Shown one piece after another: positions 1 to 64,000 of a DNA stretch of 64,000 nucleotides. The position numbers and the translations under genes are program-made. The notes beneath the pieces are model-generated. The model did not search any database, was not told the DNA's origin, and was given only the letters and a program-made list of their open reading frames with translations. The number at the start of each line of letters is the position of its first letter. Within the stretch, counting starts at the first letter, position 1. The stretch comes from Pedobacter cryoconitis (GTDB taxonomy: Bacteria; Bacteroidota; Bacteroidia; Sphingobacteriales; Sphingobacteriaceae), in NCBI RefSeq assembly GCF_014200595.1, contig NZ_JACHCG010000001.1, forward strand, positions 124,001 through 188,000, read 5' to 3'.

Positions 1-521
1 AATCCGATAGTTGAGCCTAAAGCAGCACCTGCTATGGTATCAATCGGGTAATGTACGCCAACGTATATTTGTGCAAAAGAAATAATAAATGCCCAGGCAA
101 GGCCAATTGGCAGGATCGGCTTCCATCTTGGATAGAAAACCATAATTAAAAACACGGCAATACCGAAGTGGTTTGTTGCGTGTGCGGATGGGAAACTATA
201 GCCGCTGCCGCAGGGCACGCGGTGAATAATATCATGAATCAGTGCAGGTTCATTACATGGTCTCAGCCTGGCAACAAATGGTTTGATGAACCTGGAAGAG
301 ATCATATCACCCAGGGCAAACGTAAGCAATACGCCGCCTATAATATACCAGCCTCTTTTTTTATACTCTTTGAAACTGAAAATGATAATAAACAAGTATA
401 GTGGCGCCCAGGTATACCTGTTCCGCATCAATGGAAGAAACCAGTCCAGGAAACCGTTGGACAGTCCTCTGTGAATTTTCAGAAACAGTTCTACATCGAA
501 GGTATGCAGGCTTTCTATCAT
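1..521 (-). CDS. PAP2-family membrane phosphatase (partial, C-terminus cut off)
   Basis: The gene runs off the left edge, so about 173 residues are visible. PAP2 enzymes remove phosphate from membrane lipids such as undecaprenyl diphosphate or phosphatidate; the substrate here cannot be told. Motif 1 is KPFVARLRP (residues 80-88), motif 2 is PSAHATNH (from residue 111), and motif 3 is YVGVHYPID with His157 and Asp161. They sit among hydrophobic helices. The Arg expected six residues before the motif-3 His reads Gln151. The ATG at 521-519 shares four bases with the stop of the upstream methyltransferase gene, which implies one mRNA and coupled translation. The family call is secure. Confidence 0.88.
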   Translation of the reverse strand, partial: MIESLHTFDVELFLKIHRGLSNGFLDWFLPLMRNRYTWAPLYLFIIIFSFKEYKKRGWYIIGGVLLTFALGDMISSRFIKPFVARLRPCNEPALIHDIIHRVPCGSGYSFPSAHATNHFGIAVFLIMVFYPRWKPILPIGLAWAFIISFAQIYVGVHYPIDTIAGAALGSTIG

Positions 522-1249
522 GCTTTTTTACAAACAAGGATTAATCTGTCAGATTTAGCTACATCAAATTCTTCCAGGCTATAGCTGCCGAATGTATTGA
601 TGATTTTTAATCCGCTTTTTTCAAGCATCCTTTCAAAATCAGCCAAACTGAATGCTTGTACACGTTCTTCAAAAGCGTAATGTTTGCTTTTGTGTTCGAA
701 GTTGATATGTTTAATGATTTTACCTTCGGCAACAAATTTACGAAGATCAAATTCTATACCTTCAACAGTTTTTGTTTCTCTGTGTGTCAGGTTACTGATA
801 ATTTTCTGCGTGTTGAAATAATCAATCACTACGGTCCCATCTTCTTTGATACTTTTTCTGAAAGATTTAAGCGCATTGACATGATCTTTTTCTGTATCAA
901 AGTATCCGAAACTGGTGAAAAGGTTCAGGGCGATATCATAATAATTGATATAGCCAAGTTTACGCATATCGTGTACAAAAAAGTGAAGGTGTTTCTGCTC
1001 GAACTGCTTCGCGTATTTGATGCTTTGTTCAGAAAGGTCAATTCCTGTAACATCAAATCCTTTTTTGTTTAAATAAACGGAATGACGGCCTCTGCCGCAG
1101 GCGATATCAAGTATACGGGAGTGCAGTGCCGGCTTCAGGTAAGCTGTCAGGTTATCAATTAAAAACTCGGCTTCTGCGTCATTACGCTGACTATATAAGA
1201 TATGATAATAAGGAGAATTGAACCAATATTGAAACCACTTTCGCTGCAT
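518..1249 (-). CDS. Class I SAM-dependent methyltransferase
   Basis: A soluble methyltransferase of 243 residues. The SAM-binding motif I is ILDIACGRGRHSVYL, followed by the acidic end of strand 2 in GFDVTGIDLS and by ALNLFTSFGYFD, a string common in small methyltransferases of the Methyltransf_25/11 type. The substrate is unknown. The frame could be extended 66 bases upstream, but the ATG at 1249 is preferred: a perfect TATATTTG -7 element lies at 1276-1283, inside the longer version. The stop overlaps the start of the PAP2 gene as ATGA, so the two form an operon. The pairing might suggest lipid or envelope chemistry, but that is inference. Confidence 0.85.
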   Translation of the reverse strand: MQRKWFQYWFNSPYYHILYSQRNDAEAEFLIDNLTAYLKPALHSRILDIACGRGRHSVYLNKKGFDVTGIDLSEQSIKYAKQFEQKHLHFFVHDMRKLGYINYYDIALNLFTSFGYFDTEKDHVNALKSFRKSIKEDGTVVIDYFNTQKIISNLTHRETKTVEGIEFDLRKFVAEGKIIKHINFEHKSKHYAFEERVQAFSLADFERMLEKSGLKIINTFGSYSLEEFDVAKSDRLILVCKKA

Positions 1250-1275
1250 AAGGACCGTCTTAAATTTAGAAAAAG

Positions 1276-1283
1276 CAAATATA
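1276..1283 (-). promoter_or_regulatory. -7 promoter element for the methyltransferase/PAP2 operon
   Basis: TATATTTG on the minus strand matches the Bacteroidota -7 consensus TAnnTTTG at every fixed position. It lies 26 bases upstream of the ATG at 1249. No clear -33 element is seen. It supports the shorter start of the methyltransferase. Confidence 0.6.
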
Positions 1284-1357
1284 GTGATTAGGAATGCAAC
1301 TGGGTGGACATTCAATTCAAATTATGATATTATGACACCGCCTACTTAAATTTTTAC

Positions 1358-1365
1358 TATTTTTG
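1358..1365 (+). promoter_or_regulatory. -7 promoter element for glmM
   Basis: TATTTTTG is a perfect TAnnTTTG match, ending 20 bases before the TTG start of glmM. The leader would be about 15 nt. No strong -33 TTTG is seen. Confidence 0.6.
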
Positions 1366-1385
1366 GAAAACAAAATTCATAGCAG

Positions 1386-2774
1386 TTGACACTTATAAAA
1401 TCTATTTCAGGAATCAGGGGAACTATCGGCGGAATCGCTGGAAATGGGCTAACACCTATTGATATAGTGAAGTTTACCGCAGCTTACGGCTCGTGGGTAA
1501 TTAAAAATACGAACATTAAGAAAATCGTACTCGGACGGGATGCACGGATCTCGGGAGACATGGTGAATAACCTGGTAACTGGTACTTTACAGGGACTGGG
1601 TATTGAAGTGATAGACTTAGGTTTATCTACTACACCGACTGTGGAAATCGCTGTCCCAATGGAAAAAGCAGGTGGCGGGATTATTTTAACGGCCAGCCAT
1701 AATCCTAAGCAGTGGAACGCGCTTAAACTCTTAAATGAGAAGGGCGAGTTTATCAATGATGAAAATGGTAAAGAAGTATTAGAAATTGCTGAAAGAGCTG
1801 ATTTTTCTTTTGCTGAGGTAAATGACCTTGGAAAAGTTACTTATGATGATTCTTATCTGCAAAAACATATTGATGTAATTCTGGCTTTGCCATTGGTTGA
1901 TGTTGAATTGATCAAAAAAGCAAATTTCAAAATTGCAATTGACTGTGTAAACTCCACAGGCGGTATTTTTATTCCTGCTTTATTAAAAGCGTTAGGGGTA
2001 AAGACGGTATTCGAACTGTACTGTGAACCTAATGGTGAGTTTCCTCATAATCCGGAGCCTCTTCCGGAAAACCTGACTGAAATTGCTAAAGTAGTACAAA
2101 GCAAACAGGCAGATCTGGGCATTGTAGTTGATCCTGATGTAGATCGTTTATGTTTTGTTTGTGAAGACGGAACGATGTTCGGTGAGGAATATACTTTAGT
2201 TGCTGTAGCTGATTATATTTTGAAAAATCAGGTAGGTAATACGGTTTCTAATTTATCATCAACAAGAGCTTTAAAAGATGTAACCCTTAGAGCGGGCGGG
2301 GAATACAATGCTGCTGCTGTGGGTGAAGTGAATGTGGTAAACCAGATGAAAGCAACGAATGCAATTATTGGTGGTGAAGGTAATGGCGGGATCATTTATC
2401 CTGAGTTGCATTACGGCCGTGATGCTTTAGTAGGTATCGCTTTGTTTTTAACACATCTTGCGAAATTCGGTAAATCTGTGTCTTTATTAAGAAGCAGCTA
2501 TCCAAATTATCATATTTCTAAAAATAAGATCACTTTAACCCCTGAAATGGATATTGATGCTTTGTTGGTTAAAGTACAGGAAAAGTACAAAAATCAGCCA
2601 AGCAGTACTATTGACGGGTTGAAAATAGAGTTTGATAATGAGTGGGTTCACTTGCGTAAATCAAATACAGAACCAATTATCCGTATTTATAGCGAAGCGG
2701 AAAATGAAACTGTAGCTGAAAACCTGGCGAACAAAATTATATCAGACATCAAAGAAATTTTAAAATTGAATTAA
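1386..2774 (+). CDS. glmM: Phosphoglucosamine mutase
   Basis: Converts glucosamine-6-phosphate to glucosamine-1-phosphate for UDP-GlcNAc, peptidoglycan and LPS synthesis (family knowledge). The protein has 462 residues in the usual four-domain phosphohexomutase order. The phosphoserine loop is TASHNP with Ser104, the metal loop is DPDVDR (residues 249-254), the sugar loop is GEGNGG, and the C-terminal phosphate loop is RKSNTEP. The start codon is TTG: an in-frame stop lies only two codons upstream, and the N-terminus MTLIKSISGIRGT is the form I expect for this family. The cysteine desulfurase starts 6 bp after the stop, so the two are probably co-transcribed. Phosphomannomutase activity cannot be excluded from sequence alone. 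Confidence 0.92.
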   Translation: MTLIKSISGIRGTIGGIAGNGLTPIDIVKFTAAYGSWVIKNTNIKKIVLGRDARISGDMVNNLVTGTLQGLGIEVIDLGLSTTPTVEIAVPMEKAGGGIILTASHNPKQWNALKLLNEKGEFINDENGKEVLEIAERADFSFAEVNDLGKVTYDDSYLQKHIDVILALPLVDVELIKKANFKIAIDCVNSTGGIFIPALLKALGVKTVFELYCEPNGEFPHNPEPLPENLTEIAKVVQSKQADLGIVVDPDVDRLCFVCEDGTMFGEEYTLVAVADYILKNQVGNTVSNLSSTRALKDVTLRAGGEYNAAAVGEVNVVNQMKATNAIIGGEGNGGIIYPELHYGRDALVGIALFLTHLAKFGKSVSLLRSSYPNYHISKNKITLTPEMDIDALLVKVQEKYKNQPSSTIDGLKIEFDNEWVHLRKSNTEPIIRIYSEAENETVAENLANKIISDIKEILKLN

Positions 2775-2780
2775 TACAGA

Positions 2781-3929
2781 ATGAACAGGATCTATTTAGA
2801 TAATGCTGCAACTACGCCTCTGGATAAAGAGGTTATGGCTGAAATGATTAATGTGATGGAGAATTATTATGGTAATCCATCTTCAATTCATGCGCAGGGC
2901 CGTGAGGTACGTACATTGATTGAAAAGGCCCGTAAAACTGTAGCTGGATTACTGAATGCGACACCTGCTGAAATATTTTTCACTTCGGGTGGTACAGAAG
3001 CTGACAACACAGCTATACGTTGTGGTATTGCAGCTTTTGGGATCAGGCATGCTATTACTTCAAAAATTGAACATCATGCGGTTGAGCATACGCTTGGCCA
3101 GTTATTAAAGGATGGCGTTATTGATAAGCTGAGCTTTGTAAATATTGATGCTAAGGGGAATGTTGATTATGATCACCTGGAACAACTGTTAAAAGAGAAT
3201 TCACGTTCTTTTGTTTCCTTAATGCATGCAAATAATGAATTGGCAACCCTGACCGATATGGAAAAGGTTGGTGATATTTGTGAGCGTTATGAGGCTATTT
3301 ATCATTGTGATACCGTACAGACCATGGGTCATTATGCACATGATGTCAGAAAGATTAAAGCGCATTTTATAGTTTGTGCAGCGCATAAATTGCATGGTCC
3401 GAAAGGGGTAGGGTTCTTATTCGTAAATCATACGGTGAAAATCAGTCCGATGATTTTTGGTGGTGCCCAGGAACGTAATATGCGTGGTGGTACTGAAAAT
3501 GTATATGGAATTGTAGGGTTGGCAAAAGCATTGGAGATGGCTTATAGTCATATGGAAGAGCACCAGGCCTATATCCAGGATTTGAAAACTTACATGAAAG
3601 ATAAACTGGCCGAAGAAATTCCTGCCATAAGTTTTAATGGAGAAACTGATCCTGAGAAAAGTTTATATACGGTCCTGAATGTATCATTCCCGGCAATGGA
3701 TATGTCTGATATGCTATTGTTTAACCTGGATATTAATGGCATCTCTGCATCTGGCGGAAGTGCTTGCTCTTCGGGTTCCAATATCGGGTCTCATGTGCTG
3801 ACTGCTATAGGTACTGATCCAAATCGTCCATCGGTCAGGTTCTCTTTCAGCAAGTTGAATACGAAAGAGGAAATTGATTATGTGATAGAAAAGGTGAAAC
3901 ATATTGTAGAGCAGAATATCGCAGTTTAA
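2781..3929 (+). CDS. Cysteine desulfurase (NifS/IscS family)
   Basis: A PLP enzyme that takes sulfur from cysteine as a protein persulfide for Fe-S clusters, thiolated tRNA and other cofactors. The protein has 382 residues. The N-terminus YLDNAATTPLD is typical. The PLP lysine is Lys203 in AHKLHGPKG, the Asp/Gln pocket is in HCDTVQ, and the catalytic loop is SGGSACSSGS with Cys329. No scaffold or Suf genes are adjacent, so I do not assign iscS, nifS or sufS. It follows glmM by 6 bp and is closed by a strong terminator at 3947-3979. Confidence 0.93.
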   Translation: MNRIYLDNAATTPLDKEVMAEMINVMENYYGNPSSIHAQGREVRTLIEKARKTVAGLLNATPAEIFFTSGGTEADNTAIRCGIAAFGIRHAITSKIEHHAVEHTLGQLLKDGVIDKLSFVNIDAKGNVDYDHLEQLLKENSRSFVSLMHANNELATLTDMEKVGDICERYEAIYHCDTVQTMGHYAHDVRKIKAHFIVCAAHKLHGPKGVGFLFVNHTVKISPMIFGGAQERNMRGGTENVYGIVGLAKALEMAYSHMEEHQAYIQDLKTYMKDKLAEEIPAISFNGETDPEKSLYTVLNVSFPAMDMSDMLLFNLDINGISASGGSACSSGSNIGSHVLTAIGTDPNRPSVRFSFSKLNTKEEIDYVIEKVKHIVEQNIAV

Positions 3930-3946
3930 GAATTTTATTGATTACA

Positions 3947-3979
3947 AAAAGCTCTGACCAGCGGTCAGGGCTTTTTTTT
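3947..3979 (+). terminator. Intrinsic terminator after the glmM-desulfurase operon
   Basis: A stem of GCTCTGACC and GGTCAGGGC around a 3-base loop (one G-T pair) is flanked by A and T runs, with nine T residues on the plus strand. The next gene starts just 11 bp later. Confidence 0.85.
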
Positions 3980-3989
3980 TAGCACAATT

Positions 3990-4520
3990 ATGCAATACGT
4001 AGCTATAGAGAATAATGAGAGCCCATATCTGTCTTTTGTGGAGGAGTTGTATCATGCTGCTTTTCCAATGGAAGAACGCAGAAACTGGGAGCAACTGTTA
4101 AAAATGATCGGCACAGTTCCGGAAATGTCTATGCAGGTAATTCTGGAAGAAGAAAAAGCGATTGGTTTTGTAACCAGCTGGAAATTTGATGACTGGTGTT
4201 TTATTGAACATCTGGCGATTGATCCGGTAAACAGAGGAAAGAAATTTGGGGAACGCGTGATGAAAGATTTCATGGTCAACCGGAAGTTGCTTTTAGAGGT
4301 TGAGCCTCCTGCTTCTGTGGATGCGGTACGTAGAATTGGTTTTTATGAGCGGTTGGGATTGGTTTGTTTACCTTTCGATTATCTCCATCCTTCTTATCAT
4401 GATTCTCATGTTTCTCATTCGTTAGTGCTGATGACCAATGTACCGGAAAGAGAAGAACTGTATTTTAATGAGATTATCCGCAGGGTCAAAAAACAGGTTT
4501 ATTTATACCATCCTTTGTAA
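3990..4520 (+). CDS. GNAT-family N-acetyltransferase
   Basis: A soluble acetyltransferase of 176 residues. The acetyl-CoA-binding motif A is visible as EHLAIDPVNRGKKFGERVM, with the R-G-x-x-F-G pyrophosphate loop, and is followed by a typical motif B (VDAVRRIGFYERLGL). The substrate cannot be predicted. It begins 11 bp after the upstream terminator, leaving little room for its own promoter, so it may be expressed by read-through or from a promoter inside the terminator region. No downstream partner is obvious. Confidence 0.85.
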   Translation: MQYVAIENNESPYLSFVEELYHAAFPMEERRNWEQLLKMIGTVPEMSMQVILEEEKAIGFVTSWKFDDWCFIEHLAIDPVNRGKKFGERVMKDFMVNRKLLLEVEPPASVDAVRRIGFYERLGLVCLPFDYLHPSYHDSHVSHSLVLMTNVPEREELYFNEIIRRVKKQVYLYHPL

Positions 4521-4612
4521 TTGCTTTTATTTATTATAAAATAATAGAAACTATATTTTTTCCGGCTTGTTGTGTATTCAATTGTCAATAATTTTTAATT
4601 AAAACATTGGTT

Positions 4613-4819
4613 ATGAATACTCCGGAAAAGCACGATCACGAAGAAGAAAAAAAGAAAACGGTTTATAAAGAAACTGACAAGGATGAAGATTTGAGCAGTG
4701 GCGAAACATCTTCTGAGTCAGAGTCTGGAAGATCTGCGTTTGCGAACAGACCTGAAAGAAAAAATAAGCCTTTAGGTGCAGGTCATGAGCCTGGTACTAC
4801 ACCTGGAAGAGATTTCTGA
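4613..4819 (+). CDS. Small charged, probably disordered protein
   Basis: A 68-residue protein with no hydrophobic segment. The N-terminal two thirds are rich in Lys, Glu, Asp and Ser; the tail is NKPLGAGHEPGTTPGRDF. I do not recognise a named family, though the Gly/Pro tail looks like one kept in short Sphingobacteriales proteins (inference). The ATG at 4613 is preferred to a TTG two codons upstream. A terminator follows at once, which supports a real transcription unit. Low complexity and charge suggest an unstructured protein, perhaps stress-related, but there is no direct evidence. Confidence 0.6.
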   Translation: MNTPEKHDHEEEKKKTVYKETDKDEDLSSGETSSESESGRSAFANRPERKNKPLGAGHEPGTTPGRDF

Positions 4820-4841
4820 TAAAAATATTATTTCTAAAGAA

Positions 4842-4874
4842 AACCCTGATTCAACAGCTGATTCAGGGTTTTTT
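4842..4874 (+). terminator. Intrinsic terminator
   Basis: AACCCTGA pairs with TCAGGGTT around a 13-base loop, followed by TTTT. It lies 22 bp after the stop of the small charged protein. The rest of the gap to 5038 is A+T-rich, with no clear promoter match. Confidence 0.75.
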
Positions 4875-5038
4875 GTTTATAAACGGGAATTTAATGAATT
4901 CTATCCCGTAAATATTACCGGATTTATTTGTCTGTTAAGGTTTTCTCCATTACATTAGGGGATAGATTTGGCTATTGTATGAAAAGGATAATAGGTGTTT
5001 ATTGATTTGCTAAATCGTTTTTAATTCTTTAACCATAT

Positions 5039-5731
5039 ATGAATCCTATCCGTACTCTAGCTGTAAGCAGCTTACTATTCTTCTCGCTCACCAGCGTTGT
5101 ATCTGCTCAAAAAAAGGAAACTTTTAAAGACAAAGAAGTTGTCTATAAAAAAGGTTTGAAATTAACCTTTATCAATCAGGACAAAGGTTTTTCGCCCGTA
5201 GTCAAAGAAAGGATGATTGAAACCTTTTTTAAAGTTTATCCGGCTTTAAAAGCTGCGTACAATGAAAAGACAGCAAAGGAAATCACTTTTGTAATCGATA
5301 CCTCCTATAAAGGAGTGGCTGCAACCCAGGGAACTGTTGTTGCTTATAGCCCGGTCTGGTTTAAACAGCATCCCGGAGATATAGATGTGGTTACGCATGA
5401 GGTGATGCATATTGTACAGAATTATGGCAGCAACGCCGGTCCATGGTGGATCACAGAAGGAATAGCTGACTATGTACGTTATAAATATGGAGTTGACAAT
5501 GCAGGGGCTAAATGGACACTCCCTGATTATAAAGCCGGACAGAACTATGATAACGGTTATCGTATTACAGCAAGGTTTCTGGCCTGGCTGGAAGTACATC
5601 ATCAGGGAATAGTCAAAGTGCTGGATCAGCAGATGAGAGCGCATACCTACAATGAAGAATTCTGGAAAACACAAACGACAAAAACTTTGCCTGAATTATG
5701 GGCTTCTTATACAGAAAATCCAATAATTTAG
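5039..5731 (+). CDS. Secreted BSP-family (basic secretory protein) metallopeptidase
   Basis: A 230-residue exported protein with a signal peptide ending SVVSAQ (about residues 1-24). The zinc-binding motif is THEVMH, with His120, Glu121 and His124. Sixteen residues on comes WITEGIADYVRY, whose Glu140 is the likely third ligand. This HExxH plus EGxADY pattern is that of the basic secretory protein/peptidase MA clan. It is expected to act in the periplasm or outside the cell; the substrate is unknown. The gap to the GH92 gene is only 35 bp, so the two are probably co-transcribed and may together degrade mannose-bearing glycoproteins (inference). Confidence 0.85.
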   Translation: MNPIRTLAVSSLLFFSLTSVVSAQKKETFKDKEVVYKKGLKLTFINQDKGFSPVVKERMIETFFKVYPALKAAYNEKTAKEITFVIDTSYKGVAATQGTVVAYSPVWFKQHPGDIDVVTHEVMHIVQNYGSNAGPWWITEGIADYVRYKYGVDNAGAKWTLPDYKAGQNYDNGYRITARFLAWLEVHHQGIVKVLDQQMRAHTYNEEFWKTQTTKTLPELWASYTENPII

Positions 5732-5766
5732 AATAATATTATACGCTATAAAACCACACAAAACAA

Positions 5767-8058
5767 ATGATGAAACATTTCTTATCAGCATTACTTATTT
5801 CTGCTGCTATGCCTGTACTGGCGCAGCAAGCAGGTAAAGTGACGGACCCGGTAGACTGGGTTAATCCGCTAATGGGGACGGCAAGTAAACCAAGCCTGTC
5901 TAATGGTAATACTTATCCAACAATTGCAGTTCCATGGGGAATGAATTTCTGGACTCCGCAAACTGGTAAAATGGGTGACGGATGGGCTTATACTTATGAT
6001 GCTGATAAAATCAGAGGATTCAAACAAACACATCAGCCTTCTCCTTGGATGAACGATTACGGACAATTCTCGGTGATGCCGGTAACTGGTAAAATGAAAT
6101 TCAACCAGGATGAGCGTGCAAGCTGGTTCTCTCATAAGGCAGAAATTGTAAAGCCATATTATTACAGTGTATACCTGGCTGATGCGAATGTAACTACTGA
6201 AATTACACCTACAGAGCGTGCAGCTCAGTTCCGCTTTACTTTTCCGAAGTCTGATAGTTCTTATGTAGTGATTGATGCTTTTGATAAGGGATCATATATT
6301 AAAGTTATCCCGAAGGAAAGAAAAGTTATAGGATACAGCACACGTTATGCAAGCGGCCCGCTGCCTGCTAATTTTAAAAACTACTTTGTTATCTACTTTG
6401 ATAAGGCTATTTCTTCTGCAAATACATGGCACGGAAATACTTTGGCAAAAGATACACTGGAGCTGAAAAGTGATCATTCTGGTGCAATCATAGGATTTAA
6501 GACTGAAAAAGGAGAAAAGGTAGGGATGAAAGTCGCTTCGTCTTTTATCAGTGTTGAACAAGCCGAAATCAGTTTAAAGAGAGAACTGGCAAATGATACT
6601 TTTGAAGCTACACAGCAAAAGTCAAGAGCGATATGGAACAAAACTTTAGGTAAGATTTCTATCGAAGGCGGAACTGTTGATCAGACGCGTACTTTCTACT
6701 CGAGTTTATACCGCACTTTATTTTTCCCGAATAAATTATATGAGATAGACGCGAATAATAAAATTGTTCACTGGAGTCCATACAATGGTAAAACTATGCC
6801 TGGGTATATGTTTGCTGGTACGGGTTTCTGGGATACCTTCAGAGCGCTGTATCCATTCTTAAACCTGGTTTATCCTGCAATCAATAAGGAAATGCAGCAG
6901 GGATTGGTAAATGATTATAAAGAGGGTGGATGGTTACCTGAATGGTCAAGCCCTGGTTATGCAAATTGTATGATTGGTAACAACTCTGCTTCTGTAGTTG
7001 CGGATGCTTACATCAAAGGGTTACGCGGATATGATATTGAGAGTTTATTTGAAGCGCTGAAACATGGGGCGAATAATGAAGGGCCAAATGAAGCCGTTGG
7101 AAGAGCTGGTGTAAAGTATTACAATGAGTTGGGTTATGTGCCTTATGATGTTAAACTGAATGAGAATGCAGCCAGAACATTAGAGTATGCTTATGATGAC
7201 TTTACGATTTATCAATTGGGAAGAGCACTTAAAAAACCAGCTGCTGAAATTGATATCTATAAGAAAAGAGCAATGAACTATAAAAACCTTTTTGATCCTT
7301 CTTCGGGCTTAATGCGCGGAAAGAATAAGGATGGTTCATTCCAGTCGCCTTTTAACCCGTTTAAATGGGGTGATGCTTTTACAGAAGGAAACAGCTGGCA
7401 TTATTCATGGTCAGTTTTCCAGGATGTAAATGGCCTGGTTGGGCTAATGGGTGGTAAAAACAAGTTTGTAGAGAAACTGGATTCAGTATTTACAATGCCT
7501 CCTGTTTTTGATGCAAGTTATTATGGTTCTGTAATTCATGAAATCAGAGAGATGCAGATTGCGAACATGGGCCAGTATGCGCATGGTAATCAGCCGATAC
7601 AACACATGATTTACTTGTATAACTATGCCGGACAACCCTGGAAAGCTCAGTACTGGTTAAGAGAAACGATGAACAGAATGTATAAGGCTACGCCTGATGG
7701 CTATTGTGGAGATGAGGATAACGGGCAGACTTCTGCCTGGTATGTTTTCTCTGCTATGGGCTTTTATCCGGTTACACCTGCCACTGATCAATATGTAGTT
7801 GGTGCACCTTTATTCAAAAAAGTAACGGTGAACCTGGATAATGGAAAACAGATTGTGATCAATGCTGCGGCAAACAGTGTAGATAACAAGTATATCAATG
7901 CGTTGAAATACGACGGTAAGGCTTATGGTAAAAACTGGTTAAGCCACTCTGATTTAGTTAAAGGGGCTACATTGGATTTCGATATGACTGCTGCGCCTAA
8001 CAAGACCAGGGGAACTGCGGAAAGTGATTTCCCATATTCTATGTCAACAGAGAAATAA
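5767..8058 (+). CDS. GH92 alpha-mannosidase
   Basis: A 763-residue exported glycoside hydrolase with signal peptide (residues 1-19, ending PVLAQ). GH92 enzymes are Ca-dependent exo-alpha-mannosidases that trim N-glycans and fungal mannans. The N-terminal beta-sandwich begins WVNPLMGTA and includes NGNTYPTIAVPWGMNFW. The (alpha/alpha)6 domain carries GTGFWDTFRALYP, EWSSPGYANCMIGNNSA and the acidic active-site loop GDEDNGQTSAWYVFSAMGF. Length and motif order match the family. The ATG at 5767 could be replaced by the next codon, also ATG. No SusC/SusD pair is nearby, so this is not a classical polysaccharide utilization locus. A terminator follows. Confidence 0.93.
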   Translation: MMKHFLSALLISAAMPVLAQQAGKVTDPVDWVNPLMGTASKPSLSNGNTYPTIAVPWGMNFWTPQTGKMGDGWAYTYDADKIRGFKQTHQPSPWMNDYGQFSVMPVTGKMKFNQDERASWFSHKAEIVKPYYYSVYLADANVTTEITPTERAAQFRFTFPKSDSSYVVIDAFDKGSYIKVIPKERKVIGYSTRYASGPLPANFKNYFVIYFDKAISSANTWHGNTLAKDTLELKSDHSGAIIGFKTEKGEKVGMKVASSFISVEQAEISLKRELANDTFEATQQKSRAIWNKTLGKISIEGGTVDQTRTFYSSLYRTLFFPNKLYEIDANNKIVHWSPYNGKTMPGYMFAGTGFWDTFRALYPFLNLVYPAINKEMQQGLVNDYKEGGWLPEWSSPGYANCMIGNNSASVVADAYIKGLRGYDIESLFEALKHGANNEGPNEAVGRAGVKYYNELGYVPYDVKLNENAARTLEYAYDDFTIYQLGRALKKPAAEIDIYKKRAMNYKNLFDPSSGLMRGKNKDGSFQSPFNPFKWGDAFTEGNSWHYSWSVFQDVNGLVGLMGGKNKFVEKLDSVFTMPPVFDASYYGSVIHEIREMQIANMGQYAHGNQPIQHMIYLYNYAGQPWKAQYWLRETMNRMYKATPDGYCGDEDNGQTSAWYVFSAMGFYPVTPATDQYVVGAPLFKKVTVNLDNGKQIVINAAANSVDNKYINALKYDGKAYGKNWLSHSDLVKGATLDFDMTAAPNKTRGTAESDFPYSMSTEK

Positions 8059-8102
8059 TTAAACGGTTCTGGCAGCATAGCTGACCGGAATAAATACTGA
8101 TT

Positions 8103-8157
8103 AAGCGGTTATTTGTCTCATTTATAGTTAAATGAGGCGGGTAACCGCTTTTTTTAT
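8103..8157 (+). terminator. Terminator after GH92
   Basis: AAGCGGTTA pairs with TAACCGCTT, enclosing a second arm CTCATTTA/TAAATGAG, and a run of T follows. The remaining 110 bp to the next gene is very A+T-rich; the best -7-like string is TATGTTTA at 8247-8254. Confidence 0.8.
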
Positions 8158-8269
8158 GGCTTTATTTGAGCTCAATTAATTATTGATGATATTTTATTGT
8201 TGTATTGATAAATTTATTTTAATTTAAAATGTTAATTATCATCTTTTATGTTTAATATTGATTACACAA

Positions 8270-8929
8270 ATGAAATACTGTATGAGAAAATTATTAACAC
8301 TGGCGATGCTTTCTGCATTTGCTCTGGCAGCTAATGCCCAAACTGAAAAAGGTAAAATTATAGTAGGAGGGGCAATAGGTTATTCCAACTCCAAAAGTAA
8401 TAACGATGCTATGGAAAATAAGCAGAATAGCTTAACGCTGCTTCCAAGTATAGGTTATTTCGTGAAGGATAATCTGGCATTGGGTGTAGGGATTGGTTAT
8501 TCAAGGCTAACAGAGAAGAGCAGTGAAAAAACACAGTATGTTTTGAGTCAGAAAAATACAACTGACTATTTTATGGTGAGCCCTTTTATCAGGCATTATA
8601 TAAATATATCTGATCAGTTCAAATTCTTTGGTCAGTTTTCTGTTCCAATGAAATGGGGAAATCTGGAGTCGGCAACTGGAACGACTAGTCCGGCTGTTAG
8701 TGTTGCTCCTGCTTCAAATTCTAAAACTACGTCGATAGGGGTAAGTATAGAGCCTGGTTTCGCGTATTTTCCTACCAAAAGAATTGGGATACAGCTTTCT
8801 TTAGATGGGCTATCTTATGCCTGGAATAAAACCGAGAATAAGAACTCGCATCATGTGAATAAGACTAATGCTTTCAATTTAGGAACGAACTTTTTCGCGC
8901 CAAAAATTGGTATTCAATTTCATTTCTAG
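8270..8929 (+). CDS. Outer-membrane beta-barrel protein (first of a tandem pair)
   Basis: A 219-residue exported protein with a signal peptide ending ALAANAQ. The mature part starts TEKGKIIVGGAIGY and alternates amphipathic strands with Gly/Asn-rich turns. The C-terminal strand ends in Phe, as expected for an 8-strand OmpW/OprF-like barrel of the porin-like family. The start could also be the ATG four codons later (8282); a TTG four codons upstream is less likely. The next gene begins 16 bp downstream and encodes a paralog with the same mature N-terminus. The function (adhesin, porin or structural) is not evident. Confidence 0.8.
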   Translation: MKYCMRKLLTLAMLSAFALAANAQTEKGKIIVGGAIGYSNSKSNNDAMENKQNSLTLLPSIGYFVKDNLALGVGIGYSRLTEKSSEKTQYVLSQKNTTDYFMVSPFIRHYINISDQFKFFGQFSVPMKWGNLESATGTTSPAVSVAPASNSKTTSIGVSIEPGFAYFPTKRIGIQLSLDGLSYAWNKTENKNSHHVNKTNAFNLGTNFFAPKIGIQFHF

Positions 8930-8945
8930 TCCTGAGCTGTATCAT

Positions 8946-9557
8946 ATGAAGAAAATAGTATTAATTTTTATTGGTTTGCTATCAATATCAGTTAGCTGCA
9001 TGGCGCAGACAGAAAAAGGAAAAATACTTTTAGGAGGTTATGCTAATTTTAACAGCTTCAAAGGTACCGGCATGACAAACAGATCTACTAGCTTAAGAAT
9101 CAATCCTACGGTGGGGATTTTTGTGACGGATAATGTGGTGATAGGAACCGGGTTAGGATATGTGCATACTGGTTATACCCAGAATTTGGTAGATGGGGGA
9201 GAAATAGGATCTGTACGAAGAAAAGCTTATGTTGTAAGTGTAAGCCCATTTGGGAGATATTATGTTGGTATCACACCGCAATTTAAATTTTTTGGTCAGC
9301 TGGAAGCCTCTGCAAACTGGCGGAATATTAAAGCCAGCGATGCTGATGCTGCAAAAGGAGAAAAAGATTTTAAGAGTAATTTTTATACCGCAGCTTTGTC
9401 TCCGGGATTTGCACTGTTTCCATCCAAAAAGATTGGGATTGAATTGTCATTTTCAGGATTTCAGTTTTCAAGGGATAAAAGCATAGGTGACTTCCAGTCT
9501 TTCAGTTTCGGAAGTGATTTTTTTAGCCCCCGTTTAGGGATCCAATTCTATTTATAA
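8946..9557 (+). CDS. Outer-membrane beta-barrel protein (second of a tandem pair)
   Basis: A 203-residue paralog of the preceding barrel. The signal peptide ends SVSCMAQ and the mature protein starts TEKGKILLGGYANF, almost the same as its neighbour. The segment on ISPQFKFFGQ-like strands and the ending LGIQFYL are also shared in pattern. The ATG at 8946 is chosen because it directly precedes a good signal peptide; the reading frame is open for 39 bases upstream but overlaps the first gene. A tandem duplication followed by divergence is the simplest explanation. A terminator-like inverted repeat follows. Confidence 0.8.
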   Translation: MKKIVLIFIGLLSISVSCMAQTEKGKILLGGYANFNSFKGTGMTNRSTSLRINPTVGIFVTDNVVIGTGLGYVHTGYTQNLVDGGEIGSVRRKAYVVSVSPFGRYYVGITPQFKFFGQLEASANWRNIKASDADAAKGEKDFKSNFYTAALSPGFALFPSKKIGIELSFSGFQFSRDKSIGDFQSFSFGSDFFSPRLGIQFYL

Positions 9558-9583
9558 TTAATCGGCCTGTAAGGAGCAAATAA

Positions 9584-9635
9584 AAATCCCCTGTGGAATA
9601 AAGAGCTATTAAAGCTTCCATTCCACAGGGGATTT
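9584..9635. terminator. Shared terminator between convergent genes
   Basis: Two perfect 16-base arms (9584-9599 and 9620-9635) surround a 20-base loop. On the minus strand the stem is followed by TTTTTATTTG, suiting termination of accD transcripts. The plus-strand tail is weaker. Confidence 0.75.
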
Positions 9636-9672
9636 AAGTATAGCGAAGCCTGATCAACAGGCAACAAGTTAT

Positions 9673-10518
9673 CTAGTTCTTTACCATTTTAAGGAAGGTA
9701 GCCAGCTTGGATTTCATCGCCCTTCTGTCTACAATAAAGTCAAGGAAACCATGTTCCTGCACAAATTCAGCAGTCTGAAAACCTTTTGGTAAGTCTTTTT
9801 TGATCGTTTCTTTAATTACTCTCGGGCCTGCAAATCCAATCAGTGCACCTGGTTCTGCAATATTAATATCACCAAGCATCGCATAAGATGCAGTTACACC
9901 ACCGGTAGTCGGATCAGTTAATAAAGAGATATAAGGTATTTTTGCCTGGTTCAGCAAAGCTAATTTAGCAGATGTTTTTGCCATTTGCATCAATGAGAAT
10001 GCAGCTTCCATCATCCGGGCCCCCCCTGATTTGGAGATCATTAAGAATGGGATTTTATGTTTGATACTGTAATCGATAGATCTCGCGATTTTTTCTCCTA
10101 CTACAGAACCCATAGAACCACCAATAAAATTGAAATCCATACAGGCAATTACCAGTTCTTCTCCTTCAATTTTACCTACTGCTGAACGGATAGCGTCTTT
10201 CAGGCCTGTTTTAGCCATCGTGTCAACCAAACGTTCTGTATAAGGTTTGCTGTCTGTAAAGTTAAGCGGGTCACCTGAAGTCAGGTCAGCAAAAAGTTCT
10301 TTAAACTCGTTGTTATCAAACAATACCTGAAAATATTCTTTGGAACCAACTCTCAAATGATAATCACAATAGTGACAAACGTATTTATTTTCGATAAGGT
10401 CCGCGCTGTGTAATGCTTTCTTGCAATTAGGACACTTGTTCCATAAGCCATCCGGCGCTTCTTTTTTTTCTTCTGTCAGCGTACTGATACCTTTTTTTTC
10501 TCTCTTAAACCAAGCCAT
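9673..10518 (-). CDS. accD: Acetyl-CoA carboxylase carboxyltransferase subunit beta
   Basis: The beta subunit of the carboxyltransferase half of acetyl-CoA carboxylase, which makes malonyl-CoA for fatty acid synthesis. It has 281 residues. The N-terminal zinc ribbon has Cys29, Cys32, Cys48 and Cys51 (CPNC...CHYC). The crotonase-like domain shows [32 protein letters not shown] and [18 protein letters not shown], all hallmark AccD strings. No accA or accC lies nearby, which is usual. It diverges from the aldolase gene across a 253-bp region that contains a 22-bp palindrome. Confidence 0.96.
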
Positions 10519-10642
10519 GTTATTCGTTGAAAAATGCGATTACAAAGAAACGAAAAAAAATCAGAACAGCTTAACCTAGATTTCGTATAAATTCTATAAT
10601 AGTTTAGCAGGGTTATTTTTATAAAATATTAAGGCATGAGTG

Positions 10643-10664
10643 ATTGCTATATTGATATAGCAAT
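10643..10664. promoter_or_regulatory. 22-bp palindrome in the accD/fba divergent region
   Basis: ATTGCTATAT and ATATAGCAAT are exact inverted copies separated by two bases. The site lies between two divergently transcribed central-metabolism genes. It has no T tract, so an operator is more likely than a terminator. The cognate regulator is unknown. Confidence 0.45.
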
Positions 10665-10718
10665 TGAAATAATCATCTATGACAATAATTGATACAATGA
10701 AAATAATACCAGCTAAGG

Positions 10719-10749
10719 TTTGCCCGGGCTAATATTTTTCCTAACTTCG
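10719..10749 (+). promoter_or_regulatory. Candidate promoter of the aldolase gene
   Basis: TTTG at 10719-10722 and TAACTTCG at 10742-10749 are 19 bp apart. This fits the Bacteroidota -33/-7 layout with one mismatch in TAnnTTTG. The start codon is 22 bp after the -7 element. Confidence 0.55.
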
Positions 10750-10771
10750 GCTTAAACAAAATCTAATAACA

Positions 10772-11851
10772 ATGAGTTTAAAAGGCTATAAAGGCGTAAT
10801 TTACGGAGATGCTGTTCAGGAATTATTTGAGCAGGCTAAAAAACATCAGTTTGCATTGCCTGCTGTTAATGTTACCGGAACAAATACCATCAATGCGGTT
10901 ATGGAAACTGCTAAAGCGGTGAATTCACCAGTCATGATCCAGTTATCAAATGGTGGCGCGCAATTTTATGCAGGTAAGACATTGAATAATGATAACTTAA
11001 ATGCATGTGTATTAGGCGCAGTATCTGCCGCAAAACATGTTCATTTACTAGCGGAACACTATGGTGTTGCGGTAGTATTACATACTGACCACGCAGCTAA
11101 AAAATTATTGCCATGGATTGACGGTCTGTTAGATCATGGTGAAAAATTCTTTGCTGAAACTGGTAAACCATTGTTCTCTTCACATATGCTGGACCTTTCT
11201 GAAGAGTCAATTGAAGAAAACATGGAAATCTCAGCTAAATATTTAGCCCGTATGGCTAAAATGGGCATGACTATCGAAATCGAACTGGGTGTAACTGGTG
11301 GTGAAGAAGATGGCGTGGACAATAGCGATGTAGATAGCTCTAAATTATATACTCAGCCTTCTGAAGTAGCTTATGCTTATGAAGAATTGAGTAAAGTAAG
11401 TGATAAATTTACTGTTGCTGCTGCTTTTGGTAATGTTCACGGTGTTTATAAACCAGGTAACGTTAAATTGCAACCGGTAATTCTTAAAAACTCTCAGGAT
11501 TATATCAAAGAGAAATTAGGATTAACAGCTGAAAAACCAATTAACTTTGTATTCCATGGCGGATCAGGTTCTTCTCAGGAAGAAATCAGAGAAGCTATTT
11601 CTTATGGTGCAATCAAAATGAACATTGATACTGATATGCAATGGGCATTATGGGAAGGCGTTCTGGATTACTACAAAGCAAATGAAGCTTATCTTCAGGG
11701 ACAAATCGGAAATCCTGATGGAGATGATAAACCAAATAAAAAATACTATGATCCACGTGTTTGGTTACGCAAAGGGGAAGAAGCATTTGTTAAACGTTTA
11801 ACTCAGGCTTTTGAAGATTTGAATTGCAGAAACGCAAGTGATAAATTATAA
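10772..11851 (+). CDS. fbaA: Class II fructose-bisphosphate aldolase
   Basis: A zinc-dependent aldolase that splits fructose-1,6-bisphosphate into DHAP and glyceraldehyde-3-phosphate in glycolysis, and works in reverse in gluconeogenesis. It has 359 residues, the length of the class IIa (E. coli FbaA) type. The motif VVLHTDHAAKKLLPW holds the catalytic Asp106 and zinc ligand His107. The acidic loop ELGVTGGEEDGVDNS and the phosphate loop FHGGSGSS are also visible. A good promoter precedes it and a strong terminator follows, so it is probably monocistronic. Confidence 0.96.
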   Translation: MSLKGYKGVIYGDAVQELFEQAKKHQFALPAVNVTGTNTINAVMETAKAVNSPVMIQLSNGGAQFYAGKTLNNDNLNACVLGAVSAAKHVHLLAEHYGVAVVLHTDHAAKKLLPWIDGLLDHGEKFFAETGKPLFSSHMLDLSEESIEENMEISAKYLARMAKMGMTIEIELGVTGGEEDGVDNSDVDSSKLYTQPSEVAYAYEELSKVSDKFTVAAAFGNVHGVYKPGNVKLQPVILKNSQDYIKEKLGLTAEKPINFVFHGGSGSSQEEIREAISYGAIKMNIDTDMQWALWEGVLDYYKANEAYLQGQIGNPDGDDKPNKKYYDPRVWLRKGEEAFVKRLTQAFEDLNCRNASDKL

Positions 11852-11872
11852 GTAAAGAAAAAATCTTTAAGG

Positions 11873-11904
11873 CGCTTCAGAGTCAATCTGAAGCGTTTTT
11901 TTTT
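11873..11904 (+). terminator. Intrinsic terminator of fbaA
   Basis: CGCTTCAGA and TCTGAAGCG form a 9-bp stem with a 5-base loop, followed by nine T residues. Confidence 0.9.
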
Positions 11905-11973
11905 ATGATTTATTTTATCCGTTTATACGTTGTAAATGGGTTTTAATCGTCAAATTAGCTGAAAAACTTATCT

Positions 11974-12462
11974 ATGAAAACCCCGGGAAAGAAAAATAGC
12001 TTATTTGAGCAGTTCTCTAATGCTGCAACCAAATTTACAGGCAGCTCTTCGGCCTTTATTATTGCTTTGTTAATTGTTATTGTCTGGGGAGTAAGCGGCC
12101 CTGTTTTTCATTATTCGGAAACCTGGCAGCTGGTGATTAATACCGGAACAACAATTATTACTTTTTTAATGGTCTTTTTAATCCAGAAAGCTCAGAACAA
12201 AGACGGCAAGGCGATACAGCTTAAACTGAATGAACTATTGGCTGCACATGAACGCGCAAGTAACAGGATGGTGGATATTGAAGACTTAACAGAGGCTGAA
12301 TTAGATCAGTTACATAAGTTCTATGTCACATTATCAGCATTAGCAAAACAAGAAACCGATATTCATTGTTCTCACTCTATTGATGCAGCGCAGGAAGTTA
12401 GTGCAATGAAAGCGAAGCATTTATTTAAACCTAAACATCATGGAACTACTTCAGGTAAATAA
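11974..12462 (+). CDS. Low-affinity iron permease family membrane protein
   Basis: A 162-residue protein. Residues 20-70 hold two hydrophobic helices separated by the conserved string VWGVSGPVFHYSETWQLVINTGTTI, cut here by eye at family-typical positions. After the second helix comes FLIQKAQNKDGKAIQLKLNELL and a helical cytoplasmic tail. This is the pattern of the family named after fungal low-affinity iron permease (PF04120); the bacterial members have no proven transport role. The last 23 bases overlap the next gene, so the two are co-transcribed. Confidence 0.82.
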   Translation: MKTPGKKNSLFEQFSNAATKFTGSSSAFIIALLIVIVWGVSGPVFHYSETWQLVINTGTTIITFLMVFLIQKAQNKDGKAIQLKLNELLAAHERASNRMVDIEDLTEAELDQLHKFYVTLSALAKQETDIHCSHSIDAAQEVSAMKAKHLFKPKHHGTTSGK

Positions 12463-12862
12463 GATCAGGACGCAGGAAGAATTGGAAAGTGCATTTGCAA
12501 TTCGTAAACAAGTCTTTGTGGTGGAACAGGGCTGTCCGCCGGAACTGGAATGGGAAAATGAAGATGTTTCTCATCATTTCCTGGCTTTACTGGATAATCA
12601 TCCCTGCGGTGCCTGCCGATGGCGGAAAACCGAAAATGGCTATAAATTAGAACGGTTTGCGGTATTAAAAGAATACAGAGGTAAAAGGGTAGGACAGGCG
12701 CTTGTAGCTGCTGCTTTAGCTGATATACCAGATAGTGCCAGCTCGATCTATTTAAACGCGCAGGTGGAAGCTGTTAGCTTGTATGCGAAGTTTGGCTTTG
12801 CAGTGGAAGGCGAACAGTTCGAAGAAGCTGGAATACAACACTTCAGGATGGTTAAGAAATAA
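12440..12862 (+). CDS. GNAT-family N-acetyltransferase
   Basis: A 140-residue single-domain acetyltransferase. The N-terminus FAIRKQVFVVEQGCPPELEW is typical of this group, and motif A is ERFAVLKEYRGKRVGQALV with the R-G-x-x-V-G acetyl-CoA loop. The C-terminus VEAVSLYAKFGFAVEGEQFEEAGI resembles ElaA-type enzymes. The substrate is unknown. It starts inside the upstream iron-permease-like gene. It converges on the HMG-CoA lyase gene with a 20-bp gap and no hairpin. Confidence 0.87.
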   Translation: MELLQVNKIRTQEELESAFAIRKQVFVVEQGCPPELEWENEDVSHHFLALLDNHPCGACRWRKTENGYKLERFAVLKEYRGKRVGQALVAAALADIPDSASSIYLNAQVEAVSLYAKFGFAVEGEQFEEAGIQHFRMVKK

Positions 12863-12882
12863 ATAATTGGTAGCAGGTGAGG

Positions 12883-13749
12883 TTACATTCCTTGAAATAC
12901 TTTCGAGGACAACAACATCGCCTCCTGCCATTTATCAAGGTTTAGGTTCAATGTTTCCCCTTGTGTCTGAAGATAACTGATCAGTTGTTCGGTAGCAAGG
13001 TTACCAGTCAGGTCATCGGCCGCCATCGGACAACCTCCAAAGCCTTTTAAGGCACTATCAAAACGTCTGCACCCATTCTTGTAAGCAGCTTCTATTTTTT
13101 CATTACGTGTCTCAGGAGTGCTGTGTAAATGCAGTCCTATTTCTGTTTCCGGAAAAGTCCGGAGCAGCAGTGGAAGTAGCTCTTCAATTTTTTTTGGTGT
13201 AGAAACTCCTGTGGTATCTGAGAGGGAAAGTATTTTAGTGCCTCTTGTGACCAATGCGGATGCCCATTGTTCTACAATTTCTGTATTATAAACATCTCCG
13301 TAAGGATTACCAAAGCCCATAGACAGGTAAATTACAGCAGTCTTCTGATTTTTATCACATAACTCCAGCATTTGTTCTACGGTAGCCAATGATTCCTGAA
13401 TACTGGAATTCGTATTCCTTTGCTGAAAAGTTTCAGAAATGGAAAACGGAAAACCTACGTAGTCGATTTCAGGATAGAGCATCGCGTTTTCAGCACCGCG
13501 AAGATTGGCTACGATAGCCAATAATTTGCTTTGGGTGTTGCTCAGATCCAGCCGGGCTAAAACTTCTTTGGTATCGGTAAGCTGTGGAATAGCCTTTGGT
13601 GAAACAAAGCTGCCAAAATCTATGGTATCGAACCCAACCTGCAAAAGCAAATTGATATAAGCTGCTTTTAAATCTGTAGGAATAAAATCATGAATGCCTT
13701 GCATGGCATCTCTCGGACATTCGATTAGTTTAATAGCTTTCTGACTCAT
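12883..13749 (-). CDS. Hydroxymethylglutaryl-CoA lyase
   Basis: Cleaves HMG-CoA to acetyl-CoA and acetoacetate, the last step of leucine breakdown. It has 288 residues and a TIM barrel of the DRE-TIM family. The first strand reads IECPRDAMQG, with the catalytic Arg-Asp pair. The metal ligands lie in GLHLHST, and the catalytic loop is FGGCPMAADDLTGNLATE with the Cys and Asn of the family signature. The first motif differs from the common VGPRDGLQ form, so related lyase or synthase activity is possible. No other leucine-catabolic genes are adjacent. Confidence 0.86.
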   Translation of the reverse strand: MSQKAIKLIECPRDAMQGIHDFIPTDLKAAYINLLLQVGFDTIDFGSFVSPKAIPQLTDTKEVLARLDLSNTQSKLLAIVANLRGAENAMLYPEIDYVGFPFSISETFQQRNTNSSIQESLATVEQMLELCDKNQKTAVIYLSMGFGNPYGDVYNTEIVEQWASALVTRGTKILSLSDTTGVSTPKKIEELLPLLLRTFPETEIGLHLHSTPETRNEKIEAAYKNGCRRFDSALKGFGGCPMAADDLTGNLATEQLISYLQTQGETLNLNLDKWQEAMLLSSKVFQGM

Positions 13750-13816
13750 ACATTTAGTGCACGCTGGTTATTTGTGGAACGGCTCAATGTAAGTAAAAAT
13801 ACGAAATAACAGAAAT

Positions 13817-13848
13817 AAGGCAGCTTTTCGCAATGGAAAAACTGCCTT
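13817..13848 (-). terminator. Terminator of the fucosidase gene
   Basis: AAGGCAG and CTGCCTT arms with an inner TTTTC/GAAAA pairing lie between the fucosidase stop and the HMG-CoA lyase start, both on the minus strand. The T tail on the minus strand is short. Confidence 0.6.
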
Positions 13849-13862
13849 TTAGTAAGGTGGGT

Positions 13863-15218
13863 TTATTGCAGGATTAACTCAATAACAGGAATTGAGAAGT
13901 CTGGTTTTTTAGTGGGCAACGTAACTACCAGATCATCTGATCCTTTTTCTTTGTAAAGCAGTTCAGAACTATCATTTAAAAACTGGACATATTTAACTTT
14001 GCCCTGATAGCCCGGTAATATTAGTTTGCCATTGGTTGGATAGTCAAACAGGTGTACATACAAACGTTTTGTGGTTGGATTATAGGTCAGTTTGCTGTCT
14101 TCTGGTGTTTTATATCCTTCGGGTGCGTAAGTACAGTTATAAATGGATTTGTTGTTCGCGTGCATCCATTGGCTCAGGCTATCCAGTGCGCTAGTAGCCC
14201 TGTGATCAAATTCGCCCCTTGCAGTAGGGCCGACATTCAGGATCAGGTTACCGCCATTACTGACTGAAGTAATCAGCAGATCCAATAATTGTTTGTGGGT
14301 TTTCCAGCTATTCTCGTCACGGTGATATCCCCATGAACCAGAAAAGGTCTGGCAGGTTTCCCAGGTTTTTCCCTTGTATTTTGCAAGTTCTGCTGTGCTC
14401 ACTTGTTCCGGCGTTTCAAAATCAGCGCCATCTTTATAGTCGCCAAGATCCAGTCTGTTGTCTACTATGATACCGGGTTGTAATTTTCTGATCAGCTTAA
14501 GCAGCTCAACTGAAGCCCAGTCATCTTTCCCTTTGCCTCTTCCGTTTGGTTTAGGGAAAGAGAAGTCCAGCCATAGAATATCTATTTTTCCATACTTGGT
14601 TAATAGTTCGGTAATCTGGTTACGCATATAAGCTCTGTACTTCGCCATATCCCTGCCTTTGTTTAGGCGGGCATAAGCTTCGTCACTTTTATCTTTTCGC
14701 ACCAGCGGGTGATTTTCGTCCATCGTATAATCCGGATGATGCCAGTCTAACAGGGAATAATAAAAACCTACTTTGATTCCTTCTGCTCTGAAAGCGTCCA
14801 CATATTCTTTAACGAGGTCACGTTTGGCTTGTGTATTGGTCGCTTTATAGTCGGTGAATTTGGTGTCGAAAAGACAAAATCCTTCATGGTGTTTAGTGGT
14901 GAGTACGGCATATTTCATGCCTGCTGCTTTAGCCTGTTTAGCCCATTTTTTTGGTTCAAACTGATCTGGGTTAAACTGATCAAAGTATTTCTGGTATTGC
15001 TCATTTGATATACCTTCTATACTTTTTACCCATTCGTGTCTGGCTGGCTGTGCGTAGAGGCCCCAGTGAATAAACATTCCGAAACGGTCTTGTGTCCACC
15101 ATTCCATTCGTTTCTGTTTTTGTGCCGCAGTTTCATTACCGATCATCTTTTGTGCGAAAAGACTGGGGCCGCAGAGCAGGATGATCAGCAGCAATAGTTT
15201 TAATTTCTTTACTATCAT
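13863..15218 (-). CDS. GH29 alpha-L-fucosidase
   Basis: A 451-residue exported glycosidase with a signal peptide ending PSLFAQ. It removes alpha-L-fucose from glycans. Family signs are RFGMFIHWGLYAQPARHEW, the His-His pair in LTTKHHEGFCLFDT and the nucleophile Asp218 in DILWLDFSFP. A C-terminal beta domain follows, as is usual. No SusC/D or other fucose genes adjoin it. Together with the GH92 enzyme 6 kb away it suggests a capacity to trim glycoproteins, though the two genes are not linked in one operon. Confidence 0.93.
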   Translation of the reverse strand: MIVKKLKLLLLIILLCGPSLFAQKMIGNETAAQKQKRMEWWTQDRFGMFIHWGLYAQPARHEWVKSIEGISNEQYQKYFDQFNPDQFEPKKWAKQAKAAGMKYAVLTTKHHEGFCLFDTKFTDYKATNTQAKRDLVKEYVDAFRAEGIKVGFYYSLLDWHHPDYTMDENHPLVRKDKSDEAYARLNKGRDMAKYRAYMRNQITELLTKYGKIDILWLDFSFPKPNGRGKGKDDWASVELLKLIRKLQPGIIVDNRLDLGDYKDGADFETPEQVSTAELAKYKGKTWETCQTFSGSWGYHRDENSWKTHKQLLDLLITSVSNGGNLILNVGPTARGEFDHRATSALDSLSQWMHANNKSIYNCTYAPEGYKTPEDSKLTYNPTTKRLYVHLFDYPTNGKLILPGYQGKVKYVQFLNDSSELLYKEKGSDDLVVTLPTKKPDFSIPVIELILQ

Positions 15219-15365
15219 TTTTCTAAGATTTAGGTTAGCTGGTTGGGTTCTGTTTTAGCTTCTATACAAAAGAAAAGAAATCCGGCCTGAAATGATTAAC
15301 TGAAATTAGCTAAATGATCAACGCTATTGGGATGGAATGGATTGGTAATGAAAGAGGTTAAAAAC

Positions 15366-15402
15366 AAAAAAGCCTTCTTCTGATTCCAGAAGAAGGCTTT
15401 TA
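15366..15402 (-). terminator. Terminator of secDF
   Basis: A perfect 12-bp stem (15371-15382 with 15387-15398) and 4-base loop is flanked by A and T runs. On the minus strand it is followed by TTTTTGTTTT, directly downstream of secDF. Confidence 0.85.
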
Positions 15403-15418
15403 AATGATATGATTTTAC

Positions 15419-18364
15419 TTAGGCGTGTTTCTTGCCTAAGTCGATTACAATTGGAGTAGAGATACATAATGAAGAGTATGTACCGATAACACGACCAATT
15501 AATAACGCGAAGATAAATCCACGGATACTTTCTCCACCGAAGATGAAGACTACAAGTAATACGAAGAATACCGTTAATGAAGTTAAGATGGTACGACTTA
15601 ATGTACTGTTCAACGCGAAGTTGATTAGTGTATTACGTTCTTCACCATATAAGTCATCTTTACCAGTCTCTGCAAGTTTCTCACGGATACGGTCAAATAC
15701 AACTACTGTTTCAGTCATGGTATAAGACATAACTGTTAAGATCGCCGCGATGAAATCCTGACCAATCTCTAAAGAGAATGGTAAAACACCATCAAGGATA
15801 GTATAGAATGATAATACCAGTAACACATCATGGAATAATGCGATAACCGCACCTAAACCATAGTTTACTTTCTTAAATCTGACGATGATGTAAACAAACA
15901 TCAACAGACAAGAGAACAAGATTGCTGTGTAAGCACTTGAAACAAGGTCACTCGCAATGATTGGCCCTACTTTCTGGTTACTCTCAATAGTGTATTTAGC
16001 TCCTGTTGTTGCTAAACCAGCTTTTAATGCATCTTCTACAATCTTATCAGCGCCAGCATTCTGGTCAGCGATATGGTAAGTAGTCGTGATTTTTAATTCG
16101 TTGTCAGCACCAGCAGTTTTAACCTGAATTTCTTCATTCTGGAAGCTTGGGGCTAATTTTGCTTTTACATCTTCAGTATCCATTCCTTTATCGAAATGAA
16201 CGATGTAAGTCCTTCCACCTTTAAAGTCAATACCTAATCTTAATCCACCGTTTTTGAAGTAGAAAATGATACCTAAGATGATGATGATAGAAGAAATTGT
16301 ATAATAAATCTTTCTGCGGCCAACAAAGTTAAACGCGATGTTTTTAAAGGCGTGAATAGTTGCTTTGTTACCGAAAGTGATATTGGCATTTTTGTTCAAT
16401 AAACCTTCGAACACTAAACGTGAGATTAATACCGCACAGAATAAAGAAGAAAGGATACCGATACATAAAGTAGTTGCAAAACCCTGAACCGGGCCGCTAC
16501 CGAATGCGTAAAGGATAACACCTAAAATTAATACCGTAACGTTCGAGTCAATGATAGAAGGCATTGCATGTTTGAAACCTTCCTTGATTGCTACAGCAGT
16601 TGATTTACCATGATTCAATTCCTCTCTTACACGTTCGAAGATCAGGATGTTCGCATCGACCGATAAACCGATTACCAAAATAATACCAGCAATACCAGGT
16701 AAGGTTAATACCGCGCCCAGTGAAACCAGGATACCCATGATGAACAATAAGTTGATCACTAAGGCAAGGTTAGCTACCCAACCTGCTTTGTTGTAGTACA
16801 ACGCCATGAACACAAGGATCACGATGAATGCCAATACAAATGATAGTAAACCATTGTGGATCGCTGCTTCTCCTAAAGACGGGCCAACTACAAACTCTCC
16901 AACAATACGTGCCGGAGCTGGTAATTTACCTGCTTTTAAGATGTTTGCTAAATCCTGTGTTTCATTCACTGTAAAGTTACCAGTGATGGAAGAGATACCG
17001 TTAGGAATTTCATTCTGAACAGTAGGAGCAGAGTAAACTGCGTTATCCAGAACGATTGCAATAGATTTTTTGTTATTTGGATCAGCAGAAGCTTCTGCTG
17101 TAATTTTTTTCCATTTTTGTGCACCTTCACCAGTCATGTACATGGTCACTTCAGGTTTACCTTTCTGATCGTAATCATGACGGGCATCACTGATAGCTTC
17201 TCCACCTAAATCAGGTTTTCCATCCGGAGATACAGATTTGATTGCATAAAGTTCAAAAACTTTAGTACCATCCATTGGTCTTACACTCCACATGAATTTG
17301 AAACTCTGAGGAACGATAGAAACAACTTCTGGTCTTCTGAAGTAAGAGTTTACTTTAGCAGTATCTTTTTGTGCAACCCATCCAACAGTTGGACCAGGAC
17401 GTAAAGCAGGCTGTCCTTTTTCATTCTGGTAAGTAGGGATATTCAATAAAGCGAACAATGGGTTAGATTTCGAAAGTTCTTTTGTTTTTAAGTCAGCAGA
17501 ATCTTTTCCAGTAGTGCTTTTCTTAGCTAAGTTAGCCAGTGCACTTTTTCCTTTTGCAGCAGTATCTTTTACGGTGGTTACCGCAGCTGTATCTTTTAAA
17601 GTAGAGGCAAGGGTTTTATTGATGTTCTCCATGATTGAGTAAACCTCTTCATTTTGATACACCTGCCAGAATTGTAATTCCGCAGAACCTTGTAATAATT
17701 TATGAACCCTTTCTTTATCCTGAACACCTGGCATCTCAATCAGGATACGGTTAGTACCTTCTTGTTTCTGCATGTTAGGACTTACCACACCAAATCCGTC
17801 AATACGGCTTCTGATAATGATAAATGAACGGTCAATTGCGCTGGTAGCTTCTTTCGATAAGTAATTCTTAACGTCAGCATTGCTTGCATTCGCTTTTAAC
17901 TGCTGCGCGTTATCCTGGTTAGAGAAGTAATCTGCAAGTTTTACGTTCGGGCTGATTTTTTCAAATTCATTGACAAACAAACTGATGAAATCTTTACCAC
18001 CAGCATTCAGCTGAGTTTGGGCAGTAGCAAGTGCTTTGTTAAAATTAGCATCATCTGTATGATTTGCTAATGATTTTACCAATTCACCTAACGATATCTC
18101 CATCGTTACGTTCATACCACCTTTAAGGTCAAGACCTAAATTGATTTCTTTCCCTTTACAGAACTGATAGTCAAACCCGAATATTGGATAAACCGGGACG
18201 GTTGACATGGAGTCCAAATAAGCTTTTTCCTTAGTCAGATCGCCTTTAGCATACGCTTTAGCGTCTTTTTCTACCTTCGACGTAACGAAATTGAACGAGA
18301 GGGAATACACGCAGACAATACCTAATAGTATTGCCATAAATTTAATGAAACCTTTACCTTGCAT
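15419..18364 (-). CDS. secDF: Protein translocase subunit SecDF (fused)
   Basis: A 981-residue fusion of SecD and SecF, which uses the proton gradient to help pull proteins through SecYEG into the periplasm. The SecD half has the N-terminal helix, GLDLKGGMNVTME, a long periplasmic P1 region and a six-helix block with FERVREEL. The SecF half begins near residue 660 with GLRLGIDFKGG and contains VVFDRIREKL. The SecD periplasmic region has a Lys/Ser/Thr-rich insertion at about residues 250-300. The fused form is usual in Bacteroidota. A TAGATTTG element upstream suggests its own promoter apart from thyA-folA. Confidence 0.96.
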   Translation of the reverse strand: MQGKGFIKFMAILLGIVCVYSLSFNFVTSKVEKDAKAYAKGDLTKEKAYLDSMSTVPVYPIFGFDYQFCKGKEINLGLDLKGGMNVTMEISLGELVKSLANHTDDANFNKALATAQTQLNAGGKDFISLFVNEFEKISPNVKLADYFSNQDNAQQLKANASNADVKNYLSKEATSAIDRSFIIIRSRIDGFGVVSPNMQKQEGTNRILIEMPGVQDKERVHKLLQGSAELQFWQVYQNEEVYSIMENINKTLASTLKDTAAVTTVKDTAAKGKSALANLAKKSTTGKDSADLKTKELSKSNPLFALLNIPTYQNEKGQPALRPGPTVGWVAQKDTAKVNSYFRRPEVVSIVPQSFKFMWSVRPMDGTKVFELYAIKSVSPDGKPDLGGEAISDARHDYDQKGKPEVTMYMTGEGAQKWKKITAEASADPNNKKSIAIVLDNAVYSAPTVQNEIPNGISSITGNFTVNETQDLANILKAGKLPAPARIVGEFVVGPSLGEAAIHNGLLSFVLAFIVILVFMALYYNKAGWVANLALVINLLFIMGILVSLGAVLTLPGIAGIILVIGLSVDANILIFERVREELNHGKSTAVAIKEGFKHAMPSIIDSNVTVLILGVILYAFGSGPVQGFATTLCIGILSSLFCAVLISRLVFEGLLNKNANITFGNKATIHAFKNIAFNFVGRRKIYYTISSIIIILGIIFYFKNGGLRLGIDFKGGRTYIVHFDKGMDTEDVKAKLAPSFQNEEIQVKTAGADNELKITTTYHIADQNAGADKIVEDALKAGLATTGAKYTIESNQKVGPIIASDLVSSAYTAILFSCLLMFVYIIVRFKKVNYGLGAVIALFHDVLLVLSFYTILDGVLPFSLEIGQDFIAAILTVMSYTMTETVVVFDRIREKLAETGKDDLYGEERNTLINFALNSTLSRTILTSLTVFFVLLVVFIFGGESIRGFIFALLIGRVIGTYSSLCISTPIVIDLGKKHA

Positions 18365-18414
18365 TTTTGTTTGTAATTATTTGTCTATGCTGTATATTTT
18401 TTTCAACAAGTCGG

Positions 18415-18422
18415 CAAATCTA
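18415..18422 (-). promoter_or_regulatory. -7 promoter element for secDF
   Basis: TAGATTTG on the minus strand is a perfect TAnnTTTG match 50 bp upstream of the secDF ATG, in the 112-bp gap after folA. Confidence 0.5.
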
Positions 18423-18476
18423 ATTAATTTTTTAATTAATAGTCAGCCTTATATAATATTTATTGAGGTTTGGGAA

Positions 18477-18962
18477 CTATTTTCGAACAAGAGTTGAAAT
18501 TGTATAACCAATGTTGTTTTTTTCGTCCGGCTCATAGCTGTTACTGCTTTCCTCTTTCCAGATATCCGGGTCTATGGCCGGGAAAAATGTATCTGCATCA
18601 AAATGGCCTTTAACAACCGTCAGATAGATTTTATCGGTGATATCCATCGCCATTTTATAGATCTGTGCACCGCCTACAATAAAGACTTCTTCGTTAGGGT
18701 CGCAAAGCGCAATGGCTGCTTCCAGTGTATTGACCACTTCTACTCCTGGTATTTCCAGGTCAGCAGCACGGGTAATTACAATGTTACGGCGATTGGGAAG
18801 TGGTTTCCCTACAGAATCGAATGTTTTGCGGCCCATGATCACTGTATGACCGCTGGTTGTAGTCTTAAAGTGTTTCAGATCACCTGGCAGGTGCCATAGC
18901 AGTTGATTATTCTTTCCTATTCCATTATTTTCAGCAATGGCAACAATGATAGAGACGATCAT
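18477..18962 (-). CDS. folA: Dihydrofolate reductase
   Basis: Reduces dihydrofolate to tetrahydrofolate with NADPH, regenerating the cofactor oxidised by thymidylate synthase. It has 161 residues. Visible motifs are [24 protein letters not shown], cut here to family positions, with the Trp and Asp of the substrate site, [15 protein letters not shown] for NADPH binding, and [13 protein letters not shown]. Its start overlaps the thyA stop by four bases, a classic functional pairing. It would be the target of trimethoprim; no unusual residues are obvious. Confidence 0.96.
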
Positions 18963-19753
18963 ACGGCAACTGCTCCTTTAATGTGCGGATGTGGTTCGTA
19001 GTTTTTCAGGTTGAAGTCTTCAAACTTGAAACTGAAAATGTCTCTGACTTCCGGGTTGATTTCCATGACAGGTAAAGTTTTGGTGTCCCTGCTTAATTGC
19101 AGTTTTGCCTGTTCAATATGATTATTATATAAATGTGCGTCACCCAAAGTGTGGATGAATTCACCATATTCAAGGTTGCATACCTGAGCCACCATCATGG
19201 TTAACAGAGCGTAAGAAGCGATATTAAAAGGTACACCTAAAAATATATCCGCACTGCGCTGATAAAGCTGACAGCTTAATTTGCCATCGGCCACATAAAA
19301 TTGAAAGAGCGCATGACATGGAGGAAGAGCCATCTGGTCAATATCAGCTACATTCCATGCCGAAACAATAATCCTTCTTGAATCCGGATTCGTTTTAATG
19401 GTGTGGATGATATTGCTGATCTGATCGATCAGTCTGCCGTCTGGTGTTGGCCATGACCGCCACTGCGAACCATAAACCGGGCCTAAATTCCCATTTTCAT
19501 CTGCCCATTCATCCCATATTTTGACATTATTGTCTTTGAGGTATTTGATGTTGGTGTCACCTTTCAAAAACCAGATCAGCTCGTGGATGATTGATTTCAG
19601 GTGTAATTTTTTTGTGGTCACCATAGGAAAACCTTCCTGAAGGTTAAAACGCATCTGATAGCCAAATGTACTGATGGTCCCTGTTCCCGTCCGGTCGTGT
19701 TTCTGTGCCCCATGGTCCAGCACGTATTGCATTAAGTCCAGATATTGTTTCAT
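18959..19753 (-). CDS. thyA: Thymidylate synthase
   Basis: Makes dTMP from dUMP, with methylene-tetrahydrofolate as donor. It has 264 residues, exactly the E. coli length. The nucleophile is Cys146 in [13 protein letters not shown], and other landmarks are DRTGTGT, the dUMP-binding RSWPTPDG region, [12 protein letters not shown] and [10 protein letters not shown]. It overlaps folA by four bases and has a perfect -7 element just upstream, so thyA-folA forms one transcription unit. ispE diverges from it across 125 bp. Confidence 0.97.
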
Positions 19754-19779
19754 GTTGGAGGATAATTTCGCTTAAAATA

Positions 19780-19787
19780 CAAAACTA
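19780..19787 (-). promoter_or_regulatory. -7 promoter element for thyA-folA
   Basis: TAGTTTTG on the minus strand is a perfect TAnnTTTG match 26 bp upstream of the thyA ATG. Confidence 0.55.
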
Positions 19788-19844
19788 AAACAAATAATGT
19801 AAAAAATAGGCGAATATAATAGGGCAGAATATTCCTTCCTTTTG

Positions 19845-19852
19845 TAAGTTTG
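19845..19852 (+). promoter_or_regulatory. -7 promoter element for ispE
   Basis: TAAGTTTG is a perfect TAnnTTTG match ending 26 bp before the ispE ATG, implying a leader of about 20 nt. Confidence 0.55.
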
Positions 19853-19878
19853 CGATCCATACCTTTAAAAACACGCCA

Positions 19879-20682
19879 ATGCTCGCATTCGCAAATGCCA
19901 AAATAAATCTGGGCTTAAATGTTATTGAGAAAAGAGCTGACGGATATCATAATCTGGAGACAGTTTTTTACCCGGTAAGGCTATATGATGTATTAGAAAT
20001 CACTGATGCTGCGGAGACTTCCTGTCAGATCAGAGGGATTGATATTCCTGGTGAAATGACTGATAATATTTGTCTGAAAGCATTTAACCTGATTCAGAAA
20101 GATTTCGATATACCTGCTCAGCAGCTCACCTTATTAAAGAATATTCCGGTTGGCGCAGGTTTGGGCGGTGGGTCAGCTGATGCCGCATTTCTGATTAAGT
20201 TGTTAAATACTAAGTTTAAATTAGGTTTGACAATAGCAGCAATGGAAGATTACGCGAGAATTTTAGGTGCGGATTGTGCTTTTTTTATCAGGAATGAACC
20301 CGTGTTTGCTACAGAAAAGGGAGACCGCTTTGCTGCGTTAAGCCTGGATCTGTCCGGATATTTCATGGTTTTGGTTAAACCTCCGGTACATGTGGCTACA
20401 GCAGCAGCATTTGGTACGTTACAACCCATATTTCCGGAAACCGGATTAAAAGAACTGATTCAACTTCCTGTAAGTGAGTGGCGAAAATCGTTGAAAAATG
20501 ATTTTGAGCATTCTGTTTTCTCCAAATATCCTGAGATTTCTCAAATAAAAGAGCAGCTTTATCACGCGGGTGCAAAATTTGCATTAATGAGTGGCAGCGG
20601 TTCAAGTGTATTTGCGATATTTGAGGGGGCAGTAACATTACCGCAACTGGAAAAAGACAATAAAGTGTTTTATAATATTTAG
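19879..20682 (+). CDS. ispE: 4-diphosphocytidyl-2-C-methyl-D-erythritol kinase
   Basis: A GHMP kinase of the non-mevalonate (MEP) isoprenoid pathway. It has 267 residues. The N-terminal NAKINLGLNVIEKRADGYHNLETVF, cut here to its family signature, identifies IspE. The ATP loop is PVGAGLGGGSADAAFL and the C-terminal glycine motif is LMSGSGSSVFAIF. It leads a run with the OsmC-family and sulfhydrylase genes separated by 6 and 4 bp. The mixture of pathways suggests simple co-transcription. Confidence 0.95.
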   Translation: MLAFANAKINLGLNVIEKRADGYHNLETVFYPVRLYDVLEITDAAETSCQIRGIDIPGEMTDNICLKAFNLIQKDFDIPAQQLTLLKNIPVGAGLGGGSADAAFLIKLLNTKFKLGLTIAAMEDYARILGADCAFFIRNEPVFATEKGDRFAALSLDLSGYFMVLVKPPVHVATAAAFGTLQPIFPETGLKELIQLPVSEWRKSLKNDFEHSVFSKYPEISQIKEQLYHAGAKFALMSGSGSSVFAIFEGAVTLPQLEKDNKVFYNI

Positions 20683-20688
20683 CTAGCA

Positions 20689-21105
20689 ATGGAAATCAAC
20701 TTAATACGTAAGAGCGGTCTATTCAATTTTGAAGCCGAAAATTCGGGAGGAAAAACAGTCGAACTGGATGCAAATCCTAAGATAGGCGGGGAAGGCAAAG
20801 GTTTCAGGCCCATGGAAATGTTACTGGTTGGCTTAGGCGGATGCAGCGGGATTGATGTGGTGAATGTACTGACCAAACAGAAAGAGCCACTAAACGATAT
20901 TAAAATCAAAATAAACGCGACACGTAAGGATGAGGAAGTCCCTCCGATTTTTGAGGTGATTGATATCCATTTTAGTCTTTACGGAAATCTGAATGAACAA
21001 AAGGTAGAAAGAGCTTTAGCGCTGACTTTTGATAAATACTGTTCAGTTTCAAATATTTTAGGCCGTTCAGCGACCATCAACTTTTCATACACTATCCATA
21101 ATTAA
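20689..21105 (+). CDS. OsmC-family peroxide-reductase-like protein
   Basis: A 138-residue OsmC/Ohr fold protein. The two redox cysteines are visible in GLGGCSGIDVVNVL and in FDKYCSVSNILG, spaced as in the family. OsmC proteins reduce organic peroxides, but the YhfA-like branch to which this may belong has no settled function. It lies 6 bp after ispE and 4 bp before metZ, so it is translated from the same mRNA. A link between the redox cysteines and sulfur metabolism is possible but unproven. Confidence 0.88.
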   Translation: MEINLIRKSGLFNFEAENSGGKTVELDANPKIGGEGKGFRPMEMLLVGLGGCSGIDVVNVLTKQKEPLNDIKIKINATRKDEEVPPIFEVIDIHFSLYGNLNEQKVERALALTFDKYCSVSNILGRSATINFSYTIHN

Positions 21106-21109
21106 TATC

Positions 21110-22276
21110 ATGCAAGAAGATAATTTTGAAACCCTGGCCATCCGTTTGCAAACTGAACGCAGTCAGTATAAAGAACATTCAGTACCCCTTTACTTAACTT
21201 CGAGTTATAAGTTTGACGATGCCGAAGAGATGCGCGCATTGTTCGCGAATGAAAAAGAAGGAAATGTTTACAGCCGTTATGCAAATCCTAATACTTCAGA
21301 GCTGATTGAAAAGATGGCAGCACTGGAAGGCGCTGAAACAGGCTGGGTAACTGCTACAGGGATGGCCGCTATTTTTACCACCTTTGCTACTTTTCTGAGT
21401 GCAGGAGATCATATTTTATCAAGCCGTTCTGTTTTCGGTTCTTCTCACCAGTTGTTGAATGGGATTTTTCCTAAATGGAATATTTCTTATACTTATGCTG
21501 ACCTGGATAAAAAAGAACAGTGGGAAAATGGTATTCAGCCAAATACTAAAGTGATTTTTGTTGAAACACCTTCTAACCCTGGAATTGATATTATTGATCT
21601 GGAGTGGATTGGTCAGCTGGCTAAAAAACATGATATATTACTAATCGTTGATAACTGTTTTGCGACCCCTTATTTACAGCAGCCGCTAAAATATGGTGCT
21701 GATATTTCTATACACTCTGCTACGAAGTTTATCGATGGCCAGGGACGTACTTTAGGTGGTGTGATTTTAGGTTCTGATAAATTGATCAGGCAAATTGAAG
21801 GTTTCGCAAGACATAGCGGGCCGGCAATGTCACCATTTAACGCATGGATACTCTCTAAAAGTTTAGAAACACTGGCTGTTCGTATGGACAGACACTGTGA
21901 AAGCGCTTTAAAAGTCGCTGAGTTTTTAGAAGTGCATCCTAAAGTTAAGCAGGTCAGATATCCATTTTTACCTTCACACCCGCAATATGATATTGCTAAA
22001 AAGCAAATGAAGCTGGGTGGTGGTATTGTAACGTTAACTATCAATGGCGGTGTAACAGCAGCAGGTATTTTTATGGATAAACTGAAGATGTTTTCTATTT
22101 CAGCAAATCTTGGCGATACCCGTTCTATTGCTACACATCCGGCAACAAGTACCCATGCTAAACTTACGGAAGAAGAAAGATTGCAGGTGGGTATTGAGCA
22201 GGGAACTGTCCGCCTTTCTATCGGGCTGGAACATATCAATGATATTATTGCTGATATTGAGCAGGCATTGAGCTAA
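21110..22276 (+). CDS. metZ: O-succinylhomoserine sulfhydrylase-type PLP enzyme
   Basis: A Cys/Met-metabolism PLP enzyme of 388 residues, expected to make homocysteine from an activated homoserine and sulfide. The PLP lysine is Lys206 in HSATKFIDGQGRTLGG. Other marks are YSRYANPNTS, TATGMAAIFTTF, VETPSNPGIDIIDL and the C-terminal RLSIGLEH. FIDGQGR next to the lysine favours the MetZ branch over cystathionine gamma-synthase, but cystathionine or O-acetylhomoserine activities cannot be excluded. It is the last gene before a strong terminator. Confidence 0.85.
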   Translation: MQEDNFETLAIRLQTERSQYKEHSVPLYLTSSYKFDDAEEMRALFANEKEGNVYSRYANPNTSELIEKMAALEGAETGWVTATGMAAIFTTFATFLSAGDHILSSRSVFGSSHQLLNGIFPKWNISYTYADLDKKEQWENGIQPNTKVIFVETPSNPGIDIIDLEWIGQLAKKHDILLIVDNCFATPYLQQPLKYGADISIHSATKFIDGQGRTLGGVILGSDKLIRQIEGFARHSGPAMSPFNAWILSKSLETLAVRMDRHCESALKVAEFLEVHPKVKQVRYPFLPSHPQYDIAKKQMKLGGGIVTLTINGGVTAAGIFMDKLKMFSISANLGDTRSIATHPATSTHAKLTEEERLQVGIEQGTVRLSIGLEHINDIIADIEQALS

Positions 22277-22287
22277 ACAATCTGGAT

Positions 22288-22323
22288 ATGGTTATCCTCA
22301 TTTGGAGGATAACCATTTTTTTT
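22288..22323 (+). terminator. Intrinsic terminator of ispE-osmC-metZ
   Basis: ATGGTTATCCTC and GAGGATAACCAT form a perfect 12-bp stem with a 5-base loop, followed by seven T residues. Confidence 0.9.
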
Positions 22324-22347
22324 ATTAAATGATTTATAAACGAACAA

Positions 22348-22740
22348 ATGGCAGGAGAAACTGATTTAAGCAAGTTATTGAAAACAATGAAGCCGGTACA
22401 CCATACGGGTGATTACGTTTTTTGTACGATAACGGACTTAGGTACAGTGCCTCTTGAAGAAATTATCCTGTTTTTTAAAGAGGAAGAGGGGATAACCATT
22501 ATCATCACGCAGCAGCTGGCGGATAAGCTTGGATTTGAATATACTGCTGTTTTCTCCTGGATTACCCTGACCGTTCATTCTTCTTTAGCAGCAGTTGGTT
22601 TAACCGCAGCCTTTTCTACTGCGCTTTCAGCAGCGGGGATCAGTTGTAATGTAATCGCTGCTTACTATCATGACCATATCTTTGTTGGGAAAAATGATAC
22701 GGAGAAAGCTATGGATGTTTTAAATACCTTCTCCGCTTAA
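22348..22740 (+). CDS. ACT domain-containing protein
   Basis: A 130-residue protein of the double-ACT type (ACT_3/ACT_7). The first half has MKPVHHTGDYVFCTITD and an acidic stretch before EGITIIITQQLADKLG; the second has WITLTVHSSLAAVGLTAAFSTAL followed by GISCNVIAAYYHDHIFV. ACT domains bind amino acids or other small ligands, but the role of stand-alone members is unknown. It is flanked by a terminator on the left and converges on the WG-repeat gene on the right. Confidence 0.82.
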   Translation: MAGETDLSKLLKTMKPVHHTGDYVFCTITDLGTVPLEEIILFFKEEEGITIIITQQLADKLGFEYTAVFSWITLTVHSSLAAVGLTAAFSTALSAAGISCNVIAAYYHDHIFVGKNDTEKAMDVLNTFSA

Positions 22741-22770
22741 TTATTAATTATCATCTGTTCCTCTTATCTG

Positions 22771-25404
22771 TTACTTCTTACCTTTGAATATATTGATGAA
22801 CTTATCCAGAAGGGTTTGTTTCGGTACCGGGATCTCAAATCCGGAGGCTTTTAATTTTCTGCTATATTCTTCTGCTAAAATCTTGTTTTCAAAACCAGGG
22901 ACATAAGTGTAAACTTCGAATAAATTCAGGTTAGCCTCTTCATAGCCTGATTCTGCTGCTTTTTTATAACGGTCAATGGCTAGTGGGATATTGACTTTCA
23001 TTTCTATTCCATCTTGCGCATAAGTACCGAGTTGCCAATAGGCATAACTTTCATTATCGGCAGCTGCCTTTACTAAATAACATAGTGCTTTAACAGTGTC
23101 GCCAAGATGGTTATATAGCCACCCTAATTCAACATTGACATTTTCACCTTCTCTTTCTGCTATCAAATAATACTTTAAAGCCAGTTCATAATTTTCATGG
23201 GTTCTTGGCATAACGTCATAGTAATAGGTCCCGAGCTTAAAAGCTGCTGGCTGATAACCTGCTTCAAAGGCCTTTGTATACCAATAGCACATTTGCAGCT
23301 CATCCGGCGGAATTCCCATACCAGCCGAATAACAAATACCTGTGTTGTACATTCCGACAACAGAACCTGCTTTTGCTGAGCTCAAAAATAATTGAAAGGA
23401 TGCTTCTTCGTTTTTATATTCCGGATAAAGGTCATCCGCATCTTCATAAATAAGAGCCAGATCATTCATAGAATGTGCATGATTCAGTGCTACGGCCTCC
23501 TGAAAAAGTCTGACAGCTTTTGCTACATCCGCTGTTTTTGCTGTTGTCAGTAATGCTTTTGCCTGGTTATAAAGCGAATCTCCCGGCGGAAGACCTTTAT
23601 TGATGAAGGCTTGAAGATGAGTAGCCTGATCTTCATTAAAATAGTAATAGCCATATTCATTATTCGAATCAATATATTCCTGCAATATTTGCGGGTCGGC
23701 ATCAGTGATCTTCTCTTGATTAATCAAATAGACTTTATTGTCTTTATAAGCATAACAAGAATCTTCGTGATCATTGCTGCTGATGATAAAATCATAAATA
23801 ACAGGTGATTGAGATTTCCCGAATGGATTGACTATACCCCATAAACCATTTTGCTGAATAGCAAGGGTAGTCTGATTCAAGACATTGATTTTATCATAGA
23901 GCAGTTCAGTGATTTGCTGATTAAAATTACCCACTGAAAGATAAATTCCATATTTCTTACCCTTTTTGGTTTTGAAAAATGTGCAATATTCATCCTTCGC
24001 TTCATCAGGTATTACCGGATATAAAAGCTGAATTGGTTCGTTTAAAACCAAGTCAAGTTTTTCAATTTTATCATATACAAAATCAAGAAGCAGCTCGCCT
24101 TTATAATTGATTAAACCTTGTTTTTTCTGCCTTTTAAGGATGAAAATGGTATAAAGGTTTTCTTTTATCTTTTCATAACCGCTGATCAGCAGTTGTGCCT
24201 GATCATTGTACAATAAATTCTCTGTTGTGTTTTCGCTTTTGATGAGTTCGTAGAGATAAGATTCCTCAGGGATATTAAAGCTGTTCACAAAATGGGGGTC
24301 ACCCTGAGTTAGCAATACAAAGCGGTTAGTATAGATTAATTTGGTCTCTTTATCTGGAACAGGAGTTGTAAAGGTAGATCCGTAATCATCCGAGGTTATA
24401 GACTCTTCATGTTCAAAAGGAATGAGAATTGTATTTTTTATATCAATTACTCCCCATTTATTATTTAACCGGGCTGTGAAATAGCTGCCGTCAGAAAGTA
24501 TATCTGTCAGATCCTGATATTGGAAATCAAGAACAACTGATCCTTTTTTATCAATTAAGCCATACTGATCTGCTTTGACTACAGCCGCGTAATCCCCTTC
24601 AAAATCAAAGGCATCGTCAAACTGAGGCTTTATAAATTCCTGACCACTTTTGTTCACATAGCCAAACTGACCGCCTGTGGAGACCACAGCAATATCATCA
24701 TAACTAAAATCATAAATGTGCTCATAAACCGGAGCAATCAAAATTTTTCCTGTTCCATCTTTTAATCCCTTCAGTCCGTTTTCTTCAAAAATTTCTGCGT
24801 CTTCAGGTTCAGGATGATCAATCATTGCCCATCCATAGTCATATGCTTCGTAATTCAACAATGCTTTGAAATCTGTGAAACCCTGGCCCGTAAACTTGGA
24901 GAACAAAGAAAGTTTTAACTGCGAGACATCATCAGTATCCATTGCATTGGTGAGAATTGCATTGTTGTATCTGATGTTTTCCAGCCATTCCTGTGCCTGA
25001 TCGCCATGTGTTTCCTCACTCATGTTAAATACATCAGAGGCATTGAGTAAGAAGTAAGGCTGGTCTAAGCCATCCAGGTATTTAAAAAGATTTTCTTTAG
25101 CGAGTTGAAAAGCTTCGGTGTTATTAATTAATTCATCCTGATACTTTTCGATGAAATTGTAGAATCGTTTGAAATTTTCTATACCTGCCGCAGCATGGTA
25201 AAAAAGAACAGGGCTATCTTCTGGTTCCTCCGGATTAAAACTAAGATGGACATCAAAATTACTGTCTGCAATGATACGACCGTCACTGACTAATAATGGG
25301 TGAAGCAGAATAGAAAGTTCATATCCCCATTCCATCATTTCTATGCTTTGGTCATTATAAGCATCCGGTTCACTGGTGTTATACAAGTATACTCTGTGGG
25401 ACAT
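22771..25404 (-). CDS. WG-repeat and Sel1-repeat protein
   Basis: An 877-residue protein with no signal peptide. After an N-terminal domain of about 210 residues that I do not recognise, residues 220-600 hold about six to seven WG-type repeats with forms like FGYVNKSGQEFIKPQFDD, YGLIDKKGSVVLDF and WGVIDIKNTILIPF. From about 630 to 850 come Sel1-like helical repeats (MYNTGICYSAGMG, AAFKLGTYYYDV, AYWQLGTYAQDG). Both repeat types usually serve protein binding. The C-terminus is basic. It diverges from a PqqB-like gene with only 37 bp between starts. The function is unknown. Confidence 0.85.
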   Translation of the reverse strand: MSHRVYLYNTSEPDAYNDQSIEMMEWGYELSILLHPLLVSDGRIIADSNFDVHLSFNPEEPEDSPVLFYHAAAGIENFKRFYNFIEKYQDELINNTEAFQLAKENLFKYLDGLDQPYFLLNASDVFNMSEETHGDQAQEWLENIRYNNAILTNAMDTDDVSQLKLSLFSKFTGQGFTDFKALLNYEAYDYGWAMIDHPEPEDAEIFEENGLKGLKDGTGKILIAPVYEHIYDFSYDDIAVVSTGGQFGYVNKSGQEFIKPQFDDAFDFEGDYAAVVKADQYGLIDKKGSVVLDFQYQDLTDILSDGSYFTARLNNKWGVIDIKNTILIPFEHEESITSDDYGSTFTTPVPDKETKLIYTNRFVLLTQGDPHFVNSFNIPEESYLYELIKSENTTENLLYNDQAQLLISGYEKIKENLYTIFILKRQKKQGLINYKGELLLDFVYDKIEKLDLVLNEPIQLLYPVIPDEAKDEYCTFFKTKKGKKYGIYLSVGNFNQQITELLYDKINVLNQTTLAIQQNGLWGIVNPFGKSQSPVIYDFIISSNDHEDSCYAYKDNKVYLINQEKITDADPQILQEYIDSNNEYGYYYFNEDQATHLQAFINKGLPPGDSLYNQAKALLTTAKTADVAKAVRLFQEAVALNHAHSMNDLALIYEDADDLYPEYKNEEASFQLFLSSAKAGSVVGMYNTGICYSAGMGIPPDELQMCYWYTKAFEAGYQPAAFKLGTYYYDVMPRTHENYELALKYYLIAEREGENVNVELGWLYNHLGDTVKALCYLVKAAADNESYAYWQLGTYAQDGIEMKVNIPLAIDRYKKAAESGYEEANLNLFEVYTYVPGFENKILAEEYSRKLKASGFEIPVPKQTLLDKFINIFKGKK

Positions 25405-25434
25405 AGGTTAAATAATTATTTTTATCTACTTTGG

Positions 25435-25442
25435 CGAAACTA
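25435..25442 (-). promoter_or_regulatory. Candidate -7 element for the WG-repeat gene
   Basis: TAGTTTCG on the minus strand matches TAnnTTTG at all but one position and lies 30 bp upstream of the WG gene start. It overlaps the start codon of the divergent gene by one base. Confidence 0.35.
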
Positions 25443-26401
25443 TGAAAATATCAGCTGCTATAGTACTACTATCATTGATTTTTATCCAGGCAAACGGACA
25501 GTCAATCATCCATCCGCAAGCTAAATTAAAAATTGTTACACCATCCATTATTGTATTGGGTAATGTGCAGGATGGAGGATCACCGCACATTGGCTGTACT
25601 AAAGCATGTTGTAAAGAGCTGTTCATTCATCCAGATCCAACCCGTATGGTTTCCTGCTTAGGGGTCATTGATCCGGAAAATAAATTAAACTGGTTATTTG
25701 ATGCTACCCCAGATTTTACCTTTCAGCTGAAAGCACTTAAAAAAGCTTCTGAATTCAGTACAAAAGAAGTTCCTGACGGTATTTTTATCACGCATGCACA
25801 TATTGGTCATTATACTGGGTTAATGTACCTGGGCAGGGAAGCATTGAATGCTAAACAAGTACCTGTTTATGCCATGCCAAAAATGAAGTCTTTTTTGGAA
25901 CATAACGGGCCATGGAGTCAGCTGGTTACTTTGAATAACATCAGCATCAAACCTATTCAGAACGGACAGATAAACACTTTGTCTTCCAATATTAAAGTAA
26001 CAGCTTTTAAAGTCCCGCACCGGGATGAGTTTTCTGAAACAGCAGGTTATCAGATCGAAGGGCCAAATAAAAAAGCATTGTTTATCCCGGACATTGACAA
26101 ATGGTCAAAATGGGATAAAAATATTGTGGATGAAATCAAGAAGGTAGATTACGCATTTATTGACGCTACATTTTATGATGCCGCGGAGATGAACAACAGA
26201 CCGATTACTGAAATTCCGCATCCGTTGGTGGTGGAGAGTATGGAGCTATTTAAAAACCTGCCTTTAAAGGAAAAAGATAAAATCTACTTTATCCATTTGA
26301 ACCATACCAATCCTTTATTGAACCCGGAAAGCGGACAGACCAAAACCGTCCTTAAAAGCGGGTTCCATATTGCAAGGTATAACGACGTATTTGAATTGTA
26401 A
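25442..26401 (+). CDS. Exported MBL-fold protein of PqqB-like type
   Basis: A 319-residue protein with signal peptide (residues 1-19, ending ANGQ). The fold is metallo-beta-lactamase: an N-terminal IVLGNVQDGGSPHIGC strand like that of PqqB, then ITHAHIGHYTGL, VPHRDEF, FIPDIDKW and a late HLNHTNPL. In the first metal motif the usual HxHxDH reads HAHIGH (residues 118-123), so the Asp ligand of the second metal is missing. A Cys cluster CTKACC follows the first loop. No pqq genes are near, so a role in PQQ synthesis is unlikely. It may be a phosphodiesterase or lactonase-like hydrolase. Confidence 0.82.
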   Translation: MKISAAIVLLSLIFIQANGQSIIHPQAKLKIVTPSIIVLGNVQDGGSPHIGCTKACCKELFIHPDPTRMVSCLGVIDPENKLNWLFDATPDFTFQLKALKKASEFSTKEVPDGIFITHAHIGHYTGLMYLGREALNAKQVPVYAMPKMKSFLEHNGPWSQLVTLNNISIKPIQNGQINTLSSNIKVTAFKVPHRDEFSETAGYQIEGPNKKALFIPDIDKWSKWDKNIVDEIKKVDYAFIDATFYDAAEMNNRPITEIPHPLVVESMELFKNLPLKEKDKIYFIHLNHTNPLLNPESGQTKTVLKSGFHIARYNDVFEL

Positions 26402-26407
26402 AAAGGC

Positions 26408-26695
26408 TTAACTGATATAATCTCTGTCTTCGTCACTCAAAGTACCTTTTACAGGAGGTGAATTAACGGGAAGGATTTCATCTTCATTTCTATCATAAGT
26501 ACTGATGACAGTTCTCGGACGGCCTGCCCAATAACCCAGCAGGAACCCGGCAAATGTGCATATTCCTACAACCAGTAATTTAGAAATGTCCTTTTTTACG
26601 AATATAAAGTCGAATTGTACTGCGTCTGTATTCATCATCAGAAAAATGGTGATTAACACAGTTATAATGATGATCAGGATGGTTTTAGTACGCAT
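26408..26695 (-). CDS. Small two-helix membrane protein, LapA-domain type
   Basis: A 95-residue protein. Two transmembrane helices (about residues 5-22 and 40-60) flank the segment NTDAVQFDFIFVKKDIS, and GFLLGYWAGRPR closes the second helix. This is the shape of the LapA/DUF1049 family, linked to LPS assembly in E. coli. The tail is acidic. The ATG at 26695 is chosen because it lies 4 bases after the upstream stop; a longer frame would overlap that gene. It is co-transcribed with the preceding protease-like gene and converges on the MBL gene with a 6-bp gap. Confidence 0.72.
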   Translation of the reverse strand: MRTKTILIIIITVLITIFLMMNTDAVQFDFIFVKKDISKLLVVGICTFAGFLLGYWAGRPRTVISTYDRNEDEILPVNSPPVKGTLSDEDRDYIS

Positions 26696-26699
26696 GAGC

Positions 26700-29510
26700 T
26701 TAGAAAGTATAGTTAACAATTAATTCAAAGATAGGATTATGATGATATTCCTTGTTTACAAACACAAATCTTGTACCTAAATCAACATTTGGCTGATAAC
26801 GCAGCAGATTCATATTGCCATGTAATTCAAATCCATAAGTTTTAGGCTGCGACATATTGCTGTCTGTACCCAGATTCTCATAATGACAGAATACGCCACC
26901 CCTCACATTTCTGATATATGCCAGCGGGCCGATTTCTGCATCAGGATAAAAAAGAGGGAAACGATAATTAAAAAGCAAAGTGTTTTTAAGCCTGCTTTTC
27001 GCCATGATATTGTTGTAACCGTAAACCGTATTGATATCGTTATTGTATGTCCGGATCCCAGTGGCTTCCTGGTAATTGAAGTTGGCCAGAAAGGAATGGT
27101 TTTTAGCCAGTCCGGGGAAATAAAGAAAACCTGCTACTGCAAATAAATCTCCGGTTAACTGTTTATCAAAGGGCTGGCTGTAATAGGAGAATCTTAAAAT
27201 CTGTGCCCATTTTGGGGCAATATCTCTTTCAGCAGTTCTGATTGTGTGGGTAAAGGTGAACCCTGTTTCTAATGGAAACCGGAGAGCGGTGACAAAATTG
27301 GCAGGTAAATTCTGTGCATCATATCTTTGCGTATAACTTGTTCCGGCGTTCACCGAAAAATTATAATTGTGATTTTGCGCGCTCAGATTAATAGGGACAA
27401 CTGCCTGAAGCCGGACATAATTCTCCCGCCAGTCTCCCTGTTTAGTGCCCATCCCTGTGGAATAAAAAGTTCTGCGCGGCCGGTTACTGTAAGTCAGGTT
27501 GAAAATAGGATATAAACTTTTAAAGCTGGCCCCGGCATTATATTCAAAACGGCCAAGGTCGCGCTGGTAATTTACGCCTGCATAAGCATCAAAAGTATTC
27601 AGCAGATTATTTGAGTTGAACTGTAAGCCCCCTTTGTATTCATCTTCGATCACTGGAATTAAGCTGTGCACATTAATCAGGTGACCCAGCTTGTGGTAAG
27701 GGGTGGAAGTAAAGCTGCTGTCCGGAATGTTATCAAATACATTACCTGTATTTTCCTGTTTTTCGGCAGCTGCACCAAAGAAAACAAAATTGTCTTTACC
27801 TGTGGGCTGTGCTTCAATTTTTGTTTGTGCAATCTCGTAACCAAAAAGGTTATAGTTATTAAATAAGATACTGTCCGTCCCTTTAATGACAGAAGGGTTG
27901 AAGGCACCGTATTTAGAAGCGCTCAGGGCATTTATTTTTTTAGAATTGACGTTTATACTGTAAATATTGTTGATTCCGTTGTAATGGGCATTAAAAGCGA
28001 TATTTGCACCGATGAATACTGGTCTGCTTAGCTGTTGTGGGGTTTCACTGATTAGCTGAGTAGTCTTACCATCAGTATCTACTGTCCAGAGTGCTTTACC
28101 TGCTTCTTTGACACTGATATAAGTAATTACAGAGCCATCATTGTTGAAAGAAGGTGTTTGTATTAACAGGTTTTCTGGATTCGGATACTTCCGGATGATT
28201 TTACCGTTAGCGGCATCCATGACGATTAATTGTACTTTATTGCTCAGGTCAATTTGTACGGCAACGATCTTAGACCCATCCGCAGAAAGGGTAGGAGAGA
28301 AGATTCTTGATTTAGAACTTAACTTATTCAGTTTTTTGGTTTGCAGGTTATAAGTGCAGATTACACTATAACTCCTTTGCTGAAATCTCGGATCAAGTCT
28401 GACTTCGTCCCAGACGATCAGATTATTCGCATAACTGAACCAGGGCTGCTCCTGCTGGCCAATTCCTTGTATTCTCTGCTCTTTTTTATCCTGGCCGATC
28501 AGCATCAGCGCTGCTGGCATGGCCTTACTTTGCTTAAGCACCAGGATTTTTCCGTCTGGCATTTTCACCGGAAGAGAATAGTCTGTTGCATATTTTGCCT
28601 CCTGATTCAATACCGGATAATCTTTAGCAGGGCTAAGCTGTGCTTGCTTTTCCCAATCTGCTTTGACTTTTGCTGAGGTATATTCGTACCATCCCTTACC
28701 GTTTTTGCCACTGAATTTTTTAAGACTTTTGGCAAATGGATAAATGCGTACCGGACGATCTTTAATATCAGTCAATACACTGTCGAAAACAAATTTTCCG
28801 GCAGCTTGCCTGATTTGAGAAGCCATCAGATAACCGATCTGATAATAACCCGGGGTCACATCTTTTTGAGAACCGAAATTTGCTTTACTGTAAGAAAGGG
28901 TTTTTCCTTGTAGCAGGGCAGTCCGGTAAGGCATAATCCAGTTAGGCTGACGTCCGCGCCCCACATCGGTCAGGGACGTTTCATTGGATACTGCATCGCC
29001 TTCAAAGAACCATAAAGGGATACTTACCCCCATCCATGCAAAGTATACTTGTTCGGGAAATGGATAAGGCCGGCCATTGGTCAGCTTATCAAACTGAGCT
29101 GCGTGGCGCAATTCATGGACGGCGAGGTTATTCAACCAGTCCTGGCTATCAAATTGCTGGGGCGGGGTAGTGTTGAATTCTGATTTTTTAGGGCCAAGCT
29201 GAACGAAGCCATTCGCAATTACGCCCTGGTTTTGAAATACAATAGGAATCGTGGTTTTTCTAACATTCAGACTGCGGCCTACTTTAGGGAAAATATAACG
29301 GATATTATTGGCCATCCGCTGTGCTTCGGATTCCATTTCTACCGGGTAAATGATTTGGAAGCCTGAGGTGTTAATTTGTCTCCAGTTTACACCTAAAGGA
29401 TTCTGTAGTCCGCCAAAAATCTGGGCAGTGGCTTTATCTGTGATCGCTATTGAAATTAGTAGTATTAAGGCAGTGAGTATAAATTTGTTATTCTTTGTTT
29501 TATAGTGCAT
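26700..29510 (-). CDS. Exported metalloprotease, beta-propeller and outer-membrane barrel protein
   Basis: A 936-residue protein with an N-terminal signal sequence (about residues 1-29). Residues 30-260 form a gluzincin-like domain with VHELRHAAQFD as the HExxH zinc motif and WFFEGDAVSNET supplying the likely third ligand. Residues 300-560 hold TolB/WD40-like repeats (VQIDLSNKVQLIVMD, IFSPTLSADGSKIVAV). The last 330 residues read as alternating beta strands ending in the aromatic NYTF, like a surface-antigen/BamA-type barrel. This would place a protease on the cell surface or just inside the outer membrane. The domain reading is by eye; the substrate is unknown. Confidence 0.8.
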   Translation of the reverse strand: MHYKTKNNKFILTALILLISIAITDKATAQIFGGLQNPLGVNWRQINTSGFQIIYPVEMESEAQRMANNIRYIFPKVGRSLNVRKTTIPIVFQNQGVIANGFVQLGPKKSEFNTTPPQQFDSQDWLNNLAVHELRHAAQFDKLTNGRPYPFPEQVYFAWMGVSIPLWFFEGDAVSNETSLTDVGRGRQPNWIMPYRTALLQGKTLSYSKANFGSQKDVTPGYYQIGYLMASQIRQAAGKFVFDSVLTDIKDRPVRIYPFAKSLKKFSGKNGKGWYEYTSAKVKADWEKQAQLSPAKDYPVLNQEAKYATDYSLPVKMPDGKILVLKQSKAMPAALMLIGQDKKEQRIQGIGQQEQPWFSYANNLIVWDEVRLDPRFQQRSYSVICTYNLQTKKLNKLSSKSRIFSPTLSADGSKIVAVQIDLSNKVQLIVMDAANGKIIRKYPNPENLLIQTPSFNNDGSVITYISVKEAGKALWTVDTDGKTTQLISETPQQLSRPVFIGANIAFNAHYNGINNIYSINVNSKKINALSASKYGAFNPSVIKGTDSILFNNYNLFGYEIAQTKIEAQPTGKDNFVFFGAAAEKQENTGNVFDNIPDSSFTSTPYHKLGHLINVHSLIPVIEDEYKGGLQFNSNNLLNTFDAYAGVNYQRDLGRFEYNAGASFKSLYPIFNLTYSNRPRRTFYSTGMGTKQGDWRENYVRLQAVVPINLSAQNHNYNFSVNAGTSYTQRYDAQNLPANFVTALRFPLETGFTFTHTIRTAERDIAPKWAQILRFSYYSQPFDKQLTGDLFAVAGFLYFPGLAKNHSFLANFNYQEATGIRTYNNDINTVYGYNNIMAKSRLKNTLLFNYRFPLFYPDAEIGPLAYIRNVRGGVFCHYENLGTDSNMSQPKTYGFELHGNMNLLRYQPNVDLGTRFVFVNKEYHHNPIFELIVNYTF

Positions 29511-29645
29511 TATTTTATTGTACTAAAAGAATTATTTTTTTGAGTGGTTGTTTTCCTTGTGCTGAAGATACAGTTATTCCGCACAATTTATGAACAAATT
29601 TATTAGCTAAATTTAATAGGAAGTGCTGGTTATCCGGGAAGATAA

Positions 29646-30539
29646 TTAACTTTTGCTCTGGCGTTTCTTGTAGATCGGGTATAAGAATACGGCACCTAAA
29701 ATCAGGACAGAACCCATGTAGAATCCGGCAGACATGGTCTCTTTATGTCCAAAGAAAAGGAAGGCTAAAATAATCCCGTAAACAGGCTCCAGATTACTGA
29801 CCAGTGCAACGCGGAAAGCTGACAGGGTGCGCATCACAGAGACGCCTGCAATGTAAGCAAGCGCAGTACAGACTGTGCCAAGTATCATCAGGTAAATCCA
29901 ATCAGAAACACTCAGATTGAAGCTTTCATTGAGCAGGCTATGGTCAAACAGGCGGTAAATAGTGATCCAGAAAAAAGCACCGGAAAGCTCATAAAAGCTA
30001 ATCACTTTGGCATCACTTTTTTGTGCAAAATTAGAATTGATAATAGAGAACAGGCTCGAAGCTACTGCTGCGGAAAGACCGAAAATAATACCTGCGGTGT
30101 AATTGGATTCGAAATGAAAAATCAGGTAAATTCCAGAAATGATCACTATTCCAATAAAGATATCACCGATCTGAATGGCGGTCCTTTTAATGATAGGTTC
30201 AAGGATAGCTGTAAATAAGGTGAAAGAGGAGAGGCACACCAGTGTTACTGATACTGTTGATACTTTGATAGCCTGAAAGAAAAGGATCCAGTGAAGGGCT
30301 ACAATACTACCTGTAAAGAAGAATTGCAGAAACTCCTTCTTTGTTACCCTGATACTGAATTTTGTAGCTTTAAAATAGATCAGTAACGTGATGCTGGCAA
30401 TTAATACTCTGTACCAGACCATTTCGACCGAACCAACCGAAATCAATGCACCCAGAATTCCTGTGAATCCCCAGATAAAAACAGTAGCATGAAGAATCAG
30501 CAGGTTTCTGTTGATTTCCGAAGGAGAGAGCGGTTTCAT
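29646..30539 (-). CDS. EamA-family (DMT) transporter
   Basis: A 297-residue inner-membrane protein with about ten transmembrane helices in two repeats, as in drug/metabolite transporters. The first repeat starts ILHATVFIWGFTGILGAL; the second carries GTVCTALAYIAGVSVMRTLSAF and the typical NLEPVYGIILAFLFFGHKE near the C-terminus. The cargo cannot be told; amino acids or other metabolites are usual. Its ATG overlaps the lptF/G stop by one base (TAATG), so it is the last gene of the tgt-lptG-eamA unit. Confidence 0.9.
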   Translation of the reverse strand: MKPLSPSEINRNLLILHATVFIWGFTGILGALISVGSVEMVWYRVLIASITLLIYFKATKFSIRVTKKEFLQFFFTGSIVALHWILFFQAIKVSTVSVTLVCLSSFTLFTAILEPIIKRTAIQIGDIFIGIVIISGIYLIFHFESNYTAGIIFGLSAAVASSLFSIINSNFAQKSDAKVISFYELSGAFFWITIYRLFDHSLLNESFNLSVSDWIYLMILGTVCTALAYIAGVSVMRTLSAFRVALVSNLEPVYGIILAFLFFGHKETMSAGFYMGSVLILGAVFLYPIYKKRQSKS

Positions 30540-31642
30540 TATTTAGGTGCTTTTTTTAACAGGTAAAGACCCAGTAATCCGAAGAATATAGTGGGGATCA
30601 GGACGGCCAGCAGTGGAGGTATCCCGCCTTTGAGCGAAAACATCTTCGCAAACTGGTTCATCACAATATAAAGGAAACTCAATATAATCCCTATCCCTAA
30701 AGGCAGTCCAACACCTCCTCTTACCTTACGGGAAGAAAGGGCGACCCCAATCAGGGTTAATACGAATGCAGATAAGGGTTGCAGCCAGCGTTTATATTGT
30801 TCGAAAAGTAAATCATTTTCTATACCTGTACCCCTGGTTTTTTCTTTTTTGATCTTATCAGAAAGCTCTTTATTGGTTAAGATCTCATAAATGTTATCAT
30901 AAGCAGAGAAGTCATCCGGACGCATATCCAGAATGGTATCTTTAGGCTTATCAATACTTTTAAACATGTTTTCTTTCAGTCCGTTGATTGTTCTGATTGA
31001 ATAGTTGGTCAATTTCCAGCTGCGTTTTAGCGAATCCCATTTAATCTGATCTGCAATCACCTTTTTAGTCAATACATCACCCTTGAAATTATCCAGCATA
31101 AAACGGTAACCTGTTTTGGTTTTATTCTCAAAACTCTCCATATAGATATACGTATTGTTATCTAATTTCATGTGAATCTGTAGCTTACTGGTCGGGTCGT
31201 TCTTTTTTACGTAAGTATTTTCGAACGTGTTTTTGAGCTGATTGGTGTAGGGGAGCACATATAAATTGGAGCCCAGATTAGCTGCAAATATGATAAATGC
31301 GGAGATGAAATAGGGTTGTAAAAAACGATTGAAACTTACACCTCCGCTTAAAATCGGGACAATCTCAGTCTGATCGGCCATCTTTGCGGTAAAGAAAATT
31401 ACAGCAATAAAGTTGATCAGCGGTGAGAGCATATTCACGTAAAACGGAATAGAACCCGCGTAATATTGAGAAAGAACCTGCCAGGCAGACAACTTACTTC
31501 TTAAGAAGTCGTCCATTTTTTCTGATAAATCAAAAATTACGATAATGACCACGAAAATACTCAGGGTATAAATGAATGTACCCAGGTATTTACCAATAAT
31601 ATAACGGTCAATAATTTTAAATCTGCCCTTGAGGATATTCAT
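30539..31642 (-). CDS. LptF/LptG-family LPS export permease
   Basis: A 367-residue inner-membrane protein with six predicted helices: three before and three after a large periplasmic domain (about residues 130-275). LptF and LptG together with LptB drive lipopolysaccharide from the inner membrane to the LptC/A bridge. The N-terminus RYIIGKYLGTFIYTL and the C-terminal block PLSAFVLTLIGVALSSRKVRGG are typical. Which of the two paralogs this is cannot be decided. Its ATG directly abuts the tgt stop (TAAATG) and its own stop overlaps eamA. Confidence 0.9.
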   Translation of the reverse strand: MNILKGRFKIIDRYIIGKYLGTFIYTLSIFVVIIVIFDLSEKMDDFLRSKLSAWQVLSQYYAGSIPFYVNMLSPLINFIAVIFFTAKMADQTEIVPILSGGVSFNRFLQPYFISAFIIFAANLGSNLYVLPYTNQLKNTFENTYVKKNDPTSKLQIHMKLDNNTYIYMESFENKTKTGYRFMLDNFKGDVLTKKVIADQIKWDSLKRSWKLTNYSIRTINGLKENMFKSIDKPKDTILDMRPDDFSAYDNIYEILTNKELSDKIKKEKTRGTGIENDLLFEQYKRWLQPLSAFVLTLIGVALSSRKVRGGVGLPLGIGIILSFLYIVMNQFAKMFSLKGGIPPLLAVLIPTIFFGLLGLYLLKKAPK

Positions 31643-32773
31643 TTATAATTTATTCCCTAATATAGTCACCATTTTGTTCTTCCAGGCGTAAAACTCGCCG
31701 CTGATGATCTTTTCTCTGGCTTCTTTAACTAACCAAAGGTAGAAGTGAAGGTTGTGCAAAGTCGCAATTTGTGCACCTAACATTTCTTTCGAATGCATTA
31801 AGTGTCTCAGATATGCTTTTGAATAAACCTGGTCAGCGTATAAATCACTTTCTGCATCGATAGGGGAAAAATCATCAGCCCATTTTTTGTTGCCAATGTT
31901 AATGATCCCGTTTCTGGTGAAAAGCATTCCGTTTCTCGCATTTCTGGTCGGCATTACGCAGTCGAACATATCTACTCCTAACGCTATATTTTCTAAAATA
32001 TTGATCGGAGTACCTACACCCATTAAATAACGTGGTTTATCGGCAGGTAAAATGTCGCAGACTACTTCGGTCATGCCATACATTTCTTCTGCCGGCTCTC
32101 CTACCGAAAGACCGCCAATCGCATTTCCTTCACGTCCCATTGAAGCAATAAATTCTGCTGATTTCTTTCTCAGATCTTTGTAAACAGATCCTTGAACAAT
32201 AGGGAATAAGGTTTGATCGAAACCATATTTAGGCTCAGTGGTATCAAAACGTGCACAGCAGCGTTTTAACCAGCGGTGAGTCATGTTGATTGAATTCGCT
32301 GCATATTTATAATCACATGGATAAGGCGTACATTCATCGAAAGCCATAATAATATCGGCGCCGATAGTCCGTTGAATATCCATAGCATATTCAGGAGTGA
32401 AAAGGTGTTTTGAACCGTCAATATGTGAACGGAAAGTTACACCTTCTTCTTTGATCTTGTTGACTTTACTCAAAGAATAAACCTGGTAGCCTCCGCTATC
32501 TGTTAAAATCGGGCGGTCCCAGCCTATAAATTTATGTAATCCACCTGCACCCTCCAGCACGTCAAGTCCTGGCCGCAAGTATAAATGATAAGTATTTCCT
32601 AAAATAATCTGTGCATTAATATCATCTTTAAGCTCGCGCTGGTGCACGGCTTTTACCGTTCCTGCGGTGCCCACGGGCATAAAAATCGGTGTTTGGATGT
32701 CTCCATGAGCAGTAGTAACTGTTCCTGCCCTTGCTTTTGACTGAGGGTCGTTTGCCTGTAAGGTAAATTTCAT
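31643..32773 (-). CDS. tgt: tRNA-guanine transglycosylase
   Basis: Exchanges guanine 34 of Asp, Asn, His and Tyr tRNAs for preQ1 on the way to queuosine. It has 376 residues. The substrate site has LTDSGGYQVYSL, the nucleophile is in GVDMFDCVMPTRNARNG, and GGLSVGEPAEEMY is the guanine-binding loop. The zinc site expected near the C-terminus of the family (CxCxxC) is not seen: that region reads IINIGNKKWADDFSPIDAESD with no cysteine cluster, so the zinc ligands may be lost. It leads the tgt-lptG-eamA operon and has a perfect -7 element. Confidence 0.94.
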   Translation of the reverse strand: MKFTLQANDPQSKARAGTVTTAHGDIQTPIFMPVGTAGTVKAVHQRELKDDINAQIILGNTYHLYLRPGLDVLEGAGGLHKFIGWDRPILTDSGGYQVYSLSKVNKIKEEGVTFRSHIDGSKHLFTPEYAMDIQRTIGADIIMAFDECTPYPCDYKYAANSINMTHRWLKRCCARFDTTEPKYGFDQTLFPIVQGSVYKDLRKKSAEFIASMGREGNAIGGLSVGEPAEEMYGMTEVVCDILPADKPRYLMGVGTPINILENIALGVDMFDCVMPTRNARNGMLFTRNGIINIGNKKWADDFSPIDAESDLYADQVYSKAYLRHLMHSKEMLGAQIATLHNLHFYLWLVKEAREKIISGEFYAWKNKMVTILGNKL

Positions 32774-32802
32774 AAATGTGTGTACGCTTCAAAAAATCTC
32801 GG

Positions 32803-32810
32803 CAAAAGTA
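32803..32810 (-). promoter_or_regulatory. -7 promoter element for the tgt operon
   Basis: TACTTTTG on the minus strand is a perfect TAnnTTTG match 29 bp upstream of the tgt ATG. It overlaps the likely start codon of the divergent glycosyltransferase. Confidence 0.55.
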
Positions 32811-34024
32811 TGAAAAAACACCCGGTTCTCGATTTTTTTATCAATATATGGCTGCATTACAGATTAAAAATCAGAAATTTGGCGCTTGTCAAAAAAACCA
32901 TTGTGGAATTAACCTTACTAGAGAGTTGCCTGCTGGGTGCCCTCATTTTTTGTTTTGCCGTTCAGCTGTATTTTAGTTTATTTATACATTTAAAACTGGC
33001 CCTTGTTAAAGTAGAAGAGCTGCCAGCACAGGCTTCTAAGCCATTGAGTGTAATTATTTGTGCGCGTAATGAGGCAGAAAATCTGGCACAGTTTTTACCC
33101 GCAGTTTTACAGCAGAACTATCCTGATTTTGAAGTTATTGTTGTGAACGATCGTTCCTGGGATCAAACCCGCGAAGTATTGAAAGGTTTCGTTGCACAAT
33201 ATAAGCACCTGAAAGTAGTGACGGTTGCAGAAGGAGAAAAATTCATTGCTGGTAAAAAATTCGCGGTTACTATGGGGATTAAGGCAGCTGCTAATGAATG
33301 GCTGGTCTTTACTGATGCAGATTGCGTACCTGCTTCAGAAAACTGGCTGTCAGGAATGCAGCAGCCGGAAAATGACGAGACGGCAATTGTACTGGGTTAT
33401 TCCCCTTATATCCGTAAACGTGGTTTATTGAACAGCCTGATTCGTTTTGAAACCTTTTTTACTGCTGTCAATTACCTGGCTTTCGCGATTCAGGGCATGC
33501 CTTATATGGGGGTAGGCAGAAATATGGCTTATAAAAAGTCTCTGTTTTTTAAGAATAAAGGTTTTGCAGCACATATGCACATCCCATCGGGTGATGATGA
33601 TTTATTTGTGAATGCACATGCCACAGCCCACAATACAGAAATTCGTTTAAACCGGAGTACACATGTATGGTCTGCGCCGAATACCAGCTTCTCAGGTTAT
33701 CTGAGACAGAAGAAAAGACATTTTGGTGCCGGTAAATTCTATAAAGCCAAACATAAATTTATTTTATCCGTACAGATTATATTTCAGTTTCTGTTCTATG
33801 CGCTGTTTATCGCATTAATGTTTTTTAAACCTGCTAATTACCTGGCTGGCGGTGTTTTCGCACTGAGCCTGATCATTAGAAGTTTTATTTATCCCCGTTT
33901 GCTCAAACGCCTGAATTATCCTAATTTGAGATGGTGGTTTCCTGTTTTGGATATTCTACTGTTCATTTTCTTAGTGTTTAATGGCATTCTGTCTATATTT
34001 GTTAAAAAAGTAAAGTGGAAATAA
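32810..34024 (+). CDS. Membrane-anchored family 2 glycosyltransferase
   Basis: A 404-residue protein with an N-terminal hydrophobic helix (ESCLLGALIFCFAVQLYFSL, a transmembrane anchor), a GT-A catalytic domain and two or three C-terminal helices. The domain begins LSVIICARNEAENL and contains VNDRSWDQT and the acidic FTDADCVPA, equivalent to the DxD metal site. The sugar and acceptor are unknown. The start is uncertain: the frame is open to a GTG at 32780, and a GTG after about 30 residues, just before the hydrophobic helix, is also plausible. Its stop overlaps rsmG by 10 bp. Confidence 0.85.
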   Translation: MKKHPVLDFFINIWLHYRLKIRNLALVKKTIVELTLLESCLLGALIFCFAVQLYFSLFIHLKLALVKVEELPAQASKPLSVIICARNEAENLAQFLPAVLQQNYPDFEVIVVNDRSWDQTREVLKGFVAQYKHLKVVTVAEGEKFIAGKKFAVTMGIKAAANEWLVFTDADCVPASENWLSGMQQPENDETAIVLGYSPYIRKRGLLNSLIRFETFFTAVNYLAFAIQGMPYMGVGRNMAYKKSLFFKNKGFAAHMHIPSGDDDLFVNAHATAHNTEIRLNRSTHVWSAPNTSFSGYLRQKKRHFGAGKFYKAKHKFILSVQIIFQFLFYALFIALMFFKPANYLAGGVFALSLIIRSFIYPRLLKRLNYPNLRWWFPVLDILLFIFLVFNGILSIFVKKVKWK

Positions 34025-34647
34025 GTTCAACCCTCGTACAAAAGTATTTTAAAGATCTCAGTGCAGATCAGATCGCAAAGTTTAATCAGTTGTTTGATTT
34101 ATATAGTTTCTGGAATGCGCAGATCAATGTGATCTCCAGGAAGGATATTGAAGAATTATATGAGCGTCATATCCTGCATTCTTTAGGAATTGCTAAATTC
34201 TGTACATTCAAACCAGGGGAGAAAGTCCTTGATGTAGGTACCGGTGGCGGTTTTCCGGGTATTCCTCTAGCTATATTATTTCCAGAAACAGAGTTTCACC
34301 TGGTAGATTCTATCGGTAAAAAAATCAAGGTTGTGACGGAAGTTGCTGCTGCACTGGGTTTGAAGAATGTGAAAGCATCTCATTTAAGAGCAGAGCAGGT
34401 GGATGATAAATACGATTTCGTTGTTTCCCGCGCGGTTACCCGTCTGATAGATTTTTATCCATGGATCAAAGATAAATTCAATAAAAACTCAAAAAATGCA
34501 ATTGCCAACGGTATTTTGTATTTAAAAGGTGGAGAATTGGAGGAAGAAATTAAAGAATCAAGACTAAAAGCTGAATTATATCCTTTAGCTGCCTATTTTG
34601 AAGAGGATTTCTTCGAGACTAAATTTGTAGTTTATATCCCTTGTTAA
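34015..34647 (+). CDS. rsmG: 16S rRNA (guanine-527-N7)-methyltransferase
   Basis: Methylates G527 of 16S rRNA; loss of the enzyme gives low-level streptomycin resistance in other bacteria. It has 210 residues. Family marks are NVISRKDIEELYERHILHSL, cut at the usual point, and the SAM loop VLDVGTGGGFPGIPLAI, followed by FHLVDSIGKKIKVV and VVSRAVTRL. The start is GTG, placed inside the end of the upstream glycosyltransferase gene, so translation is probably coupled. Confidence 0.95.
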   Translation: MEISSTLVQKYFKDLSADQIAKFNQLFDLYSFWNAQINVISRKDIEELYERHILHSLGIAKFCTFKPGEKVLDVGTGGGFPGIPLAILFPETEFHLVDSIGKKIKVVTEVAAALGLKNVKASHLRAEQVDDKYDFVVSRAVTRLIDFYPWIKDKFNKNSKNAIANGILYLKGGELEEEIKESRLKAELYPLAAYFEEDFFETKFVVYIPC

Positions 34648-34698
34648 TTCAGGGATAATAAATTACCAGTATCAGTGGGTTAAGTATTAATTTAGCCC

Positions 34699-35790
34699 AT
34701 GAGTTTAATCTGTCAAATCGCGCTGACCCTGCTGAAAAATGTAGGGCCGGTAACCGCTAAACACTTGCTGTCCCATTTTGGAACCCCTGAAGCTATATTT
34801 GCTGCGACTAAAGCACAATTAGCAGAGGTGGAAGGGTTAAGCATTTCAAAAATTACTGCTATTCTTCAGACGAATGCACTTCAGCTGGCTGCGGAACAAG
34901 TAAAATTGCTGCAACAACATCAGGTTAAGGTTCTTTTTTACACGGATGAGAATTATCCTCAAAGGCTGAAGGAATGTGCTGATGCGCCGGTGCTTTTATA
35001 TTATAAGGGTATGGCAGACCTGAATCATCCAAGAATCGTCAGCATTGTAGGCTCCAGAAGGGCTACTTCATATGGGAAAATGCTTTGTCAGCAGCTGGTT
35101 GCTTTATTACAGCATTATGATGTGCTGGTTGTGAGTGGACTGGCTTATGGAATTGATGTAGCTGCACACCAGCAAAGTTTAGCTTATGGTATTCCGACTG
35201 TGGGGGTATTGGGGCATGGGCTTGATCGTATTTATCCTGCTGCTCATCATCAAATTGCAAAAGACATGCTTGAACAGGGCGGCTTGCTTTCTGAATTTCC
35301 GCTGAATTCGACTTTTGAAAAAGGAAACTTTCCAAAACGAAACCGGCTTATTGCAGGGTTGGCTGATGTGGTCGTGGTTATAGAGGCAGCAATCAAAGGA
35401 GGGGCGTTAATTACTGCTGGAATTGCCAATTCTTATAATAGAGAAGTTTATGCTTTTCCCGGCCGCACGACTGATGAATATAGTCAGGGTTGCAATTTTC
35501 TGATTAAAACGAACCGCGCAGGGATGATTAACGAGGCTAAAGATCTGGTCTATTATATGGGCTGGGAAGCTGCTGAAACAGTAAATCCTGTAAAACAGGG
35601 CACTTTATCTTCCGGACTTTCTGGTATAGAGCAAGTGTTGATCAACCTGCTCAAATTGGCTCCGCACAGCATAGATGAACTTGGGCTAAAAGCTGATATC
35701 CAGCAGGATAAGCTTGCGCTTCATTTGCTTAATCTGGAGATGAAAGGTGTCCTTATTTCGCTTCCCGGAAAGATATATCAGCTGATTTAG
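34699..35790 (+). CDS. dprA: DNA-processing protein DprA
   Basis: Loads RecA on incoming single-stranded DNA during natural transformation and is widely kept in non-competent bacteria. It has 363 residues. An N-terminal helix-hairpin-helix-like region (NVGPVTAKHLLSHFG) precedes the Rossmann-like core with SIVGSRRATSYG, VVSGLAYGIDVAAHQ, LSEFPLNSTFEKGNFPKRNR and KGGALITAGIANS. A C-terminal winged-helix segment follows (residues 300-363). No competence genes are adjacent. Confidence 0.94.
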   Translation: MSLICQIALTLLKNVGPVTAKHLLSHFGTPEAIFAATKAQLAEVEGLSISKITAILQTNALQLAAEQVKLLQQHQVKVLFYTDENYPQRLKECADAPVLLYYKGMADLNHPRIVSIVGSRRATSYGKMLCQQLVALLQHYDVLVVSGLAYGIDVAAHQQSLAYGIPTVGVLGHGLDRIYPAAHHQIAKDMLEQGGLLSEFPLNSTFEKGNFPKRNRLIAGLADVVVVIEAAIKGGALITAGIANSYNREVYAFPGRTTDEYSQGCNFLIKTNRAGMINEAKDLVYYMGWEAAETVNPVKQGTLSSGLSGIEQVLINLLKLAPHSIDELGLKADIQQDKLALHLLNLEMKGVLISLPGKIYQLI

Positions 35791-35936
35791 CTCGCTGTTG
35801 GTGTATGTTTTGCCATATAATAGCGATGTGAAGGGAGTGTTATTCTGATCAATTCAGAATATAATTTTATTAAACCGGATTATACAAAATATGATTACGA
35901 ATATTTAATAGAAATAAAATTCTAGGAATCAAGTCG

Positions 35937-35944
35937 TACTTTTG
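35937..35944 (+). promoter_or_regulatory. -7 element 4 nt before the start codon (predicted leaderless)
   Basis: TACTTTTG is a perfect TAnnTTTG match. Only TAAC separates it from the ATG at 35949, so transcription would begin at or within a base or two of the start codon. Confidence 0.6.
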
Positions 35945-35948
35945 TAAC

Positions 35949-37310
35949 ATGTGGTATAATAATATATTAGAAACTATTGGCAATACACCATTGGTGCGAT
36001 TGAATAACGTTACGAAAGAAATTCAGGCGACTGTACTGGCTAAGGTGGAAACCACCAATCCGGGTAACTCTATTAAAGACCGTATGGCTTTAAAAATGAT
36101 AGAAGATGCAGAAAAAAGCGGTAAGCTTAAACCTGGTGGAACAATCATTGAAGGAACTTCCGGAAATACCGGGATGGGCCTGGCTATGGCTGCTATTATC
36201 AAAGGATATAAGTGTATTTTCACGACTACAGATAAACAATCTAAGGAAAAAGTGGATGCTTTACGTGCTTTTGGTGCAGAAGTAATCGTTTGTCCTACTA
36301 ACGTAGAACCTGAAGATCCACGTTCTTATTACTCAGTTTCTTCGCGTTTAGAGCGTGAAGTACCTAATTCATGGAAACCTAATCAATATGATAACCTGGC
36401 TAACACCGAAGCTCATTATGAGCAGACAGGGCCGGAAATATGGGCACAGACTGAAGGTAAGATCACACACCTTGTAGTAGGTGTAGGTACTGGCGGAACG
36501 ATATCCGGTACAGGAAAATATTTAAAAGAACAGAATCCTGATATTAAAGTATGGGGGATTGATACTTATGGATCAGTCTTCAAAAAATACAAAGAGACTG
36601 GTATTTTAGATAAAAATGAGATCTATCCTTATATTACTGAAGGAATCGGAGAGGATTTTCTTCCGAAGAATGTGAATTTTGATATTATTGATCTTTTTGA
36701 AAAAGTAACAGATAAAGATGCGGCATTAATGACGCGTGATATTGCCCGTAAAGAAGGGATATTTGTAGGTAACTCTGCTGGTTCTGCAATTGCGGGACTA
36801 TTACAGTTAAAAGATAAATTAAAACCTGAAGACGTTGTTGTTGTGATTTTTCATGATCATGGTAGCCGTTATATGGGTAAAATGTATAATGAAGACTGGT
36901 TAAGGGAACGTGGTTTCCTTACAGACGAAAAGTTAACGGCTAAATCTATCCTGGCTAAGAAAGAGCAGTCTGAGATTGTAACTATTGATTGTGAAAAAAC
37001 GATTGTAGAAGCTATCAATACGATGAACATGCTGAATATTTCTCAGATCCCGGTTACTCAGCAGGGGATGGTTGTTGGTAAATTAGCTGAAGGGGATATC
37101 CTGAAAGCATTATTGGAAAACCCTTCATTGAAATCTGCTCCTGTAAAAGAGATTATGTCTGCTACTTTCCCGTTTGTAGATATGAATACTTCAATTGATA
37201 AAATCTCTTCATTAATCAATAAAGAGAACAGTGCAGTACTGGTTGAAGATGAAAATGGTAATTTTGAAATTATTACGCAGTATGATATTATCAATGCAAT
37301 CTCTGCATAA
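35949..37310 (+). CDS. Cystathionine beta-synthase-type PLP enzyme with CBS domains
   Basis: A 453-residue enzyme. The catalytic domain (1-320) is of the O-acetylserine sulfhydrylase/cystathionine beta-synthase fold with PLP Lys43 in NPGNSIKDR, EGTSGNTGMGLAMAA and GVGTGGTISGTGKYLKE. The C-terminal 120 residues hold two CBS motifs (ISQIPVTQQGMVVGKLAEGDIL and a second ending ITQYDIINAI) that often bind adenosine ligands. With the CBS pair the enzyme is most like cystathionine beta-synthase, but cysteine synthase activity is possible. A -7 element ends 4 nt before the ATG. Confidence 0.9.
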   Translation: MWYNNILETIGNTPLVRLNNVTKEIQATVLAKVETTNPGNSIKDRMALKMIEDAEKSGKLKPGGTIIEGTSGNTGMGLAMAAIIKGYKCIFTTTDKQSKEKVDALRAFGAEVIVCPTNVEPEDPRSYYSVSSRLEREVPNSWKPNQYDNLANTEAHYEQTGPEIWAQTEGKITHLVVGVGTGGTISGTGKYLKEQNPDIKVWGIDTYGSVFKKYKETGILDKNEIYPYITEGIGEDFLPKNVNFDIIDLFEKVTDKDAALMTRDIARKEGIFVGNSAGSAIAGLLQLKDKLKPEDVVVVIFHDHGSRYMGKMYNEDWLRERGFLTDEKLTAKSILAKKEQSEIVTIDCEKTIVEAINTMNMLNISQIPVTQQGMVVGKLAEGDILKALLENPSLKSAPVKEIMSATFPFVDMNTSIDKISSLINKENSAVLVEDENGNFEIITQYDIINAISA

Positions 37311-37329
37311 GATATAGTATTAAATATAT

Positions 37330-37367
37330 AAAAATAGCTTGCCTGATATTCCTGGCAAGCTATTTTT
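37330..37367. terminator. Bidirectional terminator
   Basis: Perfect 14-base arms AAAAATAGCTTGCC and GGCAAGCTATTTTT surround a 10-base loop between convergent genes, with A and T runs serving both strands. Confidence 0.88.
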
Positions 37368-37375
37368 ATATCCTG

Positions 37376-38905
37376 TCATTGTCTTTTTTCTTTTAATGAA
37401 GATTGATAAATAGGATTGATATCAGCTTTTGGTGCAGTAAGCAGCCATATTTTTGTGTTATATTCCAGGGCCAGTTTGTCACTGACGGTTCCAATCAGCT
37501 CAGCTTTAGCGTAGGCTGGCTTAATTTTTTCTACTTGCCCTTTGTCATCCACGTAAATAATATACTGGTAAGCGATACGCTCAGGGGCCCAAAGTGTAAA
37601 GCTACTGCTTAGGGAGACCACGGGAGGGAGCTTGTATTTTTTTCCTAAATGATCAATTGCGCCGGCTTCTCCATAGTTCTCTGCAAAGATTGTAGTCGCA
37701 TTGCGTTGATGCTCAGGGATCCTGGTATACGCTTTTGCTGTGAGTGTAGTTATTTCGTCCCAACCAAGCATATCTCCGTAATCTTGTGTAATCTCATGTT
37801 TTTCTCCGTCTCCCCAATATAAGAAACCATCCAGGTGCATGGATTTAAAATACGCAATGGCCCGGTATATGGGTAAAATAGGGATGGACATAGGCATGAA
37901 GATGACATTTGGTAAAAGCAGAAGAAAAGCAATTGAATATTTTAATGAAGTGTTCAGATGTTTGGTGGTTTGCTCAATAGCATAGGCACTTATCGCAAAG
38001 ACTACCGGATATATGCCAAAAGCATAATAAGGTTTTCCCTTGAAATAAATCAGTAAAACTAAAAGCAGAAAATAACTAAACCCTACCCACCGGAGTTGTG
38101 CCAGGCTTTTATGGAAGAACAGCAAGAGTAAACCAGGTACCCATAGCAACAGCGCGGTTCCATTAGAGATGAGCTGCGCTTTAATCAATCCTTCAATTGT
38201 ATTGTGTACCAGTTGAGTTTCTGTAAGCTCCTTCATATGGGTGAGCACGGGCCAGTGATGCAGGTATTGCCAGATCACATTCGGAACAAAAATCAGGAGT
38301 GCAATTAATGCCGCGATGTAAAGCTGTCTTTTGAGTAATATTTTTCGTTGTGCACTGAGCAGCAGCCCGGCTATGATCGCGATAACTACAAACAGGATCG
38401 CATATTTGGTTAGTAGACCAAGACCGATAACAGGCCCAAGGAGGAGTAAATATTTGGTTTGCCGGGTGTAAGTATACTTAATTAGCAAAAAGTAGGTGAG
38501 CACCCACCAGAATTGATCAAATACTACAGGTTGTAACAGATAACCTGTGGCCAGAAATGCCGGGGATAAACTTATTGCCAGGCCGTATAGGGTAATTGCA
38601 AAATGTTTTCCCCCGATTTCTTTAACAATGAAACCTGCTGTGAGTACTATTAATGCGGCGAAGATGGTAGGAATAATTCTGATAGCGAAAGCGCTGTCGC
38701 CGAAAAAGGTGACTGAAAATCTAGCTACCCATGCTATAAAAGGAGGGACTTCCATATAACCTGCGGCGGGATGATTGCCCAGCGCAATGTGTAGGAATTC
38801 ATCTCTGTGTATCCCATAATTGTTTAAGCCAATTAAATGAAGAGAAAGGCTGATCAGGGCAAATAAGAAAATAAGAAAATTGGTGGTTTGGGATTTGGAA
38901 TACAT
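37376..38905 (-). CDS. GT39/ArnT-like membrane glycosyltransferase
   Basis: A 509-residue inner-membrane protein with about ten or more helices in residues 10-360 and a soluble C-terminal tail. The first periplasmic loop has NNYGIHRDEFLHIALG, whose Asp-Glu pair matches the catalytic acidic residues of the PMT/ArnT superfamily, and the next loop has GYMEVPPFIAWVARF. Such enzymes move a sugar from a polyprenyl-phosphate carrier to protein or lipid A; which applies here is unknown. It stands alone between two terminators. Confidence 0.84.
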   Translation of the reverse strand: MYSKSQTTNFLIFLFALISLSLHLIGLNNYGIHRDEFLHIALGNHPAAGYMEVPPFIAWVARFSVTFFGDSAFAIRIIPTIFAALIVLTAGFIVKEIGGKHFAITLYGLAISLSPAFLATGYLLQPVVFDQFWWVLTYFLLIKYTYTRQTKYLLLLGPVIGLGLLTKYAILFVVIAIIAGLLLSAQRKILLKRQLYIAALIALLIFVPNVIWQYLHHWPVLTHMKELTETQLVHNTIEGLIKAQLISNGTALLLWVPGLLLLFFHKSLAQLRWVGFSYFLLLVLLIYFKGKPYYAFGIYPVVFAISAYAIEQTTKHLNTSLKYSIAFLLLLPNVIFMPMSIPILPIYRAIAYFKSMHLDGFLYWGDGEKHEITQDYGDMLGWDEITTLTAKAYTRIPEHQRNATTIFAENYGEAGAIDHLGKKYKLPPVVSLSSSFTLWAPERIAYQYIIYVDDKGQVEKIKPAYAKAELIGTVSDKLALEYNTKIWLLTAPKADINPIYQSSLKEKRQ

Positions 38906-38962
38906 TTAAGCTGAACTTTTGTAATTGGACAAGCTTGTGCTGATGAAGTTACAAAAAGAAAT

Positions 38963-39003
38963 AAAAAATCCCTGCCCGATTTTTTTTCAGGCAGGGATTT
39001 TTT
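38963..39003 (-). terminator. Terminator of the ThuA-like gene
   Basis: AAAAAATCCCTGCC and GGCAGGGATTTTTT arms with A/T runs on both sides lie just downstream of the ThuA-like stop on the minus strand. Confidence 0.85.
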
Positions 39004-39022
39004 AGCATCGTTTTATGGCGTT

Positions 39023-39895
39023 TTATTTTGCACCTCCAAGCCATAACAGCCCGTCAATGATAAATTTATTTTGAGTTTCACTACCAAATGTAGATGACTT
39101 GCCTACATTCGCTGCGTAATCCATCGCATTGTGACCAAAATTAGCATAGATCATTTTATAGTTTTTATTCGTCCAGATTACCGGATAATAACCACTATAC
39201 CAGCTTTGATTTGGATCTGTGCCTAATGGAAAACTGCTGTTATCAATAGAACACAGGATTTTAATATCGGCATTCTGACGTAAATCTTTTGTCCAGCTGT
39301 ACCACTCACTTACTGAAGAAGTGAATTTTTGTGGCAGACGTTGTGTAGAAGGGTGAGTTTGATCTTCACATTTTAAGACTGCTGTGGTAGGACCCCAAGT
39401 GTTGCTTTTAAAGCCGCCCACACCTAAGAATTTGTTGTAATACCAATCCCACTCAGCCGGATTTGTATTGAATGCGCAGACATGAAAGCCCATCCATGCA
39501 CCGCCATTGTCCATGTATTGTTTAAATGCTGCTTCCTGAGCTTTAGGTGGATGGTCATCTAAGAAAAGGATAACCTGGTATTTAGTAAGATTGGCTGCAT
39601 TCAGTTTGCTCCAGTCATTGGTAGAAGTATAAGTGAAATTATTTTGAGCAGCTGTTTTTGGAAACCATATATTGGCTTCTTTCACAAAATTTATATGGGC
39701 AGCATCCCATGTTCCATTGTAGAAGGCAATAACATTAAAGCTTTTAGCGGCTTTAGCTGGAATGGCTGTTTGCTGTTTTGAATTTGCCTCATTCTGATTG
39801 GAGAGGCCGGTAGTACCGGCATCACTTTTTTTGCAGCCTGAAAAGCTGCAAAACAGCAATACCAGAAAAGTTAGTAGTGAATTTTTGTTGTTCAT
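39023..39895 (-). CDS. ThuA-domain lipoprotein
   Basis: A 290-residue lipoprotein: residues 1-21 form a signal peptide with lipobox FSGC, and a Ser/Gln/Asn/Ala-rich linker to about residue 50 follows. The rest is a ThuA/trehalose-utilization (glutamine-amidotransferase-like) domain: FNVIAFYNGTWDAAHINFV, VILFLDDHPPKAQEAAF, GGAWMGFHVCAF and MIYANFGHNAMDY. Many Bacteroidota carry ThuA lipoproteins near sugar genes, but none is adjacent here. Whether the domain is enzymatic is unknown. Confidence 0.87.
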   Translation of the reverse strand: MNNKNSLLTFLVLLFCSFSGCKKSDAGTTGLSNQNEANSKQQTAIPAKAAKSFNVIAFYNGTWDAAHINFVKEANIWFPKTAAQNNFTYTSTNDWSKLNAANLTKYQVILFLDDHPPKAQEAAFKQYMDNGGAWMGFHVCAFNTNPAEWDWYYNKFLGVGGFKSNTWGPTTAVLKCEDQTHPSTQRLPQKFTSSVSEWYSWTKDLRQNADIKILCSIDNSSFPLGTDPNQSWYSGYYPVIWTNKNYKMIYANFGHNAMDYAANVGKSSTFGSETQNKFIIDGLLWLGGAK

Positions 39896-40132
39896 ATTTG
39901 GTTTAGGTTAATGACGAAATAACAAAAAGACCCTATTGTAGCTGACTATTTAAAAAGGAGGAGAGGTTTAAGGTCTTCTTTCTAAGTATTGCTCTTGATA
40001 TTGTAAAAGAAACACTATGTCTAATATATAATATTATTATCAATTATTTAAATACAGATGATATTTTTTTATTTTATGATAATAATTATTTCTTCGTATC
40101 TGGATTAATTGCATCAACGGGGAATTGTGGCG
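39896..40132. other. A+T-rich gap with no gene
   Basis: The longest non-coding stretch of the window. It holds the upstream region of the ThuA-like gene (a TCTTTTTG string, a poor match to TAnnTTTG) and a run of A+T with no clear palindrome or start. I see no small gene or RNA structure here. Confidence 0.5.
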
Positions 40133-40163
40133 AAAAAAAAAGCCAGGATCAAATCCTGGCTTT
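40133..40163 (-). terminator. Terminator of murA
   Basis: AAAGCCAGGAT and ATCCTGGCTTT are perfect arms with a 3-base loop, followed on the minus strand by about nine T residues. Confidence 0.9.
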
Positions 40164-40185
40164 GCAATATAATTTTTTAAATAAA

Positions 40186-41511
40186 TTAGTGTGATGGAGA
40201 ATTTGCATCAACACGTTTAATCTGCGCACCTAATGCACGTAAACGTGTGTCAATATCCTGGTAACCACGCTCAATTTGTTCAATATTATAGATTGTTGAA
40301 GTACCTTCAGCAGATAAAGCTGCGATTAATAACGAAACTCCAGCTCTGATATCAGGAGAAGTCATGCTGATACCTCTTAATTTATATTGTTTGTTGATTC
40401 CGTTTACAGTGGCTCTGTGCGGATCACATAAAATAATCTGAGCGCCCATTTCAATCAGTTTATCGACGAAGAATAAACGGCTTTCAAACATTTTCTGATG
40501 AATCAGGATCGAACCTTTAGCCTGCGTTGCAATCACTAATACGATACTCAACAAGTCAGGAGTGAATCCTGGCCATGGTGAATCTGCGATAGTCAGAATA
40601 GAGCCGTCGATGAAAGTATCAATGATATAATGTTTTTGAGAAGGGATGTAAATATCATCACCTCTGCGTTCAAAATTGATCCCTAGTTTTCTGAATACAT
40701 CAGGTATAACACCCAATTCATCATAACATACGTTTTTGATTGTGATCTCTGATTCTGTCATGGCAGCAAGGCCGATGAAAGATCCGATTTCAATCATATC
40801 AGGTAACATTCTATGTTCAGTGCCACCTAATTTAGTCACCCCTTCGATAGTCAGCAGGTTAGAACCAATTCCGGATATTCTGGCACCCATACGGTTAAGC
40901 ATTTTACATAACTGCTGTAAGTAAGGCTCACAGGCAGCGTTATAAATGGTTGTAGTTCCTTTGGCCAGTACCGCAGCCATTACAATGTTAGCTGTACCGG
41001 TTACAGATGCTTCATCTAACAGGATATAAGCACCTTTAAGGTTAGTTGCATCTACATTAAAGAACGATTCTTTAGCGTCATAAACAAACTTGGCGCCTAA
41101 TTTTTCGAAGCCAAGAAAGTGAGTATCCAGCCTTCTGCGTCCAATTTTATCACCACCTGGTTTAGGGATGGCTGCTTGTCCAAAACGTGCAAGAAGCGGG
41201 CCTACGATCATAATTGATCCTCTTAAACTTCCACCTTTAGCTTTAAAAGTGGCTGATTTAAAGAATTCAAGATCGATGTTTTTGGCTTCAAATGTGTAAG
41301 TGTCTTTTGATAAACGGTTTACTTCAACGCCCAGATCACCCAGAAGTTCAATCAGTTTATTTACATCTTTGATGTCAGGGATATTACTTACAGTGATTTT
41401 CTCTTCTGTTAGTAAAACGGCAGATATAATCTGCAATGCCTCATTTTTGGCCCCCTGCGGATGGATTTCACCTTTTAACTTCTTCCCACCTATAATTTCA
41501 AATGCGTTCAT
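40186..41511 (-). CDS. murA: UDP-N-acetylglucosamine 1-carboxyvinyltransferase
   Basis: Transfers enolpyruvate from PEP to UDP-GlcNAc, the first committed step of peptidoglycan synthesis. It has 441 residues. Marks are GAKNEALQIISAVLL near the N-terminus with the conserved Lys-Asn, RGSIMIVGPLLARFG, and TDLLSI-like FTPDLLSIVLVIA. In the catalytic loop the usual Cys reads Asp121 (PGGDKIGRRRLDTH). A Cys-to-Asp change keeps activity but blocks fosfomycin in other bacteria. The upstream DUF4290 gene lies 34 bp away; the two were probably inherited as an operon with the helicase. Confidence 0.95.
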   Translation of the reverse strand: MNAFEIIGGKKLKGEIHPQGAKNEALQIISAVLLTEEKITVSNIPDIKDVNKLIELLGDLGVEVNRLSKDTYTFEAKNIDLEFFKSATFKAKGGSLRGSIMIVGPLLARFGQAAIPKPGGDKIGRRRLDTHFLGFEKLGAKFVYDAKESFFNVDATNLKGAYILLDEASVTGTANIVMAAVLAKGTTTIYNAACEPYLQQLCKMLNRMGARISGIGSNLLTIEGVTKLGGTEHRMLPDMIEIGSFIGLAAMTESEITIKNVCYDELGVIPDVFRKLGINFERRGDDIYIPSQKHYIIDTFIDGSILTIADSPWPGFTPDLLSIVLVIATQAKGSILIHQKMFESRLFFVDKLIEMGAQIILCDPHRATVNGINKQYKLRGISMTSPDIRAGVSLLIAALSAEGTSTIYNIEQIERGYQDIDTRLRALGAQIKRVDANSPSH

Positions 41512-41545
41512 GTGCTATTAACCTATAATATTTAAATCTGCTCGT

Positions 41546-42238
41546 TTAATGTCTTTGTTTTGGATTGGGATTGCTGCTGCGCGGGCGGTTATTATTGTTG
41601 TTGTTATTGTTTTGCCTTCCCTTATTATTGTTGTTGTTATTGTTGCGTCCGCGGTTGGTATTGGTAGAGGTTCTGTTTACCGGAGGTCTGAATTCTACCT
41701 TGTTCAGGTTGATGTTTTCTTCCAGTTGCAGTAAACCGCCTGATAACTCGCTCAGGTTCTTTAGAATAGTCTCATCGGCAACACTGTCTTTATTCCAGGT
41801 TACATAAGCCATTTTCATAAAGTTAGCGATGCCTTGTACCAATGCTGCTCTGCGTTCAGGTTCTTCTACTGCGATTGCTCTTTCGATCATCACCTCAACA
41901 GTTTTACCGTAATGCTTGTATTTGATCCTTTGCTGCGGATAACCGATATGCGAAGGTTTAACCAATGCCATTTCAGGAGTTGGTTTTGGATAGGGACTAT
42001 CTACGTCGATTTTATAACCGGAGATAATGTGTAAATGGTCCCATAATTTATGCTTGAAATCGGCAACATCCCTTAGATGAGGGTTTAAAAAACCCATCAG
42101 ATCTATCACTGCCTGAGCATATTTATTGCGTTCTTCCAGATCCGGCAGTTCGCAAATGTACTTCACCATGTTCTGTACATTACGTCCGTATTCTGCAAGA
42201 ATTAACTCGTTTCTTGTGGTATTGTAATCGAAATTCAT
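41546..42238 (-). CDS. DUF4290 protein with Asn-rich tail
   Basis: A 230-residue protein. Residues 1-185 match my recollection of DUF4290 (MNFDYNTTRNELILAEYGRN, YPQQRIKYKHYGKTVEVMIE, each cut at 20), a helical domain found in Bacteroidota and of unknown role. The tail from about residue 186 is of low complexity: three blocks of 7-8 Asn separated by Arg, Gly, Lys and Gln, ending in a basic Pro/Asn segment. The Asn blocks are coded by identical 23-bp repeats. A disordered, perhaps RNA-binding tail is a guess. The gene sits between the helicase and murA. Confidence 0.8.
   Translation of the reverse strand: MNFDYNTTRNELILAEYGRNVQNMVKYICELPDLEERNKYAQAVIDLMGFLNPHLRDVADFKHKLWDHLHIISGYKIDVDSPYPKPTPEMALVKPSHIGYPQQRIKYKHYGKTVEVMIERAIAVEEPERRAALVQGIANFMKMAYVTWNKDSVADETILKNLSELSGGLLQLEENINLNKVEFRPPVNRTSTNTNRGRNNNNNNNKGRQNNNNNNNNRPRSSNPNPKQRH
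41589..41644. repeat. Two identical 23-bp trinucleotide-rich direct repeats
   Basis: Bases 41589-41611 and 41622-41644 are identical strings of TTA/TTG triplets (plus strand). They encode the poly-Asn blocks of the DUF4290 protein. The identity of the DNA, not just the protein, suggests recent slippage or duplication. Confidence 0.85.
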
Positions 42239-42323
42239 TCTATTTATTTCTTGTGGTATTCGCTGAAGGAGGATTATAAGGGCGCTGGCCCTGTTTTATT
42301 GTAATAAGGTTTAAAGATAAAGC

Positions 42324-44630
42324 TTATTTTACAATCCGCAATTTAGCAAATTTTAATAACAATTGCTTGTTTCCTAATCCCTGGAAAAATACCGTCGCTT
42401 TTACGTCCGGTAAAGTACCTTCCAGATTGATAATTTTACCGAACCCAAACTTCTCATGTTCCACTTCCATACCGTTCTGAAATGCACTTGCTGCATCAGC
42501 AGTAAAACCAGGTGTCGGGATGTGCGCAGTAGGCAGCATCGTACTTGTCTTTGGTCTTACAGGAGCGGTCTGAGTAGCTGAGCCTGAGGCTGCTGGTTTA
42601 GGTTTGCTGAAAGAATCTCTTTGCTGCGTCCATGACCTGCGTTCCCCGTCAAAGCTATCAGATGATAAACTTGTTTTAGGTGCTTTGACCACTTCCAGTT
42701 CCAGGAATCTTGCACTGATCTCACTGATAAAACGACTCGGTTCGCAATTGGTCAGCGTTCCCCAGCGGTAGCGTGAAGTGGCATAAGTAAGTGTCAGTTT
42801 CTTCTCTGCACGGGTAATGGCCACGTAGAATAAACGGCGTTCTTCTTCAAGATCAGTTCTTGAATTGAGAGACATTTGCGAAGGAAAAAGATTTTCTTCG
42901 AGCCCTACCACAAAAACGTTCTTGAATTCCAATCCTTTTGCCGAGTGGATGGTCATCATTGAAACGGTATCTTTCTCTTTATCGTCCTGACGGTCATCAT
43001 TCGTTAACAAGGCAATATCCTGCATAAAAATAGCAAGGCTTCTGTCTTCAATATCTTCACGTTCAGCAAATTCTTTGATACCATTCAGCAATTCCTGAAT
43101 GTTTTCATACCTGCTGCGGCCTTCTACACTGTCATCGGTATGGAGTTCTTTCAGGATACCAGAATGTTGTGCGATATATAAAGCAGTTTCATAGGCGTCC
43201 AGTTTTTTAGCTTCAGCCTGGAAACTCTGGATCAGTACAGAGAAATCATTCAGCTGGTTCGCAATCCGGCCGGCAATATAAGTTTGCGGCTCACAGACGA
43301 CCTGCCACATGGTAATGTTATGCTGATCGGCTGCTACTATAATTTTATCAACTGTAGTATCACCTAATCCTCTTTTCGGATAATTGATCACTCTTTTGAT
43401 CGCTTCTTCGTCACTCGGATTGAAAGTAAGACGGAAGTAAGCAATTAAATCCTTAATCTCTTTACGCTGATAGAAAGATAATCCTCCAAAAATTTTATAA
43501 GGGATGTTGAGTTTTCTCAAACCTTCCTCCATTGCTCTTGACTGGGCATTGGTCCGGTAAAGAATGGCGAAATCGCTGTAATTTAAACCTTTAGAAGTTC
43601 TGTCCTGAACGATGGATTCGGCAACTATTTTACCTTCTTCGTTATCAGTAAACGCTCTTGATACTTTAATCCTGTCACCAGATTCATTCTCAGAAAATAC
43701 GTTTTTCTCCAGCTGATTTTTGTTGTTCGCAATGATACTATTAGCGACATCAACAATATTTTGGGTAGAGCGGTAATTCTGCTCTAATTTATAAACTTTT
43801 AAATCCGGGTAATCTTTCTCAAAATTCAGGATATTCTGAATATTAGCCCCACGGAAACCGTAAATACTTTGCGCATCATCACCTACTACACAGATATTCT
43901 GATAAGCTGCTGCCAGTTTTTTTACAATGGTATATTGTGAAAAGTTAGTATCCTGGTACTCATCGACCATCAGGTACTTAAATTTCTGCTGGTATTTATT
44001 CAATACATCCGGATGATCTTTTAACAATACATTGGTTTTGAAAAGTAAATCATCAAAATCCATTGCGCCTGCTTTAAAGCAGCGTTTGGTATAAGTTTCA
44101 TAGATAGAACCGATCAAAGGACGTTTATTACTAATGTCCTCTGCCTGAATTTCGGCACTTTTCATATATTCTACATGACTGACCAGATTGTTTTTTGCAG
44201 AAGATATCCGGTTATACACGAAGTTCGCATTGTATAACTTATCATCTAATTGCATTTCACGCAGAATAGATCTGATCAGACTTTTACTATCATCGGTATC
44301 ATAGATTGTAAAATTAGAAGGATAACCTATTTTTTCTGCTTCAACACGCAGTATTTTGGCAAAAACGGAGTGGAATGTTCCCATCCATAAGTTTTTTGCT
44401 TCTGTACCTACAACTTTTGAGATACGCTCACGCATATCTTTCGAAGCTTTGTTCGTAAAGGTCAATACTAAAATATTAAAAGCATCCACACCTTTTTCAA
44501 TAAGATGTGCGACTCTATATGTAATTACCCTTGTTTTACCTGATCCCGCACCAGCGACAATCATTGCCGGTCCTTTAGTATTCTCTACTGCTGCACGTTG
44601 CTGAGGGTTTAATCCTGCTAAATAATCCAA
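42324..44630 (-). CDS. UvrD/PcrA-type ATP-dependent DNA helicase
   Basis: A 768-residue superfamily 1A 3'-5' helicase for repair and removal of RecA. Walker A is GAGSGKT at about residues 27-33, motif II is DEYQDTN, followed by GDDAQSIYGFRGA, EQNYRST, TIHSAKGLEFKNVF and VAITRAEKKLTL. The C-terminal tail ends in a tudor-like domain (EVEHEKFGFGKIINLEG). The start is TTG: no ATG lies in frame upstream, and MDYLAGLNPQQRAAV is the expected N-terminus. Two perfect -7 elements lie upstream. Confidence 0.94.
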   Translation of the reverse strand: MDYLAGLNPQQRAAVENTKGPAMIVAGAGSGKTRVITYRVAHLIEKGVDAFNILVLTFTNKASKDMRERISKVVGTEAKNLWMGTFHSVFAKILRVEAEKIGYPSNFTIYDTDDSKSLIRSILREMQLDDKLYNANFVYNRISSAKNNLVSHVEYMKSAEIQAEDISNKRPLIGSIYETYTKRCFKAGAMDFDDLLFKTNVLLKDHPDVLNKYQQKFKYLMVDEYQDTNFSQYTIVKKLAAAYQNICVVGDDAQSIYGFRGANIQNILNFEKDYPDLKVYKLEQNYRSTQNIVDVANSIIANNKNQLEKNVFSENESGDRIKVSRAFTDNEEGKIVAESIVQDRTSKGLNYSDFAILYRTNAQSRAMEEGLRKLNIPYKIFGGLSFYQRKEIKDLIAYFRLTFNPSDEEAIKRVINYPKRGLGDTTVDKIIVAADQHNITMWQVVCEPQTYIAGRIANQLNDFSVLIQSFQAEAKKLDAYETALYIAQHSGILKELHTDDSVEGRSRYENIQELLNGIKEFAEREDIEDRSLAIFMQDIALLTNDDRQDDKEKDTVSMMTIHSAKGLEFKNVFVVGLEENLFPSQMSLNSRTDLEEERRLFYVAITRAEKKLTLTYATSRYRWGTLTNCEPSRFISEISARFLELEVVKAPKTSLSSDSFDGERRSWTQQRDSFSKPKPAASGSATQTAPVRPKTSTMLPTAHIPTPGFTADAASAFQNGMEVEHEKFGFGKIINLEGTLPDVKATVFFQGLGNKQLLLKFAKLRIVK

Positions 44631-44661
44631 ATTGAAATACTGTTTTGCGTATGAAAAGGTA

Positions 44662-44678
44662 CAAAAATAACAAAACTA
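44662..44678 (-). promoter_or_regulatory. Two -7 elements upstream of the helicase gene
   Basis: On the minus strand, TAGTTTTG (44671-44678) and TATTTTTG (44662-44669) are both perfect TAnnTTTG matches, 31-48 bp from the TTG start. They may be alternative start sites. Confidence 0.5.
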
Positions 44679-44752
44679 TACCTCTTATTTCAATCAGGTC
44701 ATGTTTTATTTTTATCTTTCGGTGAAGCTTACAACAGTATCGTCTGGCTTAA

Positions 44753-44962
44753 TTAGTGGGTTCCTATCTCCCGGTTAATGGGTTCCCATCTTACAATTTC
44801 TGACCAGAGATCGTACCAGACGTCGTCGTTCACTTTGAAAATATCTTCATCGGCAATATATATTCCTTCGTGCCATATACCGTGAAGCTCCTGAAGAACA
44901 ATCTGGAACCGGATATGTTGTTGGTCTGCGGGCAAACTGTTTTGATCTAGTTTAATTTCCAT
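44753..44962 (-). CDS. Small acidic protein divergent from an XRE regulator
   Basis: A 69-residue acidic protein with no family I recognise. It has no signal or membrane segment; the middle is aromatic and acidic (HGIWHEGIYIADEDIFKVND, then VWYDLWSEIVRWEP). The ATG at 44962 is 46 bp from a palindrome shared with the divergent regulator gene. Pairing of a small acidic protein with an XRE regulator could be an antirepressor, an antitoxin-like partner or a host-encoded leftover of a mobile element. No evidence decides between these. Confidence 0.6.
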   Translation of the reverse strand: MEIKLDQNSLPADQQHIRFQIVLQELHGIWHEGIYIADEDIFKVNDDVWYDLWSEIVRWEPINREIGTH

Positions 44963-45007
44963 ATGCTATATATTTAATTACTAAACCTATAATTTTTATC
45001 TTTTAAT

Positions 45008-45031
45008 AAAAAGTACAGTTCTGTACTTTTT
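45008..45031. promoter_or_regulatory. Palindromic operator between divergent genes
   Basis: AAAAAGTACAG and CTGTACTTTTT are perfect 11-base arms with a TT centre. Each arm contains TACTTTTT reading outward, one mismatch from TAnnTTTG, so the site probably overlaps both promoters. It suits a dimeric XRE repressor. It could also act as a hairpin, but there is no upstream transcript for it to end. Confidence 0.6.
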
Positions 45032-45062
45032 AGCTATGATTTTTTTGCTTCATTCGTATTAA

Positions 45063-45311
45063 ATGGCTAAAGCAACTTTTAAGAAAAGGCGAAATCAGGA
45101 GGCAATCTTAATCGTTGGCAACAATGTCAGGAAATTGCGAAAAATAAAAGGCTGGACAATTTCTGAGTTCGCCTTCAGGTGTGAGGTAGATCCCCACCAG
45201 ATCAGCAGGATAGAGCTTGGGCTGACCGATGCAAATATCACGATGCTGACCTTGATTGCTGAAAAATTAGAAGTTGATATTCGTCTTTTTTTTAAAAAGG
45301 ATGAGCAATAG
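45063..45311 (+). CDS. XRE-family transcriptional regulator
   Basis: An 82-residue protein that is almost entirely a helix-turn-helix domain. It runs VGNNVRKLRKIKGWTISEFA, then VDPHQISRIELGLTDANITM and EKLEVDIRLFF, the standard Cro/C1 five-helix pattern with QISRIE as the recognition helix region. The size and basic N-terminus resemble controller proteins of restriction-modification systems, but no methylase or nuclease gene is near. The 24-bp palindrome 32 bp upstream is the likely site of autoregulation. Confidence 0.85.
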   Translation: MAKATFKKRRNQEAILIVGNNVRKLRKIKGWTISEFAFRCEVDPHQISRIELGLTDANITMLTLIAEKLEVDIRLFFKKDEQ

Positions 45312-45442
45312 CATTCAGGAAAGAAAGGATCTTTTTACAGCTATTCTGGGAATTTTTTTCTAGTTTTAACCGCTTAAATACCGGGCCTGGATTGACAGAA
45401 AAAACAAGGCTGCGGGTTTTAAATTATAAACAATCATTTGTT

Positions 45443-46813
45443 ATGCAAGAGATCAAAAAATATGTAGAAGACAACAAACAACGCTTTTTAGATGAGTTGT
45501 TTGAATTATTACGTTTTCCTTCAGTAAGTGCGGACCCGAAATATAAAGGTGATGTATTGAAAACTGCTGCTTTTGTGGCAGAAAAACTGAAAGAAGCGGG
45601 TGCAGATAAAGTGGAGATTTGTGAGACTGCCGGATATCCTATCATATATGGAGAGAAAATTATTGATGCAGCATTACCTACTGTTTTAATTTATGGTCAT
45701 TATGATGTGCAGCCAGCAGATCCATTGGAATTATGGCATACGCCTCCTTTTGAGCCTACCGTTCGTGATGGTAAAATCTATGCGCGTGGTGCTTGTGATG
45801 ATAAAGGACAGTTTTACATGCATGTGAAGGCTTTCGAATTGATGATGAAAACCAACACACTTGCTTGTAATGTGAAATTTATGATTGAAGGGGAAGAGGA
45901 AGTAGGTTCCAGTAACCTTGGGATTTTCGTCAACGCAAATACTGAACGTTTAAAAGCTGATGTAGTTTTGATCTCTGATACTTCAATGATCAGCATGGAA
46001 AATCCTTCTATTGAAACTGGCTTACGTGGTTTAGCTTATATGGAAGTGGAAGTGACTGGTCCGAACAGAGATCTTCACTCTGGTGTTTATGGTGGTGCAG
46101 TTGCCAATCCAATCACTATTTTATGTAAAATGATTGCTTCGTTACATGATGAGAACAATCATATTACTATTCCTGCTTTTTATGATAAAGTGATAGACCT
46201 GACGGCGGACGAAAAAGCTGCTTTAAATTCTGCTCCTTTTGATTTGAATGACTATAAAAAAGATCTTGATATCAATGCGGAATGGGGTGAGAAAGGATAT
46301 TCTACTTTAGAACGTACAGGTACAAGACCAACCTTAGAGGTAAATGGTATCTGGGGTGGTTATATCGGCGAGGGTGCTAAAACAGTATTGCCTTCTAAAG
46401 CAAATGCTAAAATTTCTATGCGCCTGGTACCTCACCAGAGTTCTGATGAGATTTCTGCTATTTTCCAGCAGCATTTTGAAAGTATTGCTCCTGATTTTGT
46501 AAAAGTAAAAGTTACTGCGCATCATGGTGGTGAACCAGTAGTTACGCCTACTGATAGTATTGCTTACCGTGCTGCTGAAAAAGCGATCTTAACAAGTTTT
46601 GGTAAAAAGCCAATTCCAACCAGAGGTGGTGGTAGTATTCCTATCGTTGCTTTGTTTGAAGATGTGCTGGGTATTAAATCTGTTTTGTTAGGCTTTGGTC
46701 TTGATAGCGATGCTTTACACTCACCGAATGAGAAATATGATATCTTCAATTACTATAAAGGAATTGAAACTTTGCCTTTATTCCACAAGTATTTTGCGGA
46801 ACTAAGCAAATAA
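45443..46813 (+). CDS. M20-family dipeptidase
   Basis: A 456-residue zinc peptidase of the carnosinase/CNDP type within M20, cutting dipeptides in the cytoplasm. Metal-site motifs are LIYGHYDVQPADP (His and catalytic Asp), ARGACDDKGQFYMH (bridging Asp), MIEGEEEVGSSN (catalytic Glu and ligand Glu), and a late FGLDSDALHSPNE (His). The lid domain holds GPNRDLHSGVYGG. The frame is open 51 bases further upstream, but the ATG at 45443 matches the family N-terminus. The gene ends just before a clear terminator. Confidence 0.93.
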   Translation: MQEIKKYVEDNKQRFLDELFELLRFPSVSADPKYKGDVLKTAAFVAEKLKEAGADKVEICETAGYPIIYGEKIIDAALPTVLIYGHYDVQPADPLELWHTPPFEPTVRDGKIYARGACDDKGQFYMHVKAFELMMKTNTLACNVKFMIEGEEEVGSSNLGIFVNANTERLKADVVLISDTSMISMENPSIETGLRGLAYMEVEVTGPNRDLHSGVYGGAVANPITILCKMIASLHDENNHITIPAFYDKVIDLTADEKAALNSAPFDLNDYKKDLDINAEWGEKGYSTLERTGTRPTLEVNGIWGGYIGEGAKTVLPSKANAKISMRLVPHQSSDEISAIFQQHFESIAPDFVKVKVTAHHGGEPVVTPTDSIAYRAAEKAILTSFGKKPIPTRGGGSIPIVALFEDVLGIKSVLLGFGLDSDALHSPNEKYDIFNYYKGIETLPLFHKYFAELSK

Positions 46814-46833
46814 TTTTAGATAATTCTATCCAC

Positions 46834-46860
46834 AAAGGGCGGCCAAATGGCTGCCCTTTT
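46834..46860 (+). terminator. Terminator of the M20 dipeptidase gene
   Basis: AAAGGGC and GCCCTTT outer arms with an inner GCC/GGC pair and AAAT loop, followed by TTTT. It would overlap the first codons of the GH25 gene if that gene began at the upstream ATG (46847). Confidence 0.85.
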
Positions 46861-46873
46861 GTATTTTTACCCC

Positions 46874-47803
46874 GTGCCTCCACCTATAAAGAAAACACCT
46901 TCCAACCAGGGAAAGCTTATTTTTGATCAGCCGCTTGTACCCAGGGCGACCCCAAAAACGGCTTCAAAAGTAGCTCCAAAGCGGAGAAAGCCTGCTGCAA
47001 AGAAGAAAAAAGGGCTTTCATTGCAATGGAAGTTTGTGATTACAGGATTACTGCTCATTCTATTTTCTCCCTTATATTATGGGTATGTGCTGAAGCTTTT
47101 TACTTCGACAACCCGGTGGATACTGGATATTGGGGAAGATCCGAATTACCGGACTTATAAGAGTTTTGATATTCAAATTCCTAAACGTTATACTATTCAC
47201 GGAATTGATGTTTCTTCTTATCAGGGCAAAATCGACTGGACTAAGGTAAAGGCCATGAAAGACGATGATGTCAGTATCAAATTTGCATTTATTAAGGCTA
47301 CGGAAGGAGTTTCCAGTGTAGATCCTTATTTTCAGCGCAATTGGCGGGAAGCCCCAAAAGCGGGTATTATTTGTGGTGCTTATCATTATTTTATTCCTAA
47401 AAAATCGGGTGTATGGCAGGCCAGGTTTTTCTTGCAAACGGTTAAGTATGAGTCCGGAGATTTGCCTCCGGTAATTGATATTGAAACTTTAAGTGGTGTA
47501 TCTCCAGAAAAAATGCGTGTAGAATTAAAGGATTTTATTACCCATGTAGAAAGAAAAACGGGTGTAAAACCTATCATTTATTCCGGGCTGGTATTTTATA
47601 AAGATTATTTGAAAGGACATTTTGATGGGTACCCTTTATGGATTGCACATTATTATAAAGCGGAGTTGAAGGCTGGTGCGAATACCAAATGGTCTTTTTG
47701 GCAGCACTCTGATAAAGCCAGAATTACGGGAATCAATCATGTTGTAGATTTTAATGCTTTCAGGGGAGACAGTTTATCTTTTCAGCAACTGCTTATTAAA
47801 TAG
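46874..47803 (+). CDS. GH25 lysozyme (muramidase)
   Basis: A 309-residue protein with a basic N-terminal region, one transmembrane helix (KFVITGLLLILFSPLYYGYV) and a GH25 domain from about residue 105. The domain starts HGIDVSSYQGKIDW and has FAFIKATEG, CGAYHYF, PPVIDIETLSG with the catalytic Asp and Glu, and FWQHSDKARITGI. GH25 enzymes cut the MurNAc-GlcNAc bond of peptidoglycan. I prefer the GTG at 46874 over the ATG at 46847, which lies in the preceding terminator stem; TATTTTTA 4 nt before the GTG may be its -7 element. Confidence 0.83.
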   Translation: MPPPIKKTPSNQGKLIFDQPLVPRATPKTASKVAPKRRKPAAKKKKGLSLQWKFVITGLLLILFSPLYYGYVLKLFTSTTRWILDIGEDPNYRTYKSFDIQIPKRYTIHGIDVSSYQGKIDWTKVKAMKDDDVSIKFAFIKATEGVSSVDPYFQRNWREAPKAGIICGAYHYFIPKKSGVWQARFFLQTVKYESGDLPPVIDIETLSGVSPEKMRVELKDFITHVERKTGVKPIIYSGLVFYKDYLKGHFDGYPLWIAHYYKAELKAGANTKWSFWQHSDKARITGINHVVDFNAFRGDSLSFQQLLIK

Positions 47804-47909
47804 ATACAAACTATGATATTGTTGTAAATCAAACGTTTGCGCAGTATTATTCCTGTCTGTGTCTTTTGGTTTTTCTAAATTATGGGTTATAACCTAAAAT
47901 CTATAACCT

Positions 47910-49121
47910 ATGAAAACCTTATTAAAAACACAATTATTACCCGGTCTTTCTATTTATGTACTTTTATTCTTTACGGGCTGTACAAAATCTGCTATTTCTC
48001 CTGCTGGTTCTGCCTACGGGAAATCTTCTGATCAGTTGCTGGCTGTATCAGCAGCTGGTGAAAATGCGGCGCCATCCCAGCATCTTTATTTCTCTTTTCC
48101 TTCGGATGCCATTCTTAAGATGCAGAAGATTAAGATCACAAAAACAGCGGATAAAGAGTATTTTTCGGTGAACAATTTCTCCGGGGGGTATAATGGACTT
48201 CAGCAAACTCCGGATAAATCTTTTGGTACGCCGAATATTCTGATTGCTTCGTTATGGGATCCGAATACGGCGGGTAAAATCTATTCAAGAGTTGCTTATA
48301 CAGGATCAGGAACCGTTTCCAGCCGTTTTGGTGGAGAAGGAGATGGGTATAAAACTATTAATCCTTATAAATGGGTTAAGGATACCTGGTATAATATCGC
48401 TATCCGTGCATGGAAGCTGAATGGAGAACTATTTATTGGGACTTTTATCCAAAATCTATCAACTGGTAACTGGTTTCATACTTCCACGCTGGCCATACCT
48501 GAAAGAACTACATTTTTAGGTTCTGGAAATGATGCTTTCCTGGAAAATTGGGATGGTACGAATGCTGCTGATGACGGACGTTTTGAAAGAAAAGCGTTCT
48601 TTAAAGATTGCTGGAATTTAAATACCAGCAACCAGTGGCAAAAACACAGCAGCAGATCTTTTAGTGCGAATGCGAATGATGCAGGTAGAAATGGGATTTA
48701 TGACCGAAGCTTTAATGCAGGATATGATGCCACAGAAGATGCTTATTTTATGGAACATGGTGGAAATGTAAAACCTGCTGCGGCTTTTGGAACTGGCAGA
48801 ACGCTGACTTTACCCATACAGACAAATCAAGGAGATGCTCCAGTTTTAACAGTAGGTGCAGCTTATGGGGTGACTGCTAAATTAAGTGGCGGCAAAGTTA
48901 CTGTAGAATGGAAAGTTACAGCCAATCTTAGCCCTCAGTTTTCTTCTAAAGTGGAAATCTTAAATGCTTCAGGAGCGGTAGTCCAAACGGTTAATGAGCT
49001 ACTGCCTGAAAAAAGAAAAGCAATTATTAGTGTTGCCTCAGGTGAAACGCTTAGGGCAAGGGTAACCATTACAGATATATTTAATGGCGTGTCTGCTCCG
49101 GTTACTGTAAATATTCTATAG
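47910..49121 (+). CDS. DUF3472 lipoprotein
   Basis: A 403-residue lipoprotein: signal peptide with lipobox FFTGC at residues 20-24. The middle carries strings typical of DUF3472: NNFSGGYNGLQQTPD, ILIASLWDP, TWYNIAIRAWKLNGE and WHFH-like GNWFHTSTLAI. The N-terminal part resembles the DUF5077-like carbohydrate-associated segment, and the last 90 residues look like an Ig-like beta domain. Such proteins are common in Bacteroidota carbohydrate-rich genomes, but their function is not established. A hairpin follows before the YiiX-like gene. Confidence 0.82.
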   Translation: MKTLLKTQLLPGLSIYVLLFFTGCTKSAISPAGSAYGKSSDQLLAVSAAGENAAPSQHLYFSFPSDAILKMQKIKITKTADKEYFSVNNFSGGYNGLQQTPDKSFGTPNILIASLWDPNTAGKIYSRVAYTGSGTVSSRFGGEGDGYKTINPYKWVKDTWYNIAIRAWKLNGELFIGTFIQNLSTGNWFHTSTLAIPERTTFLGSGNDAFLENWDGTNAADDGRFERKAFFKDCWNLNTSNQWQKHSSRSFSANANDAGRNGIYDRSFNAGYDATEDAYFMEHGGNVKPAAAFGTGRTLTLPIQTNQGDAPVLTVGAAYGVTAKLSGGKVTVEWKVTANLSPQFSSKVEILNASGAVVQTVNELLPEKRKAIISVASGETLRARVTITDIFNGVSAPVTVNIL

Positions 49122-49124
49122 TAT

Positions 49125-49158
49125 TGTAGTGGCGCTGGTTTTGATCGGCGCCACTACA
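49125..49158. other. Hairpin abutting the start codon of the YiiX-like gene
   Basis: TGTAGTGGCGC and GCGCCACTACA are perfect 11-base arms around a 12-base loop. The structure ends 2 bases before the ATG at 49161, and no T tract follows. It could end transcription weakly or limit ribosome entry. Confidence 0.6.
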
Positions 49159-49160
49159 TT

Positions 49161-49784
49161 ATGATAAGAACACTGCTGATCATTGCCGGCTTCTTGCTGT
49201 CTACAGGAATTAATGCGCAAACTAAACCTGACTCTATTAGAGAAGGCGACCTTATTTTTCAAACTTCTTTGTCTGCACAGAGCAAAGCTATTCAGCTGGC
49301 TACTCAATCTAAATACTCTCACTGTGGAATCATTTTCAAGGATAAAAATGGGTATTATGTACTGGAAGCGATTAGCCAGGTTAAACGTACACCATTGGCG
49401 CAATGGATAGCCAGAGGGCAAGGAAAGAATTTCGTGGTTAAGAGACTCAAAAATGCGGATCAAGTACTTAATCCGGTTATGCTGGTCAAAATGAAAAGCG
49501 AAGGGCAGCAACTAACAGGTAGAGCTTACGATCTGACTTTTGAATGGTCGGACACTCAAATCTATTGCTCTGAACTGATCTGGAAAATCTATGAACGTTC
49601 TACGGGTCTCAGAATTGGCAAACTGGAAAAACTTCGTGATTTTGATTTATCAAATGATATTGTTAAAAAGAAAATGAAAGCAAGGTATGGAAATCGGGTT
49701 CCAATGAATGAAACTGTGATTTCACCAGTCTCAATTTTTAACAGTAAATTACTTAAAACTGTTAATTTGAAAGAGCCGGTTTAA
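49161..49784 (+). CDS. YiiX/YaeF-like permuted papain amidase
   Basis: A 207-residue exported protein with a signal peptide ending GINAQ. The circularly permuted NlpC/P60-like fold (C92, YaeF/YiiX) is shown by REGDLIFQTSLS, the His motif SKYSHCGIIF and the later Cys motif IYCSELIWKIYERS; in permuted enzymes the His precedes the Cys as here. The substrate is unknown; related proteins act on amide or lipid bonds. The start codon is directly preceded by a strong hairpin. Confidence 0.87.
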   Translation: MIRTLLIIAGFLLSTGINAQTKPDSIREGDLIFQTSLSAQSKAIQLATQSKYSHCGIIFKDKNGYYVLEAISQVKRTPLAQWIARGQGKNFVVKRLKNADQVLNPVMLVKMKSEGQQLTGRAYDLTFEWSDTQIYCSELIWKIYERSTGLRIGKLEKLRDFDLSNDIVKKKMKARYGNRVPMNETVISPVSIFNSKLLKTVNLKEPV

Positions 49785-49803
49785 TCGGCTAAACTTATAT
49801 CAG

Positions 49804-50742
49804 ATGAAAGAAACGGAAAAAACACTGGTTTTCAATAAATTGCTGGATCAGTATAATTACCTGGGATTACCGAAAGAATCCATTGATGAGGATGCTGACT
49901 TTACGATTCATAACCTGAAAGATATTCATCTGATTATTCCTTATCAATCACCGGTATACCGGACAAATTTCTTCTCTTTTGTTTTTGTGAAAAATGGGTC
50001 AGGGAAATACACGACGGACGAGCAACTGTTTGAAATCAAACCGGGCACCGTATATTTTACCAATCCCGGACATTTCAAGTCATTTGAATGGCGTACGCTG
50101 GAAGAAGTATACCTGATCACTTTAAGTGAATCTTTTCTAAAAGAAAATGTCCATGCTGATATTTTTGATGAATTCCCTTTCCTTTTAGCAGAAACAGTAC
50201 CACCCAGGGTTTTGGGACCTGCGGTATTTGCAGAATTCGAACAGCTTTACCAGCAAATTAACACGGCTTATTTTTCTGATTCAGTTTATAAGAACAGGAT
50301 GATAGGAAGTTTGTTTGTGGTGCTGCTTTTAAAGGTTAAAGAATATTTCTGGAAGGATTATAACCCAATATATGAGGGGAACCGAAGTTCTCAGATTGTT
50401 AAGGATTTCAAAAAGACGCTTGAAAAACATTATAGACAACTCGCAGCAGGCGAAGTGCAGTTGCTTTTCAGAGTCCAGGATTATGCAGACGCACAACATC
50501 TGCATCCTAATTATCTGAATAACGTGATTAAAAGTAAAACAGGTAAAGCAGTTGGTGCCTGGATTTCTGAAAAAACTATTGCCGAAGCTAAAGCCATGCT
50601 TCAGAATTCTGCTATTTCTATCAAGGAAGTTGCTTATCGTTTAGGGTTTAGTGAGGCCACAAACTTCAGTAACTACTTTAAAAAACATACTGATCTTTCT
50701 CCTGTTTTGTATCGGAAGCAACAAGCCGGTCCTGCATCTTAG
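49804..50742 (+). CDS. AraC-family transcriptional regulator
   Basis: A 312-residue regulator. Residues 25-170 form a cupin-like sensor (FVFVKNGSGKYTTDEQLFEI, KPGTVYFTNPGHFKSFEW), and the last 100 residues the double HTH: DYADAQHLHPNYLNNVIKSK, cut at 20, then AISIKEVAYRLGFSEATNFSNYFKKHT. The second HTH matches the AraC signature closely. It lies 85 bp upstream of two SDR genes, which it may control; the ligand is unknown. It starts 19 bp after the YiiX-like gene, so some read-through from there is possible. Confidence 0.92.
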   Translation: MKETEKTLVFNKLLDQYNYLGLPKESIDEDADFTIHNLKDIHLIIPYQSPVYRTNFFSFVFVKNGSGKYTTDEQLFEIKPGTVYFTNPGHFKSFEWRTLEEVYLITLSESFLKENVHADIFDEFPFLLAETVPPRVLGPAVFAEFEQLYQQINTAYFSDSVYKNRMIGSLFVVLLLKVKEYFWKDYNPIYEGNRSSQIVKDFKKTLEKHYRQLAAGEVQLLFRVQDYADAQHLHPNYLNNVIKSKTGKAVGAWISEKTIAEAKAMLQNSAISIKEVAYRLGFSEATNFSNYFKKHTDLSPVLYRKQQAGPAS

Positions 50743-50795
50743 AGATTCATATCTTATCCTGTAATCTTCATATTTTTTGGAGCTATCCTAATAGT

Positions 50796-50803
50796 CATAT
50801 TTG
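50796..50803 (+). promoter_or_regulatory. Weak -7 element upstream of the first SDR gene
   Basis: CATATTTG matches TAnnTTTG at five of six fixed positions, and TTTG at 50776-50779 lies 16 bp upstream. It is 24 bp before the ATG. Confidence 0.35.
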
Positions 50804-50827
50804 TCTTGTCATTAAAACAAGGCAATT

Positions 50828-51568
50828 ATGAAAACGCTAAACGGAAAAGTAATCTTAGTCACAGGCGCATCAAGAGGAATAGGTGCAGCTATAGCACATC
50901 AACTGGCAGCTGCCGGTGCAAAAGTAATCGTTAATTATGCTGGTGGTAAGGAAGCTGCGGATGAAACTGTTACCAGTATCCAGGCTCTTGGAGGCGATGC
51001 ATTCGCTGTTCAGGCCGATGTGAGTAAAACAGATCAGGTAAAAAACCTCTTTGATGCAGCAATCGCACATTATGGCAGGCTCGATGTACTGGTTAACAAT
51101 GCTGGTATTATGATTACTAAATTAATCAAAGATACCACTGATGAAGATTTTACCCGCCAGTTTGATATCAATGTCAAAGGTACTTTTAATACGATGCGTG
51201 AAGCCGCAGAGCGCCTGGCAGATCACGGTAGCATCATTAATTTCTCTACTTCGGTGAACCGGATTATGTTACCTGGTTATGCGACTTATGTAGCAACTAA
51301 AGCAGCTGTAGAACAATTAACCCGTGTATTTTCTAAGGAAGCAGGAAGTCGCGGGATTAATGTAAACTCAATTTCTCCAGGTCCGACCAATACGGAACTG
51401 TTTACAAAAGGCAAACCTCAGGAGGTAATTGACAGGTTAGCTTCTCTTTCTCCTTTCAACAGGATCGGTGAGCCTGACGATATCGCAAAACTGGTTGTAT
51501 TCCTGGCAAGTGATGAAGCGAAATGGATTAATGCACAGAATATTGGTGCTAATGGCGGAATGGCTTAG
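50828..51568 (+). CDS. SDR-family oxidoreductase (first of two)
   Basis: A 246-residue classical short-chain dehydrogenase/reductase. The cofactor loop is TGASRGIGAAIAHQL, the NAG motif is VNNAGIM, the catalytic Ser is in IINFSTSVNR and the YxxxK motif is YVATK. Asn-Tyr-Ala-Gly after the second strand favours NADPH. The substrate is unknown. It lies 27 bp before a second SDR gene of similar length and downstream of an AraC regulator. Confidence 0.93.
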   Translation: MKTLNGKVILVTGASRGIGAAIAHQLAAAGAKVIVNYAGGKEAADETVTSIQALGGDAFAVQADVSKTDQVKNLFDAAIAHYGRLDVLVNNAGIMITKLIKDTTDEDFTRQFDINVKGTFNTMREAAERLADHGSIINFSTSVNRIMLPGYATYVATKAAVEQLTRVFSKEAGSRGINVNSISPGPTNTELFTKGKPQEVIDRLASLSPFNRIGEPDDIAKLVVFLASDEAKWINAQNIGANGGMA

Positions 51569-51595
51569 TTCTTTTTCTTAACGATTATATCATTG

Positions 51596-52354
51596 ATGAG
51601 TATGTACGATTTAAAAAATAAAGTAGCCTTAATCACAGGCTCGGCAAGAGGTTTAGGTAAAGCTATAGCAGAACGTTATGCGGCATTAGGGGCTGATATT
51701 GTGCTCAACTATTCAAGAGACAAATCCTCTGCGGATGAGGTAGTTAGCAGTATAAAAGCAATGGGTGTTAAGGTAATAGCAGTTAAAGCTGATGTGAGCA
51801 AAGTGGCAGAGCTGGAAAGATTATTCGCTGAAGCCATTACAGCCTTTGGCAAAATTGATATTGTGGTAGCCAATGCAGGAATAGAAATGGTGGAAATGCC
51901 AGTACTTGATTTCACGGAAGAGCAGTTCGACAGGTTGTTTGCGATCAATACTAAAGGTAGTTATTTTACGATGCAGCAGGCGGCCAAACATGTGTCGGAC
52001 AATGGCAGGATCATTTATATTGCTTCCAGCACAACTGCATTTCCGGTACAAGGAATGGCTATTTATGGAGGAAGTAAAAGTACACCACGTTACTTGGTAG
52101 ATGTGCTTTCTAAAGAAATAGGGCACAGGGGGGTAACTGTAAATTCTATCATTCCTTTTGCGGTGGATAAATCGGGTATTTTTGCGGAGGCAGATAGTTA
52201 TCCTGAGTTGAGAAAACAATTGGTGGATAGCTGTCCGATGGGCAGACTGGCTGAAGTTGAAGATGTGGCTAATCTTGCTGAGTTCTTTGCAAGCGGGCTT
52301 TCTTCGTTTGTTTCCGGGCAGCATTTACTGGTAAATGGGGGTGCAACGAATTAA
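51596..52354 (+). CDS. SDR-family oxidoreductase (second of two)
   Basis: A 252-residue SDR. Motifs are TGSARGLGKAIAERY, VANAGIE, IIYIASSTTAF with the catalytic Ser and YGGSK as YxxxK. It resembles its neighbour in outline but differs throughout, so it is either an old duplicate or a separate member brought in beside it. The start may be the ATG at 51596 or the ATG two codons on. A bidirectional terminator follows. Confidence 0.92.
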   Translation: MSMYDLKNKVALITGSARGLGKAIAERYAALGADIVLNYSRDKSSADEVVSSIKAMGVKVIAVKADVSKVAELERLFAEAITAFGKIDIVVANAGIEMVEMPVLDFTEEQFDRLFAINTKGSYFTMQQAAKHVSDNGRIIYIASSTTAFPVQGMAIYGGSKSTPRYLVDVLSKEIGHRGVTVNSIIPFAVDKSGIFAEADSYPELRKQLVDSCPMGRLAEVEDVANLAEFFASGLSSFVSGQHLLVNGGATN

Positions 52355-52386
52355 AATAAGAAGCCCTTTTTAAAGGGCCTCTTATT
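52355..52386. terminator. Bidirectional terminator
   Basis: AATAAGA-GCCCTTT pairs with AAAGGGC-TCTTATT with a single A/C mismatch and a 2-base loop, between the convergent SDR and small acetyltransferase genes. Confidence 0.8.
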
Positions 52387-52395
52387 ACTGATCAA

Positions 52396-52704
52396 TCAGA
52401 AAGGATCAACACTTTCATCTAATATCCGGTTCCAGCCGGTATGGCGTTTAAGGTAGGCTACAACCAGCGGACATAGCGGGATCAGTTTATAATCGTTCTC
52501 TTCCATATAGGCTAATGTCTTTTCGATCACTGCGGTTGCTGCACCTTTGCCTTTCAGTTCTTCTGGTGCTTCGGTATGAATGAGCCAGATCTTTTTACTT
52601 CGTTCTTTATAGTCTATAAATGCGGTGTAATCACCCACTTTAAGTTCGAAACGGTTCTTGTCCTGATTCTTAACCAGGGGCAGATTTACATATTCTTCAT
52701 TCAT
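52396..52704 (-). CDS. Short GNAT-like acetyltransferase (Gcn5-related, PF14542 type)
   Basis: A 102-residue protein of the short YjdJ/GCN5-related type. It lacks the N-terminal helices of normal GNATs. The core reads WLIHTEAPEELKGKGAATAV, where LKGKGAA is the acetyl-CoA loop, then LIPLCPLVVAYLKRHTGW, in which the Cys-Pro is characteristic. The substrate is unknown. It is 12 bp downstream of the pirin gene on the same strand, so the two are co-transcribed. Confidence 0.86.
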   Translation of the reverse strand: MNEEYVNLPLVKNQDKNRFELKVGDYTAFIDYKERSKKIWLIHTEAPEELKGKGAATAVIEKTLAYMEENDYKLIPLCPLVVAYLKRHTGWNRILDESVDPF

Positions 52705-52716
52705 ATCTTTCTATAA

Positions 52717-53586
52717 TTAATTCAATACACCAAATTTGCCAGCATTGAAATCCTCTATCGCCTGATGAATTTCTTCTTCTGTATTCATTACAAAAGGGCC
52801 GTAACTTACTATTGGTTCATCAATTGGTGCTCCGCTTAATAACAAGATAACACTTTTCTGATTTGCCTTGATATGGATTTCCTCTCCTGAATTCTCAAAT
52901 AATACAAAACTGTGTTCTGTTGCGATTTCATCATTCACGATTATACTGCCATTCACAACTAACAATGCGGTATTATGCGAAGCTGTTATTGTAGTAGTCA
53001 GTTCCCCACCTTCATTCAATTGAATGTCGAATAAATTTACCGGGGTATAGGTTTCAGCTGGCCCGGTTACTCCATTAAAGTTTCCTGCAATCACATTCAC
53101 TGTACCTGCCTGATCCGCTAATTCAACTTTTCCCATTCCGGCAGCTTTTAATTCCTGGTAATGCGCAGGAACACATTTGTCTTTTTTAGGAAGATTTACC
53201 CATAATTGAACCATTTCAAAAGGCCCCCCTCTTTTAGAAAAGTTTTCTTCATGATATTCTTTATGCAAAATCCCTTCTCCGGCAGTCATCCATTGTACGT
53301 CACCAGCATTGATAATTCCACTGTTCCCGGCACTATCATGATGTGCAACGCTCCCTTGATAAGCAATGGTTACGGTTTCAAAGCCTTTATGTGGATGAAC
53401 ATCTACTCCTCTGATATGATCGGAAGGGCCGAAATCGTATGCTGCATTAAAATCCATTAATAAAAACGGACTGATCCTTCTTTTAGAAATATCAGCTCCG
53501 GGTATATAGTTAAATACTCTGAACCCGTCACCCACCATGCCTGGCTGACCAGGTTTTGCCACGATTTTTTCAATTAACTTCTTCAT
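52717..53586 (-). CDS. Pirin-family protein
   Basis: A 289-residue bicupin. The metal ligands expected for pirins are visible: His64 and His66 in DVHPHKGFETVTI, His108 and Glu110 in GILHKEYHEE. Pirins are iron proteins; some, such as E. coli YhhW, show quercetin dioxygenase activity. It has a clear Shine-Dalgarno AAAGGAG 7 nt before the ATG, unusual in this window, a long leader of about 75 nt, and two palindromes in that leader. It is co-transcribed with the small acetyltransferase. Confidence 0.9.
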   Translation of the reverse strand: MKKLIEKIVAKPGQPGMVGDGFRVFNYIPGADISKRRISPFLLMDFNAAYDFGPSDHIRGVDVHPHKGFETVTIAYQGSVAHHDSAGNSGIINAGDVQWMTAGEGILHKEYHEENFSKRGGPFEMVQLWVNLPKKDKCVPAHYQELKAAGMGKVELADQAGTVNVIAGNFNGVTGPAETYTPVNLFDIQLNEGGELTTTITASHNTALLVVNGSIIVNDEIATEHSFVLFENSGEEIHIKANQKSVILLLSGAPIDEPIVSYGPFVMNTEEEIHQAIEDFNAGKFGVLN

Positions 53587-53593
53587 TTTATTT

Positions 53594-53600
53594 CTCCTTT
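53594..53600 (-). promoter_or_regulatory. Shine-Dalgarno site of the pirin gene
   Basis: GGAG (with AAA in front) lies 7 nt upstream of the ATG at 53586. Most genes here lack such a site, so it stands out. Confidence 0.6.
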
Positions 53601-53623
53601 TTTGAGGTAATCAAAACGATTGT

Positions 53624-53653
53624 GTTAAAACATTTTAACAACAACGTGCGTTG
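53624..53653. promoter_or_regulatory. Two adjacent palindromes in the pirin leader
   Basis: GTTAAAA/TTTTAAC with a 2-base centre (53624-53639) and CAACG/CGTTG with a 2-base centre (53642-53653) lie between the -7 element and the start of the pirin gene. They may be operators or RNA hairpins. Confidence 0.45.
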
Positions 53654-53665
53654 ATTTTCGTTATA

Positions 53666-53673
53666 CAAATATA
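53666..53673 (-). promoter_or_regulatory. -7 promoter element for the pirin operon
   Basis: TATATTTG on the minus strand is a perfect TAnnTTTG match 79 bp upstream of the pirin ATG. Confidence 0.55.
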
Positions 53674-53738
53674 CCTTGAACCGCGGCCGCATCAGTTGAT
53701 GTAGGATAAGAAGTGTCATGCCCGTACAGAATTGTTTT

Positions 53739-53746
53739 TATCTTTG
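53739..53746 (+). promoter_or_regulatory. -7 element 4 nt before the start codon (predicted leaderless)
   Basis: TATCTTTG is a perfect TAnnTTTG match. TAAT separates it from the ATG at 53751, so the mRNA should start at the AUG. Confidence 0.6.
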
Positions 53747-53750
53747 TAAT

Positions 53751-55763
53751 ATGAACCTGGAACCTAATAGTTTAATCCGCGCCTCTTCGCCTTACCTTTT
53801 GCAGCATGCTTATAATCCTGTAAACTGGTATGAATGGGGGGAAGAAGCGTTAGCAAAAGCAAAGCAGGAAAACAAACTGATTCTGGTCAGTATTGGTTAT
53901 TCTGCGTGCCACTGGTGCCATGTAATGGAACGGGAGAGCTTTGAGTTACATGAAGTAGCAGAGGTGATGAACAAACATTTTGTTTGTATAAAAGTAGACC
54001 GGGAAGAAAGACCTGATATTGATCAGATCTATATGCTGGCTATCCAGTTGATGACTGGCAGCGGGGGCTGGCCACTAAATTGTATTTGTTTACCAGATCA
54101 GCGGCCAATTTATGGAGGTACCTATTTTAAGAAAGAAGACTGGATCAATATTTTATTAAATGTTGCTGATTTATGGCAAACTGAACCGGGTAAAGCAGAA
54201 CAATATGCTGTTCAGCTAACTGAAGGTATCCGCAACTCAGAGAAAGTTATCCCGAATATCAGAACGACACCCTATACAGAAAAAGACTTACAGGATATTA
54301 CTACACCCTGGAAACGTAATTTCGATATGATAGACGGCGGCTATAACAGGGCGCCTAAATTTCCCTTACCAAATAACTGGCAGTTTTTACTGCGTTACAG
54401 TCATTTAATGAAAGAGAACGCAACCCATGTTTCTACGCTGCTGACTTTGGAAAAGATGGCTTTTGGCGGGATTTATGATCAGATAGGTGGAGGCTTCGCC
54501 AGGTATTCGGTAGATGGCAACTGGCACGTACCTCACTTTGAAAAGATGTTGTATGATAATGCACAGCTGATCAGTTTATATGCAGAAGCTTATCAGTTTT
54601 CGGGTATTCAATTGTTTAAAGAAGTGGCTATAGAATCCATTACCTGGATTGAACGCGAAATGACTTCTCCCGAAGGGTTATTTTACTCTGCATTGGATGC
54701 CGACAGCGAAGGAGTAGAAGGTAAATTCTATGTATGGGATTTATTGGAATTTGAAAAAATACTGGGTGCTGATGCCGCATTACTGGCGGATTATTTCAAT
54801 GTGACCGCACAGGGGAACTGGGAAGAGGAAGAAATTAATATTCTGTTAAGAAAATATACACCAGAAGAATACGCAGAATTAAAGGGTATTCCAATTGCTG
54901 AGTTTACAACGAAGTTAAACCTTGCTAAAGAGAAATTACTGGCGGTACGGAGTAAAAGAATGCATCCGGGCTTAGATGATAAGTGTTTGACTGCATGGAA
55001 TGCGATGATGATTAAAGCATTGGCAGAAAGCAGCCAGATCTTTGACCGGGAAGAGTTTTACCTGGCTGCAAAAAAAGCGGCAGATTTTATTCTGGCTAAC
55101 CTGACAGCAGAGAATGGGGGATTGTACCGGAATTATAAGCATAATAAGGCCTCGATTACAGGTTTCCTTGATGATTATGCTTTCTTTATCGCTGCATTAT
55201 TAGCTTTATATGAGGCTGATTTTGAAGACCGCTGGTTATTGGAAGCAAAGAAGCTGACGGATTGGGTGTTAAGCAATTTCCGTGATCTGGACAGCCCGAT
55301 GTTATTTTATACGCCAGCAAACGGGGAGTCGCTGATTGCACGTAAGCATGAGATTATGGACAATGTGATTCCTGCTGCGAACTCTGTGATGGCACAGAAT
55401 TTAAAACATATGGGCTTATTATTTGATGAGATAAGATATACTGAAAGAGCAGATGCAATGCTCGCTGCGGTGCATCCCCAAATTAAAACTTATGGCTCTG
55501 CTTATTCGAACTGGGCGATCCAGATGATGAATGAAGTGTTTGGAATTAATGAAATCGCATTAACCGGAGATTCCATCACCCAGGTAAGGAAAGGGCTGAA
55601 TGAGAGGTACATCCCAAACAAAATTATATTAGGAGGAACAAATTCTGTACTTCCTTTGTTAAAAGATAAGCAAAGCATTGAAACAAAAATCTATATTTGC
55701 CGAAATAAATCATGTCAGCTGCCTGTAACAACAGTTGAAGAAGCATTAAAATTAATTAACTAA
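53751..55763 (+). CDS. DUF255 thioredoxin-domain protein (YyaL type)
   Basis: A 670-residue protein. The N-terminal thioredoxin-like DUF255 domain starts [18 protein letters not shown] and has the Cys pair in [14 protein letters not shown], then [11 protein letters not shown] and GGWPLNC. Residues 200-600 form an (alpha/alpha) barrel of the six-hairpin glycosidase type with [18 protein letters not shown] repeats. The human relative is SPATA20; function is unknown in all. The frame is open 33 bases upstream, but the ATG at 53751 is chosen because a perfect -7 element lies at 53739-53746, inside the longer version. The SlyD gene follows 11 bp later. Confidence 0.9.
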
Positions 55764-55774
55764 ATAAGATTCCA

Positions 55775-56275
55775 ATGAGTATTAAACCCAATACAGTAGT
55801 TTCATTAACGTACGAACTGCATACGACTAATGAAGAGGGACAACAAGTTTTCGTAGAAAAAGCTGATGAGCAAAATGCATTGGTATTCTTATACGGTGCA
55901 GGTATGATGTTGCCTAAATTTGAAGAGCATTTAACTGGATTAAATGTTGGTGACGAATATAAATTTGAGTTGAGTGCAGCTGATGGTTACGGAGATTTAG
56001 ATCCGGGAGCTTTCGCTGACTTACCAAAAGATATGTTCAAAGAAGTTGACCTGCCTAATGTAGGTGATGTTATTCCTTTACAGGATAACGAAGGAAATCA
56101 CTTCAGAGCAGGTGTTACTGCTATTCATGATACTACTATTTCAGTAGATTTGAACCACCCTATGGCTGGTAAAAACCTGATTTTTGGTGGTAAGATCCTT
56201 TCGGTACGTGAAGCAACTGAAGAAGAATTAAGTCACGGTCATGCACATGGTGCTGATGGACACGCAGGACACTAA
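55775..56275 (+). CDS. SlyD-like FKBP-type peptidyl-prolyl isomerase
   Basis: A 166-residue FKBP with the IF-chaperone insertion of the SlyD group. Marks are TVVSLTYELHTTNEEGQQVF, cut at 20, then VFLYGAGMMLPKFEEHLTGL and a DLNHPMAGKNLIFGGKILSV end. The C-terminus is His-rich (GHAHGADGHAGH), fitting metal binding as in E. coli SlyD, where the tail binds nickel and zinc. It is co-transcribed with the DUF255 gene (11-bp gap) and sits next to the zinc-regulator block on the far side of a shared terminator. Confidence 0.92.
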   Translation: MSIKPNTVVSLTYELHTTNEEGQQVFVEKADEQNALVFLYGAGMMLPKFEEHLTGLNVGDEYKFELSAADGYGDLDPGAFADLPKDMFKEVDLPNVGDVIPLQDNEGNHFRAGVTAIHDTTISVDLNHPMAGKNLIFGGKILSVREATEEELSHGHAHGADGHAGH

Positions 56276-56292
56276 TCCTGATAAGTTATACT

Positions 56293-56331
56293 AAAAAAGG
56301 TGCGGAGGTTTTAACTTCCGCACCTTTTTTT
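56293..56331. terminator. Bidirectional terminator
   Basis: An 18-base stem including GGTGCGGAGGTT/AACTTCCGCACC (one G-T pair) and A/T runs, with a 2-base loop, between the convergent SlyD and Fur-family genes. Confidence 0.9.
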
Positions 56332-56339
56332 ATGGCTTT

Positions 56340-56771
56340 CTAATTCTTTTTAACTTCAAGGTTACACTTTTCACAGGTTCCGTAAGCAGTTGTGTTTACT
56401 GTTTTAGCTGTAAACCCTTTTGGCATTGTGCTATGTGGTACTGCAACATCCAGACAGTATATTTTATTGCAGGTGGTACAGTTAAAGTGAATGTGTTCAT
56501 CGTGGTGATGCTCTGCTGAGCATGAAGAAGAACAGATTGCATAATTAGCCGTTCCGTTCATATCCATAATCCGGTGCAGAATTCCTTTATCCTCATAAAT
56601 GTTTAAGATGCGGTAAAGTGTTACCCTGTCAATTTCTTTGCCGAGCTTTTTTTCCAGTTCAGGTTGTGAAATGGCGACAGTATCTAAAGCTATCTCTTCT
56701 AAAACACGAACTCTTTGTTTGGTATGTTTTAGTGCGTGTTCTTTGAGTATGTTAGTTGGATCGATTTTCAT
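56340..56771 (-). CDS. Fur-family regulator, probably Zur
   Basis: A 143-residue metal-dependent repressor. The N-terminal winged helix has KHTKQRVRVLEEIALD and DRVTLYRILNIYEDKGI; the C-terminal part has the ligand-rich SAEHHHDEHIHF and two CxxC pairs (CTTC, CEKC), the latter forming a structural zinc site. The identity as Zur rests on context: it is the last gene of an operon with an ABC system carrying a His-rich loop and diverging from a COG0523 GTPase. Fur, Nur or PerR roles are possible. It lies 5 bp after the upstream gene. Confidence 0.85.
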   Translation of the reverse strand: MKIDPTNILKEHALKHTKQRVRVLEEIALDTVAISQPELEKKLGKEIDRVTLYRILNIYEDKGILHRIMDMNGTANYAICSSSCSAEHHHDEHIHFNCTTCNKIYCLDVAVPHSTMPKGFTAKTVNTTAYGTCEKCNLEVKKN

Positions 56772-56776
56772 GTTCG

Positions 56777-57226
56777 TTAAATTGACTTTGCATTCACTAG
56801 CGCTATTGGTGGATTATCCATTGCATTTCCGGTGCTTAGTTTCAGCGTTCCTTTAATGGTTATAGTTTGATAGGTGAATTTAATCGGTTCAGCAAGCTCA
56901 ACCATCACCATAATGGGTACGCCATTTTTCCCGCAGAAATAACACTGGTTAATCGGAAGGGTCGAAAGCATAAATTTAGTTTGTTTCATCCCGTCTTTAA
57001 TCGGGACTAAATATCCTTCCAGTTCAAATGGTTTATTCGCGTATTTTTTAATATCGGCATTGTAAATGGCATACATCTGTGTATCCTTCACAATTTTAAA
57101 ATCTACTCCTCCGATCACGTCCCAATTAGAAGAGCTGATCTGATCATTGGGATTATGCTGAGCTTTCACTGCAAAACCTGAAAGTAGTAAAAATATAATA
57201 AGCAGTGGTTTCATTCGTATGTTCAT
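56777..57226 (-). CDS. Small exported CxxC protein (DUF3299-like)
   Basis: A 149-residue protein with a signal peptide (about residues 1-22, ending VKAQ). The middle reads FELEGYLVPIKDGMKQTKFM and LSTLPINQCYFCGKNGVPIM, where the Cys pair in QCYFCGK is notable. The string GYLVP and the strand pattern recall DUF3299; I hold this as likely, not certain. It lies between the permease (2-bp gap) and the Fur-family gene (5-bp gap). A periplasmic metal-handling role is inferred from position. The ATG at 57226 could be replaced by the Met four codons later. Confidence 0.72.
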   Translation of the reverse strand: MNIRMKPLLIIFLLLSGFAVKAQHNPNDQISSSNWDVIGGVDFKIVKDTQMYAIYNADIKKYANKPFELEGYLVPIKDGMKQTKFMLSTLPINQCYFCGKNGVPIMVMVELAEPIKFTYQTITIKGTLKLSTGNAMDNPPIALVNAKSI

Positions 57227-57228
57227 AT

Positions 57229-58458
57229 TTAGTTTTTAGACAATATCTTAGAGATATTTGACCGGTAAGCCTGCAAGGCAGGGATTACAGCTGCAAATAT
57301 ACCAATCGCCAGCCCGGCAACAAATAAATAAATTTCATCTTTCAGCAGGATGAAGCCACTTAACCTGGCCTGACTGCTTTCCTGATAGTTTCCAATGAGT
57401 TGCAGGACTAAATGTCCCAAAACCATTCCAATAATTGTACCAGCTAAAGTAAGCAGGATTCCTTCAAAAATCACAATGCAGAATAACTGGCTTCTGGAGG
57501 CGCCCAATGTCCGCATAATGGCCAGATCATAACTTCTTTCTTTTAGAGAGTTGTATAGATTGACAAACACACTGATGGCAGCGATAAGCATAATCAGGGC
57601 GGCAAACCATTTTAAGGTATCTACACCAACACCAATTAGTGAGAATAAGCGGGTGCTTTCCATTGCAGGGGAGGCAGCTTGCAGGTTGGTAGATTGATTG
57701 ACCATCCTTGGAAACATCACTACAGACATCGGAGACCTGTATTGGATGAGCAATGCTGTAATTTCCTTTTCATCACTGTGACCGGTCTGATCAGGCCGGT
57801 GATTTTTATGGTCATGATGTTCTGCGGCTTCTTCTTTTTCATGGTCTTCGTGCATTTTCCATACGCTGGAAATATTTGTCAGGATCAGGTTGTCTGTGAC
57901 ATTCCCCTGAGGGGCTAAAATTCCTACTACTTTATAGGCATGCGTTTTATGAATGTCTGAGCTGCCTGTAAGTCCATGGGCACCGAAAAAAGTATCTCCG
58001 ATTTTTAGTTTCTGATTGATGGCAACGGTTGAGCCTATGGTGACTTCAAAATCAGCCTTCCAGAATTTGCCTGTACTGGTTTTTAGTTTATAGATACTCA
58101 CGAAATTGCTATCTGTACCCACGATTCTGATACCCTGGTAATTATCGCCCTGCGCTAAGGGAACAGCTTTTTTAACAAAGGGACTGCGCGCTAATTCCTG
58201 TGCTTCTTTCAAAGGAATGTTTCCGGTAGGAAAGTCGATATAATAAATGCTGCTCAGGATTAGTTGCAGCGGACTGCCTTTGGCACCAACCACCAGGTCA
58301 ATGTCTTTAGCATTGTTATCCAGTTTCTCACCGATTTGTGTGGAGGCTAAAAGTAAAATTGTCAATATACCCGTACCAAAGGCAATGAGCATAATATTTA
58401 ATGCGGAGGATAATGGTTTAGACCATAGACTTTTCCAGCTGATTTTTAATGGGCTCAT
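57229..58458 (-). CDS. FtsX-like ABC permease with a histidine-rich loop
   Basis: A 409-residue MacB/LolC-type permease: one helix near residues 20-40, a large periplasmic domain and three C-terminal helices (about 275-400). The core motif near the third helix is SYDLAIMRTLGASRSQLF, typical of FtsX-like permeases. Inside the periplasmic domain residues 203-227 contain seven His (H203, 206, 214, 215, 217, 220, 227) with many Glu/Asp, a likely zinc-binding loop. Its start overlaps the ATPase stop by 4 bp. Together they form a type VII ABC system, which moves lipids or proteins mechanically rather than ions in known cases. Confidence 0.86.
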   Translation of the reverse strand: MSPLKISWKSLWSKPLSSALNIMLIAFGTGILTILLLASTQIGEKLDNNAKDIDLVVGAKGSPLQLILSSIYYIDFPTGNIPLKEAQELARSPFVKKAVPLAQGDNYQGIRIVGTDSNFVSIYKLKTSTGKFWKADFEVTIGSTVAINQKLKIGDTFFGAHGLTGSSDIHKTHAYKVVGILAPQGNVTDNLILTNISSVWKMHEDHEKEEAAEHHDHKNHRPDQTGHSDEKEITALLIQYRSPMSVVMFPRMVNQSTNLQAASPAMESTRLFSLIGVGVDTLKWFAALIMLIAAISVFVNLYNSLKERSYDLAIMRTLGASRSQLFCIVIFEGILLTLAGTIIGMVLGHLVLQLIGNYQESSQARLSGFILLKDEIYLFVAGLAIGIFAAVIPALQAYRSNISKILSKN

Positions 58459-59084
58459 TTTAGTTCGTAAGTATTGGTAAATGCATCTTTAACTCTTTTA
58501 TCATGGGTAGCTACAATTAATGTGGCCTGATTTAAGCCGGATTGTTGCAGCAATAGTTCAAGCACAGCCTGCGCATTTTTATCGTCCAGACTGGAAGTCG
58601 GCTCATCAGCAATTAATAGAGCTGGTTTATTGATTACCGCCCTTGCGATAGAAACTCTTTGCAGTTGCCCCTGACTTAATTCACTGGGGTAACTGTTTTT
58701 CTTATCCGCTATGCCTAATGAGGTTAAGACTTCGTTTACTCTTTTCAGATTTTCGGGAAGACGGGCAAAACTCTGGGCCATAACCAGGTTTTCTGCAATA
58801 GTCAGACTTTTGATTAAATGAGGACGCTGAAAGATGATCCCTATATTTCTTCCTCTAAACTGATCGAGTTCGCGGGAGGACAGGGAATAGATTGAGGTAC
58901 CATCCATATTTACTGCGCCGGCAGCTGGTTTTAATATCCCGGTTAGGATGTGCAGCAGTGTCGTTTTTCCGCTGCCCGATTCCCCTAAGAGTAACCATTG
59001 TTCGCCATTATTGATTTCCCAGTCTTTAAAGCTAATGCGGTGGGCATTGCCGTAACTGTGTGAAACTGATTTGATGGATATCAT
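58455..59084 (-). CDS. ABC transporter ATPase (LolD/MacB type)
   Basis: A 209-residue ATPase. Walker A is GESGSGKTTLLH, the signature is LSQGQLQRVSIARAV, Walker B is ALLIADEPTSSLD and the switch His is in IVATHDKRV. The size and sequence match LolD/FtsE-like subunits that partner FtsX-like permeases. It is the first gene of the operon: a zinc-type operator and a perfect -7 element lie 25-56 bp upstream, and its stop overlaps the permease start by 4 bp. Confidence 0.92.
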   Translation of the reverse strand: MISIKSVSHSYGNAHRISFKDWEINNGEQWLLLGESGSGKTTLLHILTGILKPAAGAVNMDGTSIYSLSSRELDQFRGRNIGIIFQRPHLIKSLTIAENLVMAQSFARLPENLKRVNEVLTSLGIADKKNSYPSELSQGQLQRVSIARAVINKPALLIADEPTSSLDDKNAQAVLELLLQQSGLNQATLIVATHDKRVKDAFTNTYELK

Positions 59085-59108
59085 TTATAGGAGTCTGTTT
59101 AATTTTAA

Positions 59109-59116
59109 CAAAAGTA
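59109..59116 (-). promoter_or_regulatory. -7 promoter element for the ABC-fur operon
   Basis: TACTTTTG on the minus strand is a perfect TAnnTTTG match 24 bp upstream of the ATPase ATG. The operator at 59118-59140 directly adjoins it upstream. Confidence 0.6.
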
Positions 59117-59117
59117 C

Positions 59118-59140
59118 TATATGCAAGTTTATTGCATATA
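59118..59140. promoter_or_regulatory. Operator box 1 (TGCAA-N5-TTGCA)
   Basis: TATATGCAA-GTTTA-TTGCATATA is a perfect 9-base inverted repeat spanning the -7/-33 spacer of the ABC operon promoter, where a repressor would block RNA polymerase. Confidence 0.7.
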
Positions 59141-59216
59141 GAATATGTGTAAAGAGTTTGCTACTGCATTTGAATAGGTAAACGCGCTGTTTTAAGGATT
59201 GTTATCTCCTGGTAAA

Positions 59217-59243
59217 TATAAATGCAATTATATTGCATTTATA
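59217..59243. promoter_or_regulatory. Operator box 2 (TGCAA-N5-TTGCA)
   Basis: TATAAATGCAA-TTATA-TTGCATTTATA is a perfect 11-base inverted repeat just upstream of the GTPase -7 element. It has the 19-bp core AATGCAAT-N3-ATTGCATT typical of Fur-family boxes. Confidence 0.75.
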
Positions 59244-59253
59244 TTGTTTATTC

Positions 59254-59261
59254 TATATTTG
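59254..59261 (+). promoter_or_regulatory. -7 promoter element for the COG0523 GTPase gene
   Basis: TATATTTG is a perfect TAnnTTTG match. It is flanked by operator box 2 upstream and overlaps box 3 downstream. The leader would be about 25 nt. Confidence 0.65.
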
Positions 59262-59274
59262 CAACTTGATTGCA
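59260..59274. promoter_or_regulatory. Operator box 3 (TGCAA-N5-TTGCA)
   Basis: TGCAA-CTTGA-TTGCA has perfect half sites and overlaps the -7 element and the expected transcription start of the GTPase gene. Confidence 0.65.
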
Positions 59275-59291
59275 TTAAATATACACATAAA

Positions 59292-60497
59292 ATGAAGACT
59301 AAACTATTACCTGTAACTGTACTCAGCGGATTTCTTGGAAGTGGGAAAACCACTTTGTTAAATCATATTCTCCATAACAAACAAAACTTACGGGTGGCGT
59401 TGATAGTCAATGATATGGGCGAAATAAATATTGATGCGAATGCGGTTCACCGGGAAAATATGTTATCCCGGACGGAAGAGAAATTGGTAGAAATGAGTAA
59501 TGGTTGTATTTGCTGCACGCTGCGGGAAGATTTGATTGCTGAGGTAGAGAAGCTTGCGAAAGAAGACCGGTTTGATTACCTGATTATTGAAAGTACAGGG
59601 ATTTCTGAGCCTGTCCCGGTGGCACAAACTTTCAGTTATGTGGATCTTGCCATGAATATTGACTTAAGTAAGTTTAGTAAACTGGATACAATGGTAACTG
59701 TGGTAGACTGTTTTAATTTTAAGAAAGATTTTGGGACGAATGAATTACTGGTAGACAGGGGATGGGTGGATGATACCGCAGACAGGCGGACTATTGTCAA
59801 TTTGTTAACGGATCAGATTGAGTTTGCGAATGTGATTATCCTGAATAAAACAGACCTGGTTTCTGCGGAAGATTTATTGCTGTTGAAAGCTGTGATCCGG
59901 AAATTGAATCCTTCGGCCAGATTAATTGATACTTCTTTTAGCAAGGTTGATTTGAAAGAAATACTAAATACTGGTTTGTTTGATTTTGATGAGGCTTCAC
60001 AAGGGGCTGGCTGGATTAAAGAGCTAAATGCAGAACATCTGCCCGAAACTGAAGAATATGGGATCAGCAGCACGGTATTCCGTTCTTCCAAACCTTTTCA
60101 TCCAGAACGTTTATGGGATTACCTGACTAAACAGTTTCCTCCGAATGTGATCAGAACGAAAGGGTTGTTTTGGTTAGCGCCTATGCCAGACCGTGCTTTG
60201 AACTTTTCACAGGCGGGCGGATCACTGCGGATTGAGAGTGCTGGAACATGGTGGGCGAGTATGTTGCCATCTGAAAGATTGAATTACCAGGATTTTACGG
60301 AGAATAAAAAGGAAATTGAGAACCGCTGGGATGTGAATTATGGTGACCGGATGAATGAATTGGTATTTATTGCGCAGGATCTTCAGAAAGAGCAATTACA
60401 CCAGGACTTAAATACTTGTTTGCTGACTGTAGAAGAAGAGCTTCAGCGGAAGAACAAAGAAGTATTTGCTAATCCTTTTGAAAAAGTAATTCAGTAA
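59292..60497 (+). CDS. COG0523/CobW-family GTPase, probable zinc chaperone
   Basis: A 401-residue G3E GTPase. Walker A is GFLGSGKT (from residue 13), the metal motif is CICC (Cys72, 74, 75) in MSNGCICCTLREDL, and the guanine loop is LNKTD. The C-terminal CobW domain (from about 285) ends with WDVNYGDRMNELVFI. COG0523 proteins under Zur control deliver zinc to client enzymes during shortage. Here the operators next to its promoter support that use. The frame is open 93 bases further upstream, through the operators, so the ATG at 59292 is the real start. Confidence 0.91.
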   Translation: MKTKLLPVTVLSGFLGSGKTTLLNHILHNKQNLRVALIVNDMGEINIDANAVHRENMLSRTEEKLVEMSNGCICCTLREDLIAEVEKLAKEDRFDYLIIESTGISEPVPVAQTFSYVDLAMNIDLSKFSKLDTMVTVVDCFNFKKDFGTNELLVDRGWVDDTADRRTIVNLLTDQIEFANVIILNKTDLVSAEDLLLLKAVIRKLNPSARLIDTSFSKVDLKEILNTGLFDFDEASQGAGWIKELNAEHLPETEEYGISSTVFRSSKPFHPERLWDYLTKQFPPNVIRTKGLFWLAPMPDRALNFSQAGGSLRIESAGTWWASMLPSERLNYQDFTENKKEIENRWDVNYGDRMNELVFIAQDLQKEQLHQDLNTCLLTVEEELQRKNKEVFANPFEKVIQ

Positions 60498-60552
60498 TTA
60501 TTGTTCAGTAGCCTGCGTTCGTAATAAATTGGTTACGGGCTTATGTTATTAA

Positions 60553-60578
60553 TGCAATATAGTTGCAATTGTGTTGCG
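60553..60578. promoter_or_regulatory. Overlapping operator boxes 4 and 5
   Basis: TGCAA-TATAG-TTGCA (60553-60567) is exact; it overlaps TGCAA-TTGTG-TTGCG (60564-60578), which has one mismatch. The pair adjoins a perfect -7 element upstream of the esterase gene. Confidence 0.65.
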
Positions 60579-60585
60579 TTAGTAT

Positions 60586-60593
60586 TATATTTG
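60586..60593 (+). promoter_or_regulatory. -7 promoter element upstream of the esterase gene
   Basis: TATATTTG is a perfect TAnnTTTG match, 8 bp after operator boxes 4/5 and 126 bp before the esterase ATG. Confidence 0.6.
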
Positions 60594-60617
60594 ATCTTCA
60601 TTATTTAGTTAATAGGT

Positions 60618-60661
60618 AAGCACCTGTAACGGGATTCATCACCCTGTTACGGTGCTTTTAA
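60618..60661 (+). terminator. Terminator-like hairpin in the esterase leader
   Basis: AAGCACC pairs with GGTGCTT, and inside it TAAC-GGG pairs with CCC-GTTA with small bulges; TTTTA and then AATTTT follow. It lies only about 20 nt after the expected transcription start of the -7 element at 60586, so that promoter would give a short RNA unless the hairpin is bypassed. It could instead serve the GTPase gene upstream. Confidence 0.6.
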
Positions 60662-60718
60662 ATTTTAATATCGGATCGTACGCGTATATTAGGGGTTTAA
60701 TCAATTCTCTAAATCGTT

Positions 60719-62188
60719 ATGATCAAAAAGATATGCTGCTTACTATCTTTATTTCTGGTTTTTACTTTAAATAGTTTTTCACAGCAATTTAAAGTGGCTT
60801 ATTCCCCTGCTTCATTAAATCGGCCCTTTACAGGAAAGGTTTTCCTCTACTTATCAAAAAATAATCCTGAACCCTTAACTGCATCTATTGGTATTGAAAC
60901 ATTAAATTGTTTTGCTGTAGAGGTTAAAGGGATCAAACCAGGGGAAAGTATTGTTATTGACGATCTGGCAACCGCTTATCCTGTGCTCCCTTCAGAAATG
61001 GAGCGTGGAACTTACTATGTTCAGGCAGTATGGGACTTAAATTTGGGTGGAAGAGCTATTGCAGCGAGCCCTGGGAATATCTTTAGTCAACCACAAAAAA
61101 TAGTAATAGGTAAAGACTTAAAGCAGTCTTTTACGTTATTGGCCGATCAGGTGGTTCCTGAACTTGTATTTCAGGAAACGGAATTTATTAAAGAGTTTAA
61201 GGCTCCTTCCAGGTTATTGAGTGATTTTTATCAGAAGAAATTTACTTTAGATGCAGCTGTTCAGTTGCCTGCTGAATATTATAAAAATCCTTCGGCTAAA
61301 TTTCCTGTACTGTTTGTGGTGACCGGTTTTGGAGCTGATCATCACTATATGTCTGTACAGGGTAAATTGCCTTCAGTAATTGGTACTACACCTGTTATCC
61401 GGGTATTTTTGGATGGCAATTGTGCTTTAGGACATTCTGCTTATGCGAATAGTGATAATAATGGCCCCTGGGGAGATGCATTAACTCAGGAATTTATTCC
61501 ATTGCTGGAAAAGAAGTACCGCTGCAATGGAGCAAGGATGTTGACGGGGCATAGCAGTGGTGGCTGGTCTGTTTTATGGTTACAAACACATTATCCGAAG
61601 CTGTTTTTAGCTACCGCTTCCAGCAGTCCTGATTATGTGGATTTCCGTAAGTTTCTGAATGTGAACTTATATAAAGATAGTAATCTGTTTTATGATGCTA
61701 AGGGGCAGATCAATCCGGGTGGAACGGTGGCTGGCAGATTCCCTTTTTCTTATTTGAAAGAAATGTACCAGGTGGAAAATGTGATTTCAAGGGGGGAACA
61801 GCAACATTCTTTTGAAGCTGTATTTAGTAAAAAAGGGAATGATGGATTACCGGAGTCAATTTGTGATCCTCAAACGGGGGTGATCAATCAGCATACTGTT
61901 GAAAATTGGAAAAAGTATGATATTTCTTTATACCTGAGAGAGAACTGGAAAGATTTAAGTAAAGACCTGAATGGAAAAATACGAATATCGATAGGGGATG
62001 AGGATAATTTTATGCTGAATTATCCAGTCAGATTAATGAATGATGAAATGAAAGCGGTACAGGCAGATTTGCTTTTTAAGTATTATCCTGGAGATCATTT
62101 TACGGTGAAGACAGCAGGATATATGGCTGATTTATCTGGTTTCCTCGAGGGGAAATATAAGCAATGGCTGCTTCAGACAAGCAAATAA
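60719..62188 (+). CDS. Exported esterase-like alpha/beta hydrolase
   Basis: A 489-residue protein with signal peptide (about residues 1-22, ending NSFSQ). Residues 25-170 form a beta-rich N-terminal domain; from about 190 the sequence follows the D-type esterase (PF00756) pattern: FPVLFVVTGFGADHHYM, LTGHSSGGWSVLWL with the nucleophile Ser, and a late GDHFTV with the catalytic His. The substrate is unknown; related enzymes cut siderophores or acyl-sugar bonds. A metal-type operator pair and a terminator-like hairpin precede the gene. Confidence 0.86.
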   Translation: MIKKICCLLSLFLVFTLNSFSQQFKVAYSPASLNRPFTGKVFLYLSKNNPEPLTASIGIETLNCFAVEVKGIKPGESIVIDDLATAYPVLPSEMERGTYYVQAVWDLNLGGRAIAASPGNIFSQPQKIVIGKDLKQSFTLLADQVVPELVFQETEFIKEFKAPSRLLSDFYQKKFTLDAAVQLPAEYYKNPSAKFPVLFVVTGFGADHHYMSVQGKLPSVIGTTPVIRVFLDGNCALGHSAYANSDNNGPWGDALTQEFIPLLEKKYRCNGARMLTGHSSGGWSVLWLQTHYPKLFLATASSSPDYVDFRKFLNVNLYKDSNLFYDAKGQINPGGTVAGRFPFSYLKEMYQVENVISRGEQQHSFEAVFSKKGNDGLPESICDPQTGVINQHTVENWKKYDISLYLRENWKDLSKDLNGKIRISIGDEDNFMLNYPVRLMNDEMKAVQADLLFKYYPGDHFTVKTAGYMADLSGFLEGKYKQWLLQTSK

Positions 62189-62192
62189 TAAA

Positions 62193-62235
62193 GAAGGTCT
62201 GATCAGATTTTTATTCATTCAGACCTTCCTTTTTT
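62193..62235. terminator. Bidirectional terminator
   Basis: AAGGTCTGA and TCAGACCTT arms around a 16-base loop, followed by CC and a T run on the plus strand, between the convergent esterase and small protein genes. Confidence 0.75.
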
Positions 62236-62243
62236 GCTCCGGG

Positions 62244-62432
62244 TTAGTAATTCTCCAGGAAATCTTCTCCCTTTTGCGTAATTGTTGCAGAGGGATGGGC
62301 GCTATCCGGATGAATAAGGATATAACCCAGACGCTCCAGCTCTTCATAAGCTTCTTCCATTCCTCCAAGAATAGAAGAGCTTACTTGTTGTTCCACTGTT
62401 TCCAGTATTCTTTTGATTTCTTCATTTTCCAT
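62244..62432 (-). CDS. Small helical protein
   Basis: A 62-residue soluble protein with no family I recognise. The N-terminal half is strongly acidic and helical (MENEEIKRILETVEQQVSSS, then LGGMEEAYEELERLG); the end (ATITQKGEDFLENY) resembles the wing of winged-helix proteins. It could be a small DNA-binding or adaptor protein, but that is a guess. The ATG at 62432 is preferred to a TTG five codons upstream. Confidence 0.6.
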   Translation of the reverse strand: MENEEIKRILETVEQQVSSSILGGMEEAYEELERLGYILIHPDSAHPSATITQKGEDFLENY

Positions 62433-62497
62433 ACTTAAATTTAACAATTTTTAGGATAAGGTGTTTGGTAATTTTAACACTGTTCGTAAAATATATT

Positions 62498-62505
62498 TAT
62501 TTTTG
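62498..62505 (+). promoter_or_regulatory. -7 element 5 nt before the start codon (predicted leaderless)
   Basis: TATTTTTG is a perfect TAnnTTTG match; TGTCC separates it from the ATG at 62511, so transcription should begin at or near the AUG. Confidence 0.6.
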
Positions 62506-62510
62506 TGTCC

Positions 62511-63389
62511 ATGAAAACATACCCCAATTCATTATTCCTCTTTCTTTCCTTGTTTCTTTTCGCCTGTCATTCTGATACTAAACAACAAATAGCTAAAACT
62601 GCAAAGGACACTGTAATCGGTGCTGAGCAATCAACAACTCCTGTGAAATCTTCTCCGGCAGATGCTAAAACGATTCTTTCACGTAAAGAAGTTCCTGTGT
62701 TATGTTACCATCAGATCAGGGACTGGAAAGCTTCAGATTCCCAAAGAGCACATGACGATATTATTCCCCCTGCTAATTTTAGAGATCATATGAAAATGCT
62801 GGCAGATAGTGGTTATCATACTATTTTACCTGATCAACTGTATGATTATTTAAATTATGGTACTAAACTGCCTTCAAAACCGATCATGATTTCTTTTGAT
62901 GATACGGATCTGGATCAATATACTGTCGGTGCTGCGGAATTAAAGAAGCATGGCTTTAAAGGCGTGTTTTTTATTATGACTGTATCTATCGGCAGACCAA
63001 GATATATGAGCAAAGCGCAGATTAAAGAGCTGTCGGATGATGGACATGTGATAGCCAGTCATACCTGGAACCACAAGAATTTTGCGCAGTTTACTGATGA
63101 AGACTGGGATATCCAGATCGATAAGCCTACGCAGACTTTAGAGAAAATTACAGGGAAAAAGGTGGAGTACTTCGCTTATCCTTATGGAGTTTTCAAAGCA
63201 GCTAACCTGCACAAATTAAAAGAGCATGGGTTTAAGGCGGCGTTCATTTTGTCTACGCCAATGGACGAGGTGAATCCGATTTATACGATCAGAAGGATTA
63301 TTGATCCGGGACGTTATACAGCGAGGAATCTGTACAATAGTTTACAGAAAAGCTTTAATAAAAAAAAGGTAGTTACGCCTGCTTCTTAA
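62511..63389 (+). CDS. Polysaccharide deacetylase lipoprotein
   Basis: A 292-residue lipoprotein: signal peptide with lipobox LFAC at residues 16-19, a Ser/Thr/Ala-rich spacer, and a NodB-type domain from about residue 65. The metal and catalytic motifs are SFDDTDLDQY (Asp-Asp) and SHTWNHKNF (His-x3-His), then FAYPYGVFKAANL. NodB enzymes remove acetyl groups from chitin, peptidoglycan or poly-GlcNAc; the substrate is unknown. A GTG two codons upstream overlaps the -7 element and is rejected. Confidence 0.9.
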   Translation: MKTYPNSLFLFLSLFLFACHSDTKQQIAKTAKDTVIGAEQSTTPVKSSPADAKTILSRKEVPVLCYHQIRDWKASDSQRAHDDIIPPANFRDHMKMLADSGYHTILPDQLYDYLNYGTKLPSKPIMISFDDTDLDQYTVGAAELKKHGFKGVFFIMTVSIGRPRYMSKAQIKELSDDGHVIASHTWNHKNFAQFTDEDWDIQIDKPTQTLEKITGKKVEYFAYPYGVFKAANLHKLKEHGFKAAFILSTPMDEVNPIYTIRRIIDPGRYTARNLYNSLQKSFNKKKVVTPAS

Positions 63390-63410
63390 CCAGGTTACAG
63401 TATAAATGTA

Positions 63411-63446
63411 AAAAGGGGTAGCTGAAATTTCAGTTACCCCTTTTTT
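63411..63446. terminator. Bidirectional terminator
   Basis: A 13-bp near-palindrome (GGGGTAGCTGAAA with TTTCAGTTACCCC, one G-T pair) with A and T runs, between the convergent deacetylase and ABC-F genes. Confidence 0.85.
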
Positions 63447-63465
63447 ATATAATCAGATTACAAGC

Positions 63466-64000
63466 TTATTTATACAATTCAGCTCTGATCTGTGCTACGT
63501 CTTCACTGTTGATATAATCATCATAGCTCATCATTTTATCAATTGATCCATTAGGTGTCAATTCGATAACTCTGGTTGCTACTGATTCAGTTAATGCATG
63601 ATCTCGTGAGGTAAATAAAACAGTTCCTTTGAAATCTTTAAGTCCGTTGTTCAATGCGGTGATTGACTCCAGATCCAGGTGATTCGTTGGCTCATCAAAT
63701 AATAACAAGTTAGCTTGTCTTAGCATCATCTGAGAGAACATACAACGCATTTTCTCACCACCTGACAGTACTTTACAGTTCTTTAATACTTCTTCTCCAG
63801 AGAACAGCATTCTGCCAAGGAAGCTTCTTACAAACTGCTCGTCTTTGTCTGTATCAGAGTATTCTCTTAACCAGTCAACCAGGTTCATATCTTTTCCTTC
63901 GAAATAAGAAGAGTTATCATTAGGAATATCAGCAGTATTGATAGTTACACCATATTTGAATTCTCCGGTATAGTTTTTATCACGACCTGTTAATACGTTG
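63466..64000 (-). CDS. ABC-F ATPase, YbiT type (partial, N-terminus cut off)
   Basis: The gene enters from the right edge, so only the C-terminal 177 residues are seen. ABC-F proteins work on the ribosome rather than as transporters. Visible are the signature LSGGEKMRCMFSQMML, Walker B LLLFDEPTNHLDLES with the catalytic Glu, and ATRVIELTPNG, which point to the YbiT group. The switch (H-loop) region reads TSRDHALTES: Arg stands where ABC ATPases have His, followed by Asp-His. No function beyond translation is implied. Confidence 0.88.
   Translation of the reverse strand, partial: NVLTGRDKNYTGEFKYGVTINTADIPNDNSSYFEGKDMNLVDWLREYSDTDKDEQFVRSFLGRMLFSGEEVLKNCKVLSGGEKMRCMFSQMMLRQANLLLFDEPTNHLDLESITALNNGLKDFKGTVLFTSRDHALTESVATRVIELTPNGSIDKMMSYDDYINSEDVAQIRAELYK

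Follow-up and report, generated by a model that had tools for sequence, protein, structure and literature searches.

We identified a putative regulon that probably responds to metal shortage, most likely of zinc, and that on the pattern of shared operator boxes includes an operon for an ABC pair, an exported CxxC protein and a Fur-family regulator, a divergently transcribed GTPase, a candidate small RNA and a MerC protein. More tentatively, we advance as one possible reading that this is a Zur-type regulon of Bacteroidota with a dedicated zinc-sparing small RNA, which would sit over the start codons of zinc peptidases (M28, perhaps M57) and stop their translation, with the same regulator turning on a zinc-free cysteine aminopeptidase and MerC-based uptake that replaces ZnuABC. 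The features of the locus are as follows, with positions counted in the window, i.e. the whole 64-kb stretch of DNA that was analysed:

56340..56771, minus strand: Fur-family regulator (Pfam FUR) from a Zur-like Bacteroidota subfamily; closes the operon
56777..57226, minus strand: exported CxxC protein, ZrgE/DUF3299-like OB fold
57229..58458, minus strand: FtsX/MacB-type permease (Pfam FtsX, MacB_PCD) with a His-rich loop at about residues 203-232
58455..59084, minus strand: FtsE/LolD-type ABC ATPase (Pfam ABC_tran), first gene of the operon
59109..59116, minus strand: predicted -7 promoter element TACTTTTG of the operon, a match to TAnnTTTG
59121..59137, no strand: box 1, beside the -7 element of the operon
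59222..59238, no strand: box 2, at -33 in the GTPase promoter
59254..59261, plus strand: GTPase promoter, predicted -7 element TATATTTG
59259..59275, no strand: box 3, overlapping the end of the -7 element and the site where the GTPase mRNA is expected to start
59292..60497, plus strand: ZigA-like COG0523 GTPase, 401 aa (NCBIfam ZigA, Pfam cobW)
60552..60568, no strand: box 4, at -33 in the small RNA promoter
60563..60579, no strand: box 5, overlapping box 4, with one mismatch
60586..60593, plus strand: small RNA promoter, predicted -7 element TATATTTG
about 60598..60659, plus strand: candidate small RNA of ~62 nt, with a conserved 5′ end, a hairpin with loop UCAUCA and a U tract
60719..62188, plus strand: esterase (Pfam Esterase), predicted exported, a neighbour only

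The anatomy given in the first-pass annotation held up closely. The spacing of the four minus-strand genes (a 4-bp overlap, a 2-bp gap and a 5-bp gap) is exact to the base, and the GTPase diverges from them and carries the reported CICC motif, read in the sequence as GCICC. The GTPase ATG lies at 59292 and its stop at 60497; the list of open reading frames begins at an upstream TTG instead. The host, Pedobacter, is a soil bacterium.

The palindrome ATGCAAn5TTGCAT is present in five copies between 59,121 and 60,579. Written as TGCAAn5TTGCA with at most one mismatch, it occurs five times at two promoter regions, as the earlier description of shared palindromes implied (59122, 59223, 59260, 60553 and 60564, the last with one mismatch), and outside these promoters once in the 64-kb window, at 6417. 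Genome-wide, WTGCAAYNNNRTTGCWW with at most one mismatch yielded 57 forward matches versus 16 for a reversed control; a looser search for TTGCAAN5TTGCAA with two mismatches yielded 461 versus 254 in the control, so most of the loose matches are background. The box sequence differs from familiar Zur boxes upstream of COG0523 genes. Since boxes are common to both promoters, the operon and the GTPase are probably under one regulator. A scan for sigma-70 promoters found nothing beyond chance (5 matches against 5.8 expected), which is expected from the host phylum, Bacteroidota. In relatives, the box was present in all 35 distinct regions upstream of ZigA-like genes, with TAnnTTTG 24-34 nt downstream of it in 34 of them, and it was found at 40/43 loci with a local Fur gene versus 6/37 without one (Fisher p 6.7e-13, kinship ignored).

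Weaker genomic matches to the box were inspected singly, and many lay inside coding frames. Those retained as intergenic were at the promoter of a second COG0523 gene and a C1 peptidase, upstream of MerC, at an Nramp-like/small-protein pair and at a Met-zincin/beta-lactamase-like pair. Conservation in relatives was computed for the first two only: the box was present in 30/30 of the relatives' regions upstream of MerC versus 3.6% in dinucleotide shuffles, and in 14/23 upstream of the second COG0523 gene versus 3.0%. The MerC gene (Pfam MerC, 92.4 bits) lies away from the cluster in this genome and is in the same operon or adjoining in relatives, whose neighbourhoods combine MerC, the ATPase, the permease, one to several CxxC proteins, Fur and TonB receptors. 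The first-pass annotation had neither MerC in the regulon nor a small RNA between the GTPase and the esterase. A literature search for MerC together with Zur gave nothing relevant among the matches listed.

We propose that in zinc-rich cells the regulator would bind the boxes over three promoters and keep them off, and that in zinc-poor cells it would release them, so that three transcripts are made. The first would encode the ATPase, the permease and the CxxC OB-fold protein, together with the regulator, making the response self-limiting; the second would encode the GTPase, whose role would be to supply key enzymes with the little zinc available; and the third would be the ~62-nt small RNA, whose unpaired 5′ end is predicted to cover the start codon of an M28 aminopeptidase, lowering its translation and sparing zinc. 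MerC would be under the same control and is the strongest candidate to carry the metal across the inner membrane, while the MacB-type ABC pair may act on the periplasmic side together with the CxxC protein.

The candidate small RNA aligned across 10 species, with an invariant 14-nt 5′ end. Its fold has a z of -4.12, and both-sided changes occur in 5 of 15 pairs, a level reached by 0/500 shuffles. A model search detected it in 14/145 Pedobacter genomes under strict filters that may miss copies; G085, counted as lacking it, has a weak 27.9-bit match with a box at -44. In all 14 homologues a perfect (0-mismatch) box lies at -43/-44 relative to the predicted RNA start, and the -7 element is at -11 in 13 of them and at -12 in one. 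An Rfam scan gave 5 matches of E 1 or lower; all fell short of the gathering score, and the small RNA was covered by none of them.

Within the genome, AACTAAATAATGAA has exact matches in the small RNA itself and in one other place only, the start codon of the M28 zinc aminopeptidase, to which the 5′ end of the small RNA is perfectly complementary. In relatives, the M28 start pairs with at most 3 of 16 mismatches in 11/13 genomes with the small RNA versus 2/26 without it (p 3.2e-6, kinship ignored). The exceptions are G053 and G523, which have the small RNA and 6 mismatches at the M28 start, and two genomes that lack the small RNA and have 3 mismatches. Pairing is perfect over 16 nt in G096 and G034, and their sisters G111/G045 and G117/G078/G058/G059 show 4 to 7 mismatches. 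It may instead be that the small RNA is real and M28 is not its target, the match stemming from the A-rich start context common in Bacteroidota. Start regions are indeed A-rich, M57, GH76, EamA and a gene of no named family match the seed with one mismatch, and once up to two mismatches are tolerated the seed complement occurs no more often than a reversed control (100 and 115 versus 121 and 121). Pairing energies do not single out M28 either, as it came only 15th of 1904 start windows, with an EamA gene at 29646-30539 first; this ranking is not decisive, its set having included five loci chosen because they matched the seed and having allowed each gene as many as two start codons. Two observations make a chance match rather unlikely in our view: conservation of the M28 pairing follows the presence of the small RNA across sister lineages, and 0/1078 other gene starts in relatives reach two mismatches or fewer.

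The identity of the sensed metal bears on the whole regulon. The regulator (Pfam FUR 35.3 bits, cut-off 23.1) keeps the structural CxxC...CxxC zinc site, with C98, C101, C133 and C136 invariant in 9/9 alignment rows, and carries extra cysteines at 80, 84 and 106 that are kept in 8/8 subfamily rows and missing from the row of the genome's canonical Fur. It did not reach the curated NCBIfam Zur model (28.3 bits, cut-off 167), and its Fur score was higher (40.2 bits) and also far below cut-off; by these models it is no closer to Zur than to Fur, which counts against the zinc reading. The genome encodes a second Fur of the same subfamily, adjoining a His-rich P-type ATPase, and this paralogue could bind the same boxes.

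In profile searches the other cluster proteins matched the FtsX/MacB, ABC and cobW families, and the finer NCBIfam assignments of the GTPase and the ATPase stayed below their cut-offs. The GTPase scored 190.5 bits with Pfam cobW, with CobW_C in addition, and a full-length 534.4 bits with NCBIfam ZigA (equivalog cut-off 600); the ATPase scored 121.7 bits with ABC_tran, and its NCBIfam FtsE (177 bits) and LolD (170.8 bits) scores were both below the equivalog cut-offs. The permease matched FtsX (68.5 bits) and MacB_PCD (42.3 bits), and at least four His fall within residues 191-240 in 53/64 aligned permeases. For the CxxC protein the best solved match was the DUF3299 protein PA4066; with Foldseek alone PA4066 was not among the best 50 rows, which were led by OB folds (best E 0.016). 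This agrees with the link to the Vibrio Zrg system drawn in the first reading, as available parts of PMC9817125 describe Vibrio zrgE as a DUF3299 protein gene next to genes for a permease and an ATPase, with expression up 76- to 206-fold in cells short of zinc. ZnuA is missing, in line with the earlier suggestion: it had 0 matches in this genome, in a search whose positive controls were recovered in 11/14.

The same regulon could serve another metal, such as mercury-like soft metals, copper, nickel or cobalt, with MerC and the Cys-rich sensor acting in its detoxification or uptake. The naming of the MerC family for mercury resistance, the regulator's extra cysteines and the P-type ATPase beside the paralogue all fit such a role, but we think it improbable given the COG0523/ZigA-like GTPase that accompanies the operon, the parallel with Zrg in zinc-starved Vibrio, the absence of ZnuA, the fact that the candidate RNA target is itself a zinc peptidase, and the lack of a mercuric reductase among the neighbours listed.

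The esterase downstream does have a Pfam Esterase match and, by eye, an export signal at its N-terminus. Its proposed place in the cluster had to be given up, since it adjoins the cluster in only 4/80 of the relatives' loci (L007-L010), and since the pair of boxes preceding it belongs to the small RNA promoter and is retained at loci with no esterase downstream. That the conserved stretch is an esterase leader, or the 3′ end and terminator of the GTPase mRNA, would suit its position between the two genes and the lack of another evident GTPase terminator before it, bar a weak consensus match at 60517-60540, but is quite improbable, because the stretch is preceded at a fixed distance by a box and a -7 element of its own in 14/14 genomes, is followed by varying and often convergent genes, adjoins MerC and not the ZigA-like GTPase in L223 and L229, and is without a following esterase in non-cryoconitis loci such as L224, L225, L227 and L228.

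For Bacteroidota, represented here by a genome that lacks ZnuA, the proposed zinc-shortage regulon would be a defined regulon of the zinc type whose operator can be recognised, with MerC and the MacB-type ABC pair as candidate routes of zinc uptake. The locus also offers a concrete, small and testable candidate for a metal-sparing small RNA with a named first target, M28, and does so in a genus that is not pathogenic; if true, a metal-saving trick known from iron-starved bacteria would extend to zinc. A 2022 review (PMC9294342), in its available text, names sRNAs that partner the regulators of iron, manganese and nickel, enters 'none reported' for Zur (its Table 1), and deems further metal-sparing sRNAs very likely. 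A phrase search of openly available journal papers found no Zur- or zinc-responsive sRNA. In Staphylococcus aureus, sRNAs are reported to change under zinc-limiting calprotectin, with no Zur control described in the accessible portions of the sources (among PMC11253595, PMC12369376 and PMC12282138).

As in Zur regulons with COG0523 GTPases, a COG0523 gene here lies under a palindrome of a Fur-family regulator; in contrast, the sites in the accessible text of PMC2770081 are mainly from Firmicutes, Proteobacteria and some cyanobacteria, and 'Bacteroidetes' is unmentioned there. Like RyhB-type sRNAs as outlined in the sections available of PMC9294342, the candidate is a short RNA with its own promoter bearing a Fur-family operator, its own terminator and a 5′ end predicted to pair across the start codons of metal enzymes, a pairing conserved at the M28 start apart from G053 and G523; it differs in its zinc-type regulon and Bacteroidota hosts. 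Rfp18 of Flavobacterium psychrophilum is likewise a Bacteroidota sRNA with metalloprotease targets, a likeness drawn from their descriptions, but it pairs via the third of its stem-loops and helps to maintain protease mRNA levels, and zinc and Zur are unmentioned in the portion of PMC9723704 at hand. Another close comparison is with ZrgABCDE of Vibrio cholerae and V. parahaemolyticus (PMC9820375 and PMC9817125, both in part), which shares the MacB-like permease adjoining a LolD/FtsE-like ATPase, probably the DUF3299-type periplasmic protein in the operon and, if zinc is the metal here, a zinc-shortage regulator. ZrgD was not found in the Pedobacter locus, nor was ZrgA (DUF2796), which had no match among the cluster proteins and, in searches run without a positive control, none in the genome and none above cut-off in 395 Bacteroidota genomes. 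Unlike ZrgABCDE, the Pedobacter system encodes its regulator within the operon, has a CxxC motif in its ZrgE-like protein and a His-rich loop in its permease, and is joined with MerC and a ZigA-like GTPase. The kinship to Zrg first proposed is narrowed: this is likely a Zrg-like zinc-shortage regulon rather than a strict member of the Zrg family.

Re-reading the window sequence showed the gene coordinates, spacings and divergent arrangement of the first-pass annotation to be correct throughout. The features considered here, in window coordinates, are as follows:
29646-30539, minus strand, EamA-type transporter gene (top-ranked predicted small RNA pairing)
56340-56771, minus strand, Fur-family regulator
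56777-57226, minus strand, CxxC protein
57229-58458, minus strand, permease
58455-59084, minus strand, ATPase
59121-59137, box 1, adjoining the operon's -7 element, TACTTTTG
59222-59238, box 2, at the -33 position of the GTPase promoter
59259-59275, box 3, overlapping the -7/start region of the GTPase promoter
59292-60497, plus strand, ZigA-like COG0523 GTPase
60552-60579, boxes 4 and 5
about 60598-60659, plus strand, candidate small RNA
60719-62188, plus strand, esterase

By sequence, the source genome is a Pedobacter near P. cryoconitis, since the top named relatives of the CxxC gene, 97% identical, lie in P. cryoconitis DSM 14825. The ATPase, permease and CxxC genes stay together in most of 80 relative loci, while the esterase is found in just four (L007-L010). 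In relatives, MerC stands in a single run with the ATPase, the permease, Fur and one to three CxxC proteins, opposite the GTPase or a TonB receptor. The CxxC OB-fold proteins there are also multiplied in tandem, with two to four copies next to the permease or to Fur (L076:6162-8453, L081:6181-8447, L083:7549-8441 and L085:7567-8453), in two sub-types that differ within and around the CxxC motif.

The palindrome TGCAAn5TTGCA, at one mismatch or fewer, has five copies at the cluster and one elsewhere in the window. All 35 distinct GTPase upstream regions of relatives contain the box, and in 34 it is followed on its 3′ side by TAnnTTTG (33 at 31–34 nt, one at 24), the Bacteroidota -7 consensus, which in F. 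psychrophilum covers -12 to -5 (PMC9723704). Counted without regard to kinship, the box is present in 40/43 loci with a local Fur gene and in 6/37 without one. At L153, L161, L025 and L032 the GTPase promoters and boxes are retained, but the GTPase frame that should follow appears to have been lost or replaced.

The box also marks other genes. MerC, present in 79 of 119 Pedobacter genomes, has a box within 250 nt upstream in all 30 loci examined, 18 of them perfect, against shuffled backgrounds of 3.6% (any) and 0.4% (perfect). One in-frame stop codon interrupts 5/80 of the MerC matches listed (e.g. places of the L041/L101/L110 type), copies that are perhaps decaying. A second COG0523 gene has an upstream box in 14/23 loci, a count that leaves out seven further loci from that search belonging to the ZigA-like paralogue. 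In the window's genome this box (L112:5462; G000:C1:2993961) separates the second GTPase gene from a divergently oriented C1-type cysteine peptidase gene, and an M1 zinc peptidase gene comes after the GTPase; the layout looks as if a zinc-free peptidase were swapped in for a zinc peptidase. Box-like palindromes also separate an Nramp-like transporter from a small Cys/His-rich exported protein (L199:3185; G000:C2:580184), and a Met-zincin (DUF4953) gene from an exported protein encoded divergently (L113:4997; G000:C5:326996). The box may in addition be shared with, or contested by, another Fur-family protein from the Cys-rich subfamily of the cluster's regulator, whose gene immediately precedes a His-rich P-type metal ATPase (L125:5422-5841 and 5939-7972; G000:C1:3212472 region).

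Comparison of the GTPase–esterase gap across relatives revealed a stretch conserved even where the esterase is missing. In ten aligned species, the 14-nt 5′ block and the loop TCATCA of this candidate small RNA are invariant, and the stem varies with its pairing kept. Five of 15 stem pairs are changed on both sides, and the covariation score exceeds all 500 shuffles; slid controls score lower, but the +3 slide gives an equal number of doubly changed pairs, and the RNAalifold covariation term is near zero (+0.3). Folding of the window copy is 4.1 sd more favourable than that of shuffled sequences. Under strict filters, the covariance model has one match in the window's genome and matches in 14/145 Pedobacter genomes, all 14 with a zero-mismatch box whose first base is at -43 or -44 and with TAnnTTTG at -11 (13 genomes) or -12 (one). 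From this spacing, transcription is predicted to begin at the first bases of the conserved block. As the block contains stop codons and no ATG, it does not obviously encode a small protein. At L223 and L229 the neighbour of the small RNA is MerC instead of the GTPase. A search with filters off, over 14 loci from genomes lacking a strict match (13 around MerC or the GTPase, one around M28), added a single weak match (G085, 27.9 bits), which has a perfect box at -44 when its coordinates are compared with the box list.

The complement of the small RNA's seed, its invariant 5′ end, is AACTAAATAATGAA. It has two exact matches in the genome: one is the small RNA, and in the other, at C3:223292, the ATG of the match serves as start codon for an M28 (zinc aminopeptidase family) lipoprotein-like gene. 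Of 16 places with one mismatch, four coincide with the start codon of a long frame, the products being EamA, an M57 HEIGH metallopeptidase, GH76 and a protein of unknown kind; genome-wide, the complement at up to two mismatches is no commoner than a reversed control. Among 40 chosen genomes (14 with the small RNA, 26 without), 39 have M28. The best mismatches of its start to the 16-nt complement are 0, 0, 2, 2, 2, 2, 2, 3, 3, 3, 3, 6 and 6 in RNA-bearing genomes (G028 taken at its upstream ATG), and range from 3 (twice) to 7 in the others, so that three or fewer occur in 11/13 versus 2/26. In a tree built from M28 of 30 of these genomes, RNA presence requires four changes, and the contrast between sister lineages is the expected one: G096 (0) versus G111/G045 (7, 7), and G034 (0) versus G117/G078/G058/G059 (7, 7, 5, 4). 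Among 1078 starts of other genes in relatives, none has two or fewer mismatches, and nine have three. Against this pairing, G053 and G523 have the RNA yet show 6 mismatches; against M28 as the target, its duplex energy ranks 15th of 1904 start windows, the strongest being the EamA-type transporter gene start (-21.9 kcal/mol).

In the simplest reading, the repressor would be self-limiting, and metal shortage would free the uptake and allocation genes together with the small RNA, which would then cover the start codons of zinc enzymes. The predicted pairing, which spans -11 to +5, is in a good position to prevent initiation, because Bacteroidota mRNAs lack Shine-Dalgarno sequences and rely on bases just 5′ of the start codon (PMC6847099). 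We infer that the sensed metal is zinc from the GTPase, the likeness to Zrg (the Vibrio zinc uptake system), the absence of ZnuA and the kind of target; ZnuA had no match in the genome in a search, made for this component of ZnuABC, that recovers 11/14 control genomes. The literature searched yielded no Zur sRNA, and a 2022 review gives none (PMC9294342); sRNAs responsive to zinc limitation are described in S. aureus (PMC11253595). ZrgA had no match in the cluster or the whole genome, and 0/395 Bacteroidota genomes scored above the cut-off, though no control genome gave a match either. Since the ATPase and permease match parts of Zrg and the CxxC protein resembles ZrgE, but ZrgA does not appear, the cluster is Zrg-like rather than Zrg itself.
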